This document shows positions 1 to 64,000 of a DNA stretch of 64,000 nucleotides, piece after piece. The position numbers were made by a program, and so were the translations under genes. The DNA is taken from positions 166,626 to 230,625 of the forward strand of contig JAJDVG010000008.1 in assembly GCA_022826245.1 (NCBI GenBank). The letters run 5' to 3'. Each line of letters opens with the position of its first letter. Position 1 is the stretch's first letter. The stretch is from Gammaproteobacteria bacterium. Its GTDB lineage: Bacteria; Pseudomonadota; Gammaproteobacteria; Steroidobacterales; Rariloculaceae. The notes beneath the pieces are model-generated. The model saw only the letters and a program-made list of their open reading frames with translations. It did no database searches and had not been told where the DNA came from.

Positions 1-1683
1 GATCGAATCGGCGCCGACCTGCCCGAGGCCGCGGCCGCCGATCAGGATGTCGCCTTCGGTGGGAACGAGTATCCCCAGCATCAGGTGCATCAGCGTGGTC
101 TTCCCGCAGCCCGAAGGGCCAACGATCGCGACTGACTCGCCCGCCTCGATCATGAGATCGATGCCGTCGAGAACCCAGGGCTCGTGTTCGGCATAGCGAA
201 AACGCAGACCGCGCAGCTCGATCGTCGGCTCGAGCGCGCCGGCATCCGACAGCGCCAGACGCTCGCTCGCGTCGCTGTCCTCCGGCTCCGTCATCACGAT
301 GTCCGCCAGGCGCTCGCCCTGCAGCCCCAGCATCCTCAGTTCGCAATACCTGTCGATGAGCGCCGCAACCCGCGAGGCGAACTGCCGCTTGTAGGCGAGA
401 AACGCGATCAGCATCCCGGCCGACAACTGCCCGCCAAGCACGAAGGACGCGCCGATCCATATGACGACGACATTCTCGATACCGAACAACAGGCCTTCGG
501 CCAGCCTGTAGAAGATCTGCAGCTTCTGCGTACGCAGGCCGGCGTTGATCTGGTTGACGAGGAGCGCAAGCCAGCTCGTGCGCCGTTCCGCGCGGCGCCG
601 GTAAAGCTTGATGGCCTTGACGCCACGCACCGTCTCGATGAAATGGCTCTCTTGCCGTGCCGCGTGCACGATGTTCTGCTCGGTCGCATGACGCAGCGGC
701 GCGAACCAGGCCCACCGGATCAGTGCGTAGATCGTGAGCGCGCCGACGCAGACCCAGGCCAGTACCGGGCTGTACAGGAAGATTACGATCAGGGTAACGA
801 CCGTGACCGCGCCGTCGGCGATCGCCTCGATGAAGGTCGTTGTCAACGTACGCTGGATAACGTCGATCGAGCGAAAGCGGGAAACGGTATCGCCGAGATG
901 CCGCTTTTCGAAGTACGCCAGCGGCAGCCTCAACAGGTGCGTGAACACGTTCGCCTGCCACTGAATGCTCAGGTTCGTGCTGAAGTACATGATGACCCAG
1001 GAGCGAAGCCCCGCGATCGACTGCTGCAAGACGGTCAGCAGCAGAAATCCGAGTGCCAGCATCGTCAGCAGATCGTTGTTGAACGACACGAGCACATGGT
1101 CGATGACCCATTGGAGAAACAGCGGGCTCGCGATCGCGAAAACCTCGAGCGCAAGCGCAAGCAGCAGAATCTGGCCGAGCGAGCGGAAGAGGCCCGTCAC
1201 GCGGCCCATGAGGTCGCGCAGCCTCACGTCGGACCGGTCGCTGCGCGGTTCGAAGTCCTGATTCGGCCAAAGCTCGAGGGCTACGCCGGTGAACGCCGGA
1301 GACACTTCGTCGTGTGTGAGCCTGCGGAATCCCGCTGCGGGGTCGTGGATCTCGATACTGTTGCCGCGCACCGCCTTGAGTACGACAAAGTGCTTGAACT
1401 CCCAATGCAGAATGCACGGGCGCCGAAGCTTGTCGAGGTCTTCGAGTTCGAGCCGCAGCGGCCGTGTCGCAAGACCCAGGCGACTTGCGACATCGACGAT
1501 TCCGTTGAGTCTCGCTCCCTTGAGGGACACGGGGAAGCGCCGCCGGAGCGACGCGAGATCGGTACGATAGCCGTGATAGTTGGCGATCATCGACAGGCAG
1601 GCCAGCGCGCACTCGGCAGCCTCCGTCTGCAGTTCGACGCCGAGGCGTGTTCTCAGGCCCAGGCGTAGCTGATCGATCACCAT
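1..1683 (-). CDS. C39 peptidase-containing ABC exporter (CvaB/LagD type), 3' end cut by the window edge
   Basis: This inner-membrane protein would cleave double-glycine leaders and export the mature peptide. My translation of the complement is open for 561 codons with no stop. Residues about 15-120 form a C39 peptidase with Q19, C25 in ECALAC, H98 in KHFVVL and D114 in HDP, the expected oxyanion, nucleophile and His/Asp residues. A six-helix ABC membrane domain follows (about 155-440). The nucleotide-binding domain starts near 490, with Walker A GPSGCGKTT at 522-530; the rest lies outside the window. The ATG at 1683 follows AAGGA at 12 nt, rather long spacing. The gene lies just downstream of, and on the same strand as, three precursor peptide genes with matching leaders, so it is the likely dedicated processor and exporter. 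Family call is firm; substrate assignment is inferred from context. Confidence 0.93.
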   Translation of the reverse strand, partial: MVIDQLRLGLRTRLGVELQTEAAECALACLSMIANYHGYRTDLASLRRRFPVSLKGARLNGIVDVASRLGLATRPLRLELEDLDKLRRPCILHWEFKHFVVLKAVRGNSIEIHDPAAGFRRLTHDEVSPAFTGVALELWPNQDFEPRSDRSDVRLRDLMGRVTGLFRSLGQILLLALALEVFAIASPLFLQWVIDHVLVSFNNDLLTMLALGFLLLTVLQQSIAGLRSWVIMYFSTNLSIQWQANVFTHLLRLPLAYFEKRHLGDTVSRFRSIDVIQRTLTTTFIEAIADGAVTVVTLIVIFLYSPVLAWVCVGALTIYALIRWAWFAPLRHATEQNIVHAARQESHFIETVRGVKAIKLYRRRAERRTSWLALLVNQINAGLRTQKLQIFYRLAEGLLFGIENVVVIWIGASFVLGGQLSAGMLIAFLAYKRQFASRVAALIDRYCELRMLGLQGERLADIVMTEPEDSDASERLALSDAGALEPTIELRGLRFRYAEHEPWVLDGIDLMIEAGESVAIVGPSGCGKTTLMHLMLGILVPTEGDILIGGRGLGQVGADSI

Positions 1684-1687
1684 TCGA

Positions 1688-1723
1688 CTGTTGCATCCTT
1701 GCAGTGAATTCGGCTTTCACGGA
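1688..1723. repeat. 36-bp direct repeat, copy 1 (duplication boundary)
   Basis: The stretch starting ctgttgcatccttgcagtg recurs at 2735-2770 with only a few mismatches. This copy contains the AAGGA ribosome-binding region of the C39 exporter gene and ends 4 bp short of its start codon. It marks the downstream edge of the segment that was duplicated to make the peptide modules. Confidence 0.8.
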
Positions 1724-1737
1724 CGCGCCATGAAAGG

Positions 1738-1777
1738 GGGAACCGGAACCAGGATCGGGTCCTGGCATCCGGTTCCC
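1738..1777 (-). terminator. Hairpin 1, downstream of peptide module 1
   Basis: GGGAACCGG (1738-1746) pairs with CCGGTTCCC (1769-1777), and an inner CCAGGA/TCCTGG stem extends it. No clear T-run follows on either strand. It may attenuate transcription or stabilise the upstream RNA rather than fully terminate, because the exporter gene continues on the same strand. Related hairpins follow the other two modules. Confidence 0.65.
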
Positions 1778-1823
1778 AAAGGGTGTATGCGCGTCAAGTC
1801 AATGGCGGCGGGAATGCCCGGCG

Positions 1824-2021
1824 CTATTCCTCCTTGCGATCCTTCGAGTGACGACGGGCCACGATCGTGCTGTAGCGCATGAGCGTGCCGACCATGCCGC
1901 CAAAGCCGATGGCCAACATCAGTTGCTCGAACAGATCGAAGTCGGCCGCCTGTACCATGATCGTCAGTGACCACACCGTGAACAGAATCGGGTACATCGC
2001 ATTCCAATCGATTTTTTTCAT
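1824..2021 (-). CDS. Small two-helix membrane protein 1, candidate immunity protein
   Basis: A 65-residue protein starting MKKIDWNAMYP, with two hydrophobic segments (about 9-27 and 32-50) and a very charged tail, RRHSKDRKEE. The ATG at 2021 is preceded by GGAGAG at good spacing, so I prefer it to an upstream in-frame ATG. It lies 57 bp after the module 1 peptide gene. The second-helix pattern E-x3-LA[IV]-x2-G-x2-[AV]G-x-L-x-R is shared with the products at 2996-3178 and 3992-4201. Bacteriocin immunity proteins are often small membrane proteins encoded beside the toxin gene; that role is inferred from position and topology only, and no known family was recognised. Confidence 0.65.
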   Translation of the reverse strand: MKKIDWNAMYPILFTVWSLTIMVQAADFDLFEQLMLAIGFGGMVGTLMRYSTIVARRHSKDRKEE

Positions 2022-2078
2022 GTTTCTCTCCGTTGACTCAACAAGACCTGAACGCGCGGTACAGGCGCGCAAAAGCGA

Positions 2079-2381
2079 TCAGCAGCCGAAGAAATAGGTC
2101 ACGGCCCCATCCCAGGCGTACACGGCAGCGTAGGCCGCGCCCCCGAGAAGTGCCCCGCCGACCATGCCCGGCAGCGCGCCGCCGCCTCCGGCCAAAGACC
2201 CGGCCATACCACCGGTAACCGCCCCCGCGAACGCCGCACCGCCGAAGTCGGACCAACTCCACGAAGCACCGCTCACCAACAGCAGCTCTTCGTTGGAAAG
2301 CTCGCGCATCGCTCCGGGAGCCGGCAGCTCCATCGCAACCGCCGCCGCACCGACCGAAGGGCTCATTTCAACCGAATAAAT
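2079..2381 (-). CDS. Microcin/class II bacteriocin-like precursor peptide 1 (probable ATT start)
   Basis: The 100-residue precursor has a 39-residue leader ending MRELSNEELLLVSGA and a 61-residue core rich in Gly and Ala with GxxxG-like spacing, starting SWSWSDFGG and ending in Cys (YFFGC). The leader fits the double-glycine type cut by C39 peptidases; MRxLxxxELxxVSG is close to the colicin V leader. By alignment with module 3, the codon 6 nt after GGAGG is ATT (2379-2381), where module 3 has ATG. The next in-frame ATG (2364-2366) is about 21 nt from that Shine-Dalgarno site, too far for efficient use. Translation therefore starts at ATT, or weakly at the ATG giving 95 residues. Antimicrobial activity is inferred. 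Confidence 0.72.
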   Translation of the reverse strand: MYSVEMSPSVGAAAVAMELPAPGAMRELSNEELLLVSGASWSWSDFGGAAFAGAVTGGMAGSLAGGGGALPGMVGGALLGGAAYAAVYAWDGAVTYFFGC

Positions 2382-2543
2382 ATTCCACCTCCAATGTGTT
2401 TTTCAAATCCGTCGTTTGTCGTTCCGTAGTTCGTCGCCGCATGCGACGTCGCGCACCATACCGCGATGCGACCGCGAACCCCACACGCGAATCGAGGCTT
2501 TTTTCATCGAATCGCCACACGCAGGCCGCAGGGACTCTCGCGG

Positions 2544-2734
2544 CTACGCCCGCTTGTACGCACTCAGCGCCAGCATGAGCCCGATGGTGTTGTCGCGCGT
2601 CTCGCGGAAAAACGCGAGCGAGAGTTCGGGCACCGGGCACTGGAGGACCGGTTCTTCGTTCCCGGCTGCGACGAGTTCGGCCCGAAGCTTGCGACCGCCG
2701 CCTGCCGGGCCGACTTCAAGCACCAGCCGATCCC
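2544..2734 (-). pseudogene. Truncated 3' remnant of a CxxK beta-lactamase-fold gene
   Basis: In the frame ending at TAG 2544-2546 this encodes 63 residues ending in LMLALSAYKRA. They align without gaps to the C-terminus of the enzyme at 4767-6113, with roughly 85 percent identity by eye; both contain the block FFRETRDNTI. There is no start codon and no catalytic domain. The homology stops at 2734, where the 2735-2770 direct repeat begins. It lies about 160 bp upstream of peptide gene 1, in the same arrangement as the full-length gene before peptide gene 3, so it came along in the module duplication. Confidence 0.85.
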
Positions 2735-2770
2735 CTGTTGCATCCTTGCAGTGGATTCAGGTTTCACGAT
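2735..2770. repeat. 36-bp direct repeat, copy 2 (duplication junction)
   Basis: This near-copy of 1688-1723 is fused directly to the truncated enzyme remnant at 2734/2735. Since copy 1 is the upstream region of the exporter gene, this point reads as the join of a tandem duplication: an exporter upstream region next to an enzyme 3' end. The 136 bp from here to the hairpin at 2907 hold no gene that I can support. Confidence 0.78.
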
Positions 2771-2906
2771 GGCCGCTTCATGCATGAACACGAGGTACGG
2801 GCGGACGGCGGATCGTTATGCGATCCAGGCGATACGGGCGATACCCGCCAGACGTCAACACCGGGGATACTGAACACGCCGATCCGCGGGACTGCGCCGG
2901 AGGACG

Positions 2907-2944
2907 GGAACCGGAACGGCAAGGACATCCCGCATTCCGGTTCC
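2907..2944 (-). terminator. Hairpin 2, downstream of peptide module 2
   Basis: GGAACCGGAA (2907-2916) and TTCCGGTTCC (2935-2944) are perfect 10-bp arms, nearly the same stem sequence as hairpin 1. It lies about 50 bp past the module 2 membrane-protein stop codon. No T-run is visible. Confidence 0.65.
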
Positions 2945-2995
2945 TGAGCAGCTCGCCGGCGACTGGCTGGCGACCAGCGAGTTTGCAGCCTGCCG

Positions 2996-3178
2996 CTACT
3001 GGTCTCCCGAGCGTTTCCGCGAGACGAGGGCGCGCGTCAAGAACCCGGCGAGCAGCCCGACCGCGACGGCCAGCACGACAGTTTCCGCCAACGCCAGTTC
3101 GTTCGACAACGTAACCGCAGCCACCGTGACACCCACGGCCACGCAGACCGGAACCAACCACTTGCTGCGTGTCTTCAT
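2996..3178 (-). CDS. Small two-helix membrane protein 2, candidate immunity protein
   Basis: A 60-residue protein starting MKTRSKWLVPVC, with two hydrophobic helices (about 7-24 and 32-50) and a basic end, SRKRSGDQ. It is clearly related to the product at 3992-4201: both have VAVG/FSVG-x-TVAA and ETV[VI]LA[VI]A[VI]GLLAG. Its ATG overlaps the peptide 2 stop codon by one base (TGATG), so translation is probably coupled and the two products made in fixed ratio. Immunity or co-export helper roles are possible; neither is shown by sequence. Confidence 0.65.
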   Translation of the reverse strand: MKTRSKWLVPVCVAVGVTVAAVTLSNELALAETVVLAVAVGLLAGFLTRALVSRKRSGDQ

Positions 3179-3471
3179 CACGGAGCGTTCTTCCATGCAT
3201 CCAGGTCGGCGCCGGAGGAAGGGTCGGTCTGCGGGCGCCGGTCGTGGAGCGGGCCCGTAATGAACGCGTAAGCATAGACCGGCACCCCCCCGGGAAACAT
3301 GCCGCCCGGTCGCCCGCTCGCGACTCCCGGAAAACCGAACGCGTAGCCGCTCCAGGCGCCGCTCACGAGTAACAGCTCGGTATCCGAGAGTTCTCGCATC
3401 GTACCCGCAGCCGTCTGTTGCGCGGCGCTGACCCGACGGCTGGCCGTCGAAGTGTTGTCGATCGAATGCAC
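3178..3471 (-). CDS. Microcin/class II bacteriocin-like precursor peptide 2 (GTG start)
   Basis: A 97-residue precursor with MRELSDTELLLVSGA at residues 25-39, exactly the positions found in peptides 1 and 3, although the first 24 residues differ. The GTG at 3471 follows AAGGAGG at 6 nt, which fixes the start. The 58-residue core is unlike the others: it starts WSGYAFGFPG, is rich in Gly, Pro and aromatic residues, then becomes polar (PLHDRRPQTDPSSG) and ends DAWKNAP without a terminal Cys. It keeps the export leader but has a diverged cargo, and may be a second peptide type or a partner of the others. Activity is not predictable. Confidence 0.7.
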   Translation of the reverse strand: MHSIDNTSTASRRVSAAQQTAAGTMRELSDTELLLVSGAWSGYAFGFPGVASGRPGGMFPGGVPVYAYAFITGPLHDRRPQTDPSSGADLDAWKNAP

Positions 3472-3600
3472 GGTCCACCTCCTTGCATGTTTCCATCAGT
3501 TCCATTGCTTGCCGTAGGATGCGACCCGAAACAGCCTACCGGTGGGGATCGAACATTCCAAGATCGGAATCGGCTTGTTTCGCGGCGATTTGAATGTGAA

Positions 3601-3890
3601 CTAAACCTGGTGTTGTCCGGGCTGTTGCTCGTTCTCCGCCAACCGCAGGATTCGCTCGGCGGAACCGGGCAAAACAGCATCTTAGCGTTCGAACAGTGCC
3701 GGCGGAGGGAGCGGCCCCTTGAACGAGGCCGCTTGTACGTACGCTACTCGCGTGTCGTCAGGAACACCTTCGAGCATCGCGCTCTGCAGCATTTCGCCGA
3801 CTTCATCTTTGGCGCGATCTTTGAGTGCCGACTCGGGCGGAGGGGGTGTTCGTGTGCTCTTGCGTTTCGTCCGCTTCGGTGGTTGCGCGG
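3601..3890 (-). pseudogene. Decayed DUF2335-like gene fragment
   Basis: One frame reads GPLPPPALFER, then stop TAA (3682-3684), then DAVLPGSAERILRLAENEQ, then stop TAG (3601-3603). Intact DUF2335 proteins have GPLPPP-x2-L-x2-Y-x4-PG-A-x-RI-x2-MAE; the first stop replaces the conserved Tyr. Upstream there is a KR-rich and PPPP stretch but no start codon before hairpin 3. The C-terminal membrane part of the family is missing. It separates module 3 from module 2 and is a broken insertion or leftover. The family assignment is from memory of the motif. Confidence 0.55.
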
Positions 3891-3896
3891 AGAAAA

Positions 3897-3938
3897 CGGG
3901 AGCCGGAACGAGAACCTGATCGTGCGTTCCGGCTCCCG
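3897..3938 (-). terminator. Hairpin 3, downstream of peptide module 3
   Basis: CGGGAGCCGGAACG (3897-3910) and CGTTCCGGCTCCCG (3925-3938) are perfect 14-bp arms around a 14-nt loop. The sequence is related to hairpins 1 and 2 (core GGA[AG]CCGGAA), and it lies about 50 bp after the module 3 membrane-protein gene. Confidence 0.7.
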
Positions 3939-3991
3939 TAGCGTCAACACGGGATTCGATGCCAGAGATACGGCGACTCGCCCGCCTGGAT

Positions 3992-4201
3992 TCAGTCCTC
4001 CGATCGGCTGTGCGCAATGGAAAAGCGCGCCAGCGACCCGGCGAGCAATCCGATTGCGATCGCTAAAATCACAGTCTCGACAACCGTCGTTTCTGTCGCC
4101 ATCGAGATGGCGGCAACTGTGCAACCAACGCTGAAGCAAACCAGGTAAAACCACTTTCTCTTACCTGGCTGATTCCACTGGATCTTGTCTGCTTTCTTCA
4201 T
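3992..4201 (-). CDS. Small two-helix membrane protein 3, candidate immunity protein
   Basis: A 69-residue protein starting MKKADKIQWNQPGKRKW, with hydrophobic segments at about 18-34 and 40-58 and a polar end, AHSRSED. It is a close relative of the 2996-3178 product (shared VG-x-TVAA and ETV-x-LA-x-A-x-GLLAG) and a more distant one of the 1824-2021 product. It starts 60 bp downstream of peptide gene 3, the same spacing as in module 1. Role inferred from the repeated peptide/membrane-protein pairing. Confidence 0.65.
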   Translation of the reverse strand: MKKADKIQWNQPGKRKWFYLVCFSVGCTVAAISMATETTVVETVILAIAIGLLAGSLARFSIAHSRSED

Positions 4202-4261
4202 TTCGTGATTTTCCTGGCGTCGAATTTCAAAGAGAAGCTCGGGGCCGTCGACGGTCTTTGC

Positions 4262-4552
4262 TCAGCAAGTCCACCAGCTCCAGATCTGGCTGCCGATGTA
4301 GGTAAAACCGCCTCCGATGGCGCCGCCGATCAAGCCGACGCCCGCGCCATGCAAGCCACCGAGATACAGCCCGGTCGCCCCCCCGCCGAGCGCCCCTGCA
4401 AATACCGAACCGCCGAAGTCGGTCCAACTCCACTCACCGCCGCTCACGAGCAGCAGCTCCGCAGCGGAAAGTTCGCGCATCGCGCCGGTAGCCGGCAGTT
4501 CGATGGCGACCGCCGATGCACTGACCGAAGGGCTCATTTCAACCGAGTACAT
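4262..4552 (-). CDS. Microcin/class II bacteriocin-like precursor peptide 3
   Basis: The 96-residue precursor starts MYSVEMSPSV, with ATG at 4552 placed 6 nt after GGAGG; an earlier in-frame ATG at 4576 lies upstream of that site and is unlikely. The leader MRELSAAELLLVSGG occupies residues 25-39 with a canonical double glycine. The 57-residue core starts EWSWTDFGG, is Gly-rich with several GxxxG motifs and ends QIWSWWTC. Leader and first core residues match peptide 1 closely; both end in Cys. Such cores suit membrane-inserting class II bacteriocins or microcins. It follows the CxxK enzyme gene by 214 bp on the same strand. Confidence 0.78.
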   Translation of the reverse strand: MYSVEMSPSVSASAVAIELPATGAMRELSAAELLLVSGGEWSWTDFGGSVFAGALGGGATGLYLGGLHGAGVGLIGGAIGGGFTYIGSQIWSWWTC

Positions 4553-4766
4553 AGTCCACCTCCAATGTGTTTTCAAGTTCCGTCGTTTGTCGCGTCAGGC
4601 GACATGAGCACGTTAGCGATCCTGAACCAACGAACCCACACCTGAATCGGGGCATTTCGAATCAATTGGAGCACGGCGATCATTGCTGTCGGCAACGGTC
4701 GGGCGTCGCACTCGAACCACGGGAACAGGAAACGCCCGTTACCCATGCACGACCCCAAACCTCGGG

Positions 4767-6113
4767 TTACGCCCGCTTGTACGCACTCAGCGCCAGCATG
4801 AGCGCGATGGTGTTGTCGCGCGTCTCGCGGAAGAAGGCGAGCGAGAGTTCGGGAATCGGGCACTGGAGGATAGGTTCCTCGTTTTCGGCCGCGATGAGTT
4901 CGGCGCGCAGCCTGCGATCGGCGCCTTCCGGGCCGATCTCAAGCACCAGCCGATCGTCGTCGTGTTCGGCCCTTACGGTCGTCCGGCCGCCGCCGATGTA
5001 TCGGCCCTCAAGCTCGCCAAGCTCGAAGGGCAGCGAGCGCGGCGTTCTCGCCGCCATGCGTCCGCTCAGTTGCTGGCAGAGCACGGTCAGAATGTAGTCG
5101 CGCAGATGGGAGAGTTGGGCATTGAGGCCGACGACAATGGCGAGCTTCGATCGCGGATCGTACCGCAGCCCGATGCACTGGCCGCGCGTCTGGCCGTTGT
5201 GACCGAGGAAACCGTCGCGCTGGTGCGCCGTTCCACAGCCGAAGGCGACCGGACGCAGATCCGCGTAGGCACCGCCCACGACGGCCGGTAGCTCGACGGC
5301 GCGACGCTGCAACAATTCAAGCGTGGCGCTGGACAGCGGCCCGGCCGTGCTGCCGTTTGGCGTTGCAAGCGCCTCGGCAAGGGTGAGCAGATCGGCTGCG
5401 GACACCGCAAACCGGGCGAACGACGGTTCCCAGAACTCCGCCATGGCCGATACGGCCGCGCTCGGCCGGAAGCGCTGCGTTGCAGGGTCGAAATCGTGAC
5501 GTCCGGCGCTCTTCGTTCCCGATGAACCCGTGCCGCAATCGCGCGTGGAGATGCCGAGCGGATCGAGCAGCTTTTCGCGAATCAGTTGATTCGAATCCCG
5601 ACCCGTGACCCGCCGGACGATTCGGCCGAGCAGCACGGCTTCGCTGTGCTCGTAGCTGAATACGCGACCCGGTTCAAAGAACTGCGGCGCCGACCGAAGA
5701 TAGTCGACGAAACGATCCCATGTGAGCGACCGGCCTTCCGCCTCGTGGATGCTGACGCCGCGGTAGCCGCTCGTATGCGACAGCAGATGCCCTATGCGCA
5801 CCGAATCGCCGGCCCGGACGTCGCGCAACTCGGTGAGGTATTCGCCGATCGGCGCATCGAGGTCGAGCTTGCCCTCGCGGACGAGTTCGAGAACGACGGC
5901 GGCCAGCAGCAGCTTCGTTACGCAACCGATCCGGAATTGCGAGTGCTGCGACATCTTGACGGAGCCACCGGCCGCGGTGGCGCCGACATTGACATGGATG
6001 CGCTGCTGAAGGTTGCTTATCGCGACCGAGATGCCCGGAACGCGGGTTTGCGCGCGGACCTGCGTGACGAAAGCGTCGATCCGGGCCGCGACCGCATCGG
6101 GAGAATGCTGCAT
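4767..6113 (-). CDS. Beta-lactamase-fold enzyme with Cys nucleophile (CxxK), number 1
   Basis: A 448-residue member of the serine beta-lactamase/DD-peptidase (class C, EstB-like) superfamily. The ATG at 6113 follows GGAG at good spacing. The family motif normally reads SxxK; here it is FRIG-C64-VT-K67, and codon TGC at 5922-5924 confirms the cysteine. The second motif YxN appears as YEH (FSYEHSEAVLLG) and the third is GHNG. After about residue 350 comes a beta-rich C-terminal domain of the type often fused to these hydrolases. There is no signal peptide, so it is probably cytoplasmic. Next to precursor peptide genes it could modify, trim or transfer onto the peptide, or protect the cell; this is inference. 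It is not expected to be a drug beta-lactamase. Confidence 0.85.
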   Translation of the reverse strand: MQHSPDAVAARIDAFVTQVRAQTRVPGISVAISNLQQRIHVNVGATAAGGSVKMSQHSQFRIGCVTKLLLAAVVLELVREGKLDLDAPIGEYLTELRDVRAGDSVRIGHLLSHTSGYRGVSIHEAEGRSLTWDRFVDYLRSAPQFFEPGRVFSYEHSEAVLLGRIVRRVTGRDSNQLIREKLLDPLGISTRDCGTGSSGTKSAGRHDFDPATQRFRPSAAVSAMAEFWEPSFARFAVSAADLLTLAEALATPNGSTAGPLSSATLELLQRRAVELPAVVGGAYADLRPVAFGCGTAHQRDGFLGHNGQTRGQCIGLRYDPRSKLAIVVGLNAQLSHLRDYILTVLCQQLSGRMAARTPRSLPFELGELEGRYIGGGRTTVRAEHDDDRLVLEIGPEGADRRLRAELIAAENEEPILQCPIPELSLAFFRETRDNTIALMLALSAYKRA

Positions 6114-6313
6114 GAGCTGCTCCGATCGTGGACGTGCAAGTCGTGTTATTTCATCGCATCGGCGGCGCGGGCGATATCCGAATTTCCGGGCATTGTGCGA
6201 AGAAACGACGGTTGCAGGATCATCGCTTCCATCGGGTATCGTCATGGCAGCCATCGTCAACCTTGTTGTCGAGACTCTCGAAACGGTTTCCAACCGCGGA
6301 GCGCCGCCTCCCC

Positions 6314-7585
6314 ATGCAAACCCCATCGCCGCTGTTTCGCCAGACCGCCCTTGAGGCGCGCGACCGCGAGACGCTTGGCAGGATCGTCCTGGTTCGCCCG
6401 GTGTCCTTCGGGATTTACTGCGCTATCGTGCTCGCGGTCACGCTCGCGCTGACCGGATTCTTCGTCTGGGGCGAATACACGCAACACGAGACGCTGTTCG
6501 GCCAACTCGTGCCGGCGCGGGGCATCGTGGAGATCCGTGCGCCGCAGCATGGATCGATCGTGCAGCGAAATGTGGACGAGGGAAGCGTCGTCGGCGCCGG
6601 CGATTTGCTCTACGTCATATCGAGCGAACGGGTCAGCCGTGCGCTCGGGCCGACCCACGACTCGGTGGGCCGTCAACTCGACATCCGGCGAAGAAGCCTG
6701 CAGCAACAGATCGAACACACGGAGCTGTCGGCACAGCAGGAGCGTGCTTCGCTGCAGCGCAGAATCTCGACACTCGCAGCGGATCTCGACGAACTCGTCG
6801 GCATGATTCTCGACGAGGAGGAGCGCGTTGCCCTCGCTGAGGAGTCGGCTTCGCGTCACGCCCGGCTGCAGCAACAGGGCTTCATCCCGGGCGAAGCCGT
6901 GACGGCCAGGCGCGCCGAACTCCTCGATCGACGGTCGCGTTTCAAACTCCTCGAACGCGAGCACGCGCAGGCCGAGGCGGAGCTGAACGAACTCGAGACG
7001 CGGCTGCTCAATCTGCCGTTGGAACACCGGATCCGCCTCGCCGAACTTGAGCGGGCGGTGGCCATGGTAGATCAGGAAATCGCCGAGAACGCCGCCAGAC
7101 GCAGCATCGTGATCACGGCGCCCGCCGCGGGCATCGCCACCGCGGTGCTTGGCAGAGTCGGTCAACCCGTCGACGCCTCAAGATTGCTCGTATCGATCGT
7201 GCCGGCCGATTCACCGCTACAGGCGCAGCTCTATGCGCCCAGCCGTGCCGTTGGCTTCGTCAATCCGGGAGACGAGGTCCGCTTGCGATACCGTGCGTAT
7301 CCCTATCAGAAGTTCGGTCACTATCGCGGCAAAGTAGCGACGATATCGCGCAAGCCGCTTTCGCCCATGGAGTTGCCGGCAATGCAGGGGGCGACTCCCG
7401 GAGTCAACCGCGAGCCCATGTATCAGATCGTCGTGAGCCTCGACGCTCAATCGGTCACGATCGCAGGCCGGCAACACGACCTCAAGGCCGGCATGCTCGT
7501 TGAAGCGGACGTCCTGCGCGAGACGCGGCGGCTGTACGAATGGGTACTCGAACCGCTATATGCATTGACCGAGAGAATTCATTGA
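6314..7585 (+). CDS. HlyD/CvaA-family periplasmic adaptor of the peptide exporter
   Basis: This 423-residue membrane-fusion protein links the inner-membrane ABC exporter to an outer-membrane TolC channel. One transmembrane helix spans residues 31-52. A lipoyl-like half follows (APQHGSIVQRNVDEGSVV), then a long alpha-helical coiled coil of about 150 residues, the second half (ITAPAAGIATAVLGRVGQPV) and a beta-barrel ending. The ATG at 6314 was chosen because MQTPSPLFR precedes the membrane helix at the usual distance for CvaA-like proteins; no strong ribosome-binding site is visible. It is transcribed away from the CxxK enzyme gene across a 200-bp gap and overlaps the next gene tail to tail by 7 bp. 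No tolC lies in the window. Confidence 0.9.
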   Translation: MQTPSPLFRQTALEARDRETLGRIVLVRPVSFGIYCAIVLAVTLALTGFFVWGEYTQHETLFGQLVPARGIVEIRAPQHGSIVQRNVDEGSVVGAGDLLYVISSERVSRALGPTHDSVGRQLDIRRRSLQQQIEHTELSAQQERASLQRRISTLAADLDELVGMILDEEERVALAEESASRHARLQQQGFIPGEAVTARRAELLDRRSRFKLLEREHAQAEAELNELETRLLNLPLEHRIRLAELERAVAMVDQEIAENAARRSIVITAPAAGIATAVLGRVGQPVDASRLLVSIVPADSPLQAQLYAPSRAVGFVNPGDEVRLRYRAYPYQKFGHYRGKVATISRKPLSPMELPAMQGATPGVNREPMYQIVVSLDAQSVTIAGRQHDLKAGMLVEADVLRETRRLYEWVLEPLYALTERIH

Positions 7586-8904
7586 TGCGCCTGTCGCACT
7601 GGCGACGATCCAGGACGTTTCGGCCAGATGCATCGGCCGTTCCAAAGGTAGCGCCGCGAGCCCCGATCGTGCGCAATGAACTGCACGAACGGAAACCTGC
7701 CCGCGGCGCCGGGTTCCGGCAGGAAGATATCGTCGGCCGCCGGCCGCAACCCTGTGCTGAAACGTTTTCCGAAGCTTGATGGGCGTTTTCGGCGCGTGCT
7801 GTCCACCTCCATCTGCAATCCGCCATCTGCGCAACAGCTAATGGAGACGGACTCCGAGGCGCTGCGGTAGATTCCCGCATACCGGTGCGAATCCATGGCT
7901 TCGATCTCGTCGGAGGTCAGTCGTCTCGGCATAATCAGCCCGGAAAACTCCGGCAGGATTTCGCCGAACAGTCGCGCGGCGACCAGGAGCGCCGGCTGTT
8001 GACGCGAAGCGACGACGAGCGCCGTTCCGTGTGCGGGGCGAATGCGCACGAGGACGGATGCACCGGGCCAGGTGGAATGATGGCCGAACCAGTTGCGACC
8101 GTACGACTTCCAGCCGTTACAGATACCGCGTTCGAAAGGACTGAAGCCCGGCAGCCTGAAGATGGCGGTCGGCCAGGAAAGCGGATCGTAGCTCATGGCG
8201 TAGCGCAGGAACCGCAGCAGATCGATGACGGACACGGCCAGGTCCTCGCCGACGGAGGGACATATGCGCGCAGCGGCGGCCTCGCCGGCCGGGGCGCTGC
8301 CCTGCCCTGCGCCGAGTCTCAACGGCCGGAACAGGCGCTCCCGGAGCAGCGCTCTCCAGGTCGTTCCAGTGAGTTTTTCGAGCACGGCGGCGATCAGCCA
8401 GGCGCCGGCGTTCGAGTAGCTGTAGAGCGTGCCCGGCGAGAACAGTCGCTCGGCGGCCACGAGCTGCCGCGTCAGGCGCTCCGCATCGATGCGCCCGTTC
8501 GCCAGCTGCGGCATCCCGCACAGCGCCGAATCGTCGAGCCCGTGCGTGTGATCGAGCAGGTGCTGGAGCGTGATACGCGAGTAGACGCCTGCCGCATGTG
8601 CGGTCGCGTCACCCAGATACTCCGCAACGGGGGAATCGATCCCGACGCGGCCCTGGCAGACCAACTGTCGAAGCAACGCGCCAGTGAAGAGCTTCGTGAT
8701 GCATCCGGTTCGGAAGGGTTCAGGCTCGCCGTTCGCATCGTCCGCAACCCTGGCGACACGGGATTCTCCGGAATGCGTAACGCCGACTTCAATGCGCCTG
8801 GGCGCCTCGCCCTGCGAGATCTCATCGAGCCGCTGTTGCAGGTAGCCGGGTTCGATGAACGTGCGAATGTGGGCAGGTGACGGCATGTCCACAGGAAAAG
8901 CCAT
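7579..8904 (-). CDS. Beta-lactamase-fold enzyme with Cys nucleophile (CxxK), number 2
   Basis: A protein of about 441 residues in the same superfamily as the 4767-6113 product but only distantly similar. The catalytic motif is FRTG-C68-IT-K71; codon TGC at 8701-8703 confirms Cys instead of Ser. The YxN motif is intact (YSYSNAGAWL) and the third motif reads GHHSTWPG. A C-terminal beta domain ends near YLWNGRCIWPKR. I place the start at ATG 8904; ATG 8886 (MPSPAHIR) is an alternative, neither with a clear ribosome-binding site. It converges with the adaptor gene and diverges from the acyl-CoA synthetase gene. A shared nucleophile change in two divergent paralogues suggests a selected function, perhaps peptide maturation or acyl transfer. 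Confidence 0.83.
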   Translation of the reverse strand: MAFPVDMPSPAHIRTFIEPGYLQQRLDEISQGEAPRRIEVGVTHSGESRVARVADDANGEPEPFRTGCITKLFTGALLRQLVCQGRVGIDSPVAEYLGDATAHAAGVYSRITLQHLLDHTHGLDDSALCGMPQLANGRIDAERLTRQLVAAERLFSPGTLYSYSNAGAWLIAAVLEKLTGTTWRALLRERLFRPLRLGAGQGSAPAGEAAAARICPSVGEDLAVSVIDLLRFLRYAMSYDPLSWPTAIFRLPGFSPFERGICNGWKSYGRNWFGHHSTWPGASVLVRIRPAHGTALVVASRQQPALLVAARLFGEILPEFSGLIMPRRLTSDEIEAMDSHRYAGIYRSASESVSISCCADGGLQMEVDSTRRKRPSSFGKRFSTGLRPAADDIFLPEPGAAGRFPFVQFIAHDRGSRRYLWNGRCIWPKRPGSSPVRQAHQ

Positions 8905-8992
8905 CAACCGCGAGCGGGTCAATCGGCGTTTCCGAACCGAATCGTGAGTTTTCGGCCTCGACTCCCGAAGCGCCGTTCGGCCCAATGTTCCG

Positions 8993-10519
8993 ATGCAATC
9001 CCCAGGCTTCAGGCACTTCGCGCTGAACGACCCGAACCGCATCGCCATCCGCGAAGCGGGCGGACGCTGCGTCGCGCGCGGTGCACTCGACGCATCTATC
9101 AATCGGATAGCTCGCGCACTCGCAGCCTCCGGGCTCGACCCCGGCGATGCCATCGCGATCGTTTCGCCGAACTGCGCCGAGTACCTGGCCGCGTATCTGG
9201 CCGGCCTGAGGGCGGGGCTCCACGTCGTTCCGGTGAACTGGCATCTCGCCAAACAGGAACGGGACTTCATCCTCGCCGATTCGGGCGCGAAAGCGATCTT
9301 TGTCCACGAACGCCTGCCCGCATCGAGACTCGCCGACCTGGCCGCTTACAGGAATCCGGGAACTCTACTGGTCGGAATCGGCCGCGCTCCGGGCTGCGTG
9401 CCGCTGAGCGAATTCGTCGCCGGCCACCCCGCCGAACCTCCGAATCATCGTTTCATGGGCCGCGCCATGCACTACACATCCGCGACCACCGGCAAGCCCA
9501 AGGCCGTGCTGCTGCAGCGCGACCGCGCGGAGACCGCACGACGGAGGGTCATCGAGTTCCACCGGCCCGCGGGGATCGACCCGAGCGCCGACAATGTGCA
9601 TCTGTGCAATTCGATGCTCTATCACGCGGCGCCGCTCGAACGCGCCGTGAGCGCGCTGCACATGGGGCATGCGCTCGTTCTCGTCGAGCGCTGGGACCCC
9701 AGGCAATGTCTCGATCTCATCGAGACTCATGGCGTCACGACAAGCTTCATGGTCCCGTCGATGTTCATCCGGCTGCTGAAGCTCCCGGAGGCAACACGGG
9801 CTCGCTACTCGACAGACTCGCTGAAGTTCGTCGCGCACGGGGGCGCGCCCTGTCCACCGGGCATCAAGCGCAAGATGATCGATTGGTGGGGACCGATCAT
9901 CTGGGAAGGCTACAGCGCCACGGAATGCCAGGGCACTTTCGCAAGCAGCGAGGAGTGGCTCCGGTATCCCGGTACGGTCGGCAAGCCGATCCCGGGTTCG
10001 GAACTTCGCATCATGAACGACGAAGGCGAAACGCTGCCGCCGGGCGAAGTCGGCACGGTCTACATGACCCGGTTTACGGGCGACCGTTTCGAGTACCGTA
10101 ACGACCCGGAAGCGACGCGCGCCTGTTACCGCGGCGAGTTCATCACCGCCGGAGACCAGGGCTACGTGAACGAGGAAGGTTATCTGTTCCTGTGCGACCG
10201 CAGAGCCGACCTGATCATCTCGTCCGGCATGAACATCTACCCAGCGGAAATCGAACAGGTTCTCGTCGAGCACCCGGCGGTCGCCGACTGCGCGGTGATC
10301 GGGGCTCCACACGAGCTGCTTGGCCAGGTCCCGAAAGCGATCGTTCAACCGGCGGCGAACTTCGAGCCGAGTAGCCCGCTTACGGCCGACCTTCTGGCAT
10401 GGCTCGCCGACAGGCTATCGGCCGCGAAGCTGCCGCACAGCATCGACTACACGAACGCGTTGCCGCGCGGCCCGAACGGCAAGCTCTACAGGCGGCGGCT
10501 GATCCGGCAGGTCCGATAA
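8993..10519 (+). CDS. AMP-forming acyl-CoA synthetase-like enzyme
   Basis: A 508-residue member of the adenylate-forming superfamily that activates a carboxylic acid with ATP and usually passes it to CoA. Visible motifs: the P-loop YTSATTGKPKA at 161-171 (more often YTSGTTGKPKG), GYSATECQG, the hinge region GDQGYVNEEGYLFLCDRRADLI, SSGMNIYPAEIE, and PNGKLYRR with the C-terminal catalytic Lys. The substrate cannot be read from the sequence. It diverges from the CxxK enzyme 2 gene with 88 bp between starts and is the last gene before the housekeeping block. It may supply an acyl group to the peptide system or be an unrelated fatty or aromatic acid ligase. Confidence 0.88.
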   Translation: MQSPGFRHFALNDPNRIAIREAGGRCVARGALDASINRIARALAASGLDPGDAIAIVSPNCAEYLAAYLAGLRAGLHVVPVNWHLAKQERDFILADSGAKAIFVHERLPASRLADLAAYRNPGTLLVGIGRAPGCVPLSEFVAGHPAEPPNHRFMGRAMHYTSATTGKPKAVLLQRDRAETARRRVIEFHRPAGIDPSADNVHLCNSMLYHAAPLERAVSALHMGHALVLVERWDPRQCLDLIETHGVTTSFMVPSMFIRLLKLPEATRARYSTDSLKFVAHGGAPCPPGIKRKMIDWWGPIIWEGYSATECQGTFASSEEWLRYPGTVGKPIPGSELRIMNDEGETLPPGEVGTVYMTRFTGDRFEYRNDPEATRACYRGEFITAGDQGYVNEEGYLFLCDRRADLIISSGMNIYPAEIEQVLVEHPAVADCAVIGAPHELLGQVPKAIVQPAANFEPSSPLTADLLAWLADRLSAAKLPHSIDYTNALPRGPNGKLYRRRLIRQVR

Positions 10520-10637
10520 AACCGGGTCCCGCGCATCCTCGACTCACAAACGATCATCGTTTCGGTGCCGGTTTCCTGGACGTGACAGCTCGCCGCGGAG
10601 GACACGCGGATCAGCGCCGACACCACGTTTCACTCGT

Positions 10638-11921
10638 TCAGATGTTGCGCCCGATCGTCTCGCAAGCCCCCATGTACGGCTTGAGCGCATCGGGAACCAC
10701 AATCGACCCATCGGCCTGCTGGTAGTTCTCGACCACCGCGATCAGCGCACGCCCGGCCGCAACCCCCGAGCCATTGAGCGTATGCAGAGGCTCCGGCCTC
10801 CCCGTCTCGGGACTCCGCCAGCGCGCCCGCATCCGCCGCGCCTGGTACGCCTCGAAATTGCTGCACGAGGAGATTTCCCTATACCGGTTCTGGCCCGGCA
10901 GCCAGACCTCGAGGTCGTAAGTCTTGGCGGCGGCCGCGCCCGTGTCTCCGGCGCATAGCGTGACCACGCGGTAGGGAAGATCGAGCCGCTGGAGGATGAC
11001 TTCGGCGTTGGCGGTGAGCTCCTCGTGCGCCGCCGGAGAATCCTCAGGCTTGACGATGTGCACGAGTTCAACCTTCTCGAACTGATGGTGGCGGAACATG
11101 CCGCGCATGTCCTTGCCATAGGAACCGGCTTCTGAGCGAAAACACGGCGTGTGCGCGGCGAGCTTGATCGGCAGCCTGTCGGCCTCGACGATGGACTCGC
11201 GCACCAAGTTGGTCAGCGGCACCTCGGCCGTCGGGATCAGGAAGTAGCGGCTGTCGCCCGCGACCGCGAACAGGTCCTCTTCGAACTTCGGCAGTTGTCC
11301 TGTGCCGAAGAGCGCGTCTTCGTTGGCAAGGTACGGCACATAGGCCTCGGCGTAGCCGTGCTCCCGCGTGTGCACGTCGAGCATGAACTGGATCAGCGCG
11401 CGGTGCAGCCGGGCCAGTTCGCCGTGCAGCACGACGAAGCGGCTGCCCGCGAGCTTCGCCGCCGACTCGAGATCGAGCATGCCGAGCGCAGCGCCGAGAT
11501 CGGCATGGTCCTTGGCTTCGAAATCGAACTCCGGAGGCTCGCCCCAGCGCCGGACCTCGACGTTCGCCGCCTCGTCGCTGCCGTCCGGCACGTCGTCGGC
11601 GAGCAGGTTGGGCAGCCCGCGCATGACCTCGTCGAGCGTACCGCTCACGGTGTTGAGGCTGGCTTCGGCCCTGGCGAGCTCATCGCCGAGCGCGCCGACC
11701 TCCTTCCTGAGCGTCTCGATGTCCTCGCCGGCGGCCCTGGCCGCGCCGATCTCCTTCGAGCGCGTGTTGCGTTGCTGGCGCAGCGATTCGACCTCGACCT
11801 GCAGGCGCTTGCGCTCCGCGTCGAGTTTGAGAAACCCTCCCCGATCGAACACGAGACCGCGCCTCGCCAGGTTCTTGGCGACCGTATCGAGATCGTTTCT
11901 GAGCAGCCTCGGGTCCAGCAT
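10638..11921 (-). CDS. serS: Seryl-tRNA synthetase
   Basis: Charges tRNA-Ser (and tRNA-Sec) with serine in the cytoplasm. The 427-residue protein has the N-terminal antiparallel coiled-coil arm (about 30-110, with [13 protein letters not shown]) and a class II catalytic core: motif 2 around [14 protein letters not shown], the phrase [12 protein letters not shown], and motif 3 in [20 protein letters not shown]. Length is normal for the family. It starts [12 protein letters not shown]. On the same strand the vanZ-like, lolA and ftsK genes lie upstream. Confidence 0.98.
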
Positions 11922-11972
11922 GGGCGGAATTGTAGTGAGTGCGCGGCGCTACGGCGAGCGCAGGTTTTCCGG

Positions 11973-12368
11973 CTACGCGAGCAGGCGCCGCTCGATCCCC
12001 TGGCACCAGCCGCCGATCAGCCAGAACGCAAGGCCCAGTCCGACGAGAATACCGACGGAGTTCGCGGCGATGTCCAGAGGATCGAGGCTGCGCGACGGCA
12101 CGCCGAGCTGCAGGAACTCGAGCGCCACGCCGAGTGCGCAGAGCAGAACGCCGACCACTCCGTAGAGCCAGCGTTTGCAAAGGCCCGCGAACCAGATCAT
12201 GAGCAGGAAATACGCCCCGGCGTGCAGCAGTTCGTCCCCGAGTTCGATGCGGAGCAGCCCGACCAGCCAGGGCATGCTCGAAGCCGGCAGCAGGCTGCCG
12301 GCGCAGACAGCGGCGACGACGAGCCAGCCGATGCTGAGCCACAACCACGGCAGCCGCAACGAGAGCAT
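11973..12368 (-). CDS. VanZ-like family membrane protein
   Basis: A 131-residue protein with four hydrophobic helices, the usual VanZ-like layout, including SLLPASSMPWL after helix 1 and the family-like stretches DELLHAGAYFLL and ALEFLQLGVPSRSLDPLDIAANSVG. Members of this family are small inner-membrane proteins, mostly of unknown role. It starts 6 bp after the lolA stop codon and is probably co-transcribed with it. Confidence 0.85.
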   Translation of the reverse strand: MLSLRLPWLWLSIGWLVVAAVCAGSLLPASSMPWLVGLLRIELGDELLHAGAYFLLMIWFAGLCKRWLYGVVGVLLCALGVALEFLQLGVPSRSLDPLDIAANSVGILVGLGLAFWLIGGWCQGIERRLLA

Positions 12369-12374
12369 GGGCGG

Positions 12375-13088
12375 CTAGCCCTCGCCGCCGATGACGTCGA
12401 CGCCGGCCGGCGGATCGAACTCGAACAGCGCGTCGCTGAGCTCGGCGTTGACCGCGACACCCGAGAAGACGATCGACGTGACCTGATCGAGACCGTCCAC
12501 GAACTCCAGTTCCATCGGCAGCCCGTCGCGAAAGCCGATGAGCACGGACTGAAAGTCCGCGCCGCCGGCCTTCGGGTTCAGCCTGATCCAGTCCTGACCG
12601 TCGCGCGCGAAGTCCTCGACGATGTCGAAACTGTCGCGAATGCCCTGCTCGCCGCTCAGGAGCAGCGCCGGACTTGCGGCATCGCCGGACTCGAGCGGCG
12701 TCACGGTCGCCTGGTCGAGATCGACGTCGAACATCCACAGCTGCTCCCCGTCGGCGACGACGAGCTGCTCGATGGGCGTCTCGTAACGCCAAAGGAACCG
12801 GTTCGGGCGCTTGAGCGACAAGGTGCCGCTCGCGGTCTCGAGCAGGCGCTCGTCGGAACTCCACAGTTCCTGCTCGAATTCGGCGGTAAAGGTATCGACT
12901 TCGTCGAGAAATCTCTCGAGCGCGGCGGATCCGGACGCGGCGGTCGCTTCGACCTGATCCTGGGCCGGGACCGCCGCCGGGAGCACCAGAACGAGGAGGG
13001 TCCACGCAAAGGCGGCAATCCGCGTCAGGCGGCTGGCTCTCCGGATCGGGAACCGTGCGGAAGCTCCTCGCGGGATTGCATGGAACAA
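12375..13088 (-). CDS. lolA: Outer-membrane lipoprotein carrier protein LolA
   Basis: Periplasmic chaperone that takes lipoproteins from LolCDE to LolB. Mature sequence features: LERFLDEVDTFTAEFEQ at the start, the conserved core SGTLSLKRPNRFLWRYETP and the late stretch QVTSIVFSGVAVN. I place the start at TTG 13088, which follows GGAGG at 9 nt and gives MFHAIPRG..., then a basic region, a hydrophobic signal segment (AAFAWTLLVLVLP) and cleavage near PAQDQ. An ATG at 13202 would overlap ftsK by 67 bp and give an overlong leader. It follows ftsK, a common order. Start is moderately certain; identity is firm. Confidence 0.9.
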   Translation of the reverse strand: MFHAIPRGASARFPIRRASRLTRIAAFAWTLLVLVLPAAVPAQDQVEATAASGSAALERFLDEVDTFTAEFEQELWSSDERLLETASGTLSLKRPNRFLWRYETPIEQLVVADGEQLWMFDVDLDQATVTPLESGDAASPALLLSGEQGIRDSFDIVEDFARDGQDWIRLNPKAGGADFQSVLIGFRDGLPMELEFVDGLDQVTSIVFSGVAVNAELSDALFEFDPPAGVDVIGGEG

Positions 13089-13134
13089 CAGGTTTTCCCT
13101 CCGCGTCAGCGCATCGGGCGCGATGCGAACGCTG

Positions 13135-15432
13135 CTAGTCGTCAGCGGGCGGGGGCGGTGCGAGCACCTCCCTGAATCCATTGGATTGCAAACTCCCGAC
13201 AATGCCGGCCTCTTCCATGGCCTCGACCATGCGGGCGGCGCGGTTGTAACCGATCTTCAGCCGCCTCTGGATACCGGATATGGATGCCTTTCTCGTTTCG
13301 GTGACGATCCTGACGGCCTGATCGTAAAGTGCGTCCTTCTCGCTGTCCAACTCCGAATCGAACCCCGGAGGCAGCCCCGGAATGGCTTCGGTCGGGTCCG
13401 CGAGCACGCCTTCGACGAACTCGGGCTCGCCGCTCGCGCGCAGCGACTGGACCACGGTATGCACCTCGTTGTCGGAGACGAACGCTCCGTGAATGCGGGT
13501 CGGCTGCGACACGCCGGGCGGCAGGTAGAGCATGTCGCCGTGGCCGAGCAGGGTTTCGGCGCCCATCTGGTCGAGAATCGTGCGCGAATCGACCTTGGCC
13601 GAGACCTGGAACGCGATCCGGCACGGGATGTTGGCCTTGATGAGCCCGGTGATCACGTCCACGGACGGCCGCTGCGTCGCGATGATCATGTGGATGCCCG
13701 ATGCCCTGGCCTTCTGCGCCAGCCGGGCGATCAGCTCCTCGACCTTCTTGCCGACCATCATCATCATGTCGGCGAGCTCGTCGACGATCACGACGACGAA
13801 CGGCAGCGGGGTCAGTTCCGCTGCGTCCTCGGCGTGCTCGCCCGGGTCGATGTCCGATACCCGCAACGGCTCGCCTCTCTCGATCGCCTCGCGGACCTTG
13901 CGGTTGTAGCCGGAGATATGCCGCACGCCGAGGCCGGCCATGAGCTTGTAGCGGCGTTCCATCTCCGCGACGCACCAGCGAAGCGCATTGGCCGCTTCCT
14001 TCATGTCCGTCACGACCGGCGCGAGCAGATGCGGGATGCCCTCGTAGACGGAGAGCTCGAGCATCTTCGGATCGATCATGATCAGGCGCACCTGCTCGGG
14101 CGTGGACTTGTAGAGCAGGCTCAGCACCATTGCATTGAGCGCGACGGACTTGCCCGAGCCTGTCGTGCCGGCGATGAGCAGGTGAGGCATGCGCAGCAGG
14201 TCCGCGACGATGGGCCGGCCGCCGATGCCCTTGCCGAGCGCGAGCGTCAAAGGCGATTTGTTCTCGTCGAACGCCTCGGACCTTACGATCTCGGCGAATA
14301 CGACGAGTTCGCGCGCCTCGTTGGGAATCTCGAGCCCGACGAAGGGTTTGCCCGGTATGACCTCCACGACGCGCACGCTTACGGTCGACAGCGAGCGCGC
14401 GAGGTCCTTGGCGAGATTGCTGATCTGGCTGACCTTGACGCCGGGCGCGGGCTTGAGCTCGAAGCGCGTGACGACCGGACCCGGATGCACGGCGACGACT
14501 TCCACTTCGATACCGAAATCCGAGAGCTTGTGCTCGACGAGCCGCGACATCCCCTCGAGCTCCTCGGTCGAATACCCGCCCTCTCTGGCGGGCGGCTCGT
14601 CGAGCAGCGACAGTTTCGGCAGCTCGGCGGCCGCGGTGGCCCCGGTGGCCCCGTCGGCTTCGAACATCGAAACCTGCTTCTCGCGTTCGGTCCGCGAACT
14701 GGTCTCGACGCGCTCGAAGGTCGGTTCGATCCGGGGCGCGCGCTCGGCCGCCTTCTTGCGGCTGCGCACGATACGCTTCTTGTGCTCGATCTTCGCTCGC
14801 TTGCCGTCGCGCTGCTCGCGCACGCGCTCGATCAGGACGTTGATCCCGGCGTATGCGGCCAGCGTGCCGCGACCGACGCGTTCCATCACGGACATCCACG
14901 AAACGCCCGTCGCGAGCGAGACGGAGCTCAACCAGAACACCAGCAGGCACACCGTCGCGCCGAGATGGCCGAGTACGCTCTCAAGACCGAAGCCCGTGGC
15001 CTGGCCCAACAACCCTCCGGCCGTCTCGCGCAGTTCCGGCGCCGTGAAGTGAAGCGTGGCCAGCCCCGAACTCGTCGCGACGGCGAGCACGAAGCCGGCA
15101 GGCCGATAGAACCGGTTCCAGCGGTTGAGCGCCGTCTTCGGTTCGCGGAAGATCAGCAACCCGGCGATCAGCACGAGCACCGGGAACAGATACGCCGACA
15201 GCCCGACCACGAGGAAAGAGATGTCGGCGAACCAGGCGCCCCAGGGGCCCATGAGGTTGAGGACGGCGTCGTTCGAACCGGTAACGCTGAACGCAGGATC
15301 GTCGGGGCGATAGCTCGTCAGAGCGAAGAGCAGTATCAGGCTGAACCCGGCCAGGATCCAGAACGCGGCCTCTCGCAGTGCCCGGATGCGCGAAACGCCC
15401 AGGGACACGGCATCTGTGTTTACCTTGGCCAT
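13135..15432 (-). CDS. ftsK: DNA translocase FtsK
   Basis: Septum-anchored hexameric ATPase that moves chromosome termini through the closing division site and activates XerCD at dif. The 765-residue protein has an N-terminal membrane domain with about four helices (residues 20-180), a short linker (about 200-290, much shorter than in E. coli), the RecA-like motor with Walker [10 protein letters not shown] and Walker B in [14 protein letters not shown], and a C-terminal winged-helix gamma domain ([30 protein letters not shown]) that reads KOPS. Transcribed ahead of lolA. Confidence 0.98.
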
Positions 15433-15444
15433 CTTCAGCTTATA

Positions 15445-15499
15445 CAGGAAATATCCTGCTTAAGATACTGATTATACTGATCGGGCGCGCCATGCAAAA
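15445..15499 (-). promoter_or_regulatory. Putative ftsK promoter with a short palindrome
   Basis: On the minus strand TATAAT lies at 15476-15471, with a weak -35-like TTTTGC at 15499-15494 (17-bp spacer). The interrupted palindrome CAGGA-AATA-TCCTG at 15445-15458 lies between this -10 box and the ftsK start codon at 15432 and could be an operator. Pattern-based only. Confidence 0.4.
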
Positions 15500-15578
15500 C
15501 CCCTGGGCGCGATCGCGGACGGAAATCGCGCAAGCGGCTGGCATACTATGGGTCGATCCGCGCTCATGATGGATCTCC

Positions 15579-16754
15579 GTGGATACCGCGACCAAACGAC
15601 CGAGGCTCGCCCGTCTCGCCAGCCTCGACGAAATTGCTGCAACAGAGTGGAACGCGCTCGTCGGCGGCGACGCGTTCCTGAGCCACGAGTTTCTGTCCGC
15701 GCTCGAACACACGGGCTGCGTCGGCCCGGGCACGGCCTGGGACCCGTGTCACCTGGTCGCACATTCCGGTTCCGGACAGTTGATCGGGGCGCTGCCGTTG
15801 TACGTGAAATACGATTCGCGCGGCGAGTTCGTGTTCGACTGGAGCTGGGCCGACGCCTATGAACGCGCCGGGATGAGCTACTACCCGAAGCTGGTCTCGT
15901 CCGTGCCGTTCACGCCCGCGACCGGCGCCCGGCTGCTGGTCGACCCCGACAGCGCGACTACGCCGGTCGCCGAAGACCTCGTCGATGCCGCCCTTGGCCT
16001 GGCGGACGAAATCGGCGCGTCCTCGCTGCACGTGCTCTTCCCGACGCAACCGGACCAGTCGTTCCTGAGCGAACGGGGCTTTCTCACGCGCAAGGGCTGC
16101 CAGTTCCACTGGCGCAACCGCGGCTACAGCGACTTCGACGATTTCCTCTCCCGCTTCAACTCCCACAAACGCAAGAAGGCCCGCCGGGAACGGCGCCGGA
16201 TCCGCGAAGCCGGCATCGTCTTCGACCATCTGCACGGCGACGAGCCGAGCGCGAGCGACTGGGACGCCGTGTTCGAGTTCTACTCGCGCACCTTCCATCG
16301 CCGCGGTCGCGCGCCCTACCTTAGCCGCGCGTTCTTCGACGAGATCGCACGGACGATGCCGGAAAAGCTCGTGATCGCGCTTGCCCGCTATCAGGGGATG
16401 CCGATCGCGACGGCGATCTGCTTCCGGGGCCGGGACACGCTCTACGGGCGCTACTGGGGCAGCATGGCCGACTTCCACAGCCTGCATTTCGAAGCCTGCT
16501 ACCATCAGGGCATCGAATACTGCATCCGCGAGGGGATCGGCAGCTTCGAGCCGGGAACCCAGGGCGAACACAAGATCAGCCGCGGCTTTGCGCCCACGGC
16601 GACCTGGTCCTGCCACTGGCTCAGCGAACCGGGTTTCTATCGGGCGGTCGAGGACTTCGTCGAGCGCGAGCAGGCGCACGTCGATACCTACATGGAGTAT
16701 CTGCAGGAGCGCGTGCCGTTCCGACGCGGCGAGATCGAGGATCGGCGCAAGTGA
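15579..16754 (+). CDS. GNAT-fold protein of the COG3146 / DUF482 family
   Basis: A 391-residue protein matching a family of predicted acyltransferases related to FemAB-like and GNAT folds, annotated in the past as peptidoglycan-related. Visible landmarks: LIGALPLYVKYDSRGEFVFDWSWADAYERAG, the RFNSHKRKKARRERRRI basic stretch, YWGSMADFHSLHFEACYHQGIEYCI, and FEPGTQGEHKISRGF, which is highly typical. No signal peptide. Its stop codon overlaps the GTG start of aat (GTGA), so the two are translationally coupled; the pair is common in proteobacteria. Substrate unknown. Confidence 0.88.
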   Translation: MDTATKRPRLARLASLDEIAATEWNALVGGDAFLSHEFLSALEHTGCVGPGTAWDPCHLVAHSGSGQLIGALPLYVKYDSRGEFVFDWSWADAYERAGMSYYPKLVSSVPFTPATGARLLVDPDSATTPVAEDLVDAALGLADEIGASSLHVLFPTQPDQSFLSERGFLTRKGCQFHWRNRGYSDFDDFLSRFNSHKRKKARRERRRIREAGIVFDHLHGDEPSASDWDAVFEFYSRTFHRRGRAPYLSRAFFDEIARTMPEKLVIALARYQGMPIATAICFRGRDTLYGRYWGSMADFHSLHFEACYHQGIEYCIREGIGSFEPGTQGEHKISRGFAPTATWSCHWLSEPGFYRAVEDFVEREQAHVDTYMEYLQERVPFRRGEIEDRRK

Positions 16755-17482
16755 GCGCGATCTGCTGGCTCGCTCCGTCGGACGGACCGGACGCGCTGCC
16801 CGAACCTTCGCTCGCGCTCGATGAGCCCAACGGCCTGCTCGCCGCGGGCGGCGCCCTGCGACCCGACTGGCTGCTCGCGAGCTACGCGAACGGCATCTTC
16901 CCCTGGTACGAGGAAGACCAGCCGATCCTGTGGTGGTGTCCCGATCCGCGCTCCGTGCTGTGGCCGGATAATTTGAAGATCTCGCGCAGCCTCCGGCGCA
17001 CGCTGTCGAAGGCCGTGTTCGAGGTGACGGCGGACACCGCTTTCGATGCGGTCGTCGACGCTTGCGCGGAGCCTCGCCGTGACGCCGAATCGACATGGAT
17101 CACGCGCGAGATGGCCGCAGCCTACAAGGGGCTTCACGCCCTCGGCTGGGCGCACTCCTTCGAAGCCTGGCGGGACGGCGCCCTGGCGGGCGGGCTCTAC
17201 GGCGTCGCATTGGGGCAGATGTTCTTCGGCGAGTCGATGTTCGCGCGTGCCGCGGACGCGTCGAAGGTCGCTCTGGCCAACGCGGTTCCCTACCTGCAGG
17301 CGCGCGGCATCGCGCTCATCGACTGCCAGATTCCGTCCGCCCATCTGGCGCGTCTCGGCGCCACGGACATGCCGCGGGCGGAGTTCCTCAACCATCTGAA
17401 ACGCTATCGCGAACCCGCCGGAACGCCGGAATCCTGGCGCCGCGATTTCGCCTCTCACACGGCTGCCGCCGGGAACGCGTGA
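16751..17482 (+). CDS. aat: Leucyl/phenylalanyl-tRNA-protein transferase
   Basis: Adds Leu or Phe to proteins with N-terminal Lys or Arg, marking them for ClpS/ClpAP degradation (N-end rule). 243 residues, GTG start. Family signatures: [35 protein letters not shown], the [30 protein letters not shown] core, and LIDCQI. clpS and clpA lie only about 300 bp downstream on the other strand, so substrate tagging and the adaptor/protease are encoded together. Confidence 0.97.
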
Positions 17483-17550
17483 CGGTCGTTCGGCGTTTGC
17501 CCGGTCCGCGGGCGTGTGCAACAATGCGGCGCCCTGACGCCCGGAACCTC

Positions 17551-17769
17551 ATGGCCAAAGAAGACGCAATCCAGATGGAAGGCATGGTCACGGAAACCCT
17601 GCCGAACACGACCTTTCGGGTCGAACTGGAAAACGGCCACCGCATCACGGCCCACATCTCGGGCAAGATGCGCAAGAACTACATTCGGATCCTCAAGGGC
17701 GACAAGGTCACGGTCGAATTGACCCCCTACGATCTGAGCAAGGGCCGCATCGTCTACAGGTCCCGCTGA
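17551..17769 (+). CDS. infA: Translation initiation factor IF-1
   Basis: 72 residues with a single S1/OB fold that binds the ribosomal A site during initiation. Starts [13 protein letters not shown] and ends [10 protein letters not shown], nearly invariant in gammaproteobacteria. ATG at 17551 chosen because MAKED is the universal start; the longer upstream reading has no support. It converges with clpA with a 6-bp gap. aat-infA-clpA is a conserved neighbourhood. Confidence 0.99.
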
Positions 17770-17775
17770 TCCGGC

Positions 17776-20055
17776 TCAGGGCGATTCGATGTGTTCGAGT
17801 TCGCGCGTCGTGGGCTCGGGTATCAGCAACAGCCCGTCGCCGTCGACATCGACGCGCAGGTGGCCGCCGCCGCTGAGCCTGCCGAACAGCAGTTCCTCGG
17901 CGAGCGGGCGCTTGATGTGCTCCTGGATGACCCGCGCCATCGGCCGCGCGCCCATCTTCTCGTCGTAACCGCGTGCGGCGATCCAGCGCCGGGCCGCGGG
18001 CTCGAGCTCGATCGTCACATCGTTCTTCTCGAGCTGGGACTCGAGTTCGACGATGAGCTTGTCCACGACGCGCGCCACTGACTTCTCATCGAGCGCATCG
18101 AACTGGATGATCGCGTCGAGGCGATTGCGAAACTCCGGCGAGAACAGTTTCTTGATCACCTCCATCGCGTCGGATGAGTGATCCTGCTGCGTGAACCCGA
18201 CCGACGCGCGGCTCATCTCCTGGGCGCCCGCGTTCGTCGTCATGACGATCGTGACATTGCGGAAATCGGCCTTGCGGCCGTTGTTGTCGGTCAGCGTTCC
18301 GTGGTCCATGACCTGCAGCAGCAGGTTGAAGACTTCCGGATGCGCCTTCTCGATCTCGTCGAACAGCAGCACGCTGTGCGGGTGCCTGGTGATCGCCTCG
18401 GTCAGCAGCCCGCCCTGATCGAAGCCGACGTAGCCCGGCGGGGCGCCGATCAGCCGCGATACGGTATGGCGCTCCATGTATTCGGACATGTCGAAACGCA
18501 CGAGTTCGACGCCCGTAACCATCGCGAGCTGCCGCGTGACCTCGGTCTTGCCGACGCCGGTGGGGCCCGAGAACAGGAACGCCCCGACGGGCCGCTCCTC
18601 GTCGCCGAGACCCGATCGCGCCATCTTGATGGCCGCTCCGAGCGCCGCGATCGCCCGGTCCTGACCGAAGATCACGAGCTTCAGGTCGCGCTCGAGATTC
18701 TTGAGCACATCGCGGTCGGAAGCCGATACGTTTTTCGGCGGAATCCGCGCCATCTTGGCGACGATGTTCTCGATCAATTCGATGGTAACGACCTCGGGCC
18801 GCCGGTCCACGGGCTGCAGGCGGCAGTTCGCGCCGGCTTCGTCGATGACGTCGATGGCCTTGTCGGGCAGGTGCCGGTCATTGACGTGGCGGCTCGCGAG
18901 CTCCGCGGCGGCGGTCAGGGCGCCTTCTTCGTAAACGATGCCGTGATGCTCCTCGAACCGGCTCTTGAGACCCCGCAGTATCTCGACGGTCTCCTCGATC
19001 GTGGGTTCGGTCACGTCGATCTTCTGGAAACGCCTGGCAAGCGCGTGATCCTTCTCGAAGATTCCGCGGAATTCCGAGTACGTCGTCGAGCCGATGCAGC
19101 GCAACTCCCCGTTGGCGAGGACCGGCTTGATCAGGTTCGACGCGTCCATCACGCCGCCCGACGCCGCGCCCGCACCGATAACGGTGTGGATCTCGTCGAT
19201 GAAGAGGATCGCTCCGGGCAGCTTCTTGAGTTCCCCGACGACGCTCTTGAGCCGCTTCTCGAAGTCGCCGCGATACTTGGTGCCGGCGATGAGCGAGCCC
19301 ATGTCGAGCGCGTAGATCGTGGAGTCGCCAAGCACCTCGGGCGCGTCGCCCTCGACGATGAGCCGCGCGAGCCCTTCGGCCAGGGCCGTCTTGCCGACGC
19401 CCGCCTCGCCGACGAAGAGCGGATTGTTCTTTCGCCGCCGGCACAGGATCTGCACGGTGCGTTCGATCTCGGCCTCCCGGCCGATCAGCGGGTCGATATC
19501 GCCGCGCTCGGCGCGCTCGTTGAGATTGCTCGTGAACCGCTCGAGCGCGCCGGGCTCGGGCGCCCCGCGTTCGAACTCGGCGCCGGCGTCGGCGCCCGGT
19601 CCCGGAGGGCCTTCGCGCAGCTTCGAGACACCGTGCGACACGTAATGCGTGACGTCGAGACGCGTGACGTCCTGCTCACCGAGCAGATAGACGGCCTGCG
19701 ACTGCTTCTCGTTGAATATCGCGACGAGCACGTTGGCCGGAGTGACTTCCTTGCGGCCGCTCGACTGCACGTGGAAAACGGCGCGCTGCAGGACGCGCTG
19801 GAAGCCGAGCGTCGGCTGCACATCCACGTCCTCGTCTTCGGAGGCGCCGAACCTCGGTGTCGCGTCGGCGATGAACTCGCTGAGATCGGTGTTGAGCCTA
19901 TCGATGTCGGCGCCGCATTCCCTGAGGATTTCGGTGACCTCCGGCGTATCGAGCAGCGCGAGCAGCAGGTGTTCGACCGTGATGAATTCGTGACGGTCCT
20001 GGCGCGCCCGCTGAAAGGCTTCGTTCAGACAGAATTCGAGCTCACGCGACAACAT
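17776..20055 (-). CDS. clpA: ATP-dependent Clp protease ATP-binding subunit ClpA
   Basis: Hexameric unfoldase feeding ClpP. 759 residues: N-domain with two Clp repeats (1-145), AAA+ module D1 with Walker A GEAGVGKT and Walker [10 protein letters not shown], and module D2 with GPTGVGKTE and [14 protein letters not shown]; the ClpP-docking loop region follows. The ATG at 20055 (MLSRELEF) overlaps the clpS stop codon by one base (TGATG), so it was preferred to ATG 20076, which lies inside clpS. Confidence 0.98.
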
Positions 20056-20381
20056 CAGTTCTCTTCCATCGTGCATAGCAGCGGATGCTGGTGCTGCTGC
20101 GCCAGGCCCGTGACCTGGGCCACCTTGGTCTCCGCGATTTCGTAAGTGTACACGCCGCAGACGCCTTTGCCCTTGGTATGGACCTCGAGCATGATCCGGG
20201 TCGCCGTGTTGCGGTCAAGACCGAACACGTTCTGCAGCACCTGGACGACGAATTCCATCGGAGTGTAATCGTCGTTGAGTAGAATAACGCGGTACAGCGA
20301 CGGGCGTTTCAGGCGTGGCGGCGCCTCCTCGGTTACGGTCCCGAAGTCGCCATCGCCGGGTTGCCGGGTCGGATCGGCCAT
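20055..20381 (-). CDS. clpS: ClpS adaptor protein
   Basis: 108-residue adaptor that delivers N-end-rule substrates to ClpA. Core motifs: [17 protein letters not shown] (binding pocket for the N-degron) and [26 protein letters not shown]. The N-terminal tail before YRVIL is the flexible extension that enters the ClpA pore. Overlaps clpA by 1 bp. Confidence 0.98.
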
Positions 20382-20557
20382 CCCGGAGATTCTATTGATC
20401 TTGGCGGGTCAATAAAACGACCCCAGTTCAGGGCGCCGCGCGGCGTGTCCGGGGAAGGCCCGTTCACTGGCCCTGTCGGCTTGCTTACTTGTTCGCGCCA
20501 TATGCGCTACCGTACGATGCAGGAACGGACTTGCGCCCCGAATTGCAGGCCACATTG

Positions 20558-21517
20558 ATGGATGTCCCGAAGCGACTTGCCCGCTTGACGGCGCGCGCGC
20601 CGGAGCAGTGGCTGCGAGGCGCGAATACCGCCCTCCCTGTCGTCGTCACCGCGATTCTCGTCGTTGCGCTCGCCTGGCGTCTCGCCGACCTGACCTGGAG
20701 CCTCGTGCCGGCCGAGCGCGCGGACGGGCCGTTGCCCGAAGTCGCGGTGTTCGCGCCGCAGGCGTCCGACCCGACTTCACGGGTCGCGCTCGACAGGCTC
20801 ACCGAAGCGCATCTGTTCGGCGAGCCGGCCGTCCCGCCCCCGGACGCGGCAGCCCGCGCCCGGGCGGTGGAAGAAGTCGTCAACGCCCCCGACACGACGC
20901 TGAACGTGCTGCTTGCCGGCGTCGTCGCGCGGCAACAGGGCAGCGAGGCCGGCCAGGCGATCATCGTGGGCGCAAGTCGCGAACAAAAGGTCTACTCCGT
21001 CGGCGACACGATCGACGACACGAACGGAGCGACGTTGCACTCCGTGCTGGCCGACAGGGTGCTCCTGAACCGATCCGGCCGGCTCGAGACCTTGCGCCTG
21101 CCCAGGGAGCTTGCCGGCCAGCCGCCGCGGGCAGCGGCCCGAGTCGTCCCGCAGCCCCTGCCTGCCGACAGGGCGGCGGGCAACCCGGAATCGCTGAGCC
21201 GGATCATCGGCGCGAACGCGTCGCGCATCTCCGAGATCATACGCATCGCGCCGGCTGTCGAGCAGGGACAGGTCCTCGGGTTCCGGGTCAACCCGGGCGC
21301 GGACATCGCCGCCTTCGCGGCGCTCGGCCTTGAGCCCGGCGACATCGTCACCGAGGTCAACGGCACCGTCATCGACGACCCGAACCGGGGCCTGCAGGTC
21401 TTCGAGACCCTGGGCGAGACGACGATGGCGAGCGTCACGCTGTTGCGCGACGGCGCCCTGCAGTCGATCGTCATCGATACCACTCAATTGCTGGAACTCG
21501 CGGAGAACAACCCATGA
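20558..21517 (+). CDS. gspC: Type II secretion system inner-membrane protein GspC
   Basis: Bridges the inner-membrane platform and the GspD secretin. 319 residues from ATG 20558 (MDVPKRLARL). One transmembrane helix (TALPVVVTAILVVALAW), then the homology region with HLFGEPAV and LNVLLAGVVARQ, and a C-terminal PDZ domain (FAALGLEPGDIVTEVNGTVI). A TTG at 20489 gives a longer version; the ATG is preferred because the extension adds nothing conserved. Its stop overlaps the gspD start (ATGA). First gene of gspCDEF. Confidence 0.93.
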   Translation: MDVPKRLARLTARAPEQWLRGANTALPVVVTAILVVALAWRLADLTWSLVPAERADGPLPEVAVFAPQASDPTSRVALDRLTEAHLFGEPAVPPPDAAARARAVEEVVNAPDTTLNVLLAGVVARQQGSEAGQAIIVGASREQKVYSVGDTIDDTNGATLHSVLADRVLLNRSGRLETLRLPRELAGQPPRAAARVVPQPLPADRAAGNPESLSRIIGANASRISEIIRIAPAVEQGQVLGFRVNPGADIAAFAALGLEPGDIVTEVNGTVIDDPNRGLQVFETLGETTMASVTLLRDGALQSIVIDTTQLLELAENNP

Positions 21518-23565
21518 AACCGCCCGAAGCGACTGTTCGTCGGATACCAACGGCAGTCTCGTGCAAGCGGCGCTGCCGCGGCCGTGTTGCCGTGGCCGCC
21601 CTTGGCGCCTTCCTGGCCCTGTCCGGTCAGCAGGCCGCACTCGGTCAGGACGACCAACAGATCATGCCGAACTACCGCGAAGCCGATATCCGGCAGGTCA
21701 TCGAGGCCGTCGGCGCCGTCACGGGCCGGAACTTCCTCGTCGACCCCCGCGTGAACGCGGATGTAACGCTGCTGTCGTTCTCGCCGATGACGCCGGATAC
21801 GTTCTACCAGGCGTTCCTGTCGACCCTGCAGGTGCACGGTTTCGCGGCCGTCGAAGCCGAAAGCGTCGTGCAGATCATCCCGGACGCGACGTCGCGCCAG
21901 TTCGGCGGTTCGGCCGAGGCAGGCCGCGGCGCCGACATCGTGACGCGGGTCGTCGAGCTTACGAGCGTCGCCGCCACGCCGCTCGTGCCGATCCTGAGGC
22001 CGCTGATTCCCCAGGCCGGCAATATCGTGGCTCATGCGGAATCGAACATCCTGATCATTTCCGACCGCGCGGCCAACGTCGACAGGATGGTCAACATCAT
22101 CCGCCGTATCGATGTTTCGGGCGCCTCCGACATCGAAGTGATCACGCTCGAGAACGCCTCGGCAACCGAGACCGTCAGGATGCTCGATGCGTTGAGCCAG
22201 GCGGCTCAGGCGGCCGGCGGCCCGGCGCCGGTCCAGGCGATCGCAGATGAACGCACGAACAGCGTGCTGTTGAGCGGTACGGAGTCCAACCGCTTACGCT
22301 ACCGCGCGCTGATAGCGCATCTCGACACGCCTTCGCCCGAGGGCGGCGACACGCAGGTGCGCTACCTGCGTTATGCCGAGGCGGAAGACCTGGCCGAAAG
22401 ACTGCAGGCCCAGTTCGACTTGGTTGAAGCGGCAGGCGGGAACGCGGGGCTCGATGCGGGCGACATCAACATCTGGGCGGACCCGGGCACGAACGCGCTC
22501 GTGATCGATGCGCCGGCGAACATCCTGCAGGACATCAACGCCGTGATCGACCGGATCGACATCCGCCGCGCCCAGGTGCAGGTCGACGCGATCATCGTCG
22601 AGGTCAGCGAAGAGATCGCCGCGGAACTCGGCGTCACCTGGGCGCTCGACGGCAGCGCCACCGACAACGGAATCGGCTTGACCAACTTCGGCATCGGCCG
22701 GGGCATCGTCCAGCTCGGCGCTGCCGCTCAGGGCAACATGCCGAGCCCGGACGCGGTCCCGCAGGGAGTGACGATCGGCATCGGCCGATTCATGGACGCC
22801 GGCACGAACTGGGCGGCGATCATTTCAGCGCTGCAGGGCGACGCGGCCACGAACATCGTCTCGACCCCGACGATCGTGACGCTCGACAACGAGGAGGCCG
22901 AAATCAACGTCGGCCAGGAAGTGCCCTTCCTGACCGGAGCCTTTGCCAGTACGGGCGCCGCGCAGGGCTCCCTCAACCCGTTCCAGACCATCCAGCGCCA
23001 ACCGGTCGGCACGCGGCTTACGCTCACGCCGCAGATCAACGAAGGCTCGGGCGTCAAGCTGACGATCGAGCAGGAGACCTCGAGCCTCGCGGCCGGCGCC
23101 GCGGGCGCCGTGGACCTCGTGACGAACACGCGCACGATAACGACCTCGGTGTTCGTCGAGGACGGCGAGATGCTCGTGCTCGGCGGCCTCATGGACGATC
23201 AGCTCAGACAGGACGAACAGCGCGTGCCGGGTCTCGGCCGGATTCCGGGATTCAGGTGGCTGTTCCGCGCCCGCAACGCCGAACGGATCAAGACGAACCT
23301 GATGGTGTTCATCCGGCCGACGATCCTGCGCGACAGCGCCGAGGCGCGGTTCGAAACCAACGCGAAGTACCAGTATCTGCGCGACCTGCAGCTCGAGGCG
23401 GCCGAGGAACCCATTCCGCTGCTGCGCGGCGAGGAGCGGCCGTTGCTACCGGAGCTGCCCGCCACGCCCGTACCACCGTCCGGCGATGCCGAAGCGGAGG
23501 ACCCCGCACCCGGCGCGGACACCGGTGGCGAGAGCGCCGATCCGGACGATGGCGACGGACCCTGA
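21514..23565 (+). CDS. gspD: Type II secretion system secretin GspD
   Basis: Outer-membrane pore of the type II system. 683 residues: signal segment (VAVAALGAFLALSGQQAALG), N0 domain (PNYREADIRQVIEAVGAVTGRNFLVDP), then N1, N2 and N3 ring domains, and the secretin barrel with QEVPFLTGAF, NPFQTIQRQPVGTRLTLTPQIN and VFVEDGEMLVLGGLMDDQ. The C-terminus is a Pro/Glu/Asp-rich tail after about residue 620, possibly a pilotin-binding region. The last bases overlap the gspE start. Confidence 0.97.
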   Translation: MKPPEATVRRIPTAVSCKRRCRGRVAVAALGAFLALSGQQAALGQDDQQIMPNYREADIRQVIEAVGAVTGRNFLVDPRVNADVTLLSFSPMTPDTFYQAFLSTLQVHGFAAVEAESVVQIIPDATSRQFGGSAEAGRGADIVTRVVELTSVAATPLVPILRPLIPQAGNIVAHAESNILIISDRAANVDRMVNIIRRIDVSGASDIEVITLENASATETVRMLDALSQAAQAAGGPAPVQAIADERTNSVLLSGTESNRLRYRALIAHLDTPSPEGGDTQVRYLRYAEAEDLAERLQAQFDLVEAAGGNAGLDAGDINIWADPGTNALVIDAPANILQDINAVIDRIDIRRAQVQVDAIIVEVSEEIAAELGVTWALDGSATDNGIGLTNFGIGRGIVQLGAAAQGNMPSPDAVPQGVTIGIGRFMDAGTNWAAIISALQGDAATNIVSTPTIVTLDNEEAEINVGQEVPFLTGAFASTGAAQGSLNPFQTIQRQPVGTRLTLTPQINEGSGVKLTIEQETSSLAAGAAGAVDLVTNTRTITTSVFVEDGEMLVLGGLMDDQLRQDEQRVPGLGRIPGFRWLFRARNAERIKTNLMVFIRPTILRDSAEARFETNAKYQYLRDLQLEAAEEPIPLLRGEERPLLPELPATPVPPSGDAEAEDPAPGADTGGESADPDDGDGP

Positions 23566-25117
23566 AACCGCCGCGGGAGTGGACCCCGGCGGCCAGTCGG
23601 TCCCACCCGTGGCGCCTGATCCCGGTGGCGTCACGAATGCGGAGCATGCCGCGGGCGTGCAGCCCGCCGTCCGCCGGCTCCCCTTCGCGTTCGCCAAACG
23701 GCACGGCGTCCTGATCCGGGATTCCGACGACGGCCATATCCGGGCGGTTTATCGTCCCGATGCCGCGTTGCCGAGCCTTGCCGAGGTCAGGCGTTTCGCC
23801 GGCGGCCCCGTGGACTTCGCGCCCGTGGACGGCGAGCAGTTCGACACTCTGCTGCAGTCCGCGTACGAGAGCGACGCGACCCGCACGATGGTCGAGGGCC
23901 TTGACGACGAGACGGACCTGCTCGCGGTCGCCCAGCAGCTCCCGGAACCGTCCGATCTGCTCGACAGCGATGACGACGCCCCGATCATCCGCCTGATCAA
24001 TGCGCTGCTGACCCAGGCCGTCAAGGACAACGCCTCCGACATCCACATCGAACCGTACGAGAACCGGCTCACGGTCCGGTTCCGGATCGACGGCGTGCTG
24101 CAGGAAGTCCTGCAGTCGCGCCGGGCGGTCGCGCCGCTGGTCGTCTCGAGGATCAAGGTCATGTCGAAGCTCGACATCGCCGAAAAACGCGTGCCGCAGG
24201 ACGGCCGCATTTCGCTCAGGATCGCCGGCCGCGCCGTCGACGTCCGCGTCTCGACGATTCCGTCCGGACACGGCGAGCGCGTCGTGCTCAGGCTCCTCGA
24301 CAAGCAGGCCGGAAGGCTCGATCTTGCGCAACTGGGCATGTCCGATGCCGACCGGCAGACGATGGACGAACTCATCCATCGGCCGAACGGCATATTGCTC
24401 GTCACGGGCCCCACGGGGTCGGGCAAGACCACGACGCTCTACGCCGCGCTCGAACGCATCAACGACCGGACCCGCAATATCCTGACCGTCGAGGATCCGG
24501 TCGAATATCACATCGACGGCATCGGTCAGACGCAGGTCAACACGAAGGTGGACATGACGTTCGCCCGCGGTCTGCGGGCGATCCTGAGACAGGATCCCGA
24601 TGTCGTCATGGTGGGCGAGATCCGCGATCTCGAGACGGCCTCGATCGCGGTTCAGGCGAGTCTGACCGGACACCTCGTGCTGTCGACGCTGCACACGAAC
24701 ACGGCCGTCGGCGCCGTGACCCGCCTCAGGGACATGGGCGTCGAGCCGTTCCTGCTGTCGTCGAGCCTGATCGGCGTGCTTGCCCAGCGCCTCGTGCGCG
24801 TGCTCGATCCCGACCGGCGCGAGCCGTACCAGGCAAGCGAGCCCGAGTGCCGGGTGCTCGGCGTCGGTCCGGGCAGGCCGCCGACACTCTACCGGGCCGG
24901 TCCCGACCCGAACGCGTACAGCGGTCGCACCGGAATCTACGAACTCATCGCCGTCGACAGAAGGCTGCGCACGATGATCCACGACGGCGACAGCGAGCAG
25001 GCGCTCGAGCGTTACGCGCGCGACTGCGGGCCGAGCATCCGGCAGGACGGCATGCGGAAGGTGCTGGCCGGCGCGACGACGCTCGAGGAAGTTCTCCGGG
25101 TCACGCGCAGCGACTGA
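23549..25117 (+). CDS. gspE: Type II secretion ATPase GspE lacking the tetracysteine zinc motif
   Basis: Cytoplasmic ATPase that drives pseudopilus assembly. 522 residues from ATG 23549, overlapping the gspD end by 17 bp. The N1 domain is short. The motor has Walker A GPTGSGKTTTL, the Asp box (VEDPVEYHIDG), Walker B in DPDVVMVGEIRD and the His box (GHLVLSTLHTN). Most GspE proteins carry CxxC-x(n)-CxxC before GRTGIYEL; here the region reads VLDPDRREPY and later RAGPDPNAYSGRTGIYE, so the zinc-binding cysteines are gone. Motor residues are intact, so it is probably active. Confidence 0.95.
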   Translation: MATDPETAAGVDPGGQSVPPVAPDPGGVTNAEHAAGVQPAVRRLPFAFAKRHGVLIRDSDDGHIRAVYRPDAALPSLAEVRRFAGGPVDFAPVDGEQFDTLLQSAYESDATRTMVEGLDDETDLLAVAQQLPEPSDLLDSDDDAPIIRLINALLTQAVKDNASDIHIEPYENRLTVRFRIDGVLQEVLQSRRAVAPLVVSRIKVMSKLDIAEKRVPQDGRISLRIAGRAVDVRVSTIPSGHGERVVLRLLDKQAGRLDLAQLGMSDADRQTMDELIHRPNGILLVTGPTGSGKTTTLYAALERINDRTRNILTVEDPVEYHIDGIGQTQVNTKVDMTFARGLRAILRQDPDVVMVGEIRDLETASIAVQASLTGHLVLSTLHTNTAVGAVTRLRDMGVEPFLLSSSLIGVLAQRLVRVLDPDRREPYQASEPECRVLGVGPGRPPTLYRAGPDPNAYSGRTGIYELIAVDRRLRTMIHDGDSEQALERYARDCGPSIRQDGMRKVLAGATTLEEVLRVTRSD

Positions 25118-26337
25118 TGGGCGCGTACCAGTATGTCGCAGTCGATGCCGGCGGCAAGGAGCGCAAGGGCGTTCTCGAAGGCGACACGCCGCGGCACGTG
25201 CGCCAGCTTCTCCGCGACCGGCAACTGGTGCCCGTCGAGGTCGCGGCCGTCGAGACGGCCGGTCGCAGCGCCAGGCGGCGGCAGGTGCGTCTCGGGCGCG
25301 GCAGCATCGGCTCGCTCGATCTCGCGCTCTTCACGCGGCAGCTCGCAACGCTCATCAGGGCCGGCCTGCCCCTCGACGAAGCGCTGCTTGCGGCGAGCGA
25401 GCAAACCGACAAGCCGCGCCTGAAGACCATCATTCTCGGCGCGCGCGCGAAGGTGATCGAGGGTCACACGCTGGCATCGGGCCTCGATGATTTTCCGCAA
25501 GCGTTTCCCGTCGTCTACCGGGCGACCGTCGCAGCCGGCGAACAGGCCGGGCAGCTCGGCGCGGTTCTCGAGCGCCTCGCCGATTACACGGAATCGCGGC
25601 ACGGCCTGCGGCAGAAGATCAGCCACGCTCTCGTCTATCCGATCGTGCTGACGACGCTCGCGCTCGCGATCGTGACGTTCATGCTCGTTTACATCGTGCC
25701 CAAGGTCGTCGGCGTCTTTGCAACGACCGGCCAGGAACTGCCGATCCTCACGCGTGCGCTGATCGGGCTCTCGGGTTTCCTGCAAAGCTGGTGGTGGGCT
25801 CTGCTCGGGATATTCGCCGCGGCGGCGCTCGCGATCGGCCGCGTGTTGCGCGCCGAGAATGCGCGCCGGCGGCTGCACTGGTGGATTCTAAAGGCGCCGC
25901 TGCTCGGCCGGGTCACGCGCGGGCTCAACACGGCGCGGTTCACCCGAACGCTTTCGATCCTGACCTCGAGCGGAGTTCCGGTCGTCGAAGCGCTCGGGAT
26001 CGGCGCGACGGTCGTGAGCAACCTGCCGATGCGCGACGCCGTGGAGGACGCCGGCGTGCGCGTGCGCGAAGGCGCGGCGATCGGCCGCTCACTGGCGCAA
26101 TCGAAGCTGTTCCCGCCGATGAGCATGCGCCTGATCTCCAGCGGCGAGGCGAGCGGCGAACTCGACGACATGCTGGACCGGGCCGCCACCCATCAGGAAG
26201 ACGAGATGGACAACCTGCTCGGGACGCTGCTCAACATCCTCGAACCCGCGCTCATCGTCGTCATGGGTCTCATCGTGCTCGCGATCGTGATGGCGATCCT
26301 GCTGCCGATCTTCCAGATCAATCAGCTCACGATCTGA
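25117..26337 (+). CDS. gspF: Type II secretion inner-membrane platform protein GspF
   Basis: 406-residue polytopic platform protein interacting with GspE. Two repeated GspF domains (FTRQLATLIRAGLPLDEAL and FTRTLSILTSSGVPVVEAL) each followed by membrane helices, three in total. The start overlaps gspE by one base (TGATG). No gspG-N genes follow: the next gene, dnaE2, converges 13 bp downstream, so the rest of the apparatus must be encoded elsewhere or be absent. Confidence 0.96.
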   Translation: MGAYQYVAVDAGGKERKGVLEGDTPRHVRQLLRDRQLVPVEVAAVETAGRSARRRQVRLGRGSIGSLDLALFTRQLATLIRAGLPLDEALLAASEQTDKPRLKTIILGARAKVIEGHTLASGLDDFPQAFPVVYRATVAAGEQAGQLGAVLERLADYTESRHGLRQKISHALVYPIVLTTLALAIVTFMLVYIVPKVVGVFATTGQELPILTRALIGLSGFLQSWWWALLGIFAAAALAIGRVLRAENARRRLHWWILKAPLLGRVTRGLNTARFTRTLSILTSSGVPVVEALGIGATVVSNLPMRDAVEDAGVRVREGAAIGRSLAQSKLFPPMSMRLISSGEASGELDDMLDRAATHQEDEMDNLLGTLLNILEPALIVVMGLIVLAIVMAILLPIFQINQLTI

Positions 26338-26350
26338 GCGGGCGCCGGTA

Positions 26351-29300
26351 TCAACGAAAGTCTCTCGAGCGGACCGTCAGATTCCCCAACAGGCGGCTTT
26401 GATCGTGGAGCCGATCGGCGATGACGTGCAGCACTTCTCCTTCCTTCTGGACGCGTCCCTCGACTCCGAGCAGCATCGCCCCGAGCAGGGTCCGCCGTTC
26501 GCGCCTGGCAACGTTCTCCCAGACGACGAGATTCACGTAACCCGTCTCGTCCTCGACGGTCACGAACGTCACCCCGGCCGCGTTCGCCGGCCGTTGCCGG
26601 ATGATGACAAGACCCGCCGTGCACACTCGCGCGCCATGCTCGAGCTGCCGCACGGCCCGGGCCTGGAGCAGGCCCATGGCGTGCAGGCGTTCCCGCAACA
26701 GCGCAAGGGGATGGCGTCCGAGCGTGAGCCCCAGGCGGCGATAGTCCGCCATGATGTCTTCCCCTTCCGTGGGCGCCTTCAACATCGGAATGGCTTCGGG
26801 GATGCGCGCGCGTTCGAGCAAGGGCGGCGGTTTCTCGATCCCGGCGACGCTCCAGCGAGCCCGATGCCGGTTCTTCGCGAACGGTTTGAGCGCGCCGGCC
26901 GCGGCCAGGGCGCCGAGGTCCTTGGCATCGAGTCTTGCCCGCCGCGCCAGATCTTCCACGTCGGCGAACTCCCGCTCCGCGCGGGCCTCGACCAGCCGCT
27001 TGCCTCCCTGAGCGGTAAAGCCCTTGACGATGCGCAGACCCAGCCGTATCGCCGGCCCGCCGCGGCCGTCCCGTTCCAGGGACGAATCCCGGCAGCTCCG
27101 GGTGACGGCGACGGGCCTTACGTCCACACCCTGCTCACGGGCCGCGCGCACCTGTGGCGCCGGCGAATAGACGCCCATCGGCGGGCTGTTGAGCAGCGCA
27201 CATAAAAAAACGGCCGGCTCATGGCACTTGAGCCACGCTGAAACGTAGGCCAGCAGCGCGAAGCTCGCGGCGTGCGACTCGGGAAACCCGTATTCGCCGA
27301 AACCCCTGATCTGATTGAATATCCGCTCGGCAAACTCGCGGTCATAACCACGCTCGAGCATGCCCTGGATCAACCGCTCCTGCATGGGTTCGAGATCGCC
27401 GCGGCGGCGCCAGGCGGCCATCGCGCGGCGCAGGCGGTCGGCCTCGCCCGGCGTGAAGCCGGCCGCCACGATCGCAAGCTGCATGACCTGCTCCTGGAAG
27501 ATCGGCACCCCGAGAGTGCGTTCGAGCACCTTGCGCACACCCTCGCTCGGATAGCTCACGGGCTCCTCGCCATTTCGCCGCCGGAGATAGGGATGCACCA
27601 TGTCGCCCTGGATGGGTCCCGGCCGAATGATCGCGACCTCAATGACGAGATCGTAGTAGCTGCGGGGCCTGAGCCTCGGCAGCATCGCCATCTGCGCGCG
27701 GGACTCGATCTGAAAGACGCCGACGGTATCGGCTCTCGAGATCATCCGGTACACCTCGGGGTCCTCGGCCGGGATGCTGTCCATCGAGAACTCGCGCCCA
27801 TGGAACGCCCTGATGAGTTCGAAGCTCTTTCTGATGGCGCTCAGCATTCCGAGCCCGAGAACGTCAACCTTGAGAAGACCGAGTTCCTCCAGATCGTCCT
27901 TGTCCCATTGAATGACCGTGCGCTCGGGCATGGCGGCATTCTCGATCGGCGCCAGTTCGCACAACGGGCGTTCGGATATGACGAAGCCGCCGACGTGCTG
28001 GGACAGGTGCCGCGGGAAGCCGAGCAGGGATTCGACCAGGCTCAGCAGGCGGCGAACCCCGGGGCTCGCGGGGTCGAGCCCCGCTTCGGCCACGCGCCCG
28101 GCGTCGACTTCACCGCCGTCCCGCCAATGCAGCGATCTTGCGAGCACGTCGAGTTCACCCGGCTCGAAACCGAGCGCCTTGCCGACATCGCGGATCGCGC
28201 TCTTCGGCCGGTAGGTGATCACCGTCGCGGCCAAGGCCGCACGTTCGCGGGAATACTTGCCGTAGATGTATTGAATGACCTCCTCCCTTCGTTCGTGCTC
28301 GAAGTCGACGTCGATATCGGGAGGCTCGTTGCGTTCTTTGGAAATGAACCGTTCCACGAGCATTTCCATCCGCGCCGGATCGACCTCGGTGATCCCGAGG
28401 CAGAAGCAGACGGCGGAGTTCGCGGCCGAACCCCTGCCCTGACAGAGGATGCCTGCCTCGCGGGCAAACCGGACGATGTCGTGCACCGTGAGGAAATACG
28501 GCTCGTAGCGGAGTTCCCCGATCAGCGCGAGCTCGTGCTCCACGAGCCTCGTCACCTTGTCCGGCACGCCTTCCGGCCAGCGCTGCCGCGCGCCCTCCTC
28601 GGTCAGGACGCGCAGATGGCTCGTTGGAGTGCGTCCCCCGGGCACGAGCTCGCGGGGATATTCGTAACGCAGTTCATCGAGCGAGAACTCGATGCGCTCG
28701 AGTATCGAGAGCGTCTCGTGCAGGAGCTCCCGCGGATAGATTCGCCCGAGTTCGTCGAGCGGCCTGAGCACGCGCTCGGCGTTCGAATGCAGCGCAAAGC
28801 CCAGTCGCCTGACGGGCTTGCCGAGCCGAATGGCCGTCAGCGTATCCTGCAGCATGCGCCGCTCGCGGCTGTGCATGTGCACGTTGCCGCTCGCGACCAG
28901 AGGCAAACCGAGCTGCCTTGCGGTCTTGCGGCACTCATCGAGCGTTTGCCGGTGGCAGCCGTCGGACAGAAGCTCCACCGCGAGCCACAGGCGGCCGGCG
29001 AAACGCTCCGTGAGCCAGACCCCGTCCAGGCTGTCGCGGGATGCCTGGGCCAGCCAGAGCAGCAGGCACTGCGAGTCCTGCAGGTGACGGGCCAGATCTT
29101 CCCGGCCGATCCGGTACTCTCCCTTGGCGGCCGCCCTGCGCGCGAAAGCGATCAGCCGGCACAGCTCGCCGTAGGCCCTGCGGTTCGGCGCGAGAACGAC
29201 CAGCTTCAGATGCTCTTCGGTCGTGAACTCGCTGCCGACGACGAACTTGAGCGGCAGGTCACGAGCGGCCGAATGGGCACGCACGATGCCGGCGACCGAA

Positions 29301-29425
29301 CATTCGTCGGTCAGGGCGAGCCCCGCATAGCCAAGCCCTGCGGCCCGCTCGACGAGCTCCGGCGGATGAGACGCGCCGCGCAGGAACGTGAAGTTGCTCA
29401 GGCAATGCAGTTCCGCGTAAGACAC
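26351..29425 (-). CDS. dnaE2: Error-prone DNA polymerase DnaE2
   Basis: Translesion C-family polymerase acting with ImuA and ImuB in SOS mutagenesis. About 1024 residues from GTG 29425: PHP domain (AELHCLSNFTFLRGASHPPEL), palm with the catalytic PPDIDVDFEHERREEVIQY, fingers, and C-terminal OB domain (LVIIRQRPANAAGVTFVTVEDETG). A longer ATG start (29782) would overlap imuB by over 300 bp and is rejected. Third gene after lexA in the mutagenesis operon; expected to be induced by DNA damage through LexA. Confidence 0.97.
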   Translation of the reverse strand: MSYAELHCLSNFTFLRGASHPPELVERAAGLGYAGLALTDECSVAGIVRAHSAARDLPLKFVVGSEFTTEEHLKLVVLAPNRRAYGELCRLIAFARRAAAKGEYRIGREDLARHLQDSQCLLLWLAQASRDSLDGVWLTERFAGRLWLAVELLSDGCHRQTLDECRKTARQLGLPLVASGNVHMHSRERRMLQDTLTAIRLGKPVRRLGFALHSNAERVLRPLDELGRIYPRELLHETLSILERIEFSLDELRYEYPRELVPGGRTPTSHLRVLTEEGARQRWPEGVPDKVTRLVEHELALIGELRYEPYFLTVHDIVRFAREAGILCQGRGSAANSAVCFCLGITEVDPARMEMLVERFISKERNEPPDIDVDFEHERREEVIQYIYGKYSRERAALAATVITYRPKSAIRDVGKALGFEPGELDVLARSLHWRDGGEVDAGRVAEAGLDPASPGVRRLLSLVESLLGFPRHLSQHVGGFVISERPLCELAPIENAAMPERTVIQWDKDDLEELGLLKVDVLGLGMLSAIRKSFELIRAFHGREFSMDSIPAEDPEVYRMISRADTVGVFQIESRAQMAMLPRLRPRSYYDLVIEVAIIRPGPIQGDMVHPYLRRRNGEEPVSYPSEGVRKVLERTLGVPIFQEQVMQLAIVAAGFTPGEADRLRRAMAAWRRRGDLEPMQERLIQGMLERGYDREFAERIFNQIRGFGEYGFPESHAASFALLAYVSAWLKCHEPAVFLCALLNSPPMGVYSPAPQVRAAREQGVDVRPVAVTRSCRDSSLERDGRGGPAIRLGLRIVKGFTAQGGKRLVEARAEREFADVEDLARRARLDAKDLGALAAAGALKPFAKNRHRARWSVAGIEKPPPLLERARIPEAIPMLKAPTEGEDIMADYRRLGLTLGRHPLALLRERLHAMGLLQARAVRQLEHGARVCTAGLVIIRQRPANAAGVTFVTVEDETGYVNLVVWENVARRERRTLLGAMLLGVEGRVQKEGEVLHVIADRLHDQSRLLGNLTVRSRDFR

Positions 29426-29451
29426 GATCGGGGACGGGACGGCTTGAACCG

Positions 29452-30825
29452 TCAGCCGAAAAGGCCGTGCAGGAACCACTCCTGCGTGACGCGATCCCGG
29501 TAAACCCACAGCTTCTCGCCCCGTGAAGCGCAGGCCGCGTAATAGTCTCTTCTGACGTCCCCGCCATCCCACCAGCCGCTTTCGATACGCTCGGGTTCGG
29601 GCCCCATTTGCAGCGGCCCCCGGAACCGGAGCCGGGCAGCGCCCTGCGCGAGCGGCAACGGCGAAGGCAGTATCCACAGCGGCCGATCGGCGAGTTTGCG
29701 TGTTCCCGCAAGCGGGCTTGCGGGGCGCCGCCCTGTTCCTGCAGAGGATGTTTCGAGCAGCCGCCCGGTCAGTCTGCTCCATCCCGATTCGGGCCGGTGT
29801 TCGGCCGCGAGTTCGAAACCGTACACGCCCTCCACGCCGAAGCGTCCGCGCAGACGCTCGATCAGCCCGGCTTTCGAAACGGGCCGTCCGTCCGTCTGCC
29901 CGTTCTTTCCGAAGAGCGCCGGCGGCTTCAGATGCATCGGCTTCAGGGCGCCGGCCCGCAAACCGACCGCGATGACGGGCGCGGGCAGGACGATGCTTTC
30001 AAGACGTGCGGCCAATGGCTCAAGCAGCCTGCGCGCCTCATGAACCGGCTCCATCAGATCGAGACCGCTCACGGTCGGCGGGCGGTTCGCATGATGAAGA
30101 ACGATCGCAAGCTCCTGCGCCTGGGCCTGGCGGCTGCGCAAGCGCTCAACGAGGCGCTCGACCATCTTGCCGAGCGCAGCGGCCAGCAGCTCGCGATCGT
30201 CGGTCTCGCTCATGAAATCGAATTTCGAGCTCAGGTTCCGGGGTTTCTCGAAGCCGACCCTGGGATCGGGCCGTTTTCCGAGCGCCCGGTCGAGTTCGCG
30301 CAAATAGCGTCGGCCGATCCGGCGCGCGAATCCATCCCGGGGCAGCCGCAGGCAATCGCCGATGCTGCGCACGCCCATCTCGTTCAATAGCGTCAGGATG
30401 TCCTCGGGCCAATGCGTCACCGACAGGGGAAGCGGGCCCAGGCTGCCGGCCAGGGCGCGGGTTTCAGGCACGTTCGCGCCTTGCCGGCGCACCAGCCACA
30501 ACGCGCCGAGATACGTGGGCGCCGCGCACAGGTGGGAGGACAGGCGGCGGGCGGCGATTTCGGCCGTCAATCTCCGTTCGACGGCTGCAAGGCTTCCGAA
30601 CAGCCTGAGGCTGCCCCGCACTTCGAGGAGCAGGGTTTCGGGCCGGTCAAGACAGACCAGCGGCGTGATTCGGCCGCACCAGGCCGCGAGCGATTCAAGC
30701 TCCTGCGGGGCCTGCGAATCCTCCAGATGTATGGCGATCCATAACTGCTCTTCCCGTCTCGCCGCGGTGTCCGGCGGAGCGGGCTTCTCCGGCTCCCGAG
30801 GGAGATGCGTTAACGGCTGGAGCAT
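29452..30825 (-). CDS. imuB: ImuB, Y-family polymerase homologue without polymerase activity
   Basis: 457 residues with a Y-family fold: LWIAIHLEDSQAPQ at the start, the finger and palm helix-hairpin region (LLNEMGVRSIGDCLRLPRDGFARRIGRRYL), and a C-terminal extension ending WVYRDRVTQEWFLHGLFG. The acidic catalytic residues of active Y-family enzymes are not seen in the first motif, as expected for ImuB, which acts as a scaffold linking DnaE2, ImuA and the beta clamp. Lies 26 bp upstream of dnaE2 and 12 bp downstream of imuA. Confidence 0.95.
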   Translation of the reverse strand: MLQPLTHLPREPEKPAPPDTAARREEQLWIAIHLEDSQAPQELESLAAWCGRITPLVCLDRPETLLLEVRGSLRLFGSLAAVERRLTAEIAARRLSSHLCAAPTYLGALWLVRRQGANVPETRALAGSLGPLPLSVTHWPEDILTLLNEMGVRSIGDCLRLPRDGFARRIGRRYLRELDRALGKRPDPRVGFEKPRNLSSKFDFMSETDDRELLAAALGKMVERLVERLRSRQAQAQELAIVLHHANRPPTVSGLDLMEPVHEARRLLEPLAARLESIVLPAPVIAVGLRAGALKPMHLKPPALFGKNGQTDGRPVSKAGLIERLRGRFGVEGVYGFELAAEHRPESGWSRLTGRLLETSSAGTGRRPASPLAGTRKLADRPLWILPSPLPLAQGAARLRFRGPLQMGPEPERIESGWWDGGDVRRDYYAACASRGEKLWVYRDRVTQEWFLHGLFG

Positions 30826-30837
30826 GAAGACTCACCG

Positions 30838-31491
30838 TCAGGCCGGTCTCTCGAATGCGACCGTCCCCGGCCGGCTGCCGCGGCACTTGATGATTTCGAC
30901 GCGGACAAGGGCCGCCGCCGAATGAAGCTTCAGTCTCAGCGCGGCAGGGGAACTGCGCCGCAGTGCAGCGCCCGGACGAAACAGCACCGTCCAGCAGGCG
31001 TTTTCTTCCGCGCCGAGTTGCAGACGGCGCAAGGCCTTGTCACCGGCGGATTCAAGCCAGGCCAGTACGGCGGCGCAGGACCCCGAACGCAGCGCCTGCT
31101 CGACCGCCCACAGGATATTGTTTCCGGGAAGATTCTTTTCGAGCGCCTCGTTTCCGTCTGCCGGGGGATGCACCAACAGCAAGCGGCCCGGATCGATTCC
31201 GGAACGTTCGAGCGCCGGTGCGTAGGGAATGAACGGCGGATCTATCCAGACGATCCAGTGCCCGGCGTTGCCGGTCCCGCCGCTCAGAAAGGCCAGCGCG
31301 GGCATCAACAGGCTCAATTCGCCGATGCCGTAACGCTCGGGAACGATTTCCGTCAGGGCATCCCGGGGCCAGCCGCCGCCCGGAAGATACCGGTCGAGCT
31401 CGGCGAAACCCGTCGGCAGCGTCTGCCAGGCGGCTCGGTCGCACCGGCCCTTCCAGACCCGCGGATGCAGGCTCAGATCGTCCACGCTCAT
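30838..31491 (-). CDS. imuA: ImuA, RecA-like SOS mutagenesis protein
   Basis: 217-residue RecA/SulA-like protein. Starts MSVDDLSLHPRVWKG, followed by the typical LPTGFAELDRYLPGGGWPRDALTEI segment, a degenerate nucleotide-binding region and a WIVWIDPPF strand. Its start overlaps the lexA stop codon by 4 bp (ATGA), so it is coupled to lexA. Works with ImuB and DnaE2 in translesion synthesis. Confidence 0.94.
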   Translation of the reverse strand: MSVDDLSLHPRVWKGRCDRAAWQTLPTGFAELDRYLPGGGWPRDALTEIVPERYGIGELSLLMPALAFLSGGTGNAGHWIVWIDPPFIPYAPALERSGIDPGRLLLVHPPADGNEALEKNLPGNNILWAVEQALRSGSCAAVLAWLESAGDKALRRLQLGAEENACWTVLFRPGAALRRSSPAALRLKLHSAAALVRVEIIKCRGSRPGTVAFERPA

Positions 31492-32120
31492 CGGCTCCGC
31501 ATCGAATCGCGGACCACGCCGACGACGACCCCCTCTATCGTGAACTGCTGTTCCCTGAGGTCGATTTCGATCGGGTCGAACTCGGCGTTTGCGGGCATCA
31601 GCCAGACCCGATGGCCTTCCTGCCGATAACGCTTGACCGTGACCTCGTCCTCCAGGCGCGCCACGATGATCTGCCGGTTACGGATTTCGGACGTGCGATG
31701 CACCGCGACCAGGTCGCCGTCGAGGATGCCCGCATCCTTCATGCTCATGCCGTGTACCCGGAGCAGGAAATGCGGCGGCGCTTCGAAGAGATCGAGATCG
31801 ATTCGATGGCGAGCCTCGATATGCTCCTCGGCCAGGATGGGTTCGCCGGCCGCTACCCGCCCGACGAGCGGCAAGCCCGGCATCGTCCGTAGCGAGCCTT
31901 CCCGAAATGCGTCCTTGAGCCTGATTCCGCGGGACGTGCCTCGCAGAAGCTCGATGGCGCCCTTGCGTTCGAGTGCCCGCAGGTGCTGCTCGGCAGCATT
32001 CACCGAGCGGAACTTCAGCGCTCCTGCGATCTCGGCGCGCGTCGGCGGTATGCCGTTATTGCGGATGGCTTCCTGGATCAGGAGGACGATTTCTCTCTGT
32101 CTCGGGGTCAGTTCGCGCAT
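31488..32120 (-). CDS. lexA: SOS repressor LexA
   Basis: 210 residues from ATG 32120 (MRELTPRQREI); an upstream in-frame ATG at 32162 lies inside the operator and is rejected. Winged helix-turn-helix (TRAEIAGALKFRSVNAAEQHLRALERKG), self-cleavage site A91-G92 in GRVAAGEPI, catalytic S126 in GMSM and K163 in VTVKRY. Heads lexA-imuA-imuB-dnaE2. Autoregulation is expected through the operators just upstream. Confidence 0.97.
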   Translation of the reverse strand: MRELTPRQREIVLLIQEAIRNNGIPPTRAEIAGALKFRSVNAAEQHLRALERKGAIELLRGTSRGIRLKDAFREGSLRTMPGLPLVGRVAAGEPILAEEHIEARHRIDLDLFEAPPHFLLRVHGMSMKDAGILDGDLVAVHRTSEIRNRQIIVARLEDEVTVKRYRQEGHRVWLMPANAEFDPIEIDLREQQFTIEGVVVGVVRDSMRSR

Positions 32121-32129
32121 CGTAAAGAC

Positions 32130-32162
32130 CTGTATCAATATACATACTGATAATATATACAC
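32130..32162 (-). promoter_or_regulatory. Tandem LexA operators upstream of lexA
   Basis: CTGTATCAATATACAT (32130-32145) fits CTGT-N8-ACAG with one mismatch in the last base, and CTGATAATATATACAC (32147-32162) is a weaker second copy one helical turn and a half away. They start 10 bp upstream of the lexA start codon. The paired layout resembles the double operator of E. coli lexA. The same AT-rich block could contain the -10 region. Confidence 0.72.
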
Positions 32163-32280
32163 ATACGGTGAGGATCAAGAGAAACCGCAAGCGATGCGGG
32201 GGAGGTTTCAATTGCAGTGGGCTCTGATTTGGGAAATAATTGCTGCGGTTTGTGGCTCAAGTCTCAGGGGAAAAAAATCA

Positions 32281-32574
32281 ATGACCAAAGAACTCCGTAA
32301 CGCTCTGCGGACGGCAGCGTTTGTGTGCGCCATCGCCTTCGTGAGCGGCTGTGCGAACACCGACGTTCTTGAACAGGAATTGCGCACGGCGATCTCGGCT
32401 GCGCAAAGCGCGGCCGACGCGGCGCAGAGTGCTGCCAACGAGGCAAGGCAGCTTGCCACCGCGGCGCAAAGCACCGCAAACCAGGCCTTGCAAGCCGCCG
32501 AGGCTGCCCAGGCCAGCAGCGACGAAACCAATCAGCGGCTCGATCGCATGGCCGAGGAAGGCGTACTGAAGTAA
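32281..32574 (+). CDS. Small Lpp/OprI-like alanine-rich outer-membrane lipoprotein
   Basis: 97 residues: signal peptide with lipobox VSGC (Cys25), then a continuous alpha helix with Ala-rich heptads (AAQSAADAAQSAANEA and similar) ending NQRLDRMAEEGVLK. This is the alanine-zipper design of Lpp/OprI trimers. No C-terminal Lys in the Lpp style except the final VLK, where the last Lys could be the peptidoglycan attachment point used by the L,D-transpeptidase encoded next door (32699-33682, convergent). That link is inference. A strong terminator follows. Confidence 0.88.
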   Translation: MTKELRNALRTAAFVCAIAFVSGCANTDVLEQELRTAISAAQSAADAAQSAANEARQLATAAQSTANQALQAAEAAQASSDETNQRLDRMAEEGVLK

Positions 32575-32671
32575 GAAGCCCCGGACTGCACCCGGTTCCC
32601 GAAATCTACTGCGCTACTGTGGCGCTTGCGGTCGCAACCGGGTAACCCCTGAAAGCTGATCAGACTACTCG

Positions 32672-32699
32672 AAGCCGCCGATGGTTGTCGGCGGCTTTT
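32672..32699 (+). terminator. Rho-independent terminator after the lipoprotein gene
   Basis: AAGCCGCCGA (32672-32681) pairs with TCGGCGGCTT (32688-32697) around a 6-nt loop and runs into TTTT (32696-32699). It ends exactly at the stop codon of the convergent L,D-transpeptidase gene. Confidence 0.9.
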
Positions 32700-33682
32700 C
32701 AGTGCGCGCGAGCCACCGCGCCGTCATCTCCGGGAACCGTCGCCGCAACGGACTCCGGAATACCGCGGGCCGCGTCCATCACGCGCTCGGCTGAACGCCA
32801 GTCCATCTGGACTCCGCGCTCCTCCGTGACGGCAATGAACGCGCGCGTCAGATCGGTCGCGCTCCACATTCCCGCGGTGTCCTCCTCGTCCAGAGGCGGG
32901 TGCGCTTCGAGGTACAAGCCGTTGTCGCGCCAGCCGAACTTGAACGGCTGGTTGACGAGCTGCACCGACAGCCCCGTCGGCACCGACTCGAACAACGCTT
33001 CGATATCCTCGGGGAACATGCGGATGCAGCCGTGGGTCACGCGCATCCCGACACCGGCCGGCATGTTCGTGCCGTGAATGAGGTAGCCCGGGAGACCGAG
33101 ACGCAACGCGAACTTGCCGAGCGGGTTGTCTGGCCCGGGCGGCACGACGGCGGGCAGGAAGTCGTTTCGCGCCGCATGTTCGTCGCGGATCGACTGCGGC
33201 GGATACCAGGTCGGATCCGCGGCTTTGGCCACCACGCTCGTGCGGCCGAGCGGCGTACGCCAGTCCTGGCGCCCGATGCTGATGGGATGCGTAATGACCC
33301 GTTCGTCATCGGGAAAGTAGTAGAGCCTGAGTTCCGGAACGTTGATCACGATGCCGCGGCGCTCGGCCTGCGGCAGCACGAACTGCGTGGGCAGCACGAT
33401 CTCGGTGCCCTCGCCCGGCAACCACGGATCGACATCCGGATTGGCATGGCGCAGTTCCTCGTAGCCGAGATTGTAGCGGCGCGCGAGCCTTACGAAAGTG
33501 TCTTCGTGGCGCGCCTCGATGACCCGAACCTCGCCGACGACATCGACATCCGCGGACAGGGCGTACTCCGCGGCCCCGGCCCCGGCAGCGCCGCCAAGCA
33601 GGCCCGCCAGCAGCAGGACGCTTCGAACGATCCGGTGCAAGGCCCGGCCGGTTCCCCGCCACACCTCGTATATTGTGCTCAT
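32699..33682 (-). CDS. Periplasmic L,D-transpeptidase (YkuD domain with LysM)
   Basis: 327 residues: signal peptide (VRSVLLLAGLLGGAAGAGAAE), a LysM-like segment (TFVRLARRYNLGYEELRHANP, about 60-105), and a YkuD domain with the catalytic motif HGTNMPAGVGMRVTHGCIRM, where the His and Cys are the active residues. The ErfK/YbiS/YcfS group attaches Lpp to peptidoglycan or makes 3-3 crosslinks. Convergence with a gene for an Lpp-like lipoprotein fits the attachment role. Confidence 0.93.
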   Translation of the reverse strand: MSTIYEVWRGTGRALHRIVRSVLLLAGLLGGAAGAGAAEYALSADVDVVGEVRVIEARHEDTFVRLARRYNLGYEELRHANPDVDPWLPGEGTEIVLPTQFVLPQAERRGIVINVPELRLYYFPDDERVITHPISIGRQDWRTPLGRTSVVAKAADPTWYPPQSIRDEHAARNDFLPAVVPPGPDNPLGKFALRLGLPGYLIHGTNMPAGVGMRVTHGCIRMFPEDIEALFESVPTGLSVQLVNQPFKFGWRDNGLYLEAHPPLDEEDTAGMWSATDLTRAFIAVTEERGVQMDWRSAERVMDAARGIPESVAATVPGDDGAVARAH

Positions 33683-33713
33683 CTTGTCCGTGTCCCACTC
33701 AACGGTACAAGGT

Positions 33714-34673
33714 CTAGTATCGCACGAGACTGGCTCCCCAGGTAAATCCGCCGCCGAATGCTTCGAGCAGCAACAGATCGCCGCGCTTGATTCGACCGTC
33801 CCGGATCGCCGTGTCGAGCGCCATCGGAACCGATGCCGCCGACGTGTTGCCGTGTTCGCGAATCGTCAGGACGACGCGTTCCATCGGCATCCGCAAGCGC
33901 TTCGCCATGGCTTGAATGATGCGGATATTCGCCTGGTGAGGAATGAGCCAGTCGATCTCGCCCTTGTCGAGGCCGTTTTTCTGAAGAACCTCGTCCACCA
34001 TGGACCCGAGCGTCTTGACGGCGACCTTGAAGACTTCGTTGCCCTTCATGCGCAACGCAGCGCCCTCCCCGTCCCTGGGGGTCACTGAAACTCCTGTCGA
34101 AGCGTACAGGAGTTCGCGGTAGCGCCCGTCGGAACCGAGACTGGAATACAGGATGCCGGGGTCGTCGGACTGCTCGAGAATCACCGCGCCCGCCCCGTCC
34201 CCGAACAGCACGCAGGTTTCCCGATCGGTCCAGTCGATGATGCGCGACATGCACTCGGCGCCGACGACGAGTGCGCGTTTGGCCTGCCCCCCGCGCAGAA
34301 ACTCGTTTGCAACCCCGAGCGCGTAGAGGAAACCGCTGCAGGCCGCTTCGAGGCTGAACGCCGGCGTGCCATGGATGCCGAGCCGCTCCTGAATGAGACA
34401 GCCGACATTGGGAAAGATCAGATCGGGCGTCGTCGTACCGACCAGGATGAAGTCGATTTCGCCCGGCTCGATACCGGCATCCTCGATCGCGGCGAGGGAA
34501 GCCCGATACGCCAGATCGCTCGTGAATTCATCGTCCGCGACCAGGTGCCTGCGCTCGATACCCGTTCGCGTGCGAATCCACTCGTCGGTCGTGTCGACCA
34601 TCTCCTCGAGATCGAAGTTGGTCAGCACGCGTTCCGGCAGGTATTTGCCGGTGCCTGCTATGCGCGAATACAT
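33714..34673 (-). CDS. fabH: 3-oxoacyl-[acyl-carrier-protein] synthase III
   Basis: Starts fatty-acid synthesis by condensing acetyl-CoA with malonyl-ACP. 319 residues with the Cys-His-Asn triad: Cys in EAACSGFLYAL, His in LIPHQANIRI, Asn in EHGNTSAASV. Starts MYSRIAGTGKYLPE. Overlaps plsX by 16 bp. No fabD, fabG or acpP follows on this strand, unlike many gammaproteobacteria; the next gene is the L,D-transpeptidase. Confidence 0.98.
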   Translation of the reverse strand: MYSRIAGTGKYLPERVLTNFDLEEMVDTTDEWIRTRTGIERRHLVADDEFTSDLAYRASLAAIEDAGIEPGEIDFILVGTTTPDLIFPNVGCLIQERLGIHGTPAFSLEAACSGFLYALGVANEFLRGGQAKRALVVGAECMSRIIDWTDRETCVLFGDGAGAVILEQSDDPGILYSSLGSDGRYRELLYASTGVSVTPRDGEGAALRMKGNEVFKVAVKTLGSMVDEVLQKNGLDKGEIDWLIPHQANIRIIQAMAKRLRMPMERVVLTIREHGNTSAASVPMALDTAIRDGRIKRGDLLLLEAFGGGFTWGASLVRY

Positions 34674-35686
34674 TCTCGTGACTGCTTTTCGACGAGCTCG
34701 CCGATCTTGACCGGAACGCCCTTGCGGGCCTCGACCATAGCCGTCTGAACGGCCGTCTCGAACGCGAGCTGGTCGGCTCCACCGTGACTCTTGAGCACGA
34801 TCCCGTTCAGCCCGACGAGGCTCGCACCGTTATAGAGACGGGGATCGAGCCGCGCGCGCAGCGCATCGAGCGCGGAGTTGGCCGCGACGCCCTGAACCTT
34901 GCGCAGACTGTTGCGGCTGAATTCCTCCCGCAGGAACGAGCCGATCAATCCGGCCACGCCTTCCATCGTCTTGATCGCCACGTTGCCGACGAACCCGTCG
35001 CTGACGACGACGTCGACATCCGCCTGGAATATCCCGTCGCCCTCGACGAAACCCAGATAGTTGAGGTCGCTCCGAGCCAACAGGTGGCCGGCCTCGCGGA
35101 TGACCTCGTTGCCCTTGATGTCCTCCTGACCGACGTTCAGCAGACCGACGCGCGGCCTTTCGATATCGAGCATGCCGGAAGCGATGACCGACCCCATGAT
35201 CGCGAACTGAACGAGATGATCGGCCGTGCAACCCACATTCGCGCCGATGTCGAGCATGAAGGTCGGCGACCTGAGTCCCGGCACGCAGGAAATGATCGCG
35301 GGACGGTCGATGCCCGGCAGCGTCTTCAGAACGTATCGCGCGGTGGCCATGAGGGCGCCGGTGTTCCCGGAGCTCACGCAGGCATCGGCCTCCGTGGACT
35401 TGACGAGTTCGATCGCGCTGCGTAGCGACGAGTCCTTCTTGTGGCGCAACGCATCGCCGGGATGCTCGTCCATGCCGACCACTTCCGCCGCCGCCCGGAA
35501 GCCGAGCCGTTTGCCGTACTTGCCCCGGGTCTGCGCCTTGACCTCGTCGAGAACGTCGGCGAGACCGACGAGAATCAGGGTGACCGAGTCGTCCTTTTCG
35601 AGCGTCGCAAGAGCCGCGGGCACGACAACGGCCGGACCCCGGTCGCCGCCCATGGCGTCCAGGGCGATTGTGACCTTGCGACTCAT
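34658..35686 (-). CDS. plsX: Phosphate acyltransferase PlsX
   Basis: Converts acyl-ACP to acyl-phosphate for glycerolipid synthesis. 342 residues, starting MSRKVTIALDAMGGDRGPAVV, with SLRSAIELVKSTEADACVSSGNTGALMATA and DIGANVGCTADHLVQFA, all typical. Follows rpmF and overlaps fabH. Confidence 0.98.
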   Translation of the reverse strand: MSRKVTIALDAMGGDRGPAVVVPAALATLEKDDSVTLILVGLADVLDEVKAQTRGKYGKRLGFRAAAEVVGMDEHPGDALRHKKDSSLRSAIELVKSTEADACVSSGNTGALMATARYVLKTLPGIDRPAIISCVPGLRSPTFMLDIGANVGCTADHLVQFAIMGSVIASGMLDIERPRVGLLNVGQEDIKGNEVIREAGHLLARSDLNYLGFVEGDGIFQADVDVVVSDGFVGNVAIKTMEGVAGLIGSFLREEFSRNSLRKVQGVAANSALDALRARLDPRLYNGASLVGLNGIVLKSHGGADQLAFETAVQTAMVEARKGVPVKIGELVEKQSRECIRA

Positions 35687-35758
35687 CGAATCGGTTTTCG
35701 GTGGACTGCGAAGAGTGGCCCGGGCGCCGCTTGCCGCCCGCTGCGGGATGCCGCCGGC

Positions 35759-35950
35759 CTACTCTTCGTCCGATTCCAGAGGTACTTCGAAAACGCGCTT
35801 GCCCCGGTAGAACCCGTCCGCCGTGACGTGGTGGCGCTTGTGGGTCTCTCCGGTCGTCGCGTCGACGGCCAGCGTCGGACCCTTGAGCGCGTCGTGGGAT
35901 CGACGCATGTCGCGCTTCGACCGCGTCTTGCGCCTTTGCTGAACTGCCAT
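35759..35950 (-). CDS. rpmF: 50S ribosomal protein L32
   Basis: 63 residues starting [22 protein letters not shown], with the conserved [20 protein letters not shown]. No zinc-binding Cys pairs, the usual Cys-free form in many gammaproteobacteria. yceD-rpmF-plsX-fabH order is conserved. Confidence 0.98.
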
Positions 35951-35964
35951 CGTTCGTATTCTCC

Positions 35965-36474
35965 TCAGTGACTCGTTGGTGGAGCGCAGTCAAGAGTCCA
36001 GGCTTCGCCCGTCGACTCGTCGCGCCGGCGCACGAGGCTGCCGCATTCGCTCGTATGAGCATGTTTCGGCATGAGCGGCAACGAGACGATCAACTCGTCT
36101 TCGATGAGCCGTGCAGGCATCAGCCGATCGCCTTCCAGCACGACCGGCTCATAATCTTCGGGCAAGCGCGAGGCCATCGATGCAGATTCCACCAATCCCA
36201 ATTCGACCCGTGCCGCTACCGTGTGCAGCATCGGTTCCAGGCAACGCTGACAGAGCAATGCAAGCGTCGCTTCACATTCAAGATTCACTATCACCCAGGC
36301 TCCGTCGCGCTTACCGAAACGCAAGTTCACTGTCACACTGCCGTCGTGTGCATGTAGCATGTCGCGCAGCCGCGCAAGCCGCTTGAGTTCGATCCGGCCG
36401 CTCAGCACGGACTGCCGCTCTGCCAGCATGTCCAGCCACGACAGGCTGTACCAGTTGTGCAGCGATCCCGGCAT
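35965..36474 (-). CDS. yceD: YceD family protein (DUF177)
   Basis: 169 residues, with [16 protein letters not shown] (CxxC-like pair typical of DUF177) and the late [14 protein letters not shown] segment. In bacteria and plants the family is linked to 23S rRNA accumulation. First gene of the rpmF-plsX-fabH cluster, divergent from maf with about 65 bp between starts. Confidence 0.93.
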
Positions 36475-36539
36475 GGGCGGCCTATGGTAAGTAGAAGGGG
36501 TATCAACGTCAAAACCGTCACGGCGGCCGTCGGGCGCCG

Positions 36540-37154
36540 ATGCGACTCATGCGCGAACTGATCCTGGCGTCAACTTCCCGGTACAGAAAGCAGCTTCTCG
36601 AGCGGCTCGGGCTGCCCTTTGACGTCGTCGCGCCACGCGTCGAGGAGATCGCCTTACCGGGGGAAGCGCCGCATGAATTCGCCGCGCGTCTCGCGGCCGA
36701 AAAAGCGGGCTCGGTGGCCGCTCCGGAAGCGATCGTCATCGGTTCCGACCAGGTTCCCTCGGTCGACGGCAAGATCCTGCGCAAGCCCGGCTCGCACGAT
36801 GCGGCACTGCGACAGTTGGCGGCCTGCCGGGGCCGCATGGTCGCGTTCGACACGGCCGTGGTCATCCTCGACAAGCGGGACGGCCGGCGCTGGCAGACGG
36901 CCGACCGCACGGACGTGCATTTCGCCGAACTCGCCCCGGACGCGCTCGATGCCTATCTGCGCCGCGAGCAGCCCTACGACTGCGCCGGCGGTTTCAAGGC
37001 CGAGGGTCTCGGCATAGCGCTGTTCAGCCGAATCCGGTCGGACGATCCCACCGCCCTGATCGGGCTGCCGTTGATCTGGGTCGCCCGCACGCTGCGGGAA
37101 GCAGGGCTCGATCCGCTGCGCACGGCCGGCGTTGACCTGAAGAACTCGCTTTGA
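36540..37154 (+). CDS. Maf-family nucleotide pyrophosphatase (YceF type)
   Basis: 204 residues. Hydrolyses modified or non-canonical nucleoside triphosphates; the E. coli YceF branch prefers 7-methyl-GTP. Motifs: LILASTSRYRKQLLERLGLPFDV, the P-loop-like ASTSRYR, IGSDQVPSVDG, and KPGSHDAALRQLAACRGR, CAGGFKAEGLG. ATG 36549 (MRELILAS) is an alternative start 9 bp in. Divergent from yceD, as in many relatives. Confidence 0.94.
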   Translation: MRLMRELILASTSRYRKQLLERLGLPFDVVAPRVEEIALPGEAPHEFAARLAAEKAGSVAAPEAIVIGSDQVPSVDGKILRKPGSHDAALRQLAACRGRMVAFDTAVVILDKRDGRRWQTADRTDVHFAELAPDALDAYLRREQPYDCAGGFKAEGLGIALFSRIRSDDPTALIGLPLIWVARTLREAGLDPLRTAGVDLKNSL

Positions 37155-37307
37155 TCGTTGCGCCACGGCCCGAAATCGGGGACGCAGCAACGTGTCCGGC
37201 TTTGATATAGTCCGGTTCGAGTACTACGAGACTCGCAAGTTGTTCTCCGAGCCCTGGGCGAGTCGGCAGCGTTTGTGTGACAGAGACTTCCGAGAGGTAG
37301 GGATACC

Positions 37308-37910
37308 GTGGCAGATGACAAGCCGGCTCAGGCCGACTACGACCTTCGCACAAGAGCACTGGTCTCGGTGCTGACCAGAAAGGGCCTCGTCGACCCGGCA
37401 GCCATGGACGCTGTCGTCGAGTACCACGAGCGCCAGGTCGGGCCGCACATCGGCGCCGGCCTTGTCGCAAGAAGCTGGGTGGATCCGGACTATCGTCGTC
37501 GGCTGCTTGCAGACGCAAGAGCCGTCGCGCGCGAAGAAAACGTGACGGGATTTCAGTCCACGGATCTGGTCGCCGTGGCGAATACCCCATCCGTGCACAA
37601 CCTGGTTGTCTGCACGCTGTGTTCCTGCTATCCATGGAGCGTACTCGGTCTTCCCCCGACGTGGTACAAGGATTCGGCGTACCGGGCGCGAGCGGTGATC
37701 GAACCCCGAAACGTATTGCGGGAGTTCGGGCTCGACCTCGACGACGAAGTCGAAGTCAGGGTCTGGGACAGTACGGCGGAGGTTCGCTATCTGGTTATCC
37801 CACAGCGCCCGCCGGGTACCGACGGCATGTCTGTCGAACAGTTGACGGCCCTGGTGACCCGGGACTCGATGATCGGCGCCGAGACGCTTGCGGTGAGCGG
37901 GCAGAAATGA
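37308..37910 (+). CDS. nthA: Nitrile hydratase alpha subunit, cobalt type
   Basis: 200 residues, GTG start after GAGAGG. Hydrates nitriles to amides. Metal-binding claw V-C102-T103-L104-C105-S106-C107; Thr at the second position marks the low-spin cobalt type (iron enzymes have Ser). The later [20 protein letters not shown] also fits. Overlaps the beta gene by 4 bp. Thiocyanate hydrolase gamma subunits share this motif, but the partner is a single full-length beta subunit, so nitrile hydratase is preferred. No amidase gene is nearby, so the physiological substrate is unclear. Confidence 0.93.
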
Positions 37911-38575
37911 ACGGCGCACACGATCTCGGCGGCACGGACGGATTCACGCTGCCGCAGCGCGAGGCGGAGGGGCCGATCCTCAAGAAAGAATGGGAGCGAC
38001 TGGTCTGGGGGTTGGTCTGGTCGTTGCGCGTGCCCGGGATATCCCGCGGCGGGCGTGCAGCGATGGAGCAGTCCATTCCGCCGGCGCTTTATCTCAGTCT
38101 GCCTTATTACGCGAGGTGGCTCTATCGTGCCGAACAGTCGGTGCTCGAGAGCGGTCTTGTTACCGTCGAGGAACTCGAGAATCCCGATGGCCCTCTCTCA
38201 GTGCCCGACATTCCCGACTTCGAACCGCCCGGGCCCGAAATTATCGTCGACGGTTTTCTCGCCAGCGACTTCTGCGCGGAGTTGGATGTCGACTTGCCGC
38301 CGCAATTTTCTGTTGGCGACGCGGTGATCGCCAGGAACGAGCATCCGGTCGGACACACCCGAGCACCGCGTTATGTTCGCGGGCGCCGCGGCACGATTCA
38401 CCTCGATCACGGAGTGCATGAGTTTCAGGATCAGCTACCGCCAGGTGTCGAACGCAAGGCGCAGCATTTGTATTCGGTGATGTTTACCGGCCGGGAGCTG
38501 TGGGGCAGCCGGGGCGGCTCCAAAGACCGAGTCTATGTTGATCTCTGGGACGATCATCTCCAGGCGGTGGCGTAG
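37907..38575 (+). CDS. nthB: Nitrile hydratase beta subunit
   Basis: 222 residues. Starts [13 protein letters not shown], the family hallmark, then a helical N-terminal half ([12 protein letters not shown]) and an SH3-like C-terminal domain ([43 protein letters not shown]). Pairs with the alpha subunit at the interface that forms the active site. ATGA overlap with nthA; 10 bp before the activator gene. Confidence 0.95.
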
Positions 38576-38585
38576 ATTGCCGAAG

Positions 38586-38936
38586 ATGGGCGGTCGGGAC
38601 AAGCTTGCACGACTGTCGCTGCTTTCCCGCGAAGCAGAAGATCCACCATTTGCTGAACCGTGGCAGGCGCAGGCCTTTGCCGTTGTCGTCGAACTCATCG
38701 AATCCGGTCGCCTCACACAGGAAGAGTGGTCGCAACGATTGTCCGCCGAACTTCGAGCTGCGGAAGGTCGAGGCGAATACGACACCGGCGAACGATATTA
38801 CGTCCACTGGCTGGCGGCGCTTGAACGCCTCACGGTCGACAGAGAGATTACGGCATGGAACGAGTTGGCCGAGGAGCGAGAGGCAACTCGCATGCATGAC
38901 CATCATCGGCGCGATGAGCAACTGAAATCCCCTTGA
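38586..38936 (+). CDS. Nitrile hydratase activator/accessory protein (P14K type)
   Basis: 116 residues, homologous to the N-terminal half of beta subunits: FAEPWQAQAFAVVVELIESGRLTQEEWSQRL and ERYYVHWLAALERL. Such proteins swap metal-loaded alpha subunits into the enzyme (self-subunit swapping in cobalt enzymes). The rich polar end (MHDHHRRDEQ) contains His residues that might bind metal. Completes a three-gene operon. Confidence 0.9.
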   Translation: MGGRDKLARLSLLSREAEDPPFAEPWQAQAFAVVVELIESGRLTQEEWSQRLSAELRAAEGRGEYDTGERYYVHWLAALERLTVDREITAWNELAEEREATRMHDHHRRDEQLKSP

Positions 38937-39101
38937 CGGGGAATTGCTGTCTCCTTGTCATGGCATCATCGATGCTCACGTTCGCTTACAACGACGCGGC
39001 GGATTGCGTCATCGGCCCTCTCGGCCGCCCGAATTCGCCTGCCACAGGGCCATTGCAAGTACTGACGACTCTCCAGGACTCACAGACAAGAGGAGAAAAG
39101 T

Positions 39102-39497
39102 GTGATCACTGCTTTTAAACGTTACTCGTGTCAGTTCATCCTGCTTTTACTGTTTTCCGCCGGCGCTCAGGCTACAGAAGTTGAAGTCCTGTTCAGTCAG
39201 GAATTACAGGATATCCAGGGCAAGTCAGGCCAGATGCTAACGGTGACCTACGCACCGGGAGAGTCATCCGCGCAACATCGACATAACGCACATACCTTCG
39301 TCTATGTGCTTGAAGGGAGTGTCGTCATGCAGGTCCGCGGAGGCGAGGCGCAAACCCTGTCGGCAGGACAGACGTTCTACGAAAACCCGGATGACATCCA
39401 TAGTGTCGCAAGAAACGCCAGCGATACCGAGCCCGCGAAGATACTTGTCTTCTTCGTCAAGGAAACGGATGCGCCGGTCACCGTACCGGTTGAGTAG
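39102..39497 (+). CDS. Periplasmic cupin-domain protein
   Basis: 131 residues, GTG start 3 bp after GAGGAGA. Signal peptide (FILLLLFSAGAQA), then one cupin barrel: VTYAPGESSAQHRHNAHTFVYVLEG carries the metal-binding His pair, and the second motif is FYENPDDIHSVARN. Similar exported cupins are often annotated as cupin-domain proteins of unknown substrate. Its neighbours (nitrile hydratase, HELGH protein) do not fix a role. It lies 165 bp downstream of the activator gene. Confidence 0.88.
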   Translation: MITAFKRYSCQFILLLLFSAGAQATEVEVLFSQELQDIQGKSGQMLTVTYAPGESSAQHRHNAHTFVYVLEGSVVMQVRGGEAQTLSAGQTFYENPDDIHSVARNASDTEPAKILVFFVKETDAPVTVPVE

Positions 39498-39520
39498 GTC
39501 ACGCAGCAAACAGCTTCACG

Positions 39521-40129
39521 ATGCAAGCAGATTCGCCTCAGGCGACCCGGGTCGTACCGGCGATCATGCTGCTGATCGCCTGTGGTGCGCAGGCCCAGCC
39601 GACAGTCGACTTCATCCCGGCCAACGCGGCGCTTCATTACGCTGCGCGGGCGTATCGGTCGATCTGGGAGGAGGACGGCGAGCGCATCGTGGCCGCGCTC
39701 GAGGCCCGGACCTGTCTGCAGTTTCCGGAATCAAGCGTAACCGCCACGGTAGCCGATGCGGTCAGTCATTCCGGCGGGCCCGACCACCCGATGCGCCTTC
39801 GTGCGAGCTACATGCCCGACACGAAGCAATCCACGTTGGTCCACGAACTCGGCCACCGCCACCTATGGCAGCTTGTCGAGCGACTCGACGGAATAGATGG
39901 GCACATGACGCTGTATCTCGTCCTCGACCGCGTGTGGGCGGACGTTTGGGGCGAGGACTTTGCCGCCAGGCAGATCCGGACGGAAGCAAACTGGGGCACT
40001 GACTATGCGGCTGCCTGGGACTGGGCGCGCTCGCTCGATCCGCAGGAGCGCACGCGGCTTTGGAACCGGCTCCTGGCCATGAACGGGTTTCCGACCGGCT
40101 GCGATCGTTTGCGCCGGGAAACCGAGTGA
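39521..40129 (+). CDS. Hypothetical exported protein with HELGH zinc motif
   Basis: 202 residues with a hydrophobic N-terminal segment (VVPAIMLLIACGAQAQ). It contains LVHELGHRHLWQLVERLDG, the HExxH signature of zinc metallopeptidases; a third ligand is not obvious. Later W-rich segments (VWADVWGEDF, WGTDYAAAWDW). I do not recognise the family. Possibly a degraded or minimal metallopeptidase, secreted. 23 bp after the cupin gene. Confidence 0.65.
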   Translation: MQADSPQATRVVPAIMLLIACGAQAQPTVDFIPANAALHYAARAYRSIWEEDGERIVAALEARTCLQFPESSVTATVADAVSHSGGPDHPMRLRASYMPDTKQSTLVHELGHRHLWQLVERLDGIDGHMTLYLVLDRVWADVWGEDFAARQIRTEANWGTDYAAAWDWARSLDPQERTRLWNRLLAMNGFPTGCDRLRRETE

Positions 40130-40204
40130 GAGCGGTTCGGTCGTGAGGCCGCCGCCAAAGACCGCGGGCCGGGCGCCATGCAGGAGAGCGCGCGGGCGCC
40201 GACG

Positions 40205-40942
40205 CTAGTTTTCCGATCGCGTGAACGGAACGAAGAGCACCGGCAGGATGTCGGTGACCCGGGTGGCGCCGTCCGGCGCTTTATCGAGGACCTGCAGGGA
40301 CTGCGAGCGATTCTGCTCGCCGATGGGCACGACCAGCTTGCCGCCCACCGCAAGCTGATCGATCAGCGGCTGGGGGATTCGTTCGGGCGCCGCCGTGACG
40401 AGAATCGCATCGAAAGGCGCAAACTCGGGCCACCCCTGATAGCCATCGCCCACCCGGACGGTCACGTTGTCGTATCCCAGGCGATCGAGCGTGCGGGCGG
40501 CCCGGAGCCCCAGGGGTTCGACGATCTCGACCGTATAGACGCGGTCCACGATCTCGGCCAGGACCGCCGCCTGATACCCGGACCCGGTCCCGATTTCCAG
40601 AACCACGGACTCAGGACCCACATTCGCCAGGTCCGTCATGAGAGCCACGATGTACGGCTGAGAGATCGTCTGCCCTTCCCCGATCGGAAGCGGGCGGTTG
40701 AGGTAGGCAAACTCCCGTACGGTCGCGGGAACGAACTCGTGGCGCGGGACCTTCGCCATGGCCGCCATCACGGCTTCGGCGAGCGCGGTTTTGCCCGTAT
40801 CGGACTCGGTCTGGCGAACGACCCGATCGATCTCTTCGATGAGCGCGGCTCGCTGCTCCGTGAACGAATCCTGAGAACACGCCGGGGATGCGCCGAGCGA
40901 CAGGAGAATCAGGGTCAGAACCGTTGCGCGAAGAGCGGACAC
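40205..40942 (-). CDS. pcm: Protein-L-isoaspartate O-methyltransferase with signal peptide
   Basis: Repairs isoaspartyl damage by SAM-dependent methylation. Motifs: VPRHEFVP, YLNRPLPIGEGQTISQPYIVALMT, VLEIGTGSGYQAAVLAEIV (SAM binding) and VPIGEQNRSQSLQVL. Normally cytoplasmic, but GTG 40942 gives an N-terminal signal (LRATVLTLILLSLGASPACSQ), so this copy appears to be periplasmic or a lipoprotein (SPAC). ATG 41083 would add an unlikely extension. Confidence 0.9.
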   Translation of the reverse strand: MSALRATVLTLILLSLGASPACSQDSFTEQRAALIEEIDRVVRQTESDTGKTALAEAVMAAMAKVPRHEFVPATVREFAYLNRPLPIGEGQTISQPYIVALMTDLANVGPESVVLEIGTGSGYQAAVLAEIVDRVYTVEIVEPLGLRAARTLDRLGYDNVTVRVGDGYQGWPEFAPFDAILVTAAPERIPQPLIDQLAVGGKLVVPIGEQNRSQSLQVLDKAPDGATRVTDILPVLFVPFTRSEN

Positions 40943-41033
40943 CAGGTGTGGGCCTCGGATAGCTCCGTTGCCATTGTACCCGGCTGCAACGCGCCCACTG
41001 GCCAACCGCGCTCTGCCGTGAAAGAATCGAGAA

Positions 41034-41426
41034 ATGAATGGAAGAAACATTTCGACTGCGCTCATTTTCGGGTCATGGCTCACGTTCGCGCCAGCGCACG
41101 CTCACCACTCCTGGTCGGGAATCTACAATACGGAGAAGCGCATCACGGTGGAGGGGGTGGTGACGGAGTTTCAGTTCCGCCGCCCGCATCTCGCGCTGCT
41201 GGTCGATGTTCGCAACGACGCCGGAGAAACCGAACAGTGGACCGTGGAGTGGGGCAGCCCGAGGCGGATGCGGGAAGCCGGCTACGATGAGACTGTGCTC
41301 AAACCCGGCGACGCGGTGATCGTCACCGGTCAGCCCGCCTGGACGCCGGGCAGGAAGTCGGTGCGGATGCGTACACTCACGCGACCGGCAGACGGCTTCA
41401 CGCTGAGCGGGCGACGGCGCCGCTGA
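41034..41426 (+). CDS. DUF6152 family exported protein
   Basis: 130 residues: signal peptide (FGSWLTFAPAHA), then HHSWSGIYNTEKRITVEGVVTEFQFRRPH, matching a family of secreted proteins of unknown function with a His-His-Ser start and OB-like beta fold. The end is basic (SGRRRR). It overlaps the longer, rejected start of the opposite-strand pcm gene. Confidence 0.8.
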   Translation: MNGRNISTALIFGSWLTFAPAHAHHSWSGIYNTEKRITVEGVVTEFQFRRPHLALLVDVRNDAGETEQWTVEWGSPRRMREAGYDETVLKPGDAVIVTGQPAWTPGRKSVRMRTLTRPADGFTLSGRRRR

Positions 41427-41451
41427 TCGAAGCTGCCCCGCTGCCCGACTG

Positions 41452-42444
41452 TCAGCGCCTCGCCACAGACCGTGACTTTCGTTTGCGGCGCTTGCGTTCA
41501 AGTAATTCGAGCACACGGCCGAGTTCCGCGGGCAAGGGCACGCTGACGGAGAAATCAACATCGCTGTCCGGCCACTGGAATGCGATCGCGTGGGCATGCA
41601 GAAACATGCGGTCCAGACCCAGATGGTTCATGTATTCGTTGAAGCGTACGTCGCCATAACGCTCGTCGCCCGCGACGGGATGTTGCAGGTGTGCGGCGTG
41701 TGCGCGAATCTGATGGGTTCTGCCGGTCCCGATGCGAACCTCGACGAACGCAGCCGCAGTGCCGAACTGGTCGATGGGCCGGAACTGGCTCAGCGCCGGC
41801 TTGCCCTGAGCATCGACGCGGCTGCGGACCCCGCCGGGACGACGATCGGACCTGAGCGGTTCGTCGACTTCGATACTTCCGAACTGCCAGTTGCCTCGAA
41901 CCAGCGCCAGGTACCGTTTCTCGACGCGCCCTTCGCGCAGCAACCCGTGCAACTGGCGCAGAGTGCTGCGTCGCTTCGCGACGAGCAGGCACCCCGATGT
42001 CGCCCGATCAAGTCGATGCACGAGCTCGAGCGTCTTGAGGCCCGGCCGGAGACTCCGCAATGCCTCGATACACCCCAGGTCCACGCCGCTGCCGCCGTGT
42101 ACGGCGAGCCCGGCCGGCTTGTCGATGACGAGTACGCGTGAATCCTCATGGACGATGCGTTCGGCCAGTCGGTCGAGAACATTGTCGTCCAGGTGCGGTG
42201 TCGAGGCTGAACGCTGCCTTACGGGCGGAATCCTCACGCGGTCGCCGGCCTGCAGGCGGTAGCGCGGCGTCGCGCGTCCGGAGTTGACCCGAACCTGTCC
42301 CGAGCGGATGAGCCGGTAGACGTGACTGCGCGGCACGCCTTTCAGGCGGCCCAGCAGGAAATTGTCGAGGCGCTGGCCCGCCGTTTCGGCATCCACGTCC
42401 CGGTAGCGAGCGGCATGCCGGTTTCCCTTTTCCGCAAAATTCAA
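41452..42444 (-). CDS. rluC: Ribosomal large subunit pseudouridine synthase RluC/RluD family
   Basis: 330 residues: N-terminal S4 RNA-binding domain (AGQRLDNFLLGRLKGVPRSHVYRLIRSGQVRVN) and the catalytic domain with the Asp motif HRLDRATSGCLLVAK; later VRIGTGRTHQIRAHAAHLQHPVAGDERYG. RluC modifies 23S rRNA at three sites. Its divergent position next to rne is the same as in E. coli, which supports RluC over RluD. Confidence 0.93.
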   Translation of the reverse strand: MNFAEKGNRHAARYRDVDAETAGQRLDNFLLGRLKGVPRSHVYRLIRSGQVRVNSGRATPRYRLQAGDRVRIPPVRQRSASTPHLDDNVLDRLAERIVHEDSRVLVIDKPAGLAVHGGSGVDLGCIEALRSLRPGLKTLELVHRLDRATSGCLLVAKRRSTLRQLHGLLREGRVEKRYLALVRGNWQFGSIEVDEPLRSDRRPGGVRSRVDAQGKPALSQFRPIDQFGTAAAFVEVRIGTGRTHQIRAHAAHLQHPVAGDERYGDVRFNEYMNHLGLDRMFLHAHAIAFQWPDSDVDFSVSVPLPAELGRVLELLERKRRKRKSRSVARR

Positions 42445-42799
42445 TGGCTTACCGAATTAGCCTGTCCGAAGCTATGGTATAGTAGCCGCGCGGAAGGCGC
42501 CTGTGGCGTCCATTCCGCGCTGCAATTGCAGCCCATTAACGCTCCATTTGAGCGACCGCAGAATGCAAGTTTTTCTTGTCGGCGCCCCGGATCCGGGCCG
42601 TCGCGATACGAATCAGGCAATGGCTCTCCGGCGCGAAGAGTTTCTCAACTCGCACAATAAACGCGGATCGAGCGATTCAAATCTCAGGAAAGAACCATGA
42701 CAGAGCGATGCACTGAGACAAACAGATGCATCGTTGCCTCACGTGTCGCCGTCGGCATGGCAGCGGATCCCGGGCCTGCAATACAAAGGCTGAGGATTT
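42445..42799 (+). promoter_or_regulatory. Long rne 5' leader region
   Basis: A 355-bp gap between the divergent rluC and rne starts, close to the length of the E. coli rne leader that mediates RNase E autoregulation. A -10-like TATAGT lies at 42478-42483; the -35 is weak. Just after it, GCGCGGAA (42488-42495) pairs with TTCCGCGC (42513-42520) to form a 5' hairpin. Small ORFs in it (for example 42503-42700) have no sign of being genes. Function inferred by analogy. Confidence 0.5.
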
Positions 42800-45700
42800 A
42801 TGAAACGCATGCTAGTCAATGCAACTCAACAAGAAGAGTTGCGCATGGCCATGGTCGATGGCCAGAAACTTTACGACCTTAATATCGAGGTACCTTCCCG
42901 AGAGCAACGCAAAGCCAACATCTACAAAGGCCGAATAACGAGGGTCGAGCAAAGCCTCGAGGCCGCATTTGTCGATTACGGCGCCCAGCGTCACGGTTTT
43001 CTGCCGCTCAAGGAGATTTCCAGGGAATACTTCCTGAAGCAGCCCGAGGAGGGCGCGCGCCCGCAGATCCGCAGTGTGCTCAAGGAAGGCCAGGAGATTG
43101 TCGTCCAGGTCGAAAAGGAGGAACGCGGCAACAAGGGCGCCGCGCTGACCACCTTCATCAGCCTGGCGGGCCGATTCCTCGTTCTGATGCCGAACGACTC
43201 CCGGGCGAGCGGCGTCTCGCGCCGCATAACCGGCGAAGACCGCGACATCGTCCGTCAGTCCCTCGAGGAACTCGGTGCGCCCGAATCGATGGGCTGCATC
43301 GTCAGGACCGCCGGCGTCGGACGGGACGTCGAAGAACTGCGCTGGGACCTCGACTACCTGATCAATGTCTGGGAATCGATCAAGGCGGTCGTCGTCACGC
43401 GTCCCGCACCGTTCCTGATTTACCAGGAAGGCAACGCGATCGTTCGCGCGCTCAGGGACTACCTGGTCAGCGATATCGGCGAGATCCTCATCGACGATGC
43501 CGGCGTCCACAAGGAAGCGCTCGACTTCATGGAACACGTCCTGCCGAACCAGCTTCGCAAGCTCAAGTACTACGACGACCCGACGGTGCCGCTGTTCACG
43601 CGGTTCCAGATCGAAAGCCAGATCGAGTCCGCGTTCGCGCACAGCGTTTCGCTGCCTTCCGGCGGCAGTATCGTCATCGATCATACCGAGGCGCTGACCG
43701 CGATCGACATCAATTCCGCGCGCGCGACGAAGGGCGGCGACATCGAAGCGACGGCCTACAACACGAACCTCGAGGCCGCTCAGGAGATCGCCCGGCAACT
43801 GCGCATTCGCGACCTCGGCGGGCTCGTCGTCATCGACTTCATCGACATGGGGCCGCACCGCAACCAGCGTGATGTCGAGAAGAAGCTGCGCGAGGCCGTC
43901 CGCCAGGACCGTGCCAGAATCCAGATCGGCAAGATCTCGAAGTTCGGCCTGCTCGAGATGTCACGCCAACGGCTGCGCCCGTCGCTCGAAGAGTCGACGC
44001 AAGCCGTGTGCCCGCGCTGCAACGGCAATGGCGTGATCCGCGGCGTGGAGTCGCTTGCGCTGGCCATTCTGAGGCTCATCGGCGAAGAGGCGCGCAAGGA
44101 GCGCAGCGCGCGGGTGATCGTGCGACTGCCGGTCGAGGTGGCCAACTATCTGCTCAACGAAAAGCGCGACTGGGTGCAAACGATCGAGGAAAACAACCAC
44201 GTCACGGTCATCCTCGCCGGCGATCCGGCGCTCGAGACGCCGACCTACAGCATTCGCCGCGTACGCGATGACGAAACGGCGCTGGCCGAGAACACGGGCC
44301 CGAGCTATGCGCTCACCGAACCCACGCAAGACCTGTCCGCGGCGTTCGAGAAACCGGCGCAGCAGCAGCCGCCCGAGCAAGCTGCCGTGTCGGGCGTCAT
44401 GCCGAAGAAGCCGGCGCCGCAGCGCAAACCGCGCGCGACTCGCCGCAAACCGAAGACATCCATCTGGCGACGCATGTTCGGCTGGTTGACGCCGGCGCCA
44501 CAGGACCGGCGCCAGCGTGGCCGGCAACGTGCGCGCCCGGACCGCAAGCGCGGTACGCAGCAAAAGCGCGATGCGAGCCGGGGACGCCGGTCCGGACAGG
44601 CTGAACGCCGCGGCCGGAGCCGCAGCACCGCCCGAAAGGGCCGCGGTCAGGCTGCCGCCGCCACGGATACCGCCGCCGGCAAGGCCGACAGGAAACCGGC
44701 CGCGAAAGCCGGAGCGAAGGCGCAGGATACCGGGGACGGCGCCGCGCGCGGTCGCCGCCAACGCGGCCGCAAAGCGTCGGGCGAAGCGCGTTCGCCGTCC
44801 GGCGATGCGCAAAAGCAGGACACGCCGCGCAAGAGACGCCGAAGCCGGAGATCCGCGAGGAAGCCCGCGGGCGATGCGAAAATGGAGCCGAAATCGAGCG
44901 AGCGCAAGGGCAACGGCAAGGACCTGTCGGCTACCGCGGAGCCCGCAGCCGAAGCGGTGATCGAGGCGCCCGCGGCCCCGACCGAACAGACGGCCGCAGC
45001 ATTGACAGCGGACACGGCCCCGGCCGAAGCGACGCCTGCGGCATCGGAGGCGGACACGGCGCGAGCCAGGCCGACGCCTGCGCCATCGAAGGCCGACACA
45101 CGCCCCGCCGAACCGGCGGCCAACGCGTCCGAATCGGACACGCCCGATCAAAAACCTGCAACGACGCCGGATACGGCCGAGCAGTCGGCACCCGAGCAGC
45201 GCGCGGAAACACGGCCGGAGCCTACCGGGCAGACGTCGGGGACGACTGATCCCGCCGCGACGGAGGCAGCCGCCGAAGAACCTGTCACAGTGGCGGAACC
45301 GCTATCCGCTGAGCCGGAACCGCTGCCGGCCGAGCCGGAACCGCCGTCGGCCGAGCCCGATCAGCCCGTTGCCGCCGAGCAGCCTTCGTCATCGGATGAC
45401 GTGCCACCGGCTCAAGCGGAGAAACCCGCGACTGCAGAGGAATCCGCATCCGCGGAACAGCCTCCTGCCGGATCGGATGACAAACCGGCCGGACGGAAGC
45501 GGTCCGCCAAACCCGGGCGTGCACGCTCCAGGCGCGGCCGAAAACCGCGCGCCGAAGCGTCCGAAGCAGCCGAACCGGATACGGACGCGGACGCGCCATC
45601 CTCCCAGGCCGATGCTGGCCCGCTTGACACGTCGCCTGCCGCAGTCGAACCGGACAAGGCCGAGTCTCCGGAACCGGCCGACGCGGCGCGTGCAGTGGAA

Positions 45701-45886
45701 GCGCAATCTGTTGCCGAGTCGACCGATACTGCCGAACGGCCGGTTGCGGGCAAGTCGTCCGCACCTGCCGAGTCGTCGAAGCTCGCCGAACCTCCACTCG
45801 CTGCTGCGCCGGCGAGCGCCGACGACGACGATTCGAGGCCGCATCCAAAACCTGGGGCCGCGTTCAGATCGATCGGGGAGCCGTAA
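42800..45886 (+). CDS. rne: Ribonuclease E
   Basis: 1028-residue endonuclease and degradosome scaffold. S1 RNA-binding domain (about 35-120, [23 protein letters not shown]), DNase I-like core with metal-binding Asp residues in [12 protein letters not shown] and VIDFIDM, and the zinc-link [10 protein letters not shown] near 400 for tetramer formation. After residue 500 the half is disordered: Arg/Lys-rich RNA-binding stretches followed by a Pro/Ala/Glu tail with repeats such as [17 protein letters not shown]. The ATG at 42800 gives the standard [15 protein letters not shown]. Confidence 0.98.
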
Positions 45887-45944
45887 GCCGGCGAGCCTGG
45901 CCGCGGCGGCGACCGTCCACCGCCGACGTTGCCGGATTAAGTCC

Positions 45945-46012
45945 AGGAGCCTGCGCCGCAGGAATTCACGGCTGCAAATTCGCTGTCGCGACTTCCTACG
46001 GCGCAGGCTCCT
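45945..46012. repeat. REP-like palindrome (short form)
   Basis: Arms 45945-45964 and 45993-46012 (AGGAGCCTGCGCCG[CT]AGGAA) are inverted with one mismatch around a 28-bp centre. The same arms border the larger element at 48457-48634. It lies after rne and overlaps the 3' end of the ptp gene. Confidence 0.85.
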
Positions 46013-46502
46013 GGCGGGTCCGTCCGCGCAGATAGTCGAGCAGACCGCTTGCGGCTTCCTCGACGAGATCGAGCACGTGTTCGAAGCCGTTGATCCCGCC
46101 GTAATAGGGATCGGGCACGGCCGTTCGATCGAGTTGCGGCGCGAACTCGAGAAACAGGCGGATTCGATCGTGGAATGCCGGTGGGCATCGATCGATCAGC
46201 GTGTCGCGGTTCAGTTCGTCCATCGCCAGCACGAGGTCGAAACGCGAAAAATCTTCCACGCGCACCAGCCGCGCCCGCTGACCGCCCAGATCGATGCCCC
46301 GGCGGCGCGCCGCGCGTTGCGCCCTGGGATCCGGCGGCTCACCGACGTGGTAGGCATGCGTACCCGCTGAATCGACTTCAATGCGCAGTTCCGGCGCACG
46401 CTCCTCGAGCACCTTCACAAACATGCCTTCGGCTGTCGGCGAGCGGCAGATGTTGCCCATGCAGACGAAGAGGACGCTATGTTCGAACTCGTGTTGCGGC
46501 AT
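45996..46502 (-). CDS. Low-molecular-weight protein-tyrosine phosphatase
   Basis: 168 residues. P-loop VCMGNICRSPTAE with nucleophilic Cys and Arg, and the general-acid Asp in PDPYYGG. Last gene of the envelope operon; this enzyme is commonly next to kdsB. The final residues RQEPAP and the TAG stop are supplied by the REP-like palindrome, so the C-terminus was recast by the repeat. Confidence 0.95.
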   Translation of the reverse strand: MPQHEFEHSVLFVCMGNICRSPTAEGMFVKVLEERAPELRIEVDSAGTHAYHVGEPPDPRAQRAARRRGIDLGGQRARLVRVEDFSRFDLVLAMDELNRDTLIDRCPPAFHDRIRLFLEFAPQLDRTAVPDPYYGGINGFEHVLDLVEEAASGLLDYLRGRTRQEPAP

Positions 46503-46553
46503 GTCTTGTGCGGGCGATCGAATCCGGCACCGTAGGTAGTTGTCCCCACCCTG

Positions 46554-47309
46554 TCAACGGGGCGCATCGCCGCGCGCCGCCACGATCTTGCGGACCGCGT
46601 CGAGATCCTCCTGCGTGTCGACGCCGCGCGGCGGCGCATCGTCGGCATCGGCGACCGCGATGCGAAACCCGAGATCGAGTGCGCGCAACTGTTCGAGCCG
46701 TTCCTCGCGCTCGATCGCACACGGCGGCGCGGCCGACAGCGCCTTGAGCCGGCCGGCGCGGTAGGCGTAGATGCCGATGTGGCGGCGCGCCGATTCAGCA
46801 GGCGGGCCAACCGGCCGGTGCGGAATTGCCTCACGGCTGAAATAAAGCGCGAAACCGTCCCGATCCGCGATGACCTTGACCGTGTTCGGGTCCCTGAACT
46901 CATCTTCAGTGCGTATCGGCGCGGTCAGCGTCGCCATGTCCGCAGCCGGGGTACCGGCGAGCAGTTCCGCCACCTGGCTCACGAGCTGCGGAGGCAGGAG
47001 CGGCTCGTCGCCCTGGACGTTGACGACGATCTGCCCGTCGTCCCAGCCGAGGCGCCCGGCGAGTTCCGCGATCCGATCGGTACCGCTCGCGTGATCGGCG
47101 TGCGTCATTTCCACCTGCGCGCCGTGCTCGCCGCACGCCGCAGCGATGCGTTCGTCATCGGTTGCAACGATCACGTCGCGAGCGCCGGAACGGCGCGCCT
47201 GCTCGTGGACCCAGGCAATCATCGGCCTGCCCGCGATATCCGCGAGCGCCTTGCCCGGCAAGCGGGTGGATCCATAGCGGGCCGGAATGACAACGATGTA
47301 GTCCGTCAT
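46554..47309 (-). CDS. kdsB: 3-deoxy-manno-octulosonate cytidylyltransferase
   Basis: Makes CMP-Kdo for lipopolysaccharide. 251 residues, nucleotide-binding start YIVVIPARYGSTRLPGKALADIAGRPMI and VNVQGDEPLLP. ATGA overlap with lpxK upstream. Confidence 0.98.
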   Translation of the reverse strand: MTDYIVVIPARYGSTRLPGKALADIAGRPMIAWVHEQARRSGARDVIVATDDERIAAACGEHGAQVEMTHADHASGTDRIAELAGRLGWDDGQIVVNVQGDEPLLPPQLVSQVAELLAGTPAADMATLTAPIRTEDEFRDPNTVKVIADRDGFALYFSREAIPHRPVGPPAESARRHIGIYAYRAGRLKALSAAPPCAIEREERLEQLRALDLGFRIAVADADDAPPRGVDTQEDLDAVRKIVAARGDAPR

Positions 47310-48343
47310 TTCCGTTTGGCCTGCAGGTCGAGTCGTCGCATCAGGAGTCTCGTCAGCCGGTCGCCGTCATCGCCGTCGAACGCGAGATCGACGATCACGG
47401 CCCACACGTTTCCCGGCGCGAAACCGCGGCATTTTACAGCGTCCTTTTCGGTGATCAGCACGGGCGCCGCATCGTCGAAGCCGAGATCGCCCTCCCCAAT
47501 CGTGGCGTGATCGGCCAACGGCCGCGGATCGACCGTGATGCCGGCGCTCTCGAGCAGCGCGAAAAAGCGCTCCGGATGACCGATCCCGGCGACCGCGTGC
47601 ACGGCGCTGCCCGTGAAGTCGTCGAGATCGCGCGCTTCGCCATCGCCAAGGCGCACGACCCTGACCGGCGAGAGCCGAGCTCTGTAGGCATCCCCACATT
47701 CCCAGCCGCCCGAATTCACGACGATCGCATCGACCGTCTCGAGCCTCTGCGGATGTTCGCGCAGGGGACCCGCGGGCAGGCAAAGACCGTTGCCGAGCCC
47801 GCGATGTCCGTCCACGACGGCGATCTCGAAGCGCCTTGCGAGCCGGTAATGCTGAAGACCGTCGTCCGCCACGAGGACATCGACCTTGCAGCGCTCGAGC
47901 AGAAACTTCGCCGCCTCAACACGATCCGGACCGGCTGCGACAGGCGACCCCGTGCGTTGCGCGAGCAGCACGGGCTCATCGCCCACCTCGCCCGGATCGC
48001 TGTCGCCGGTGACCCATTGCGGCCAGTCGGCAGTCTTGCCGCCGTAGCCGCGCGTCACGATGCCGACGCTGAGCCCACGTTGCTCGAGGGTCTCGGCAAG
48101 CCAGACGACGCACGGCGTCTTGCCCGTGCCTCCGACGGTGAGGTTGCCCACGACCACGACGGGCACTCCGGGATCGACCGCGAGCAGCACGCCCCGCCGG
48201 TAGAGCGCCCGCCGCAGCGCCGCGGCGATCCGATAGAGCCACGCGAACGGCCATAACAACCAGCCGAGCGGATTGCCGCCGTACCAGATCGCGTTGAAGA
48301 ACCTCGTCAAGTTGCGCCGCACCGAGCTAGTGTCCTGTCCCAT
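47306..48343 (-). CDS. lpxK: Tetraacyldisaccharide 4'-kinase
   Basis: Phosphorylates the lipid A precursor at 4'. 345 residues: membrane-associated helix ([17 protein letters not shown]), P-loop [24 protein letters not shown], and [24 protein letters not shown]. Precedes kdsB with a 4-bp overlap; follows msbA after the REP-containing gap. Confidence 0.97.
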
Positions 48344-48456
48344 GGATTCCCGCGCGTGTCCGTCGCGCTCAGAATCTATTCAAGTTATTGATCCAGCGCA
48401 TTTTTCTGCCGAAGTACGCGTTTAGCTGATCGTGGCTGCCTGGCGGACAGGATACT

Positions 48457-48634
48457 AGGAGCCTGCGCCGTAGGAATTCACGGCTGCAGGTTCAATATTC
48501 TACTTGGCGCTCTCATCCGCCCCTTTGGGTGATCGATTTCGTCAAATATGGCTCGATATTTTCCTCAATCGATCGCCCAAAGGGACGGCGATATCGAATT
48601 TTCGCTGTCGCGACTTCCTACGGCGCAGGCTCCT
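48457..48634. repeat. BIME-like compound palindrome (long form)
   Basis: Outer arms 48457-48476 and 48615-48634 are perfect inverted copies of the same 20-bp REP arm as at 45945. Nested inside is an unrelated near-perfect stem, 48517-48538 with 48567-48588 (about CCG-CCCTTTGGG-GATCGATT). It fills most of the lpxK-msbA gap (48344-48632) and its end contains the msbA stop codon TAG. Possible RNA stabiliser or processing site, or a non-autonomous mobile element. Confidence 0.85.
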
Positions 48635-50384
48635 AGTCGACGAACTGCATGCCGTGGAGCATCGAGTACCAGCCGCTGTGGCCGATGAGTTCCCGATGAG
48701 TGCCCTGCTCCACGATGCGTCCATCCTTCATGACGATGATCCGATCCGCATCCTCGACCGTCGACAGGCGATGCGCGATGACCAGCGTGGTCCGTCCCTG
48801 CATCAGGCGCTTGAGCGCGTCCTGCACGCGGCGCTCGGATTCGGTATCGAGCGCCGAGGTCGCCTCGTCGAGGATCAGCACGGGCGCATCCTTGAGCAGC
48901 GCGCGCGCGATCGCCACGCGCTGACGCTGCCCGCCCGACAGGAGCACGCCCCGCTCGCCGACGCGCGCATCGAGGCCGTCCGGCAGTTCCGCCGCGAACT
49001 CCGTGACATGTGCGGCTTCGGCGGCGCGCTCGATGTCGGCGCGCGAGCACTCGCGCAACGCGCCGTAGGCGATGTTTCCGGCGATGCTGTCATCGAAGAG
49101 TACGACGTCCTGGCTCACGAAGCTGATCTGGCGGCGCAGATCGGCGAGCCTGTACTCGCGGATATCGGTCCCGTCGAGCAGGATTCCGCCGCTGTCGACA
49201 TCGTAGAAGCGCGGCAACAGGCCCACGAGCGTCGACTTGCCGCTGCCCGACCGGCCGACCACGGCGATCGTCGATCCGGACGGGGCTTCGAAGCCGATGT
49301 CGTCAAGGACGGATCCCTTGAGCTCGTCGTAACCGAATCCGACGCCGCGATACTCGACGTTGCCCTGCGCGCGCGCCAGCGGTGTGTCGCCCCGATCGGG
49401 CTCTCCCGGCTCGTCGAGCACCTCGAACAGGCTGTCGGCGGCGGCAATTCCCCGCTGCAGCGCGACATTGATGTTGACGAGGCGCTTGAGCGGCGCGAGC
49501 AGCATCGCGAGCGCGCCGATGTAGCCCATGAACGTGGCCGCCGTAAGTTCGATCGAGAGCCATCCCGAGAACACGAAAAAGACGATGACGGCGACCCCGA
49601 GGGCGACGATGTACTGGATCAGCGAATCGCCGAACGCCCGAACGGCCGCAACGCGCAGATGCAGGCGAAAGTTCTTCGCGTTGATCCTGACGAACTGCGC
49701 CTGCTCCTGCGTTTCGCCCGCGAAGATCTTCACGATGCGGTTGCCGCGCAGGGTCTGCTCGGTCTGCCGCGTTACGTCGCCCATCGACTCCTGGATCCGC
49801 GCGCTGTGCCGCCGGAACGCCCGGCTCATGACGCCGACGAGCAGCGCGATCACCGGGCCGACCACGGCGATCAGCAGCGTCAGGCGAAGGTTGAAGTAGA
49901 TCATCATGCCGAGCATGCCGAACACGAGCAGGCTGTCGCGGACGACAACGGCCACGGCGTTGGAGACGGCTTCGGCGACCTGCTCCGTATTGAAGGTGAG
50001 TTTCGAGATCAACGCGCCGGTCGAACTGCGGTCGTGGTATTTGACGGGCAGGCGCAGATAACTGTCGAACAGCTCCTCGCGCAGGTCGCGAATGGCCGAC
50101 CGGCCGACCCAGGTCAGACCGTAAACGGTCAGAAAATCCATCGCGCCGCGCAGGGCGAAAACGACCGCGATCAGCACCGGCAAGCGGAACGGACTGCCGC
50201 GGTTCAGTTCGTCCTGGACGAGCTGATCGATGATGTCCCTGAGGAACAGCGGCACCGTCAGCGAGATGCCGGCATAGATGACGATCGCCGCAACGGCCGG
50301 CACGATGACGTACCAGTAAGGCGCGACGTACGCGAGCAACCGGCGGTAGACCCGCACCACGTCGGGATTGGGCCGCAGGATCAC
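48633..50384 (-). CDS. msbA: Lipid A export ABC transporter MsbA
   Basis: 583-residue half-transporter flipping lipid A core across the inner membrane. Six helices (20-320), Walker A VVGRSGSGKSTLVGLLP, signature LLSGGQRQRVAIARALL, Walker B PVLILDEATSALD. Starts 3 bp after exbD. Neighbours lpxK and kdsB support lipid A rather than drug transport. Confidence 0.96.
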   Translation of the reverse strand: MILRPNPDVVRVYRRLLAYVAPYWYVIVPAVAAIVIYAGISLTVPLFLRDIIDQLVQDELNRGSPFRLPVLIAVVFALRGAMDFLTVYGLTWVGRSAIRDLREELFDSYLRLPVKYHDRSSTGALISKLTFNTEQVAEAVSNAVAVVVRDSLLVFGMLGMMIYFNLRLTLLIAVVGPVIALLVGVMSRAFRRHSARIQESMGDVTRQTEQTLRGNRIVKIFAGETQEQAQFVRINAKNFRLHLRVAAVRAFGDSLIQYIVALGVAVIVFFVFSGWLSIELTAATFMGYIGALAMLLAPLKRLVNINVALQRGIAAADSLFEVLDEPGEPDRGDTPLARAQGNVEYRGVGFGYDELKGSVLDDIGFEAPSGSTIAVVGRSGSGKSTLVGLLPRFYDVDSGGILLDGTDIREYRLADLRRQISFVSQDVVLFDDSIAGNIAYGALRECSRADIERAAEAAHVTEFAAELPDGLDARVGERGVLLSGGQRQRVAIARALLKDAPVLILDEATSALDTESERRVQDALKRLMQGRTTLVIAHRLSTVEDADRIIVMKDGRIVEQGTHRELIGHSGWYSMLHGMQFVD

Positions 50385-50387
50385 CGC

Positions 50388-50810
50388 TCAATCCTCGGTC
50401 GAGGTTACCGTCGCGATGTTGATCTCGACGAAACCACTCTGGCCGGCGACATCCAGTGCCGTGACGACCGCCTGGTGCGACGCCTGCGCATCGGCCCGGA
50501 CGAACACCGGCAGATCGCGATCGTCCCCTGCGAGCCGCTCGATCGCCGCCTGCAGCGTGCGCCGCTCGTTGTTGACGAGCGGCCGCCCGTTGACCGCGTA
50601 GGCGCCGGTTTGCGATATCGTGATCTCAAGGCCGTCGCTGGCGGCCAGAGGCGGCGCCTCGGCATTCGCCTCGGGCAGGCGCAGACTGATCTCGGCCTCG
50701 CGGACAAAACTCGTCGAGACCATGAAAAACACCACGAGCAGCAGCACGACGTCGATCAACGACGTCAGGTTGACTTCAGGCTCGTCTTTTGAGCGGCGCT
50801 GAAGGTTCAT
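50388..50810 (-). CDS. exbD: Biopolymer transport protein ExbD
   Basis: 140 residues from ATG 50810: MNLQRRSKDEPEVNLTSLID with the functional Asp in LIDVVLLLVVFFMVSTSF (transmembrane helix), then a periplasmic domain. With ExbB forms the proton-driven motor for TonB or, in this lipid A/comEC neighbourhood, possibly another envelope process. Overlaps exbB by 35 bp. Confidence 0.95.
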   Translation of the reverse strand: MNLQRRSKDEPEVNLTSLIDVVLLLVVFFMVSTSFVREAEISLRLPEANAEAPPLAASDGLEITISQTGAYAVNGRPLVNNERRTLQAAIERLAGDDRDLPVFVRADAQASHQAVVTALDVAGQSGFVEINIATVTSTED

Positions 50811-51438
50811 TGCTGACGGACAGTAGCTCCGAGCGCCTGCGTTCGAGCAGAGAATCGAGGAACCTGACCGTTTCCTTTTCCATCTGAACGACGAGGCCGT
50901 CCACACGGCCGCGCAGATAGCGATACCCGATCAATGAAGGAATCGCGACACAGAGGCCCGCGGCCGTGGTGATCAGGGCCTCCGAAATACCGCCGGCGAG
51001 CGCGCCCGGATTGCCGACGCCGCTTGCCGTGATCGCCGCGAAGACCTTGATCATGCCGATCACGGTGCCGAGCAGGCCGAGCAGCGGCGAGATCGCGGCG
51101 ATCGTGCCGAGCGACGTGAGATAGCGTTCGAGTTCATGGACCGCGTGCCGGCCGCTGTCCTCGATCTTCTCCTTGACGATATCCCTGTCGGCGTAGCGAT
51201 TGGCGAGCGCCGTCGCGAGAATCTGGCCGAGCGGCGAGCTCTCGTGGAGTTTCTTCAGATTGCCGGGATCGAGCTGGTCGCGGCGGGCCCATTCGTGCAC
51301 CTGCCGGACCAGGTGCTTCGGCGAGACCTGTTCGGGCCGAAGCGTCCAGAGCCGTTCGAGTACGATCGCGGCAGCCACGATCGAGCAGGCAATGATCGGC
51401 AGCATCAACCAGCCGCCGGCTTGCACGATCTCCAGCAT
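50776..51438 (-). CDS. exbB: MotA/TolQ/ExbB proton channel family protein
   Basis: 220 residues, three helices: GWLMLPIIACSIVAAAIVLERLW, then SLGTIAAISPLLGLLGTVIGMIKVF and GISEALITTAAGLCVAIPSLIGYRYL, both conserved. Pairs with exbD downstream. This copy belongs to the comEC-exbBD-msbA-lpxK-kdsB group typical of Pseudomonas-like genomes. Confidence 0.96.
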   Translation of the reverse strand: MLEIVQAGGWLMLPIIACSIVAAAIVLERLWTLRPEQVSPKHLVRQVHEWARRDQLDPGNLKKLHESSPLGQILATALANRYADRDIVKEKIEDSGRHAVHELERYLTSLGTIAAISPLLGLLGTVIGMIKVFAAITASGVGNPGALAGGISEALITTAAGLCVAIPSLIGYRYLRGRVDGLVVQMEKETVRFLDSLLERRRSELLSVSNEPSAPLKRRA

Positions 51439-51471
51439 GAGATACCCGCAACTCCCGGAATATGGGCCGAA

Positions 51472-53898
51472 CTATAGCGCGCCTTCAGGGGTTTCTCCAG
51501 AAACCGGCGGCGCTGTCGCGCGCCAGTAACGGCGCGTTGCGGCACGCTCGGTGACCATGCGAACGGGCCCCGCGCCGAGCCGGAATTCCACCGCGCCCGA
51601 ATCTCCCGTGACGATCATTCGCGCGCCGATGGCTTCCCACCGCTGCCGGACTTCGGGCCTCGGAAAACCCCAGCGGTTGGCGTGGCCGGCCGAGACGATG
51701 GCCGTGCCGGCCCCAACCGCCGAAACGAAGCGCTCCGACGACGATGTCGCACTCCCGTGATGGGGCACGACCACGACATCGGCGCGCAGTCTCGCGTCGT
51801 CGGCGAGCAGCCGCTCGGCCCACGACTCGATATCGCCCGTGATGAGCAGCGAGGCGCTGTGCGTTGAGACCTTGAGCACGCAGGAACTCTCGTTGCCGAG
51901 CCGATCGAACTCGGGGGACGGATGGAGGATGTCGAAACGCACCTCGTTCCAGATCCAGTGCTCGCCAGCGACGCAAACGGCGCCGCGCAGGGCATCGACA
52001 TCGGGCCCGTGCAGCACATCTGCTTCGGGGAAGGCCTCGAGCACGGCGCCGGCGCCGCCTGAGTGGTCGGCATCGGCGTGACCGACGATGAGCAGATCGA
52101 GTGAGGGACGGTCGCGGCGCATCACGCCGGGCACGACGATCTCGCGGCCGGCATCGAAACCGGACCGCGCCAATGGACCGGCATCGTAGAGCAGTCGCCG
52201 GTCGGCGGTCTCGACGAGGACCGCCAGACCATGCCCGACATCGAACACGAGCACGTCGGCTTCACCGGGCGCAGGCCGGCTGGACGCAGCGAACGCGAGC
52301 GGCGCGAGGCCCAGCCAGGCGAACCTGCGGCCCGGCAGAGGATGCCAGGCGAGCCCCATGAGGACGGCGAGCACCGCAAGCACGGCGCCGAATGGCGAGG
52401 GTTCCGGCAGCGTAACCGCGGCCCAGGGCCAGCGCGCGATGTGGTCGAGCACGATCCAAGCGCCATCGGCCAGCCAACCCGTGAGATTGACCAGCAGCGC
52501 CCCGACCTCACCGAAGGCGAGCGCCGCCGTACTCGCGAGCGTGAGCGGCACCATGACCAGACTGAAAAATGGGATCGCGATGAAGTTGACGAGCGGCGAG
52601 GCGAGCGAAATCTCGCCGAAGAAGAGGCTCGACAGCGGCACGAGGGCCAAGGTGATGTTCCACTGCACTCGCGAAAACAACTTGAGCTGCGCCGCATACC
52701 GTGCACCGGCGCCTTGCCCGGGCAGCGCGAGTTCACGGCGGCTGCCGAGAGCGAGCAGCGCCGCCACCGCACCGAAAGACAGCCAGAACGACGCGGTCAG
52801 TGTCGCGAGCGGATCCCGGACGAGGATCGCGATGAGTGCGGCGGCCAGACCGTTGAAGAGACCCACCGTGCGCCGGCTGACGAGCATCGCGAGCGCAACG
52901 GCGACCATGAGCACGGCCCGTTGGGTCGGCAGCCCGAATCCGGCGAGCGCCGCGTAAACGAACGCCGCGAGAGCGCTCGCCGCGGCCGCGGCTTCGAGGT
53001 CGCGGTTCGCAAGCGTGTACGGCATCCTGAGCCAGAGCAGGCGCACGAGCGCAAACGCGAACGCGGCAACCAGGCCGATGTGCATCCCCGAGATCGCGAC
53101 GAGATGACTCGTCCCGGTGCGCCTCAACCACTCCCAGTGGCTGTCCTCGAATCCCTCGCGTTCACCGATCGCAAGCGCCGTGAGCAGGGCCGCGGCCCCG
53201 GGGCTCGGGCTTGCCGCCGCGATGCGGTTCGCAAGTTCGTGGCGGCGGATCAGCCACCGCTGCGCGAGGCTCCGCGGCCGTTCCATGGCGCCGCCCGAAC
53301 GCACGTAGCCGCTGGCGCCGTAACCCTCGAGCATGAGCCAGCGTTCGTAGTCGAACGCACCGGGATTGGCGAGCCCGCGCGGCGGCCGCAGCCGCACCAC
53401 GAGTGCGTAATCGCGTCCCGCGGTCAGATCCTCGGGTGGGTCGTACCAGGTCAGGCGCAGTCGACCGGGTAGCCGATCGTCGCCGCCGCGATCGACGCGG
53501 AAGGAAAACACCGCGCGGGCCTCGCTGACGCTCGGAAACGCATCGATCCAGCCGGCGACCTCGAAATCGCCTCCCCCGAGCGCTTCAGGCAGGCGATCGT
53601 CGAGCCGTGCGTCCGCATGGAAGGACGTCCAGAGAAATCCCGCGATCGCCCAGCCGGCGAGCTTCGCGACGGGGAACGCGAATGCGAGTGCCGGGGCAGG
53701 AACGCTGCGCTGTGACTTGCTCGTCGATCGCGCCGCGAGTGCTGGTATCGCGAATGCCAGCACGGCGGCGAGAACGAGGGGCAGCGTCACGATCGCGCCC
53801 GGCAGCACCGGCAGCGCCTGCACGCAAAGACTGCCGAGCAGCCACGCCACGGCAATCACGGGCAAGCCGCCTGGCAGACCGCCCGGCATGCGCCGCAC
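51472..53898 (-). CDS. comEC: DNA uptake channel ComEC/Rec2
   Basis: 808 residues: N-terminal helices and OB-like DUF4131 region (WYDPPEDLTAGRDYALVVRLRPPRG), Competence domain with many helices (RTGTSHLVAISGMHIGLVAA and GLPTQRAVLMVAVAL), and C-terminal metallo-beta-lactamase domain (VFDVGHGLAVLVETADRRLLYDAGP, IVGHADADHSGG, VVVPHHGSATSSS). Imports single-stranded DNA during transformation; capacity for competence depends on type IV pilus genes not present here. Confidence 0.96.
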   Translation of the reverse strand: MRRMPGGLPGGLPVIAVAWLLGSLCVQALPVLPGAIVTLPLVLAAVLAFAIPALAARSTSKSQRSVPAPALAFAFPVAKLAGWAIAGFLWTSFHADARLDDRLPEALGGGDFEVAGWIDAFPSVSEARAVFSFRVDRGGDDRLPGRLRLTWYDPPEDLTAGRDYALVVRLRPPRGLANPGAFDYERWLMLEGYGASGYVRSGGAMERPRSLAQRWLIRRHELANRIAAASPSPGAAALLTALAIGEREGFEDSHWEWLRRTGTSHLVAISGMHIGLVAAFAFALVRLLWLRMPYTLANRDLEAAAAASALAAFVYAALAGFGLPTQRAVLMVAVALAMLVSRRTVGLFNGLAAALIAILVRDPLATLTASFWLSFGAVAALLALGSRRELALPGQGAGARYAAQLKLFSRVQWNITLALVPLSSLFFGEISLASPLVNFIAIPFFSLVMVPLTLASTAALAFGEVGALLVNLTGWLADGAWIVLDHIARWPWAAVTLPEPSPFGAVLAVLAVLMGLAWHPLPGRRFAWLGLAPLAFAASSRPAPGEADVLVFDVGHGLAVLVETADRRLLYDAGPLARSGFDAGREIVVPGVMRRDRPSLDLLIVGHADADHSGGAGAVLEAFPEADVLHGPDVDALRGAVCVAGEHWIWNEVRFDILHPSPEFDRLGNESSCVLKVSTHSASLLITGDIESWAERLLADDARLRADVVVVPHHGSATSSSERFVSAVGAGTAIVSAGHANRWGFPRPEVRQRWEAIGARMIVTGDSGAVEFRLGAGPVRMVTERAATRRYWRATAPPVSGETPEGAL

Positions 53899-53927
53899 GC
53901 GTGCGCCGACCGTCGGTTCGGTGCTGT

Positions 53928-54635
53928 CTACGCCGCTTGCAATTTGCCGTCCTTGAGCTGCAGGACGCGATCCATTCGCGCCGCTAGATCGGGGTCGTGA
54001 GTGACGACGACGAGACTCGTGCCGAGCGAGGCATTGAGTTCGAGCAGCACATCGAACACACGCATGCCCGTTGGCCTGTCGAGGTTGCCGGTCGGCTCAT
54101 CCGCGAGCACGGCAGCCGGCCGGGTGACGAGCGCGCGGGCGACCGCCGTGCGCTGCCGCTCGCCGCCCGAGAGTTCCCCGGGACGATGGTCGGTTCGTTC
54201 CGCAAGCCCGACACGCCCCAGCAGTGCACGCGCCTCGCGTTCGGCATCGGCGGGCCGCTCGCCGCGAACGAGCAACGGCATCGCGACATTCTCCAGTGCT
54301 GAGAACTCCGGCAGCAGGTGGTGAAACTGATAGACGAAGCCGAGTGCGCGATTGCGCAGGCGGCCCCGACCGGCATGACTCAAGCGGTGCATCGATTCGC
54401 CGGCGACGACGACTTCGCCGGCCGTCGGTTCGTCGAGCCCGCCGAGCAACTGCAGCAATGTCGTCTTGCCCGACCCCGAAGCGCCGATGATCGCGATGCG
54501 GTCGCCGGCCCCGACCTCCAGATCGATACCGCGCAGGACCTCGACCACCCGGCCCGCTTCGCTGAACGTCTTCACGAGCCCGGTGGCGCTCAGCACCGGC
54601 CCCTCCGCGTGCCCCTTACTCACCGTGCTTCCCAT
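53928..54635 (-). CDS. lolD: Lipoprotein-releasing ABC ATPase LolD
   Basis: 235 residues from ATG 54635. Walker [19 protein letters not shown], the LolD-typical [16 protein letters not shown], signature [16 protein letters not shown], Walker [12 protein letters not shown]. Works with the two permeases encoded just upstream. An earlier ATG (54698) would add a non-conserved extension. Confidence 0.95.
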
Positions 54636-54709
54636 GGCATCCGGTGTACGCTCGCCGATGACCTGGCCGCCCACAGGCGGGCGCCATCTGCGCGGCACTG
54701 CGCGTAACG

Positions 54710-55957
54710 TTACTCATGGCGCAAGGCTTCGGCCGGAGCCTGACGGGCGGCACTGAACGCGGGATACACCGTCGCTGCAACGGCAAGCAGCAGGGCAAGC
54801 AGCGCGATCTGTGCGACTTCGCCGCTGCGGGCCTGCGCCGGAAGATCGCTGATGAAATAGACCTCGCCGGACAGCAGGTCGAGGTTGAACCAGGCTTCGA
54901 ACGCGGCGACCGCCGCTTCGAGTTGCGACACGACCAGCAGACCGAGACCGACGCCGAACAGCGTGCCGAGCAGCCCGATCAACGTGCCCTGGTTCGCGAA
55001 TATCGTCAGGATCCCGAGCGGCGACGTTCCGTAGCTGCGCAGGATCGCGATGTCGCCGCGCTTGTCGCGGACCACCATCACGAGCGTCGAGACGATATTG
55101 AAGGCCGCGACGCCGATGACGAGGCTCAGGATCACGAACATGATGGTCTTCGTAAGCTGGATGGAGCGAAAGAAATTGACGTGCTGCCGCGTCCAGTCGG
55201 TCACGTAGAAGCCGCCGCCGAGATCGAGCGCGAGTTCGGTCGCGACCCGGCCGGCGGAATAGATGTCGCTGACGGCGAGCCTGACACCGCTCGCCCGCCC
55301 GTCGGTGGCGAAGAGCCTCGCGGCATCGTCCATGTTCACGAACGTCAGGCCGCGGTCGTACTCGTACATGCCCGCTTCGAATACTCCGGCCACCGTGAAG
55401 CTGCGCATGCGCGGAAAGATGCCGGCCGGCGTGACCCGGCCCTGCGCGAGCAGCAGCACGACGGTATCGCCGACGCCGATATCGAGATCGTCGGCCAGCA
55501 TGCTGCCGATCAGCATGTTGAAGCTGCCGGCTTCAAGCGCCTCGACGCTGCCCTCGCGCAGGACATCGGCCAAGGCCGAGACCTCGGGTTCGAGCCGCGG
55601 CTCGACCCCCCTTACGCCCACCCCGGCCGTGGCCTCGCCCGCGACGATCACGCCCTGCCCTTCGACGAACGGGGCCGCGGCCACGACATCCTCGCGCGCG
55701 AGCGCCCGGTCGCGAACTGCCGGCCAGTCGTCGAGCGGCCCTTCGAGGCCCGTGATCGCCGCGTCCGAAACCATGCCGAGAATCCTCTGCTGCAACTCGT
55801 ACTCGAAACCGTTCATCACCGAAAGCACGACGATTAATACCGCGACGGCGAGCCCGATGCCTACCATCGAAACGAGCGAAATGAACGAGATAAAGCCGTT
55901 TCGGCTGCGCGCGCGCAGATATCGGAACGCGATGGAGAGTTGATACGGCTGTCTCAC
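54710..55957 (-). CDS. lolE: Lipoprotein-releasing permease LolC/E family, second gene
   Basis: 415 residues, FtsX-type: helix near 20-45 ([26 protein letters not shown]), large periplasmic domain, three C-terminal helices ([22 protein letters not shown], then [16 protein letters not shown]). Four-residue spacing from the partner gene. Order permease-permease-LolD differs from E. coli lolCDE. Which is functionally LolC or LolE cannot be settled by eye. Confidence 0.9.
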
Positions 55958-55960
55958 GAG

Positions 55961-57202
55961 CTACTCGTAGCGCAGCGCCTGCGCCGGCGCGACGGCCGCG
56001 GCGCGGCGTGACGGATACACGGTGGCGAGCACCGCGACGAGCAAGGCGAGTATCGGGATCAGCACGACGTCGGCGGTGTGGATCTCCGCCGGTATCTCCG
56101 TCACGTAGTACACGTCGCCGGGCATGATCCTGAAATTGAAGGTCGTCTCGAGCCACGGGACGATCGTCTCCACATTGAGTGCGAGGCCGATACCGAGCAG
56201 CGTGCCGAGCACCGTCCCGGCCAGGCCGATGACCGAACCCTGCACGAAAAAGATGCGCGCGACGCGCTCGGGTTCGAGACCGCAGGTACGCAGGATCGCG
56301 ATGTCCCGCTCCTTCTCCGTAACGACCATCATGAGCGACGCGACGATGTTGAAGGCCGCGACAGCGACGATGAACATGAGGATCACCGTCATCATCGTCT
56401 TCTCGATCCGGATCGCCCGGAAGTAGCTGCGATGCTCCTCGGTCCAGTTCGAATACCGGTACGCATCGCCGAGCGCCCCGCTGACGCGCTGCTGGAACAC
56501 GCCCGCCGCCATCGGCTCGTCGAGCCGGACGGCCAGGCCTTCCGGCCGCTGCCCGAGACCCGCAAGCTCGCTCGCATCGTCGATGTGCACGAGCGCAAGA
56601 TTCGCGTCGTGGTCCTGAATGCCCGCCTCGAACGTGCCGGCAACGACGAAGCCCGCAAGCTTCGGCGCGGGCCGCCCGTTCTCGAAATTCGGCACGAGGA
56701 GGTTGATGCGGCCGCCAACGTCGACGCCGAGGGCGGCCGCGAGAATCCGGCCGAGAACGATGCGCTGCGCGCCGCCCTGTAGCTGCTCGAGCGTTACCGG
56801 GTCGACGATTCGGGCGAAGTCCGAAACGGCGCCCTCTTCGTCCGGATGCACGCCGCGCACGAGGCTCGGCCGCAGGTTCGGACCCGCCGCGAGCATGCCC
56901 TCGATCTGCACGTAAGGCGCAACGCCGACAACGTCTTCGTCCGCTTCAAGCCGGCGCTTGAGATCCGGCCAGTCGGCAATGCCGGCGACAGGCTGAGCGA
57001 CCGTTGCATGCGAACTCATGCTCAACAGCCGCGTGCGAAGTTCGGTCTCGAAACCGTTCATGACCGACAGGATGACGATCAGCGCGGCGACCCCGAGCGC
57101 GATCCCGAGCAGCGATGCCGTACTCATGAACGACACGATCCCGCGGCGCCGCCGAGAGCGCAGATAGCGCAGGCCGACGAAGCATTCGAGCGGCTGGAAC
57201 AT
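55961..57202 (-). CDS. lolC: Lipoprotein-releasing permease LolC/E family, first gene
   Basis: 413 residues, paralogue of the next gene: [52 protein letters not shown] start region, periplasmic domain, then VILMFIVAVAAFNIVASLMMVV and two more helices. Together with LolD extracts outer-membrane lipoproteins and hands them to LolA, whose gene is at 12375-13088. Divergent from mfd, 131 bp apart. Confidence 0.9.
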   Translation of the reverse strand: MFQPLECFVGLRYLRSRRRRGIVSFMSTASLLGIALGVAALIVILSVMNGFETELRTRLLSMSSHATVAQPVAGIADWPDLKRRLEADEDVVGVAPYVQIEGMLAAGPNLRPSLVRGVHPDEEGAVSDFARIVDPVTLEQLQGGAQRIVLGRILAAALGVDVGGRINLLVPNFENGRPAPKLAGFVVAGTFEAGIQDHDANLALVHIDDASELAGLGQRPEGLAVRLDEPMAAGVFQQRVSGALGDAYRYSNWTEEHRSYFRAIRIEKTMMTVILMFIVAVAAFNIVASLMMVVTEKERDIAILRTCGLEPERVARIFFVQGSVIGLAGTVLGTLLGIGLALNVETIVPWLETTFNFRIMPGDVYYVTEIPAEIHTADVVLIPILALLVAVLATVYPSRRAAAVAPAQALRYE

Positions 57203-57333
57203 GGGTCGGGATTAAACCATACGCGACAGGCGGGGCGGGAACGGCAGCGCGGCGCGGCCCGGCCGCCGACAGGGAAGCGGCGGACTGGACCCGCATGGGA
57301 TAATTCGCGACTTTCCGCCCATCTCAAACTCGC

Positions 57334-60300
57334 ATGAACGACGCGAATCCATTGTTCGACCTCAAGCTGCCGGCGCCCGACCGGCCACGCCTCGCCTGGG
57401 GTCGGCTCTTCGGCGCCGCGGCGAGTCTGGCCGCGGCCGAAGCATTGACGCGCCACGACGGGCCGGTCTGCATCGTCGCCCGTTCGGCGAGCGCCGCCGA
57501 ACAGCTCGAGCGGGAACTTGCGTTTTTCAGTGACGAGCATCGGCTCGAACGCTTCATCGATTACGAAACGCTGCCCTATGAATCCATCTCCGCGCCGCAC
57601 GATCTGATCGCGGAGCGCCTCGGCGTGCTGCATCGGCTGGCGAGCGGCGAACCGGTCAAGCTAGTCGTGCACGCCGAAGCCCTGCTCAATCGGCTGCCGC
57701 CGCCGCAGTTTGTGCTGACCCGGTCTCTGCGCCTGAAGGTGGGTCAACAGGTCGATCGGCAAGCCCTCACGACGCGGCTTGCCGAACACGGCTACCTGCG
57801 CGTGGAGCAGGTGGCCGAGGCCGGGGAAATCGCACTGCGCGGCGCGGTGACCGACATCTTTCCGAGCGGCGCCGGGAAACCCGTGCGCGTCGAATTCTTC
57901 GACGACTTCATCGAGAGCCTGCGCACTTTCGATCCCGACAGCCAGCGTACCGTCGCCGCGACGGACTCGGTTCGCGTGCTGCCGGCGCGCGAGTTCCCGT
58001 TCGACGAGGACGGCATACGCGGCTTCCGGCACCGGTTCCGGGACCGATTTCCCGTCGCCCCGGGACGCTGTCCCGTTTATCGGGACATTTCCGACGCGCT
58101 GCTGCCGGCCGGCATCGAGTACTACCTGCCGCTGTTCTTCGACGCGACCGCCTCCCTGTTCGACTACCTGCCGGGCAACACGCTGCTCATCCGCATGGAG
58201 AGCGCGTTCGACGGTCTGGACGCAGGCTGGCAGCTCGTCGAGGAGCGCTTCTCGGAACTCGACGGCAATACGGAGCGCCCGATCCTCGCTCCGGACCAGG
58301 CTTTCTGGCCGCCGGATCACCTCAAACAGCACGCCGAGGCGCTGCTTGTGCTCGACCTCACCTCACGGCGCGGCGGCGCGGCCGGCATCGAGACGCTCGA
58401 TGCGGACACAGCGCACGCAGCAGGCTCCGGCGTCGAGACGCTCGATGCCGGGACCGCGCACGTGGCCGGTTCGGGCGTCAACCGCGGCGTCGACAGCGGC
58501 ACCGACCGCATCGCCCGCTGGCTCGACGGCGCCGACGAGGGCGAGCGCACGCTGTTGCTTGCGTCCTCGCCGGGCCGCCGGGAAATGCTGCGCGAACTCG
58601 TGGCGGGACGCGGTTACCGGCCCGAAACCGTGCCCGGCTGGCGGCATTTTCTGGGTTCCGACGCCCCGCTCTGCATCGCGGCCGGCGAACTCGAAGAGGG
58701 TCTGCGTCTGCCCGCCAGGGGCTTGCGCGTCGTCACGGCGCGGCAACTGCGCATGGAGCGGCCGCGCCAGCGCACGCGCCGCAGGCGTCCGGCCCGCGAT
58801 CCCGAAGCGCTCATTCGCGAGCTTGCGGATCTCAGGGTCGGCGCTCCGGTCGTCCACGAGGACTACGGGATCGGCCGCTACCGGGGGCTCGCGACGCTCG
58901 ATGTCGACGACGTTCCGACCGAGTTTCTCGTGCTCGAGTACGCGGACGAGGACAAGCTCTACGTCCCGGTGCACGATCTGCGCCTCGTGACGCGCTACAG
59001 CGGCGCGGCGCCCGAGGAGGCGCCGCTGCACCGGCTGGGCTCCGATCAATGGGCGCGGGCCAGGCGCAAGGCCGAACGGCAGGCACGCGACGTGGCGGCG
59101 GAACTGTTGAATCTCTACGCTCAGCGCGCCGCCAGGACCGGCGCCAGCCTGAACTGCGAGCAGGCGTCCTACGAGCGCTTCGCGGGCGAGTTCCCGTTCG
59201 AGGAAACCGACGACCAGGCGGCGGCCATCGACCAGGTCCTGGCGGACCTGGCGAGCGAGCGGCCGATGGACAGGGTCGTCTGCGGCGATGTCGGTTTCGG
59301 CAAGACCGAGGTCGCGCTGCGCGCGGCCTTCGTGGCCGCGTTCGCGGGCCATCAGGTCGCGATGCTCGTCCCGACGACGCTGCTCGCGCAGCAGCACTTC
59401 AGGACGTTTACGGACCGCTTCGTCGACTGGCCGGTCAACGTGGAACTGCTGTCGCGGTTCCGCAGCGCGAAGGAAGTGCGCGACGTCCTCGACCGGCTCA
59501 AGAGAGGCGCGGTCGATATCGTGATCGGCACGCACCGGCTCCTGCAGCCCGATCTTCACTTCAGCAAGCTCGGTCTCGTCATCGTCGACGAAGAGCACCG
59601 CTTCGGCGTCAAGCACAAGGAACGTCTCAAACGCCTGCGCGCCGAGGTCGACATGCTCACGCTGACCGCCACGCCCATTCCGCGAACCCTCAACATGACG
59701 CTCGGCGGCCTCCGCGACCTGACGATCATCGCCACGCCGCCCGCCGAACGGCTGTCCGTCAGAACGTTCGTCGGCGAGTGGACCAACCAGGGCATCCGCG
59801 AGGCCGTCCTGCGCGAACTCAGGCGCGGCGGCCAGGTGTTCTTCGTCCACAACCGCGTGGAGGACATCGAAACCCAGGCGACGAAGCTGCGCGCGCTGCT
59901 GCCGGAAACGGACATCCGCGTCGCGCATGGCCAGATGTCCGAACGCGCGCTCGAAAGCGTCATGCTCGATTTCTACCACCGGCGGTTCAGCGTGCTCGTC
60001 TGCAGCACGATCATCGAGAGCGGCATCGACATCCCGACCGCAAACACGATGATCGTCAACCGCGCCGACCGCCTGGGCCTCGCTCAACTGCATCAGTTGC
60101 GGGGCCGCGTCGGGCGCTCGCATCACCAGGCCTACGCCTATCTCATCGCACCGCCGCTGCGCGCGCTCACCGCCGATGCGGCGAAACGCCTCGAAGCGAT
60201 CGCTTCGCTCGAGGATCTCGGCTCCGGGTTCATGGTCGCGACCCACGATCTGGAGATCCGCGGCGCCGGCGAACTGCTCGGCGAGGGCCAGAGCGGCGAC

Positions 60301-60861
60301 ATCCAGGCGATCGGCTTCACGCTCTACAACGAACTGCTGGCGCGCGCCGTGGCCAGCCTGCGCGACGGGCGCGAACCGGAACTCGAGGACCCTTTCATGC
60401 ACGGCCCCGAGATCGAAACGGGTCTGTCGGCGCTCATCCCCGAGGACTACATGCCCGATGTGCACATGCGGCTCGTTCACTACAAGCGCATCGCAGGCGC
60501 CGATACCGGCGACGAACTCGACGAGCTCAAGGTCGAGCTCATCGACCGCTTCGGCCTGCTGCCGCAGCCGACCCACACGCTGTTTGCGATTGCCCGTCTC
60601 AAGCTGCTCGCCCAGCGGCTCGGCATCGTCAAGATCCAGGCGGGCAGCAACGGCGGCCTGCTCAGGTTCGGCGAGCGCGCGTCCGTGTCGCCTGTCGCGC
60701 TCGTCAATCTTGTCGAGGACGAGCCCGCGGTCTTTCGCCTCGACGGATCGTTCAAGCTGCGCTTCTCGATGGATCTTGGGGAGGACGAGGAACGTATCCG
60801 CTACATCGAGGAAATCCTCAGTCGTCTTGGGGCCGTCGACACCACGTCCGAGGCGGCCTGA
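57334..60861 (+). CDS. mfd: Transcription-repair coupling factor Mfd
   Basis: 1175 residues. Removes stalled RNA polymerase and recruits UvrA. UvrB-like N-terminal module (DGPVCIVARSASAAEQLERELAFF), RNA-polymerase interaction domain (GAPVVHEDYGIGRYRGLATLDV), RecG-like helicase motor with Walker A CGDVGFGKTE, DEEHRFGVKHKERL and TATPIPRTLNM, and C-terminal TRCF domain. It contains an unusual 15-residue tandem repeat around residues 352-381. Confidence 0.98.
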   Translation: MNDANPLFDLKLPAPDRPRLAWGRLFGAAASLAAAEALTRHDGPVCIVARSASAAEQLERELAFFSDEHRLERFIDYETLPYESISAPHDLIAERLGVLHRLASGEPVKLVVHAEALLNRLPPPQFVLTRSLRLKVGQQVDRQALTTRLAEHGYLRVEQVAEAGEIALRGAVTDIFPSGAGKPVRVEFFDDFIESLRTFDPDSQRTVAATDSVRVLPAREFPFDEDGIRGFRHRFRDRFPVAPGRCPVYRDISDALLPAGIEYYLPLFFDATASLFDYLPGNTLLIRMESAFDGLDAGWQLVEERFSELDGNTERPILAPDQAFWPPDHLKQHAEALLVLDLTSRRGGAAGIETLDADTAHAAGSGVETLDAGTAHVAGSGVNRGVDSGTDRIARWLDGADEGERTLLLASSPGRREMLRELVAGRGYRPETVPGWRHFLGSDAPLCIAAGELEEGLRLPARGLRVVTARQLRMERPRQRTRRRRPARDPEALIRELADLRVGAPVVHEDYGIGRYRGLATLDVDDVPTEFLVLEYADEDKLYVPVHDLRLVTRYSGAAPEEAPLHRLGSDQWARARRKAERQARDVAAELLNLYAQRAARTGASLNCEQASYERFAGEFPFEETDDQAAAIDQVLADLASERPMDRVVCGDVGFGKTEVALRAAFVAAFAGHQVAMLVPTTLLAQQHFRTFTDRFVDWPVNVELLSRFRSAKEVRDVLDRLKRGAVDIVIGTHRLLQPDLHFSKLGLVIVDEEHRFGVKHKERLKRLRAEVDMLTLTATPIPRTLNMTLGGLRDLTIIATPPAERLSVRTFVGEWTNQGIREAVLRELRRGGQVFFVHNRVEDIETQATKLRALLPETDIRVAHGQMSERALESVMLDFYHRRFSVLVCSTIIESGIDIPTANTMIVNRADRLGLAQLHQLRGRVGRSHHQAYAYLIAPPLRALTADAAKRLEAIASLEDLGSGFMVATHDLEIRGAGELLGEGQSGDIQAIGFTLYNELLARAVASLRDGREPELEDPFMHGPEIETGLSALIPEDYMPDVHMRLVHYKRIAGADTGDELDELKVELIDRFGLLPQPTHTLFAIARLKLLAQRLGIVKIQAGSNGGLLRFGERASVSPVALVNLVEDEPAVFRLDGSFKLRFSMDLGEDEERIRYIEEILSRLGAVDTTSEAA
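58387..58476 (+). repeat. 45-bp in-frame tandem repeat inside mfd
   Basis: Two copies, 58387-58431 and 58432-58476, encode [IV]ETLDA[DG]TAH[AV]AGSG twice. The insertion lies in the linker before the D3 region of Mfd and keeps frame. Confidence 0.9.
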
Positions 60862-61000
60862 GCGCGGCGCGAGACGCGCGATTGCCATGTTCGCGTCTGC
60901 CACGACGTAGACACGGGTCCGAAACAGCCTGAGCGCGATGCATCGCGCGCGATGGCCGCGTTCGCTCCGCCGCGACGTTGACACGGGCCCGAACGGTCGG
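60860..61000. repeat. About 70-bp imperfect tandem repeat between mfd and csiV
   Basis: The 70-bp units 60860-60929 and 60930-61000 share CGACGT[AT]GACACGGG[TC]CCGAA and GAGCGCG blocks. The second unit contains TTGACA (60978-60983). A TATAAT at 61017-61022 lies only 6 bp before the csiV start codon. No gene is in this gap. Confidence 0.6.
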
Positions 61001-61028
61001 ACCGCGATGCCGTCGCTATAATCGAGCC

Positions 61029-62327
61029 ATGATGCGGCACGCCATCATGTCCACCACCACTGCGCTGTTCGGGCTCGGTCTCGCCGGCCCTGCGGCGCCC
61101 CAGGGCGCGCCCGGCGGCGGCGAACCGGCTGGAAATGCGGGTCCCGAGCGCACGCGCTATCACGTGGAGGTGATCGTCTTCGCGAACGCGGCTCTCGATC
61201 CGGCCGAAGAGGCGTTCGAATACGAGGCCGAGCGGCGGCACATCGAGCTCCCCGTAGCGTTGCCGGCGCCGCCGCTTGCGCCCGTGCCGGAAGTCACATG
61301 GGCGTATCCGGAGGATGAAGACGACGAAAGCGAGCCCGTTCCGGGCATCGTGACGTTTCAGGGCAGGATCGTTGGCGTCGGCCGGCAATTGCCCGAACCA
61401 CGGCAGGCGCCGTCCGACCGGCCCCGACTCGTGCTCGAAGGGATTCGCAGACCCATGCCCGAACTCAAGCCCGTGCCGAGGCTCGCGCTCGGTCCCGACG
61501 GGCTCGTCTCCGCCTCGCCCGAGATCGCCGTGGAAGCGCCGCCCGAGATGCTCGTAACGGTGGCGAGAACCTTCGCGATCCCGCCGCTGCTCGAGCTTCC
61601 GGAACCGCCGCCCGTCGAGCCTCCGGTCGTGCCGGTCGTGCCGCTCGTCGGCCCGATCGCCCCGGAGCCGCTCGTGGCCGAGCAGCCCGTCGACGATGCG
61701 CTTGTCGAGGATGAACCCGCCGAACCTGCCGCAACGGAAGCGGCGCCCCGCTACGCCGACGAACTCGATCGCGAATTCGCTTACATCGCGGACGGCGACT
61801 CGACCGCGCGAACGTTCCGTTACCGGGTATTGCGCAGCGACGAACTCAGGCTCGCCAACTCCTATGCGCGACTCGGGCGGCTCGCAGGCTACGAGCCGCT
61901 GCTGCACGCCGGCTGGTCCCAGGAAGGGCTCGGCGAATCCGAAGTGGCGCCGCTCCCGCTCTCGCTCCTCGGCGCGGCCAACCCGGCCGGGACGATTCAA
62001 CTGCACCTGCAGCGATTCCTGCATCTCACGCTCGACCTCGACTACCGCCACGCGCCGCGCCGCCGTCCGGGCTCGCCGCCGCCGGGCGCCGTCCCGTCCG
62101 TCCCGTCATCCGGATCCGCAGTCCCGGTCGCGCCCGCAGCCCCCGGCGGGCTCCGCGAGATCGAACTTGCGCCGCGCTACTACATCGACGAAAACCGCCG
62201 CACGCGCAGCGGCGACCTGAACTATTTCGACCACCCGGCTTTCGGCGTGCTCGTGATCGTCACGCCGGCCCCGGAAGCGCCCGAGGCAACGGGCGAGGAC
62301 TCGGAAGACGGCAGACCCGCCGCTTGA
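61029..62327 (+). CDS. CsiV family periplasmic protein
   Basis: 432 residues. Signal-like N-terminus, then RYHVEVIVFANAALDPAEE, a feature of the CsiV family, a long Pro/Glu-rich middle (residues about 160-245), and the conserved C-terminus RFLHLTLDLDYR and RTRSGDLNYFDHPAFGVLVIVTP. In Pseudoalteromonas-like and Vibrio relatives CsiV is an outer-membrane-associated sensor of peptidoglycan or D-amino acids. It follows mfd, a conserved pairing. The start could also be one of two close downstream ATGs. Confidence 0.8.
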   Translation: MMRHAIMSTTTALFGLGLAGPAAPQGAPGGGEPAGNAGPERTRYHVEVIVFANAALDPAEEAFEYEAERRHIELPVALPAPPLAPVPEVTWAYPEDEDDESEPVPGIVTFQGRIVGVGRQLPEPRQAPSDRPRLVLEGIRRPMPELKPVPRLALGPDGLVSASPEIAVEAPPEMLVTVARTFAIPPLLELPEPPPVEPPVVPVVPLVGPIAPEPLVAEQPVDDALVEDEPAEPAATEAAPRYADELDREFAYIADGDSTARTFRYRVLRSDELRLANSYARLGRLAGYEPLLHAGWSQEGLGESEVAPLPLSLLGAANPAGTIQLHLQRFLHLTLDLDYRHAPRRRPGSPPPGAVPSVPSSGSAVPVAPAAPGGLREIELAPRYYIDENRRTRSGDLNYFDHPAFGVLVIVTPAPEAPEATGEDSEDGRPAA

Positions 62328-62355
62328 CCGGCTCGCGGACGCCGGTCGCTTCAGG

Positions 62356-63111
62356 TCAAACCGCGTCGCGCAGAAGCTGCGGCAGGAGCGCCTCGAGCAG
62401 TTCCGCGACCCGAGCCATCCCGTCCGTCACGGACCGCTCGATCTCCGCGTGAATCGGCGCCGCGCCCGGCGAACGCCCGGCCGCGTGGTTGACGGCGACC
62501 GCCAGCAACGCGTAGTCGATGCCGAGTTCCCGGGCCAGCACCGCCTCGGGCATCGCCGTCATCCCGACCATCGTGCAGCCGTCGCGTTCCAAACGGTCGA
62601 CCTCTGCCGCGGTTTCGAGCCGCGGCCCTTGTGTGACGCCGTAGACTCCGCGCCGGATCGAATGCCCGCAGGCTACGGCTGCACCGGCGATCGCGCCCCT
62701 CAGGATCGGATCGAACGGTTCGGTGAAGTCGACGTGACGCGTTTCCAGGTCGTCGCCTTCGCCAAAGCTCGACTCGCGGCCGGCGGTGTAGTCGATGAGT
62801 TGATCCGGGATGGCGAGCGTGCCGGGTTCGAAGCCCGCCTCAATGGCGCCGACAAGGTTGACGCCGATCAGGCGCCGTACACCGGCGTCATGGAGGGCCC
62901 GAACGTTGGCGCGGTAGTTGACCGCATGCGGCGGTATCGTCGAGTCCGTGCCGTGCCGCGCGATGCAGGCGAGACGGCGGTCCGCGATCTCGACGGTCAG
63001 CACGCGACTCGACGGCGTCCCGTACGGCGTCGCGACCGACTCGCTCGTGACGATGCGCGGCGCCAGCGCAGTCAGGCCGCTGCCGACGATCAGGCCAACG
63101 TCGCCGCTCAT
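62356..63111 (-). CDS. S-methyl-5'-thioinosine/purine phosphorylase (MTAP family)
   Basis: 251 residues from ATG 63111. Starts GLIVGSGLTAL, with PHAVNYRANVRALHDAGVRRLIGVNLVGAI, YGVTQGPRLETAAEVDRLERDG and CTMVGMTAMPEAVLARELGIDYALLAV, the nucleoside phosphorylase pattern. In Pseudomonas the homologue cleaves methylthioinosine in purine salvage. ATGA overlap with the phosphoribosyltransferase gene upstream suggests a shared salvage route. Confidence 0.9.
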   Translation of the reverse strand: MSGDVGLIVGSGLTALAPRIVTSESVATPYGTPSSRVLTVEIADRRLACIARHGTDSTIPPHAVNYRANVRALHDAGVRRLIGVNLVGAIEAGFEPGTLAIPDQLIDYTAGRESSFGEGDDLETRHVDFTEPFDPILRGAIAGAAVACGHSIRRGVYGVTQGPRLETAAEVDRLERDGCTMVGMTAMPEAVLARELGIDYALLAVAVNHAAGRSPGAAPIHAEIERSVTDGMARVAELLEALLPQLLRDAV

Positions 63112-63662
63112 GAGGTTCGCACCGCGTAGAGCGCCGGCAAGCCGCGCCAGTATCCCTTGTAGTCCATTCCGCAGCCGAACAGAAAAGCGTCCTCCGTCGT
63201 GACGATGCCGACGAAGTCCGCCTGCAACCGGGAAGACTCTCCGCCGACATTCTTGTCGACGAGCACGGCGATCGACATGGAAGCGACACCGAGCCGTTCC
63301 AGCCTGGCGCCGAGGTCCTCGAGCGTCGCGCCATGATCGAGTATATCGTCGACAATGAGCACGGTTCGTCCGGCAAGCGCCGCGTCCGGTTCCACGAGCC
63401 ACTCCACGGGACCGCCCGTCAGGCGATCGCCGTAGCGGCTCGCGTGGACATAGGCGAACTCGTACGGAAAGTCGAAGTGTCCGCACAACCTCACGGCAGT
63501 GAAGGCGCCGCCGTTCATGATGGCGAGGATGACCGGATTTGCCGTCGCGAACTGTGCTTCGATCCGCCTCGCCATCGCGGCGATCCTGCGCTCGACCTCC
63601 TGCGCCGACACGACCTGCCGGGCTTCGCGACGCACACGTGCGATTGCTTCGTCCAGTGCCAT
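63108..63662 (-). CDS. hpt: Hypoxanthine-guanine phosphoribosyltransferase
   Basis: 184 residues. PRPP-binding motif TVLIVDDILDHGATL and the early ILAIMNGGAFTAV, the base-binding VTTEDAFLFGCGMDYKGYWRGLPALYAV. Converts hypoxanthine or guanine to IMP or GMP; the neighbour phosphorylase would supply the free base. Start ATG 63662 (MALDEAIARV). Confidence 0.93.
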   Translation of the reverse strand: MALDEAIARVRREARQVVSAQEVERRIAAMARRIEAQFATANPVILAIMNGGAFTAVRLCGHFDFPYEFAYVHASRYGDRLTGGPVEWLVEPDAALAGRTVLIVDDILDHGATLEDLGARLERLGVASMSIAVLVDKNVGGESSRLQADFVGIVTTEDAFLFGCGMDYKGYWRGLPALYAVRTS

Positions 63663-63666
63663 CGGC

Positions 63667-64000
63667 CTACTCCCCGAAATCGAAGCCTTGCGATGCTGAA
63701 AGTTCCGCAAGCGCGGCCCTGACCTTGCGCCACTCGGGCGAGGCCCTGAGTTCGTCCCACGACGGGGTATCGCCGCCGCGCAGCCGCATGAGGCGGAACT
63801 GGCCGGCCGGATTGACGTAACCGTCGAACTCCGCGAGCAGCGCCGGTATCTCCTCCGGCACGTTGCAGACGAGCACGAGGTCGCAGTCCGCATCGAGAGC
63901 CTAGCGCACGCGTTCGACGACCCCGCCCGCGGCCGCGGCGCCCGCCATCACCAAATAGTGGGAGATGACGGCGCCGGAGTAACCCATCTAGCCGCGTAGA
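63667..64000 (-). pseudogene. nagZ: Degraded nagZ (beta-N-acetylhexosaminidase) fragment, partial
   Basis: In one frame the complement reads MGYSGAVISHYLVMAGAAAAGG, VVERVR, stop TAG (63901-63903), then ALDADCDLVLVCNVPEE to the end at 63667. Intact NagZ proteins read GYxGAVFSDDLSMxGA and ALDAGCDMVLVCN. A second TAG sits directly before the MGYSG Met. The catalytic nucleophile Asp of SDDL is replaced (SHYL). hpt-nagZ adjacency is usual in pseudomonads. Two stops and several changes within 100 bp of the edge mean real decay or poor contig-end sequence. Confidence 0.72.

What the first reader, a model, noticed from the sequence alone, without database searches (positions are those of the whole stretch)
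1688..4766. Three-module microcin-like toxin and immunity-candidate array
Three precursor peptide genes share MRELSxxELLLVSG(G/A) at exactly residues 25-39, yet have diverged cores, and each is followed by a small two-helix membrane-protein gene from one family and then a related hairpin. A C39 exporter lies directly downstream and a HlyD adaptor is nearby. Seen: leaders, motif positions, repeats. Known: C39 peptidases cut double-glycine leaders of class II bacteriocins and microcins. Inferred: this is a multi-peptide bacteriocin system. The 39-residue leader is far longer than the usual ~15-25 residues.
Basis: partly seen in the sequence, partly recalled or inferred. Interest (0 to 1): 0.95.

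Follow-up and report, generated by a model that had tools for sequence, protein, structure and literature searches.

The report
Three-module peptide array with cysteine hydrolases
This stretch of bacterial DNA carries three related small-protein precursor genes, each followed by a small membrane-protein gene and all next to the gene of an exporter predicted to cut off their leaders, which likely make three secreted, probably antibacterial peptides with matching self-protection; two linked enzyme genes carry a cysteine where 40 compared relatives carry serine, which hints at an extra, untested maturation step.

Summary
On the minus strand lie three precursor genes (P3 4552-4262, P2 3471-3178, P1 2381-2079), each with the same GGAGGTGG ribosome site, a 24-residue extension, a canonical 15-residue double-glycine leader, a following two-segment membrane-protein gene and a hairpin; a C39 exporter gene follows and a HlyD gene lies on the other strand. 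Codons of the extension are under purifying selection in the P1/P3 type; 17 of 18 long-leader sequences have exactly 39 residues, eight next relatives 21-26. A predicted 39-residue leader is in print for RaxX. New: two linked PF00144 'serine' hydrolases have cysteine at the nucleophile; of 44 PF00144 proteins compared, the 4 exporter-linked ones have Cys, the other 40 Ser, and the pair sits with the exporter in another genus. Module 1 carries copies of the hydrolase 3' end and of the exporter's 34-bp flank and is absent, exactly between the flank copies, from a same-genus genome. Best reading: a multi-module class II microcin-like system with cognate immunity, a new variant of a known kind. 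Activity, cleavage, immunity and hydrolase function are untested.

The parts
4262..4552 (-). P3 precursor, ATG start, 96 aa: 24-residue extension, 15-residue GG leader, 57-aa glycine-zipper core
   Evidence: PF10439 Bacteriocin_IIc E 1.9e-4 but under its cut-off
3992..4201 (-). M3, 69-aa two-segment membrane protein, immunity candidate for P3
3896..3939 (-). Hairpin after M3, followed by TTTTCTCC (terminator- or attenuator-like)
   Evidence: (I10); the simple terminator scan did not list it
3625..3878 (-). Remnant of a DUF2335 gene, full length in G002
   Evidence: 88% to L013:10780-11033; DUF2335 E 2e-17 in G002; the window's own ORF gave no DUF2335 match
3178..3471 (-). P2 precursor, GTG start, 97 aa: same leader, different hydrophilic core
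   Evidence: P2-type clusters P0009, P0012-P0014
2996..3178 (-). M2, 60-aa two-segment membrane protein; its ATG overlaps the P2 stop by one base
2907..2944 (-). Hairpin after M2
2735..2768 (.). D7', second copy of the exporter's upstream flank (34 bp, 91%)
   Evidence: (D7)
2542..2732 (-). Duplicate of the hydrolase H1 3' end, 170 of 191 bases identical to 4765-4955
   Evidence: (D2)
2079..2381 (-). P1 precursor; ATT start at 2381 behind GGAGGTGG gives 100 aa (95 aa from the ATG at 2366)
   Evidence: near-identical relative P0007 starts with Met there
1824..2021 (-). M1, 65-aa membrane protein, immunity candidate for P1
1738..1777 (-). Hairpin after M1
1688..1721 (.). D7, 34-bp flank directly upstream of the exporter gene
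   Evidence: single copy at this place in G001
1..1683 (-). C39 peptidase/ABC exporter (5' 561 codons in the window; 740 aa in all, L015:1087-3309)
   Evidence: PF03412 E 2e-33, ABC_membrane E 4e-41, ABC_tran E 6e-30; C25, H98, D114 invariant in 4 of 4 orthologues
4767..6113 (-). H1, PF00144 hydrolase with GCVTK in place of GSxxK
   Evidence: PF00144 E 2e-45
6314..7585 (+). HlyD-family membrane fusion protein
   Evidence: HlyD_3 E 1e-15; type_I_hlyD 112 bits, under its cut-off
7579..8922 (-). H2, second PF00144 hydrolase with GCITK; start uncertain (ORF 7579-9270)
   Evidence: PF00144 E 3e-36

Best explanation
The locus carries three precursor genes with a conserved double-glycine leader, each followed by a small membrane-protein gene, beside genes for a C39 exporter and a HlyD adaptor, and it most likely works as a multi-peptide class II microcin-like bacteriocin system with one immunity protein per peptide. 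Steps: each precursor would be bound through its MRELSxxELLLVSG(G/A) helix by the C39 domain, cut after residue 39 and pushed through exporter, HlyD and a TolC-type channel encoded elsewhere (inferred from family knowledge). The P1 and P3 cores, predicted glycine-zipper helices, would act on target membranes and M1 and M3 would protect the producer (inferred). P2 is a second peptide type of unknown target. The 24-residue extension in front of the leader is selected at codon level (shown for the P1/P3 type) and would serve as a docking site, most plausibly for the two linked cysteine-type PF00144 enzymes, which would act on the precursors in the cytoplasm before export (weak inference). The array gained at least module 1 by a segmental duplication or recombination next to the exporter (shown by the scar).
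For: Leader pattern: 3 hits in the window, 0 in 50 Markov copies. dN/dS in the three pairs of P1, P3 and the G002 precursor: codons 2-24 0.10-0.21, leader 0.03-0.27, core 0.47-0.72. Same locus in G001 (two modules) and G002 (one module). C39 catalytic residues invariant in 4 of 4 orthologues. TolC-type genes at 4 other places of the genome. M and precursor clusters have the same longest contig length in 5 of 14 precursor clusters. G445 (L104), another family of the order: 51% identical exporter, HlyD and a precursor with the same core type and a 15-residue leader counted from its first Met. AlphaFold model of P3: residues 6-20 under pLDDT 50, helix 30-37, confident helix 43-95. Cys at the nucleophile in H1 and H2 of G000 and G005, Ser in the other 40 of 44 PF00144 proteins compared.
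Against: No activity data. P1 and P3 stay under the Pfam cut-offs for MccV and Bacteriocin_IIc, P1's best Pfam match is DUF6861, also under cut-off, and P2 matches none of these. P2's extension gives dN/dS 0.56-0.84 against G002-P and P3. G005 has exporter, HlyD, H1 and H2 but no double-glycine precursor on its 28.5-kb contig by my pattern, so H1 and H2 need not act on this precursor family. Of the 5 contig-matched precursor and M pairs one joins a P3-type precursor with an M2-type protein, P0003 with P0052, and P0011 with P0058 agrees only weakly. P2's core has no hydrophobic segment. Foldseek gave no significant match for P3 (best E 3.8).
Confidence: 0.65

Rival explanations
1. The exported peptides are signals or host-directed peptides rather than bacteriocins, on the model of RaxX, which also has a predicted 39-residue double-glycine leader and a C39 exporter.
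For: RaxX leader is residues 1-39 with most polymorphism between 2 and 24 (PMC6637879, passages), the same layout as here; P2's core is not membrane-like and recurs in four clusters, one of them nearly identical to the window's.
Against: One membrane protein per peptide, with types P1-M1, P2-M2, P3-M3, fits immunity better; P1 and P3 cores diversify (dN/dS 0.47-0.72) and are predicted glycine-zipper helices; no sulfotransferase among the ten products scanned, though the genome was not searched for one.
Confidence: 0.15
2. H1 and H2 are not maturation enzymes but resistance or cell-wall enzymes that merely travel with the locus; the cysteine is drift or a binding-only state.
For: PF00144 is a broad family; four other C39 loci with precursors lack H1 and H2 in the 16-17 kb looked at (L073-L075, L104), so export does not need them. 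The third motif differs in H1 of G005.
Against: G, C, T, K and L of GC(I/V)TKL are invariant in 7 of 7 H1 and H2 proteins from two genera, H1 and H2 being only about 22% identical, and none of the other 40 PF00144 proteins compared has Cys.
Confidence: 0.35
3. MccPDI-like tandem leaders: residues 1-24 are a first double-glycine leader and 25-39 a second, cut in turn.
For: P1, P3 and the G002 copy have Gly-Ala at 23-24, and MccPDI is cut at G17/G18 and G35/A36 (PMC5311971, passages).
Against: P2 and most of the other clusters have Thr at that place, and the hydrophobic and Glu positions of the leader consensus are absent ahead of it (read).
Confidence: 0.05
4. Translation starts at Met25 and the leader is an ordinary 15-residue one.
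For: Met25 is nearly invariant and opens a canonical leader; P1's upstream start is ATT.
Against: GGAGGTGG ahead of codon 1 in all three and in the G001 and G002 copies, nothing of that strength ahead of codon 25; codons 2-24 are under purifying selection in the P1/P3 type; 17 of 18 long-leader sequences keep exactly 39 residues.
Confidence: 0.05

Closest known systems
Class II microcins (MccV/colicin V type)
   Same: GG/GA leader, C39 ABC exporter, MFP, small adjacent membrane protein, TolC (PMC10233263, PMC9746304, passages); three adjacent MccV-like genes are reported in Xylella (PMC10233263, passage)
   Different: Leader 39 residues instead of 15-18; two cysteine-type PF00144 hydrolases; Pfam models under cut-off
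Microcin PDI
   Same: 36 N-terminal residues removed by a C39 exporter (PMC5311971, passages)
   Different: There two leaders of 18 are cut in turn; here the first 24 residues lack the leader consensus
RaxX-RaxSTAB of Xanthomonas
   Same: Predicted 39-residue GG leader, variable residues 2-24, C39 exporter with an adaptor, TolC elsewhere (PMC6637879, PMC8872720, passages)
   Different: One short sulfated peptide with a sulfotransferase; here three long cores, membrane proteins and hydrolases. No sequence comparison was made
Nif11 and proteusin (NHLP) precursors; LahT clusters
   Same: Long leaders (over 70 residues) cut by C39 exporters; LahT serves up to nine precursors with like leaders and diverse cores (PMC10885120, passages)
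   Different: Here a 24-residue extension on a microcin-type leader; no modification enzymes of those classes among the products scanned
Corallotide graspetide cluster (CorD)
   Same: A PF00144 protein encoded with a ribosomal precursor and shown to bind it, function unknown (PMC13097080, passages)
   Different: Has a graspetide ligase and an oxygenase; whether CorD has Cys was not checked
G445 locus L104 (same order, other family)
   Same: 51% identical C39 exporter, HlyD, precursor with the same glycine-zipper core type
   Different: 15-residue leader from its first Met, no H1 or H2 in the 16 kb fetched

Membership tests
Class II microcin | Double-glycine (GG/GA) leader with conserved consensus | tested here: met
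   MRELSxxELLLVSG(G/A) in all three precursors
Class II microcin | Leader of 15-18 residues | tested here: not met
   39 residues in 17 of 18, 41 in one; range from PMC10233263
Class II microcin | C39 peptidase ABC exporter with intact catalytic residues | tested here: met
   PF03412 E 2e-33; Cys25, His98, Asp114 invariant in 4 of 4; which residues form the triad is recalled
Class II microcin | Membrane fusion protein linked | tested here: met
   HlyD gene 6314-7585
Class II microcin | TolC-type outer membrane factor | tested here: met
   PF02321 over cut-off at 4 places of the genome, unlinked; that one of them serves this exporter is inferred
Class II microcin | Adjacent small membrane immunity protein | tested here: inconclusive
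   M1-M3 fit by size, place and hydropathy; protection not testable here
Class II microcin | Matches Pfam MccV or Bacteriocin_IIc over the curated cut-off | tested here: not met
   Best 21.8 bits against 27.1; relatives P0001, P0003, P0005 carry PF10439 as precomputed
Class II microcin | Antibacterial activity | not testable with these tools
   No experiment
MccPDI tandem-leader type | A second leader consensus in the N-terminal part | tested here: not met
   Residues ahead of position 24 lack the consensus; P2 and most other clusters have Thr there (read)
RaxX-type sulfated peptide | Linked tyrosylprotein sulfotransferase | tested here: inconclusive
   None among the ten products scanned; no genome-wide search made
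NHLP/proteusin export system | Exporter over the NHLM_micro_ABC1 cut-off | tested here: inconclusive
   340 bits against 853, but only the 561-residue part in the window was scanned
PF00144 serine hydrolase/beta-lactamase | Family membership by profile | tested here: met
   H1 155.6 bits, H2 125.8 bits, cut-off 27
PF00144 serine hydrolase/beta-lactamase | Nucleophile serine of SxxK | tested here: not met
   Cys in H1 and H2 of G000 and G005; Ser in the other 40 of 44 compared

The most novel reading that the evidence does not exclude
A new maturation branch of ribosomal peptide export: a pair of beta-lactamase-fold enzymes with a cysteine nucleophile docks on a dedicated 24-residue leader extension and modifies or re-ligates the peptide through a thioester before a C39 exporter cuts and secretes it; the peptide repertoire grows by stepwise insertion of precursor-immunity modules upstream of the exporter.
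Probability: 0.17. Interest if true: 0.82.

Novelty: new variant of a known kind. Interest (0 to 1): 0.5.

Why it matters
A 2022 review counts 15 microcins, all from Enterobacteriaceae (abstract, PMC10233263), and gives class II leaders of 15-18 residues. This locus is a multi-peptide version in a gammaproteobacterial lineage known here from unnamed or MAG genomes, with a selected leader extension, a readable scar of how such an array gains a module, and, in the genomes seen, a strict link between one C39 exporter type and cysteine-type PF00144 enzymes. If those enzymes act on the peptides, a common hydrolase fold would have a role in peptide maturation that my searches did not find described (the nearest is CorD).

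Tried and rejected
Structure of H1: AlphaFold from four sequences failed (mean pLDDT 40.6), so the active-site geometry was not examined. Structure search with the P3 model gave nothing significant; the top row, microcin E492 with ManYZ, has E 3.8 and is not used as evidence. M proteins as descendants of the DUF2335 hairpin: profile comparison 6.5% probability, BLASTP E 0.007 for M2, rejected. PADLOC: no hit at E 0.01 for eight proteins. Rfam: no match at gathering scores. The terminator scan listed none of the three hairpins. H1 profile in 398 phylum and 369 class genomes: only the own genome at E 1e-30. A first motif script missed most PF00144 loci because of its pattern and was replaced by an alignment. 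A leader-like ORF in G005 was left unresolved. Of the 44 proteins found with the precursor profile I measured leaders in P0001-P0023 only; of the weaker ones two that I saw, P0030 and P0036, are recorded with about 37 and 44 residues ahead of the core (counted by eye). In both an inner Met would give about 21, and the residues before it (KEETT) could be a translated ribosome site, so I read them as over-long gene calls; the DNA was not seen.

No paper of the library held three of 'beta-lactamase family', 'C39 peptidase', 'bacteriocin', 'serine hydrolase' or three of 'CXXK', 'beta-lactamase', 'serine to cysteine', 'SXXK'; two held 'PF00144', 'precursor peptide' and 'ABC transporter', of which I looked at passages of one. 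What I call not described rests on these alone; most subscription papers are missing.
Full report
WHAT IS THERE. Reading the minus strand 5' to 3': H1 hydrolase (6113-4767), P3, M3, hairpin, DUF2335 remnant, P2, M2, hairpin, D7', copy of the H1 3' end, P1, M1, hairpin, D7, C39 exporter. The HlyD gene (6314-7585) is on the plus strand; beyond it, on the minus strand again, lies a second PF00144 hydrolase, H2.

PRECURSORS. The leader pattern occurs 3 times in six frames of the window and 0 times in 50 Markov copies. A looser double-glycine pattern with a core of 12-110 residues in frames under 260 residues finds only the same three ORFs in the window. All three have GGAGGTGG three bases ahead of codon 1; the start codons are ATG (P3), GTG (P2) and ATT (P1); P0007, with a core 97% identical to P1's, begins with Met there. 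Eighteen long-leader sequences (three of the window, G002's, and clusters P0001-P0014, some nearly identical to the window's own) have 39 residues before the core in 17 cases and 41 in one. Of the next nine clusters P0015-P0023, eight have 21-26 and P0017 shows no leader; P0024-P0044 were not measured, and two of them that I saw (P0030, P0036) are recorded longer, probably as over-long gene calls. Between P1, P3 and the G002 precursor dN/dS is 0.10-0.21 in codons 2-24, 0.03-0.27 in the leader and 0.47-0.72 in the core (three pairs, not independent). P2 against P3 and G002 gives 0.84 and 0.56 in the extension; the G000-G001 pairs have too few changes to say. So the extension is constrained, and by inference translated, within the P1/P3 type, and diverged in P2.

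CORES. P1 and P3 have 28-32% glycine, six to eight GxxxG, a C-terminal cysteine and one hydrophobic segment each; P2 has no such segment and no cysteine and ends GADL(N/D)AWKNAP, as do P0009 and P0012-P0014. The P3 model has a low-confidence N-terminus, a leader helix 30-37 and a confident helix 43-95.

MEMBRANE PROTEINS. M1-M3 are one family. The profile search gave 15 clusters, three of them identical to M1-M3. By equal longest-contig length, 5 of 14 long-leader precursor clusters share a contig with an M cluster; in 4 of these 5 the types agree (P0011 with P0058 only weakly), in one they do not (P0003 is P3-like, P0052 M2-like). For the other 9 the lists cannot tell. Two M types have the same longest contig in two cases (P0048 and P0050, 702,493 bases; P0056 and P0057, 3,691,466 bases), which suggests that multi-module arrays recur.

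HOW THE ARRAY GREW. G002 has one module, H1-P1type-M1type-hairpin-DUF2335-exporter, with DUF2335 full length. G001 has P3-M3 and P2-M2 and lacks exactly the segment between D7 and D7': its two aligned blocks overlap by the 34 bases of D7. In the window module 1 begins with 191 bases that copy the H1 3' end (170 identical), followed two bases later by D7', a copy of the exporter's upstream flank. Whether G000 gained the segment or G001 lost it by recombination across D7 is open. In both, a DUF2335 remnant lies between modules 3 and 2.

THE HYDROLASES. H1 and H2 are PF00144 proteins, about 22% identical to each other, yet both read GC(V/I)TKL where the family has its serine nucleophile. I compared 44 PF00144 proteins: the 6 of G000 and the 12 of G005 that the family search found, and 26 from other genomes of the order, the best-matching loci given (L020-L045). 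They are not all independent (some are close relatives). The four exporter-linked ones have Cys, the other 40 Ser. G001's H1 and both G002 enzymes have Cys too; G001's H2 was not looked at. G005, another genus of the family, has H1 (43%), H2 (40%), HlyD (49%) and the exporter (63%) together, but no GG precursor on that 28.5-kb contig by my pattern. Three other C39 loci of the family (L073-L075; exporters 38-40% identical) and one outside it (L104, 51%) have short-leader precursors, counted from the Met that opens the leader, and no H1 or H2 in the 16-17 kb fetched. A more distant C39 locus of the own genome (L076) has neither H1/H2 nor a GG precursor in 14 kb; three further distant ones (L060-L062) were not examined. 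No signal-peptide predictor was run; by eye the H1 N-terminus has none. The role is inferred, not shown: cytoplasmic action on the precursor, with the extension as dock. A PF00144 protein that binds a ribosomal precursor, function unknown, is reported in the corallotide cluster (PMC13097080, passages).

DISTRIBUTION. P3 as query: 3 of 58 relatives, one genus, the own genome included; 2 of 369 genomes of the class, the own one and G161 with a short-leader peptide; 1 locus, G001's, in the scan of genome contigs. Precursor profile: 8 of 396 genomes of the order, 3 with the long leader and 5 matching only from about column 20 on (best E 1.2e-9, G445). H1 relatives at 43% identity or more over the length: 4 of 246 genomes of the order, while 206 have some PF00144-like match; only the own genome among 398 of the phylum and 369 of the class at E 1e-30. 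Exporter at 63% or more: 4 of 22 family genomes.

AGAINST WHAT IS KNOWN. It would work like a class II microcin system: precursor, immunity candidate, PCAT, MFP, unlinked TolC (PMC9746304, PMC10233263, passages). It departs in leader length (15-18 in that review) and in the hydrolases; several precursors per exporter are known (Xylella, PMC10233263; LahT, PMC10885120; passages). A 39-residue predicted GG leader is in print for RaxX, with most polymorphism between residues 2 and 24 (PMC6637879, passages), so the layout of 24 plus 15 is not unique, and Nif11 and proteusin leaders are longer still (PMC10885120). MccPDI's two 18-residue leaders (PMC5311971, passages) are a different solution. I therefore file it as a new variant of a known kind and keep the cysteine hydrolases as the part most worth testing.

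Noticed in passing
window 4767-6113 and 7579-8922: Two PF00144 'serine' hydrolases with Cys in place of the nucleophile Ser, linked to the exporter in two genera.
   Followed up: yes
window 3625-3878; L013:10776-11249: DUF2335 gene full length in G002 and a remnant in the window and in G001, lying between precursor modules.
   Followed up: partly
window 2379-2381: P1 appears to start at ATT behind a strong ribosome site; a relative with a 97% identical core (P0007) has Met there.
   Followed up: partly
L046:10037-10336 (G005): A short ORF next to a rhomboid protease gene ends in a leader-like MLELGEDEL...SVGC stretch without a core; could be a relic or a different precursor.
   Followed up: no
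L073, L074, L075: Other C39/HlyD loci of the same family with MccV-like short-leader precursors; L074 has two.
   Followed up: partly
L104:8327-8641 (G445): Short-leader precursor with a homologous glycine-zipper core directly beside a 51% identical C39 exporter gene.
   Followed up: yes
G000:C30:39322-41379 (L076): A second C39 exporter gene on the same contig, 32% identical, without a recognisable GG precursor in the 14-kb stretch.
   Followed up: partly
window 9644-9734: ARAGORN calls a tRNA-Glu inside a long open frame (8993-10519) that by eye looks like an AMP-dependent ligase; probably a false call.
   Followed up: no
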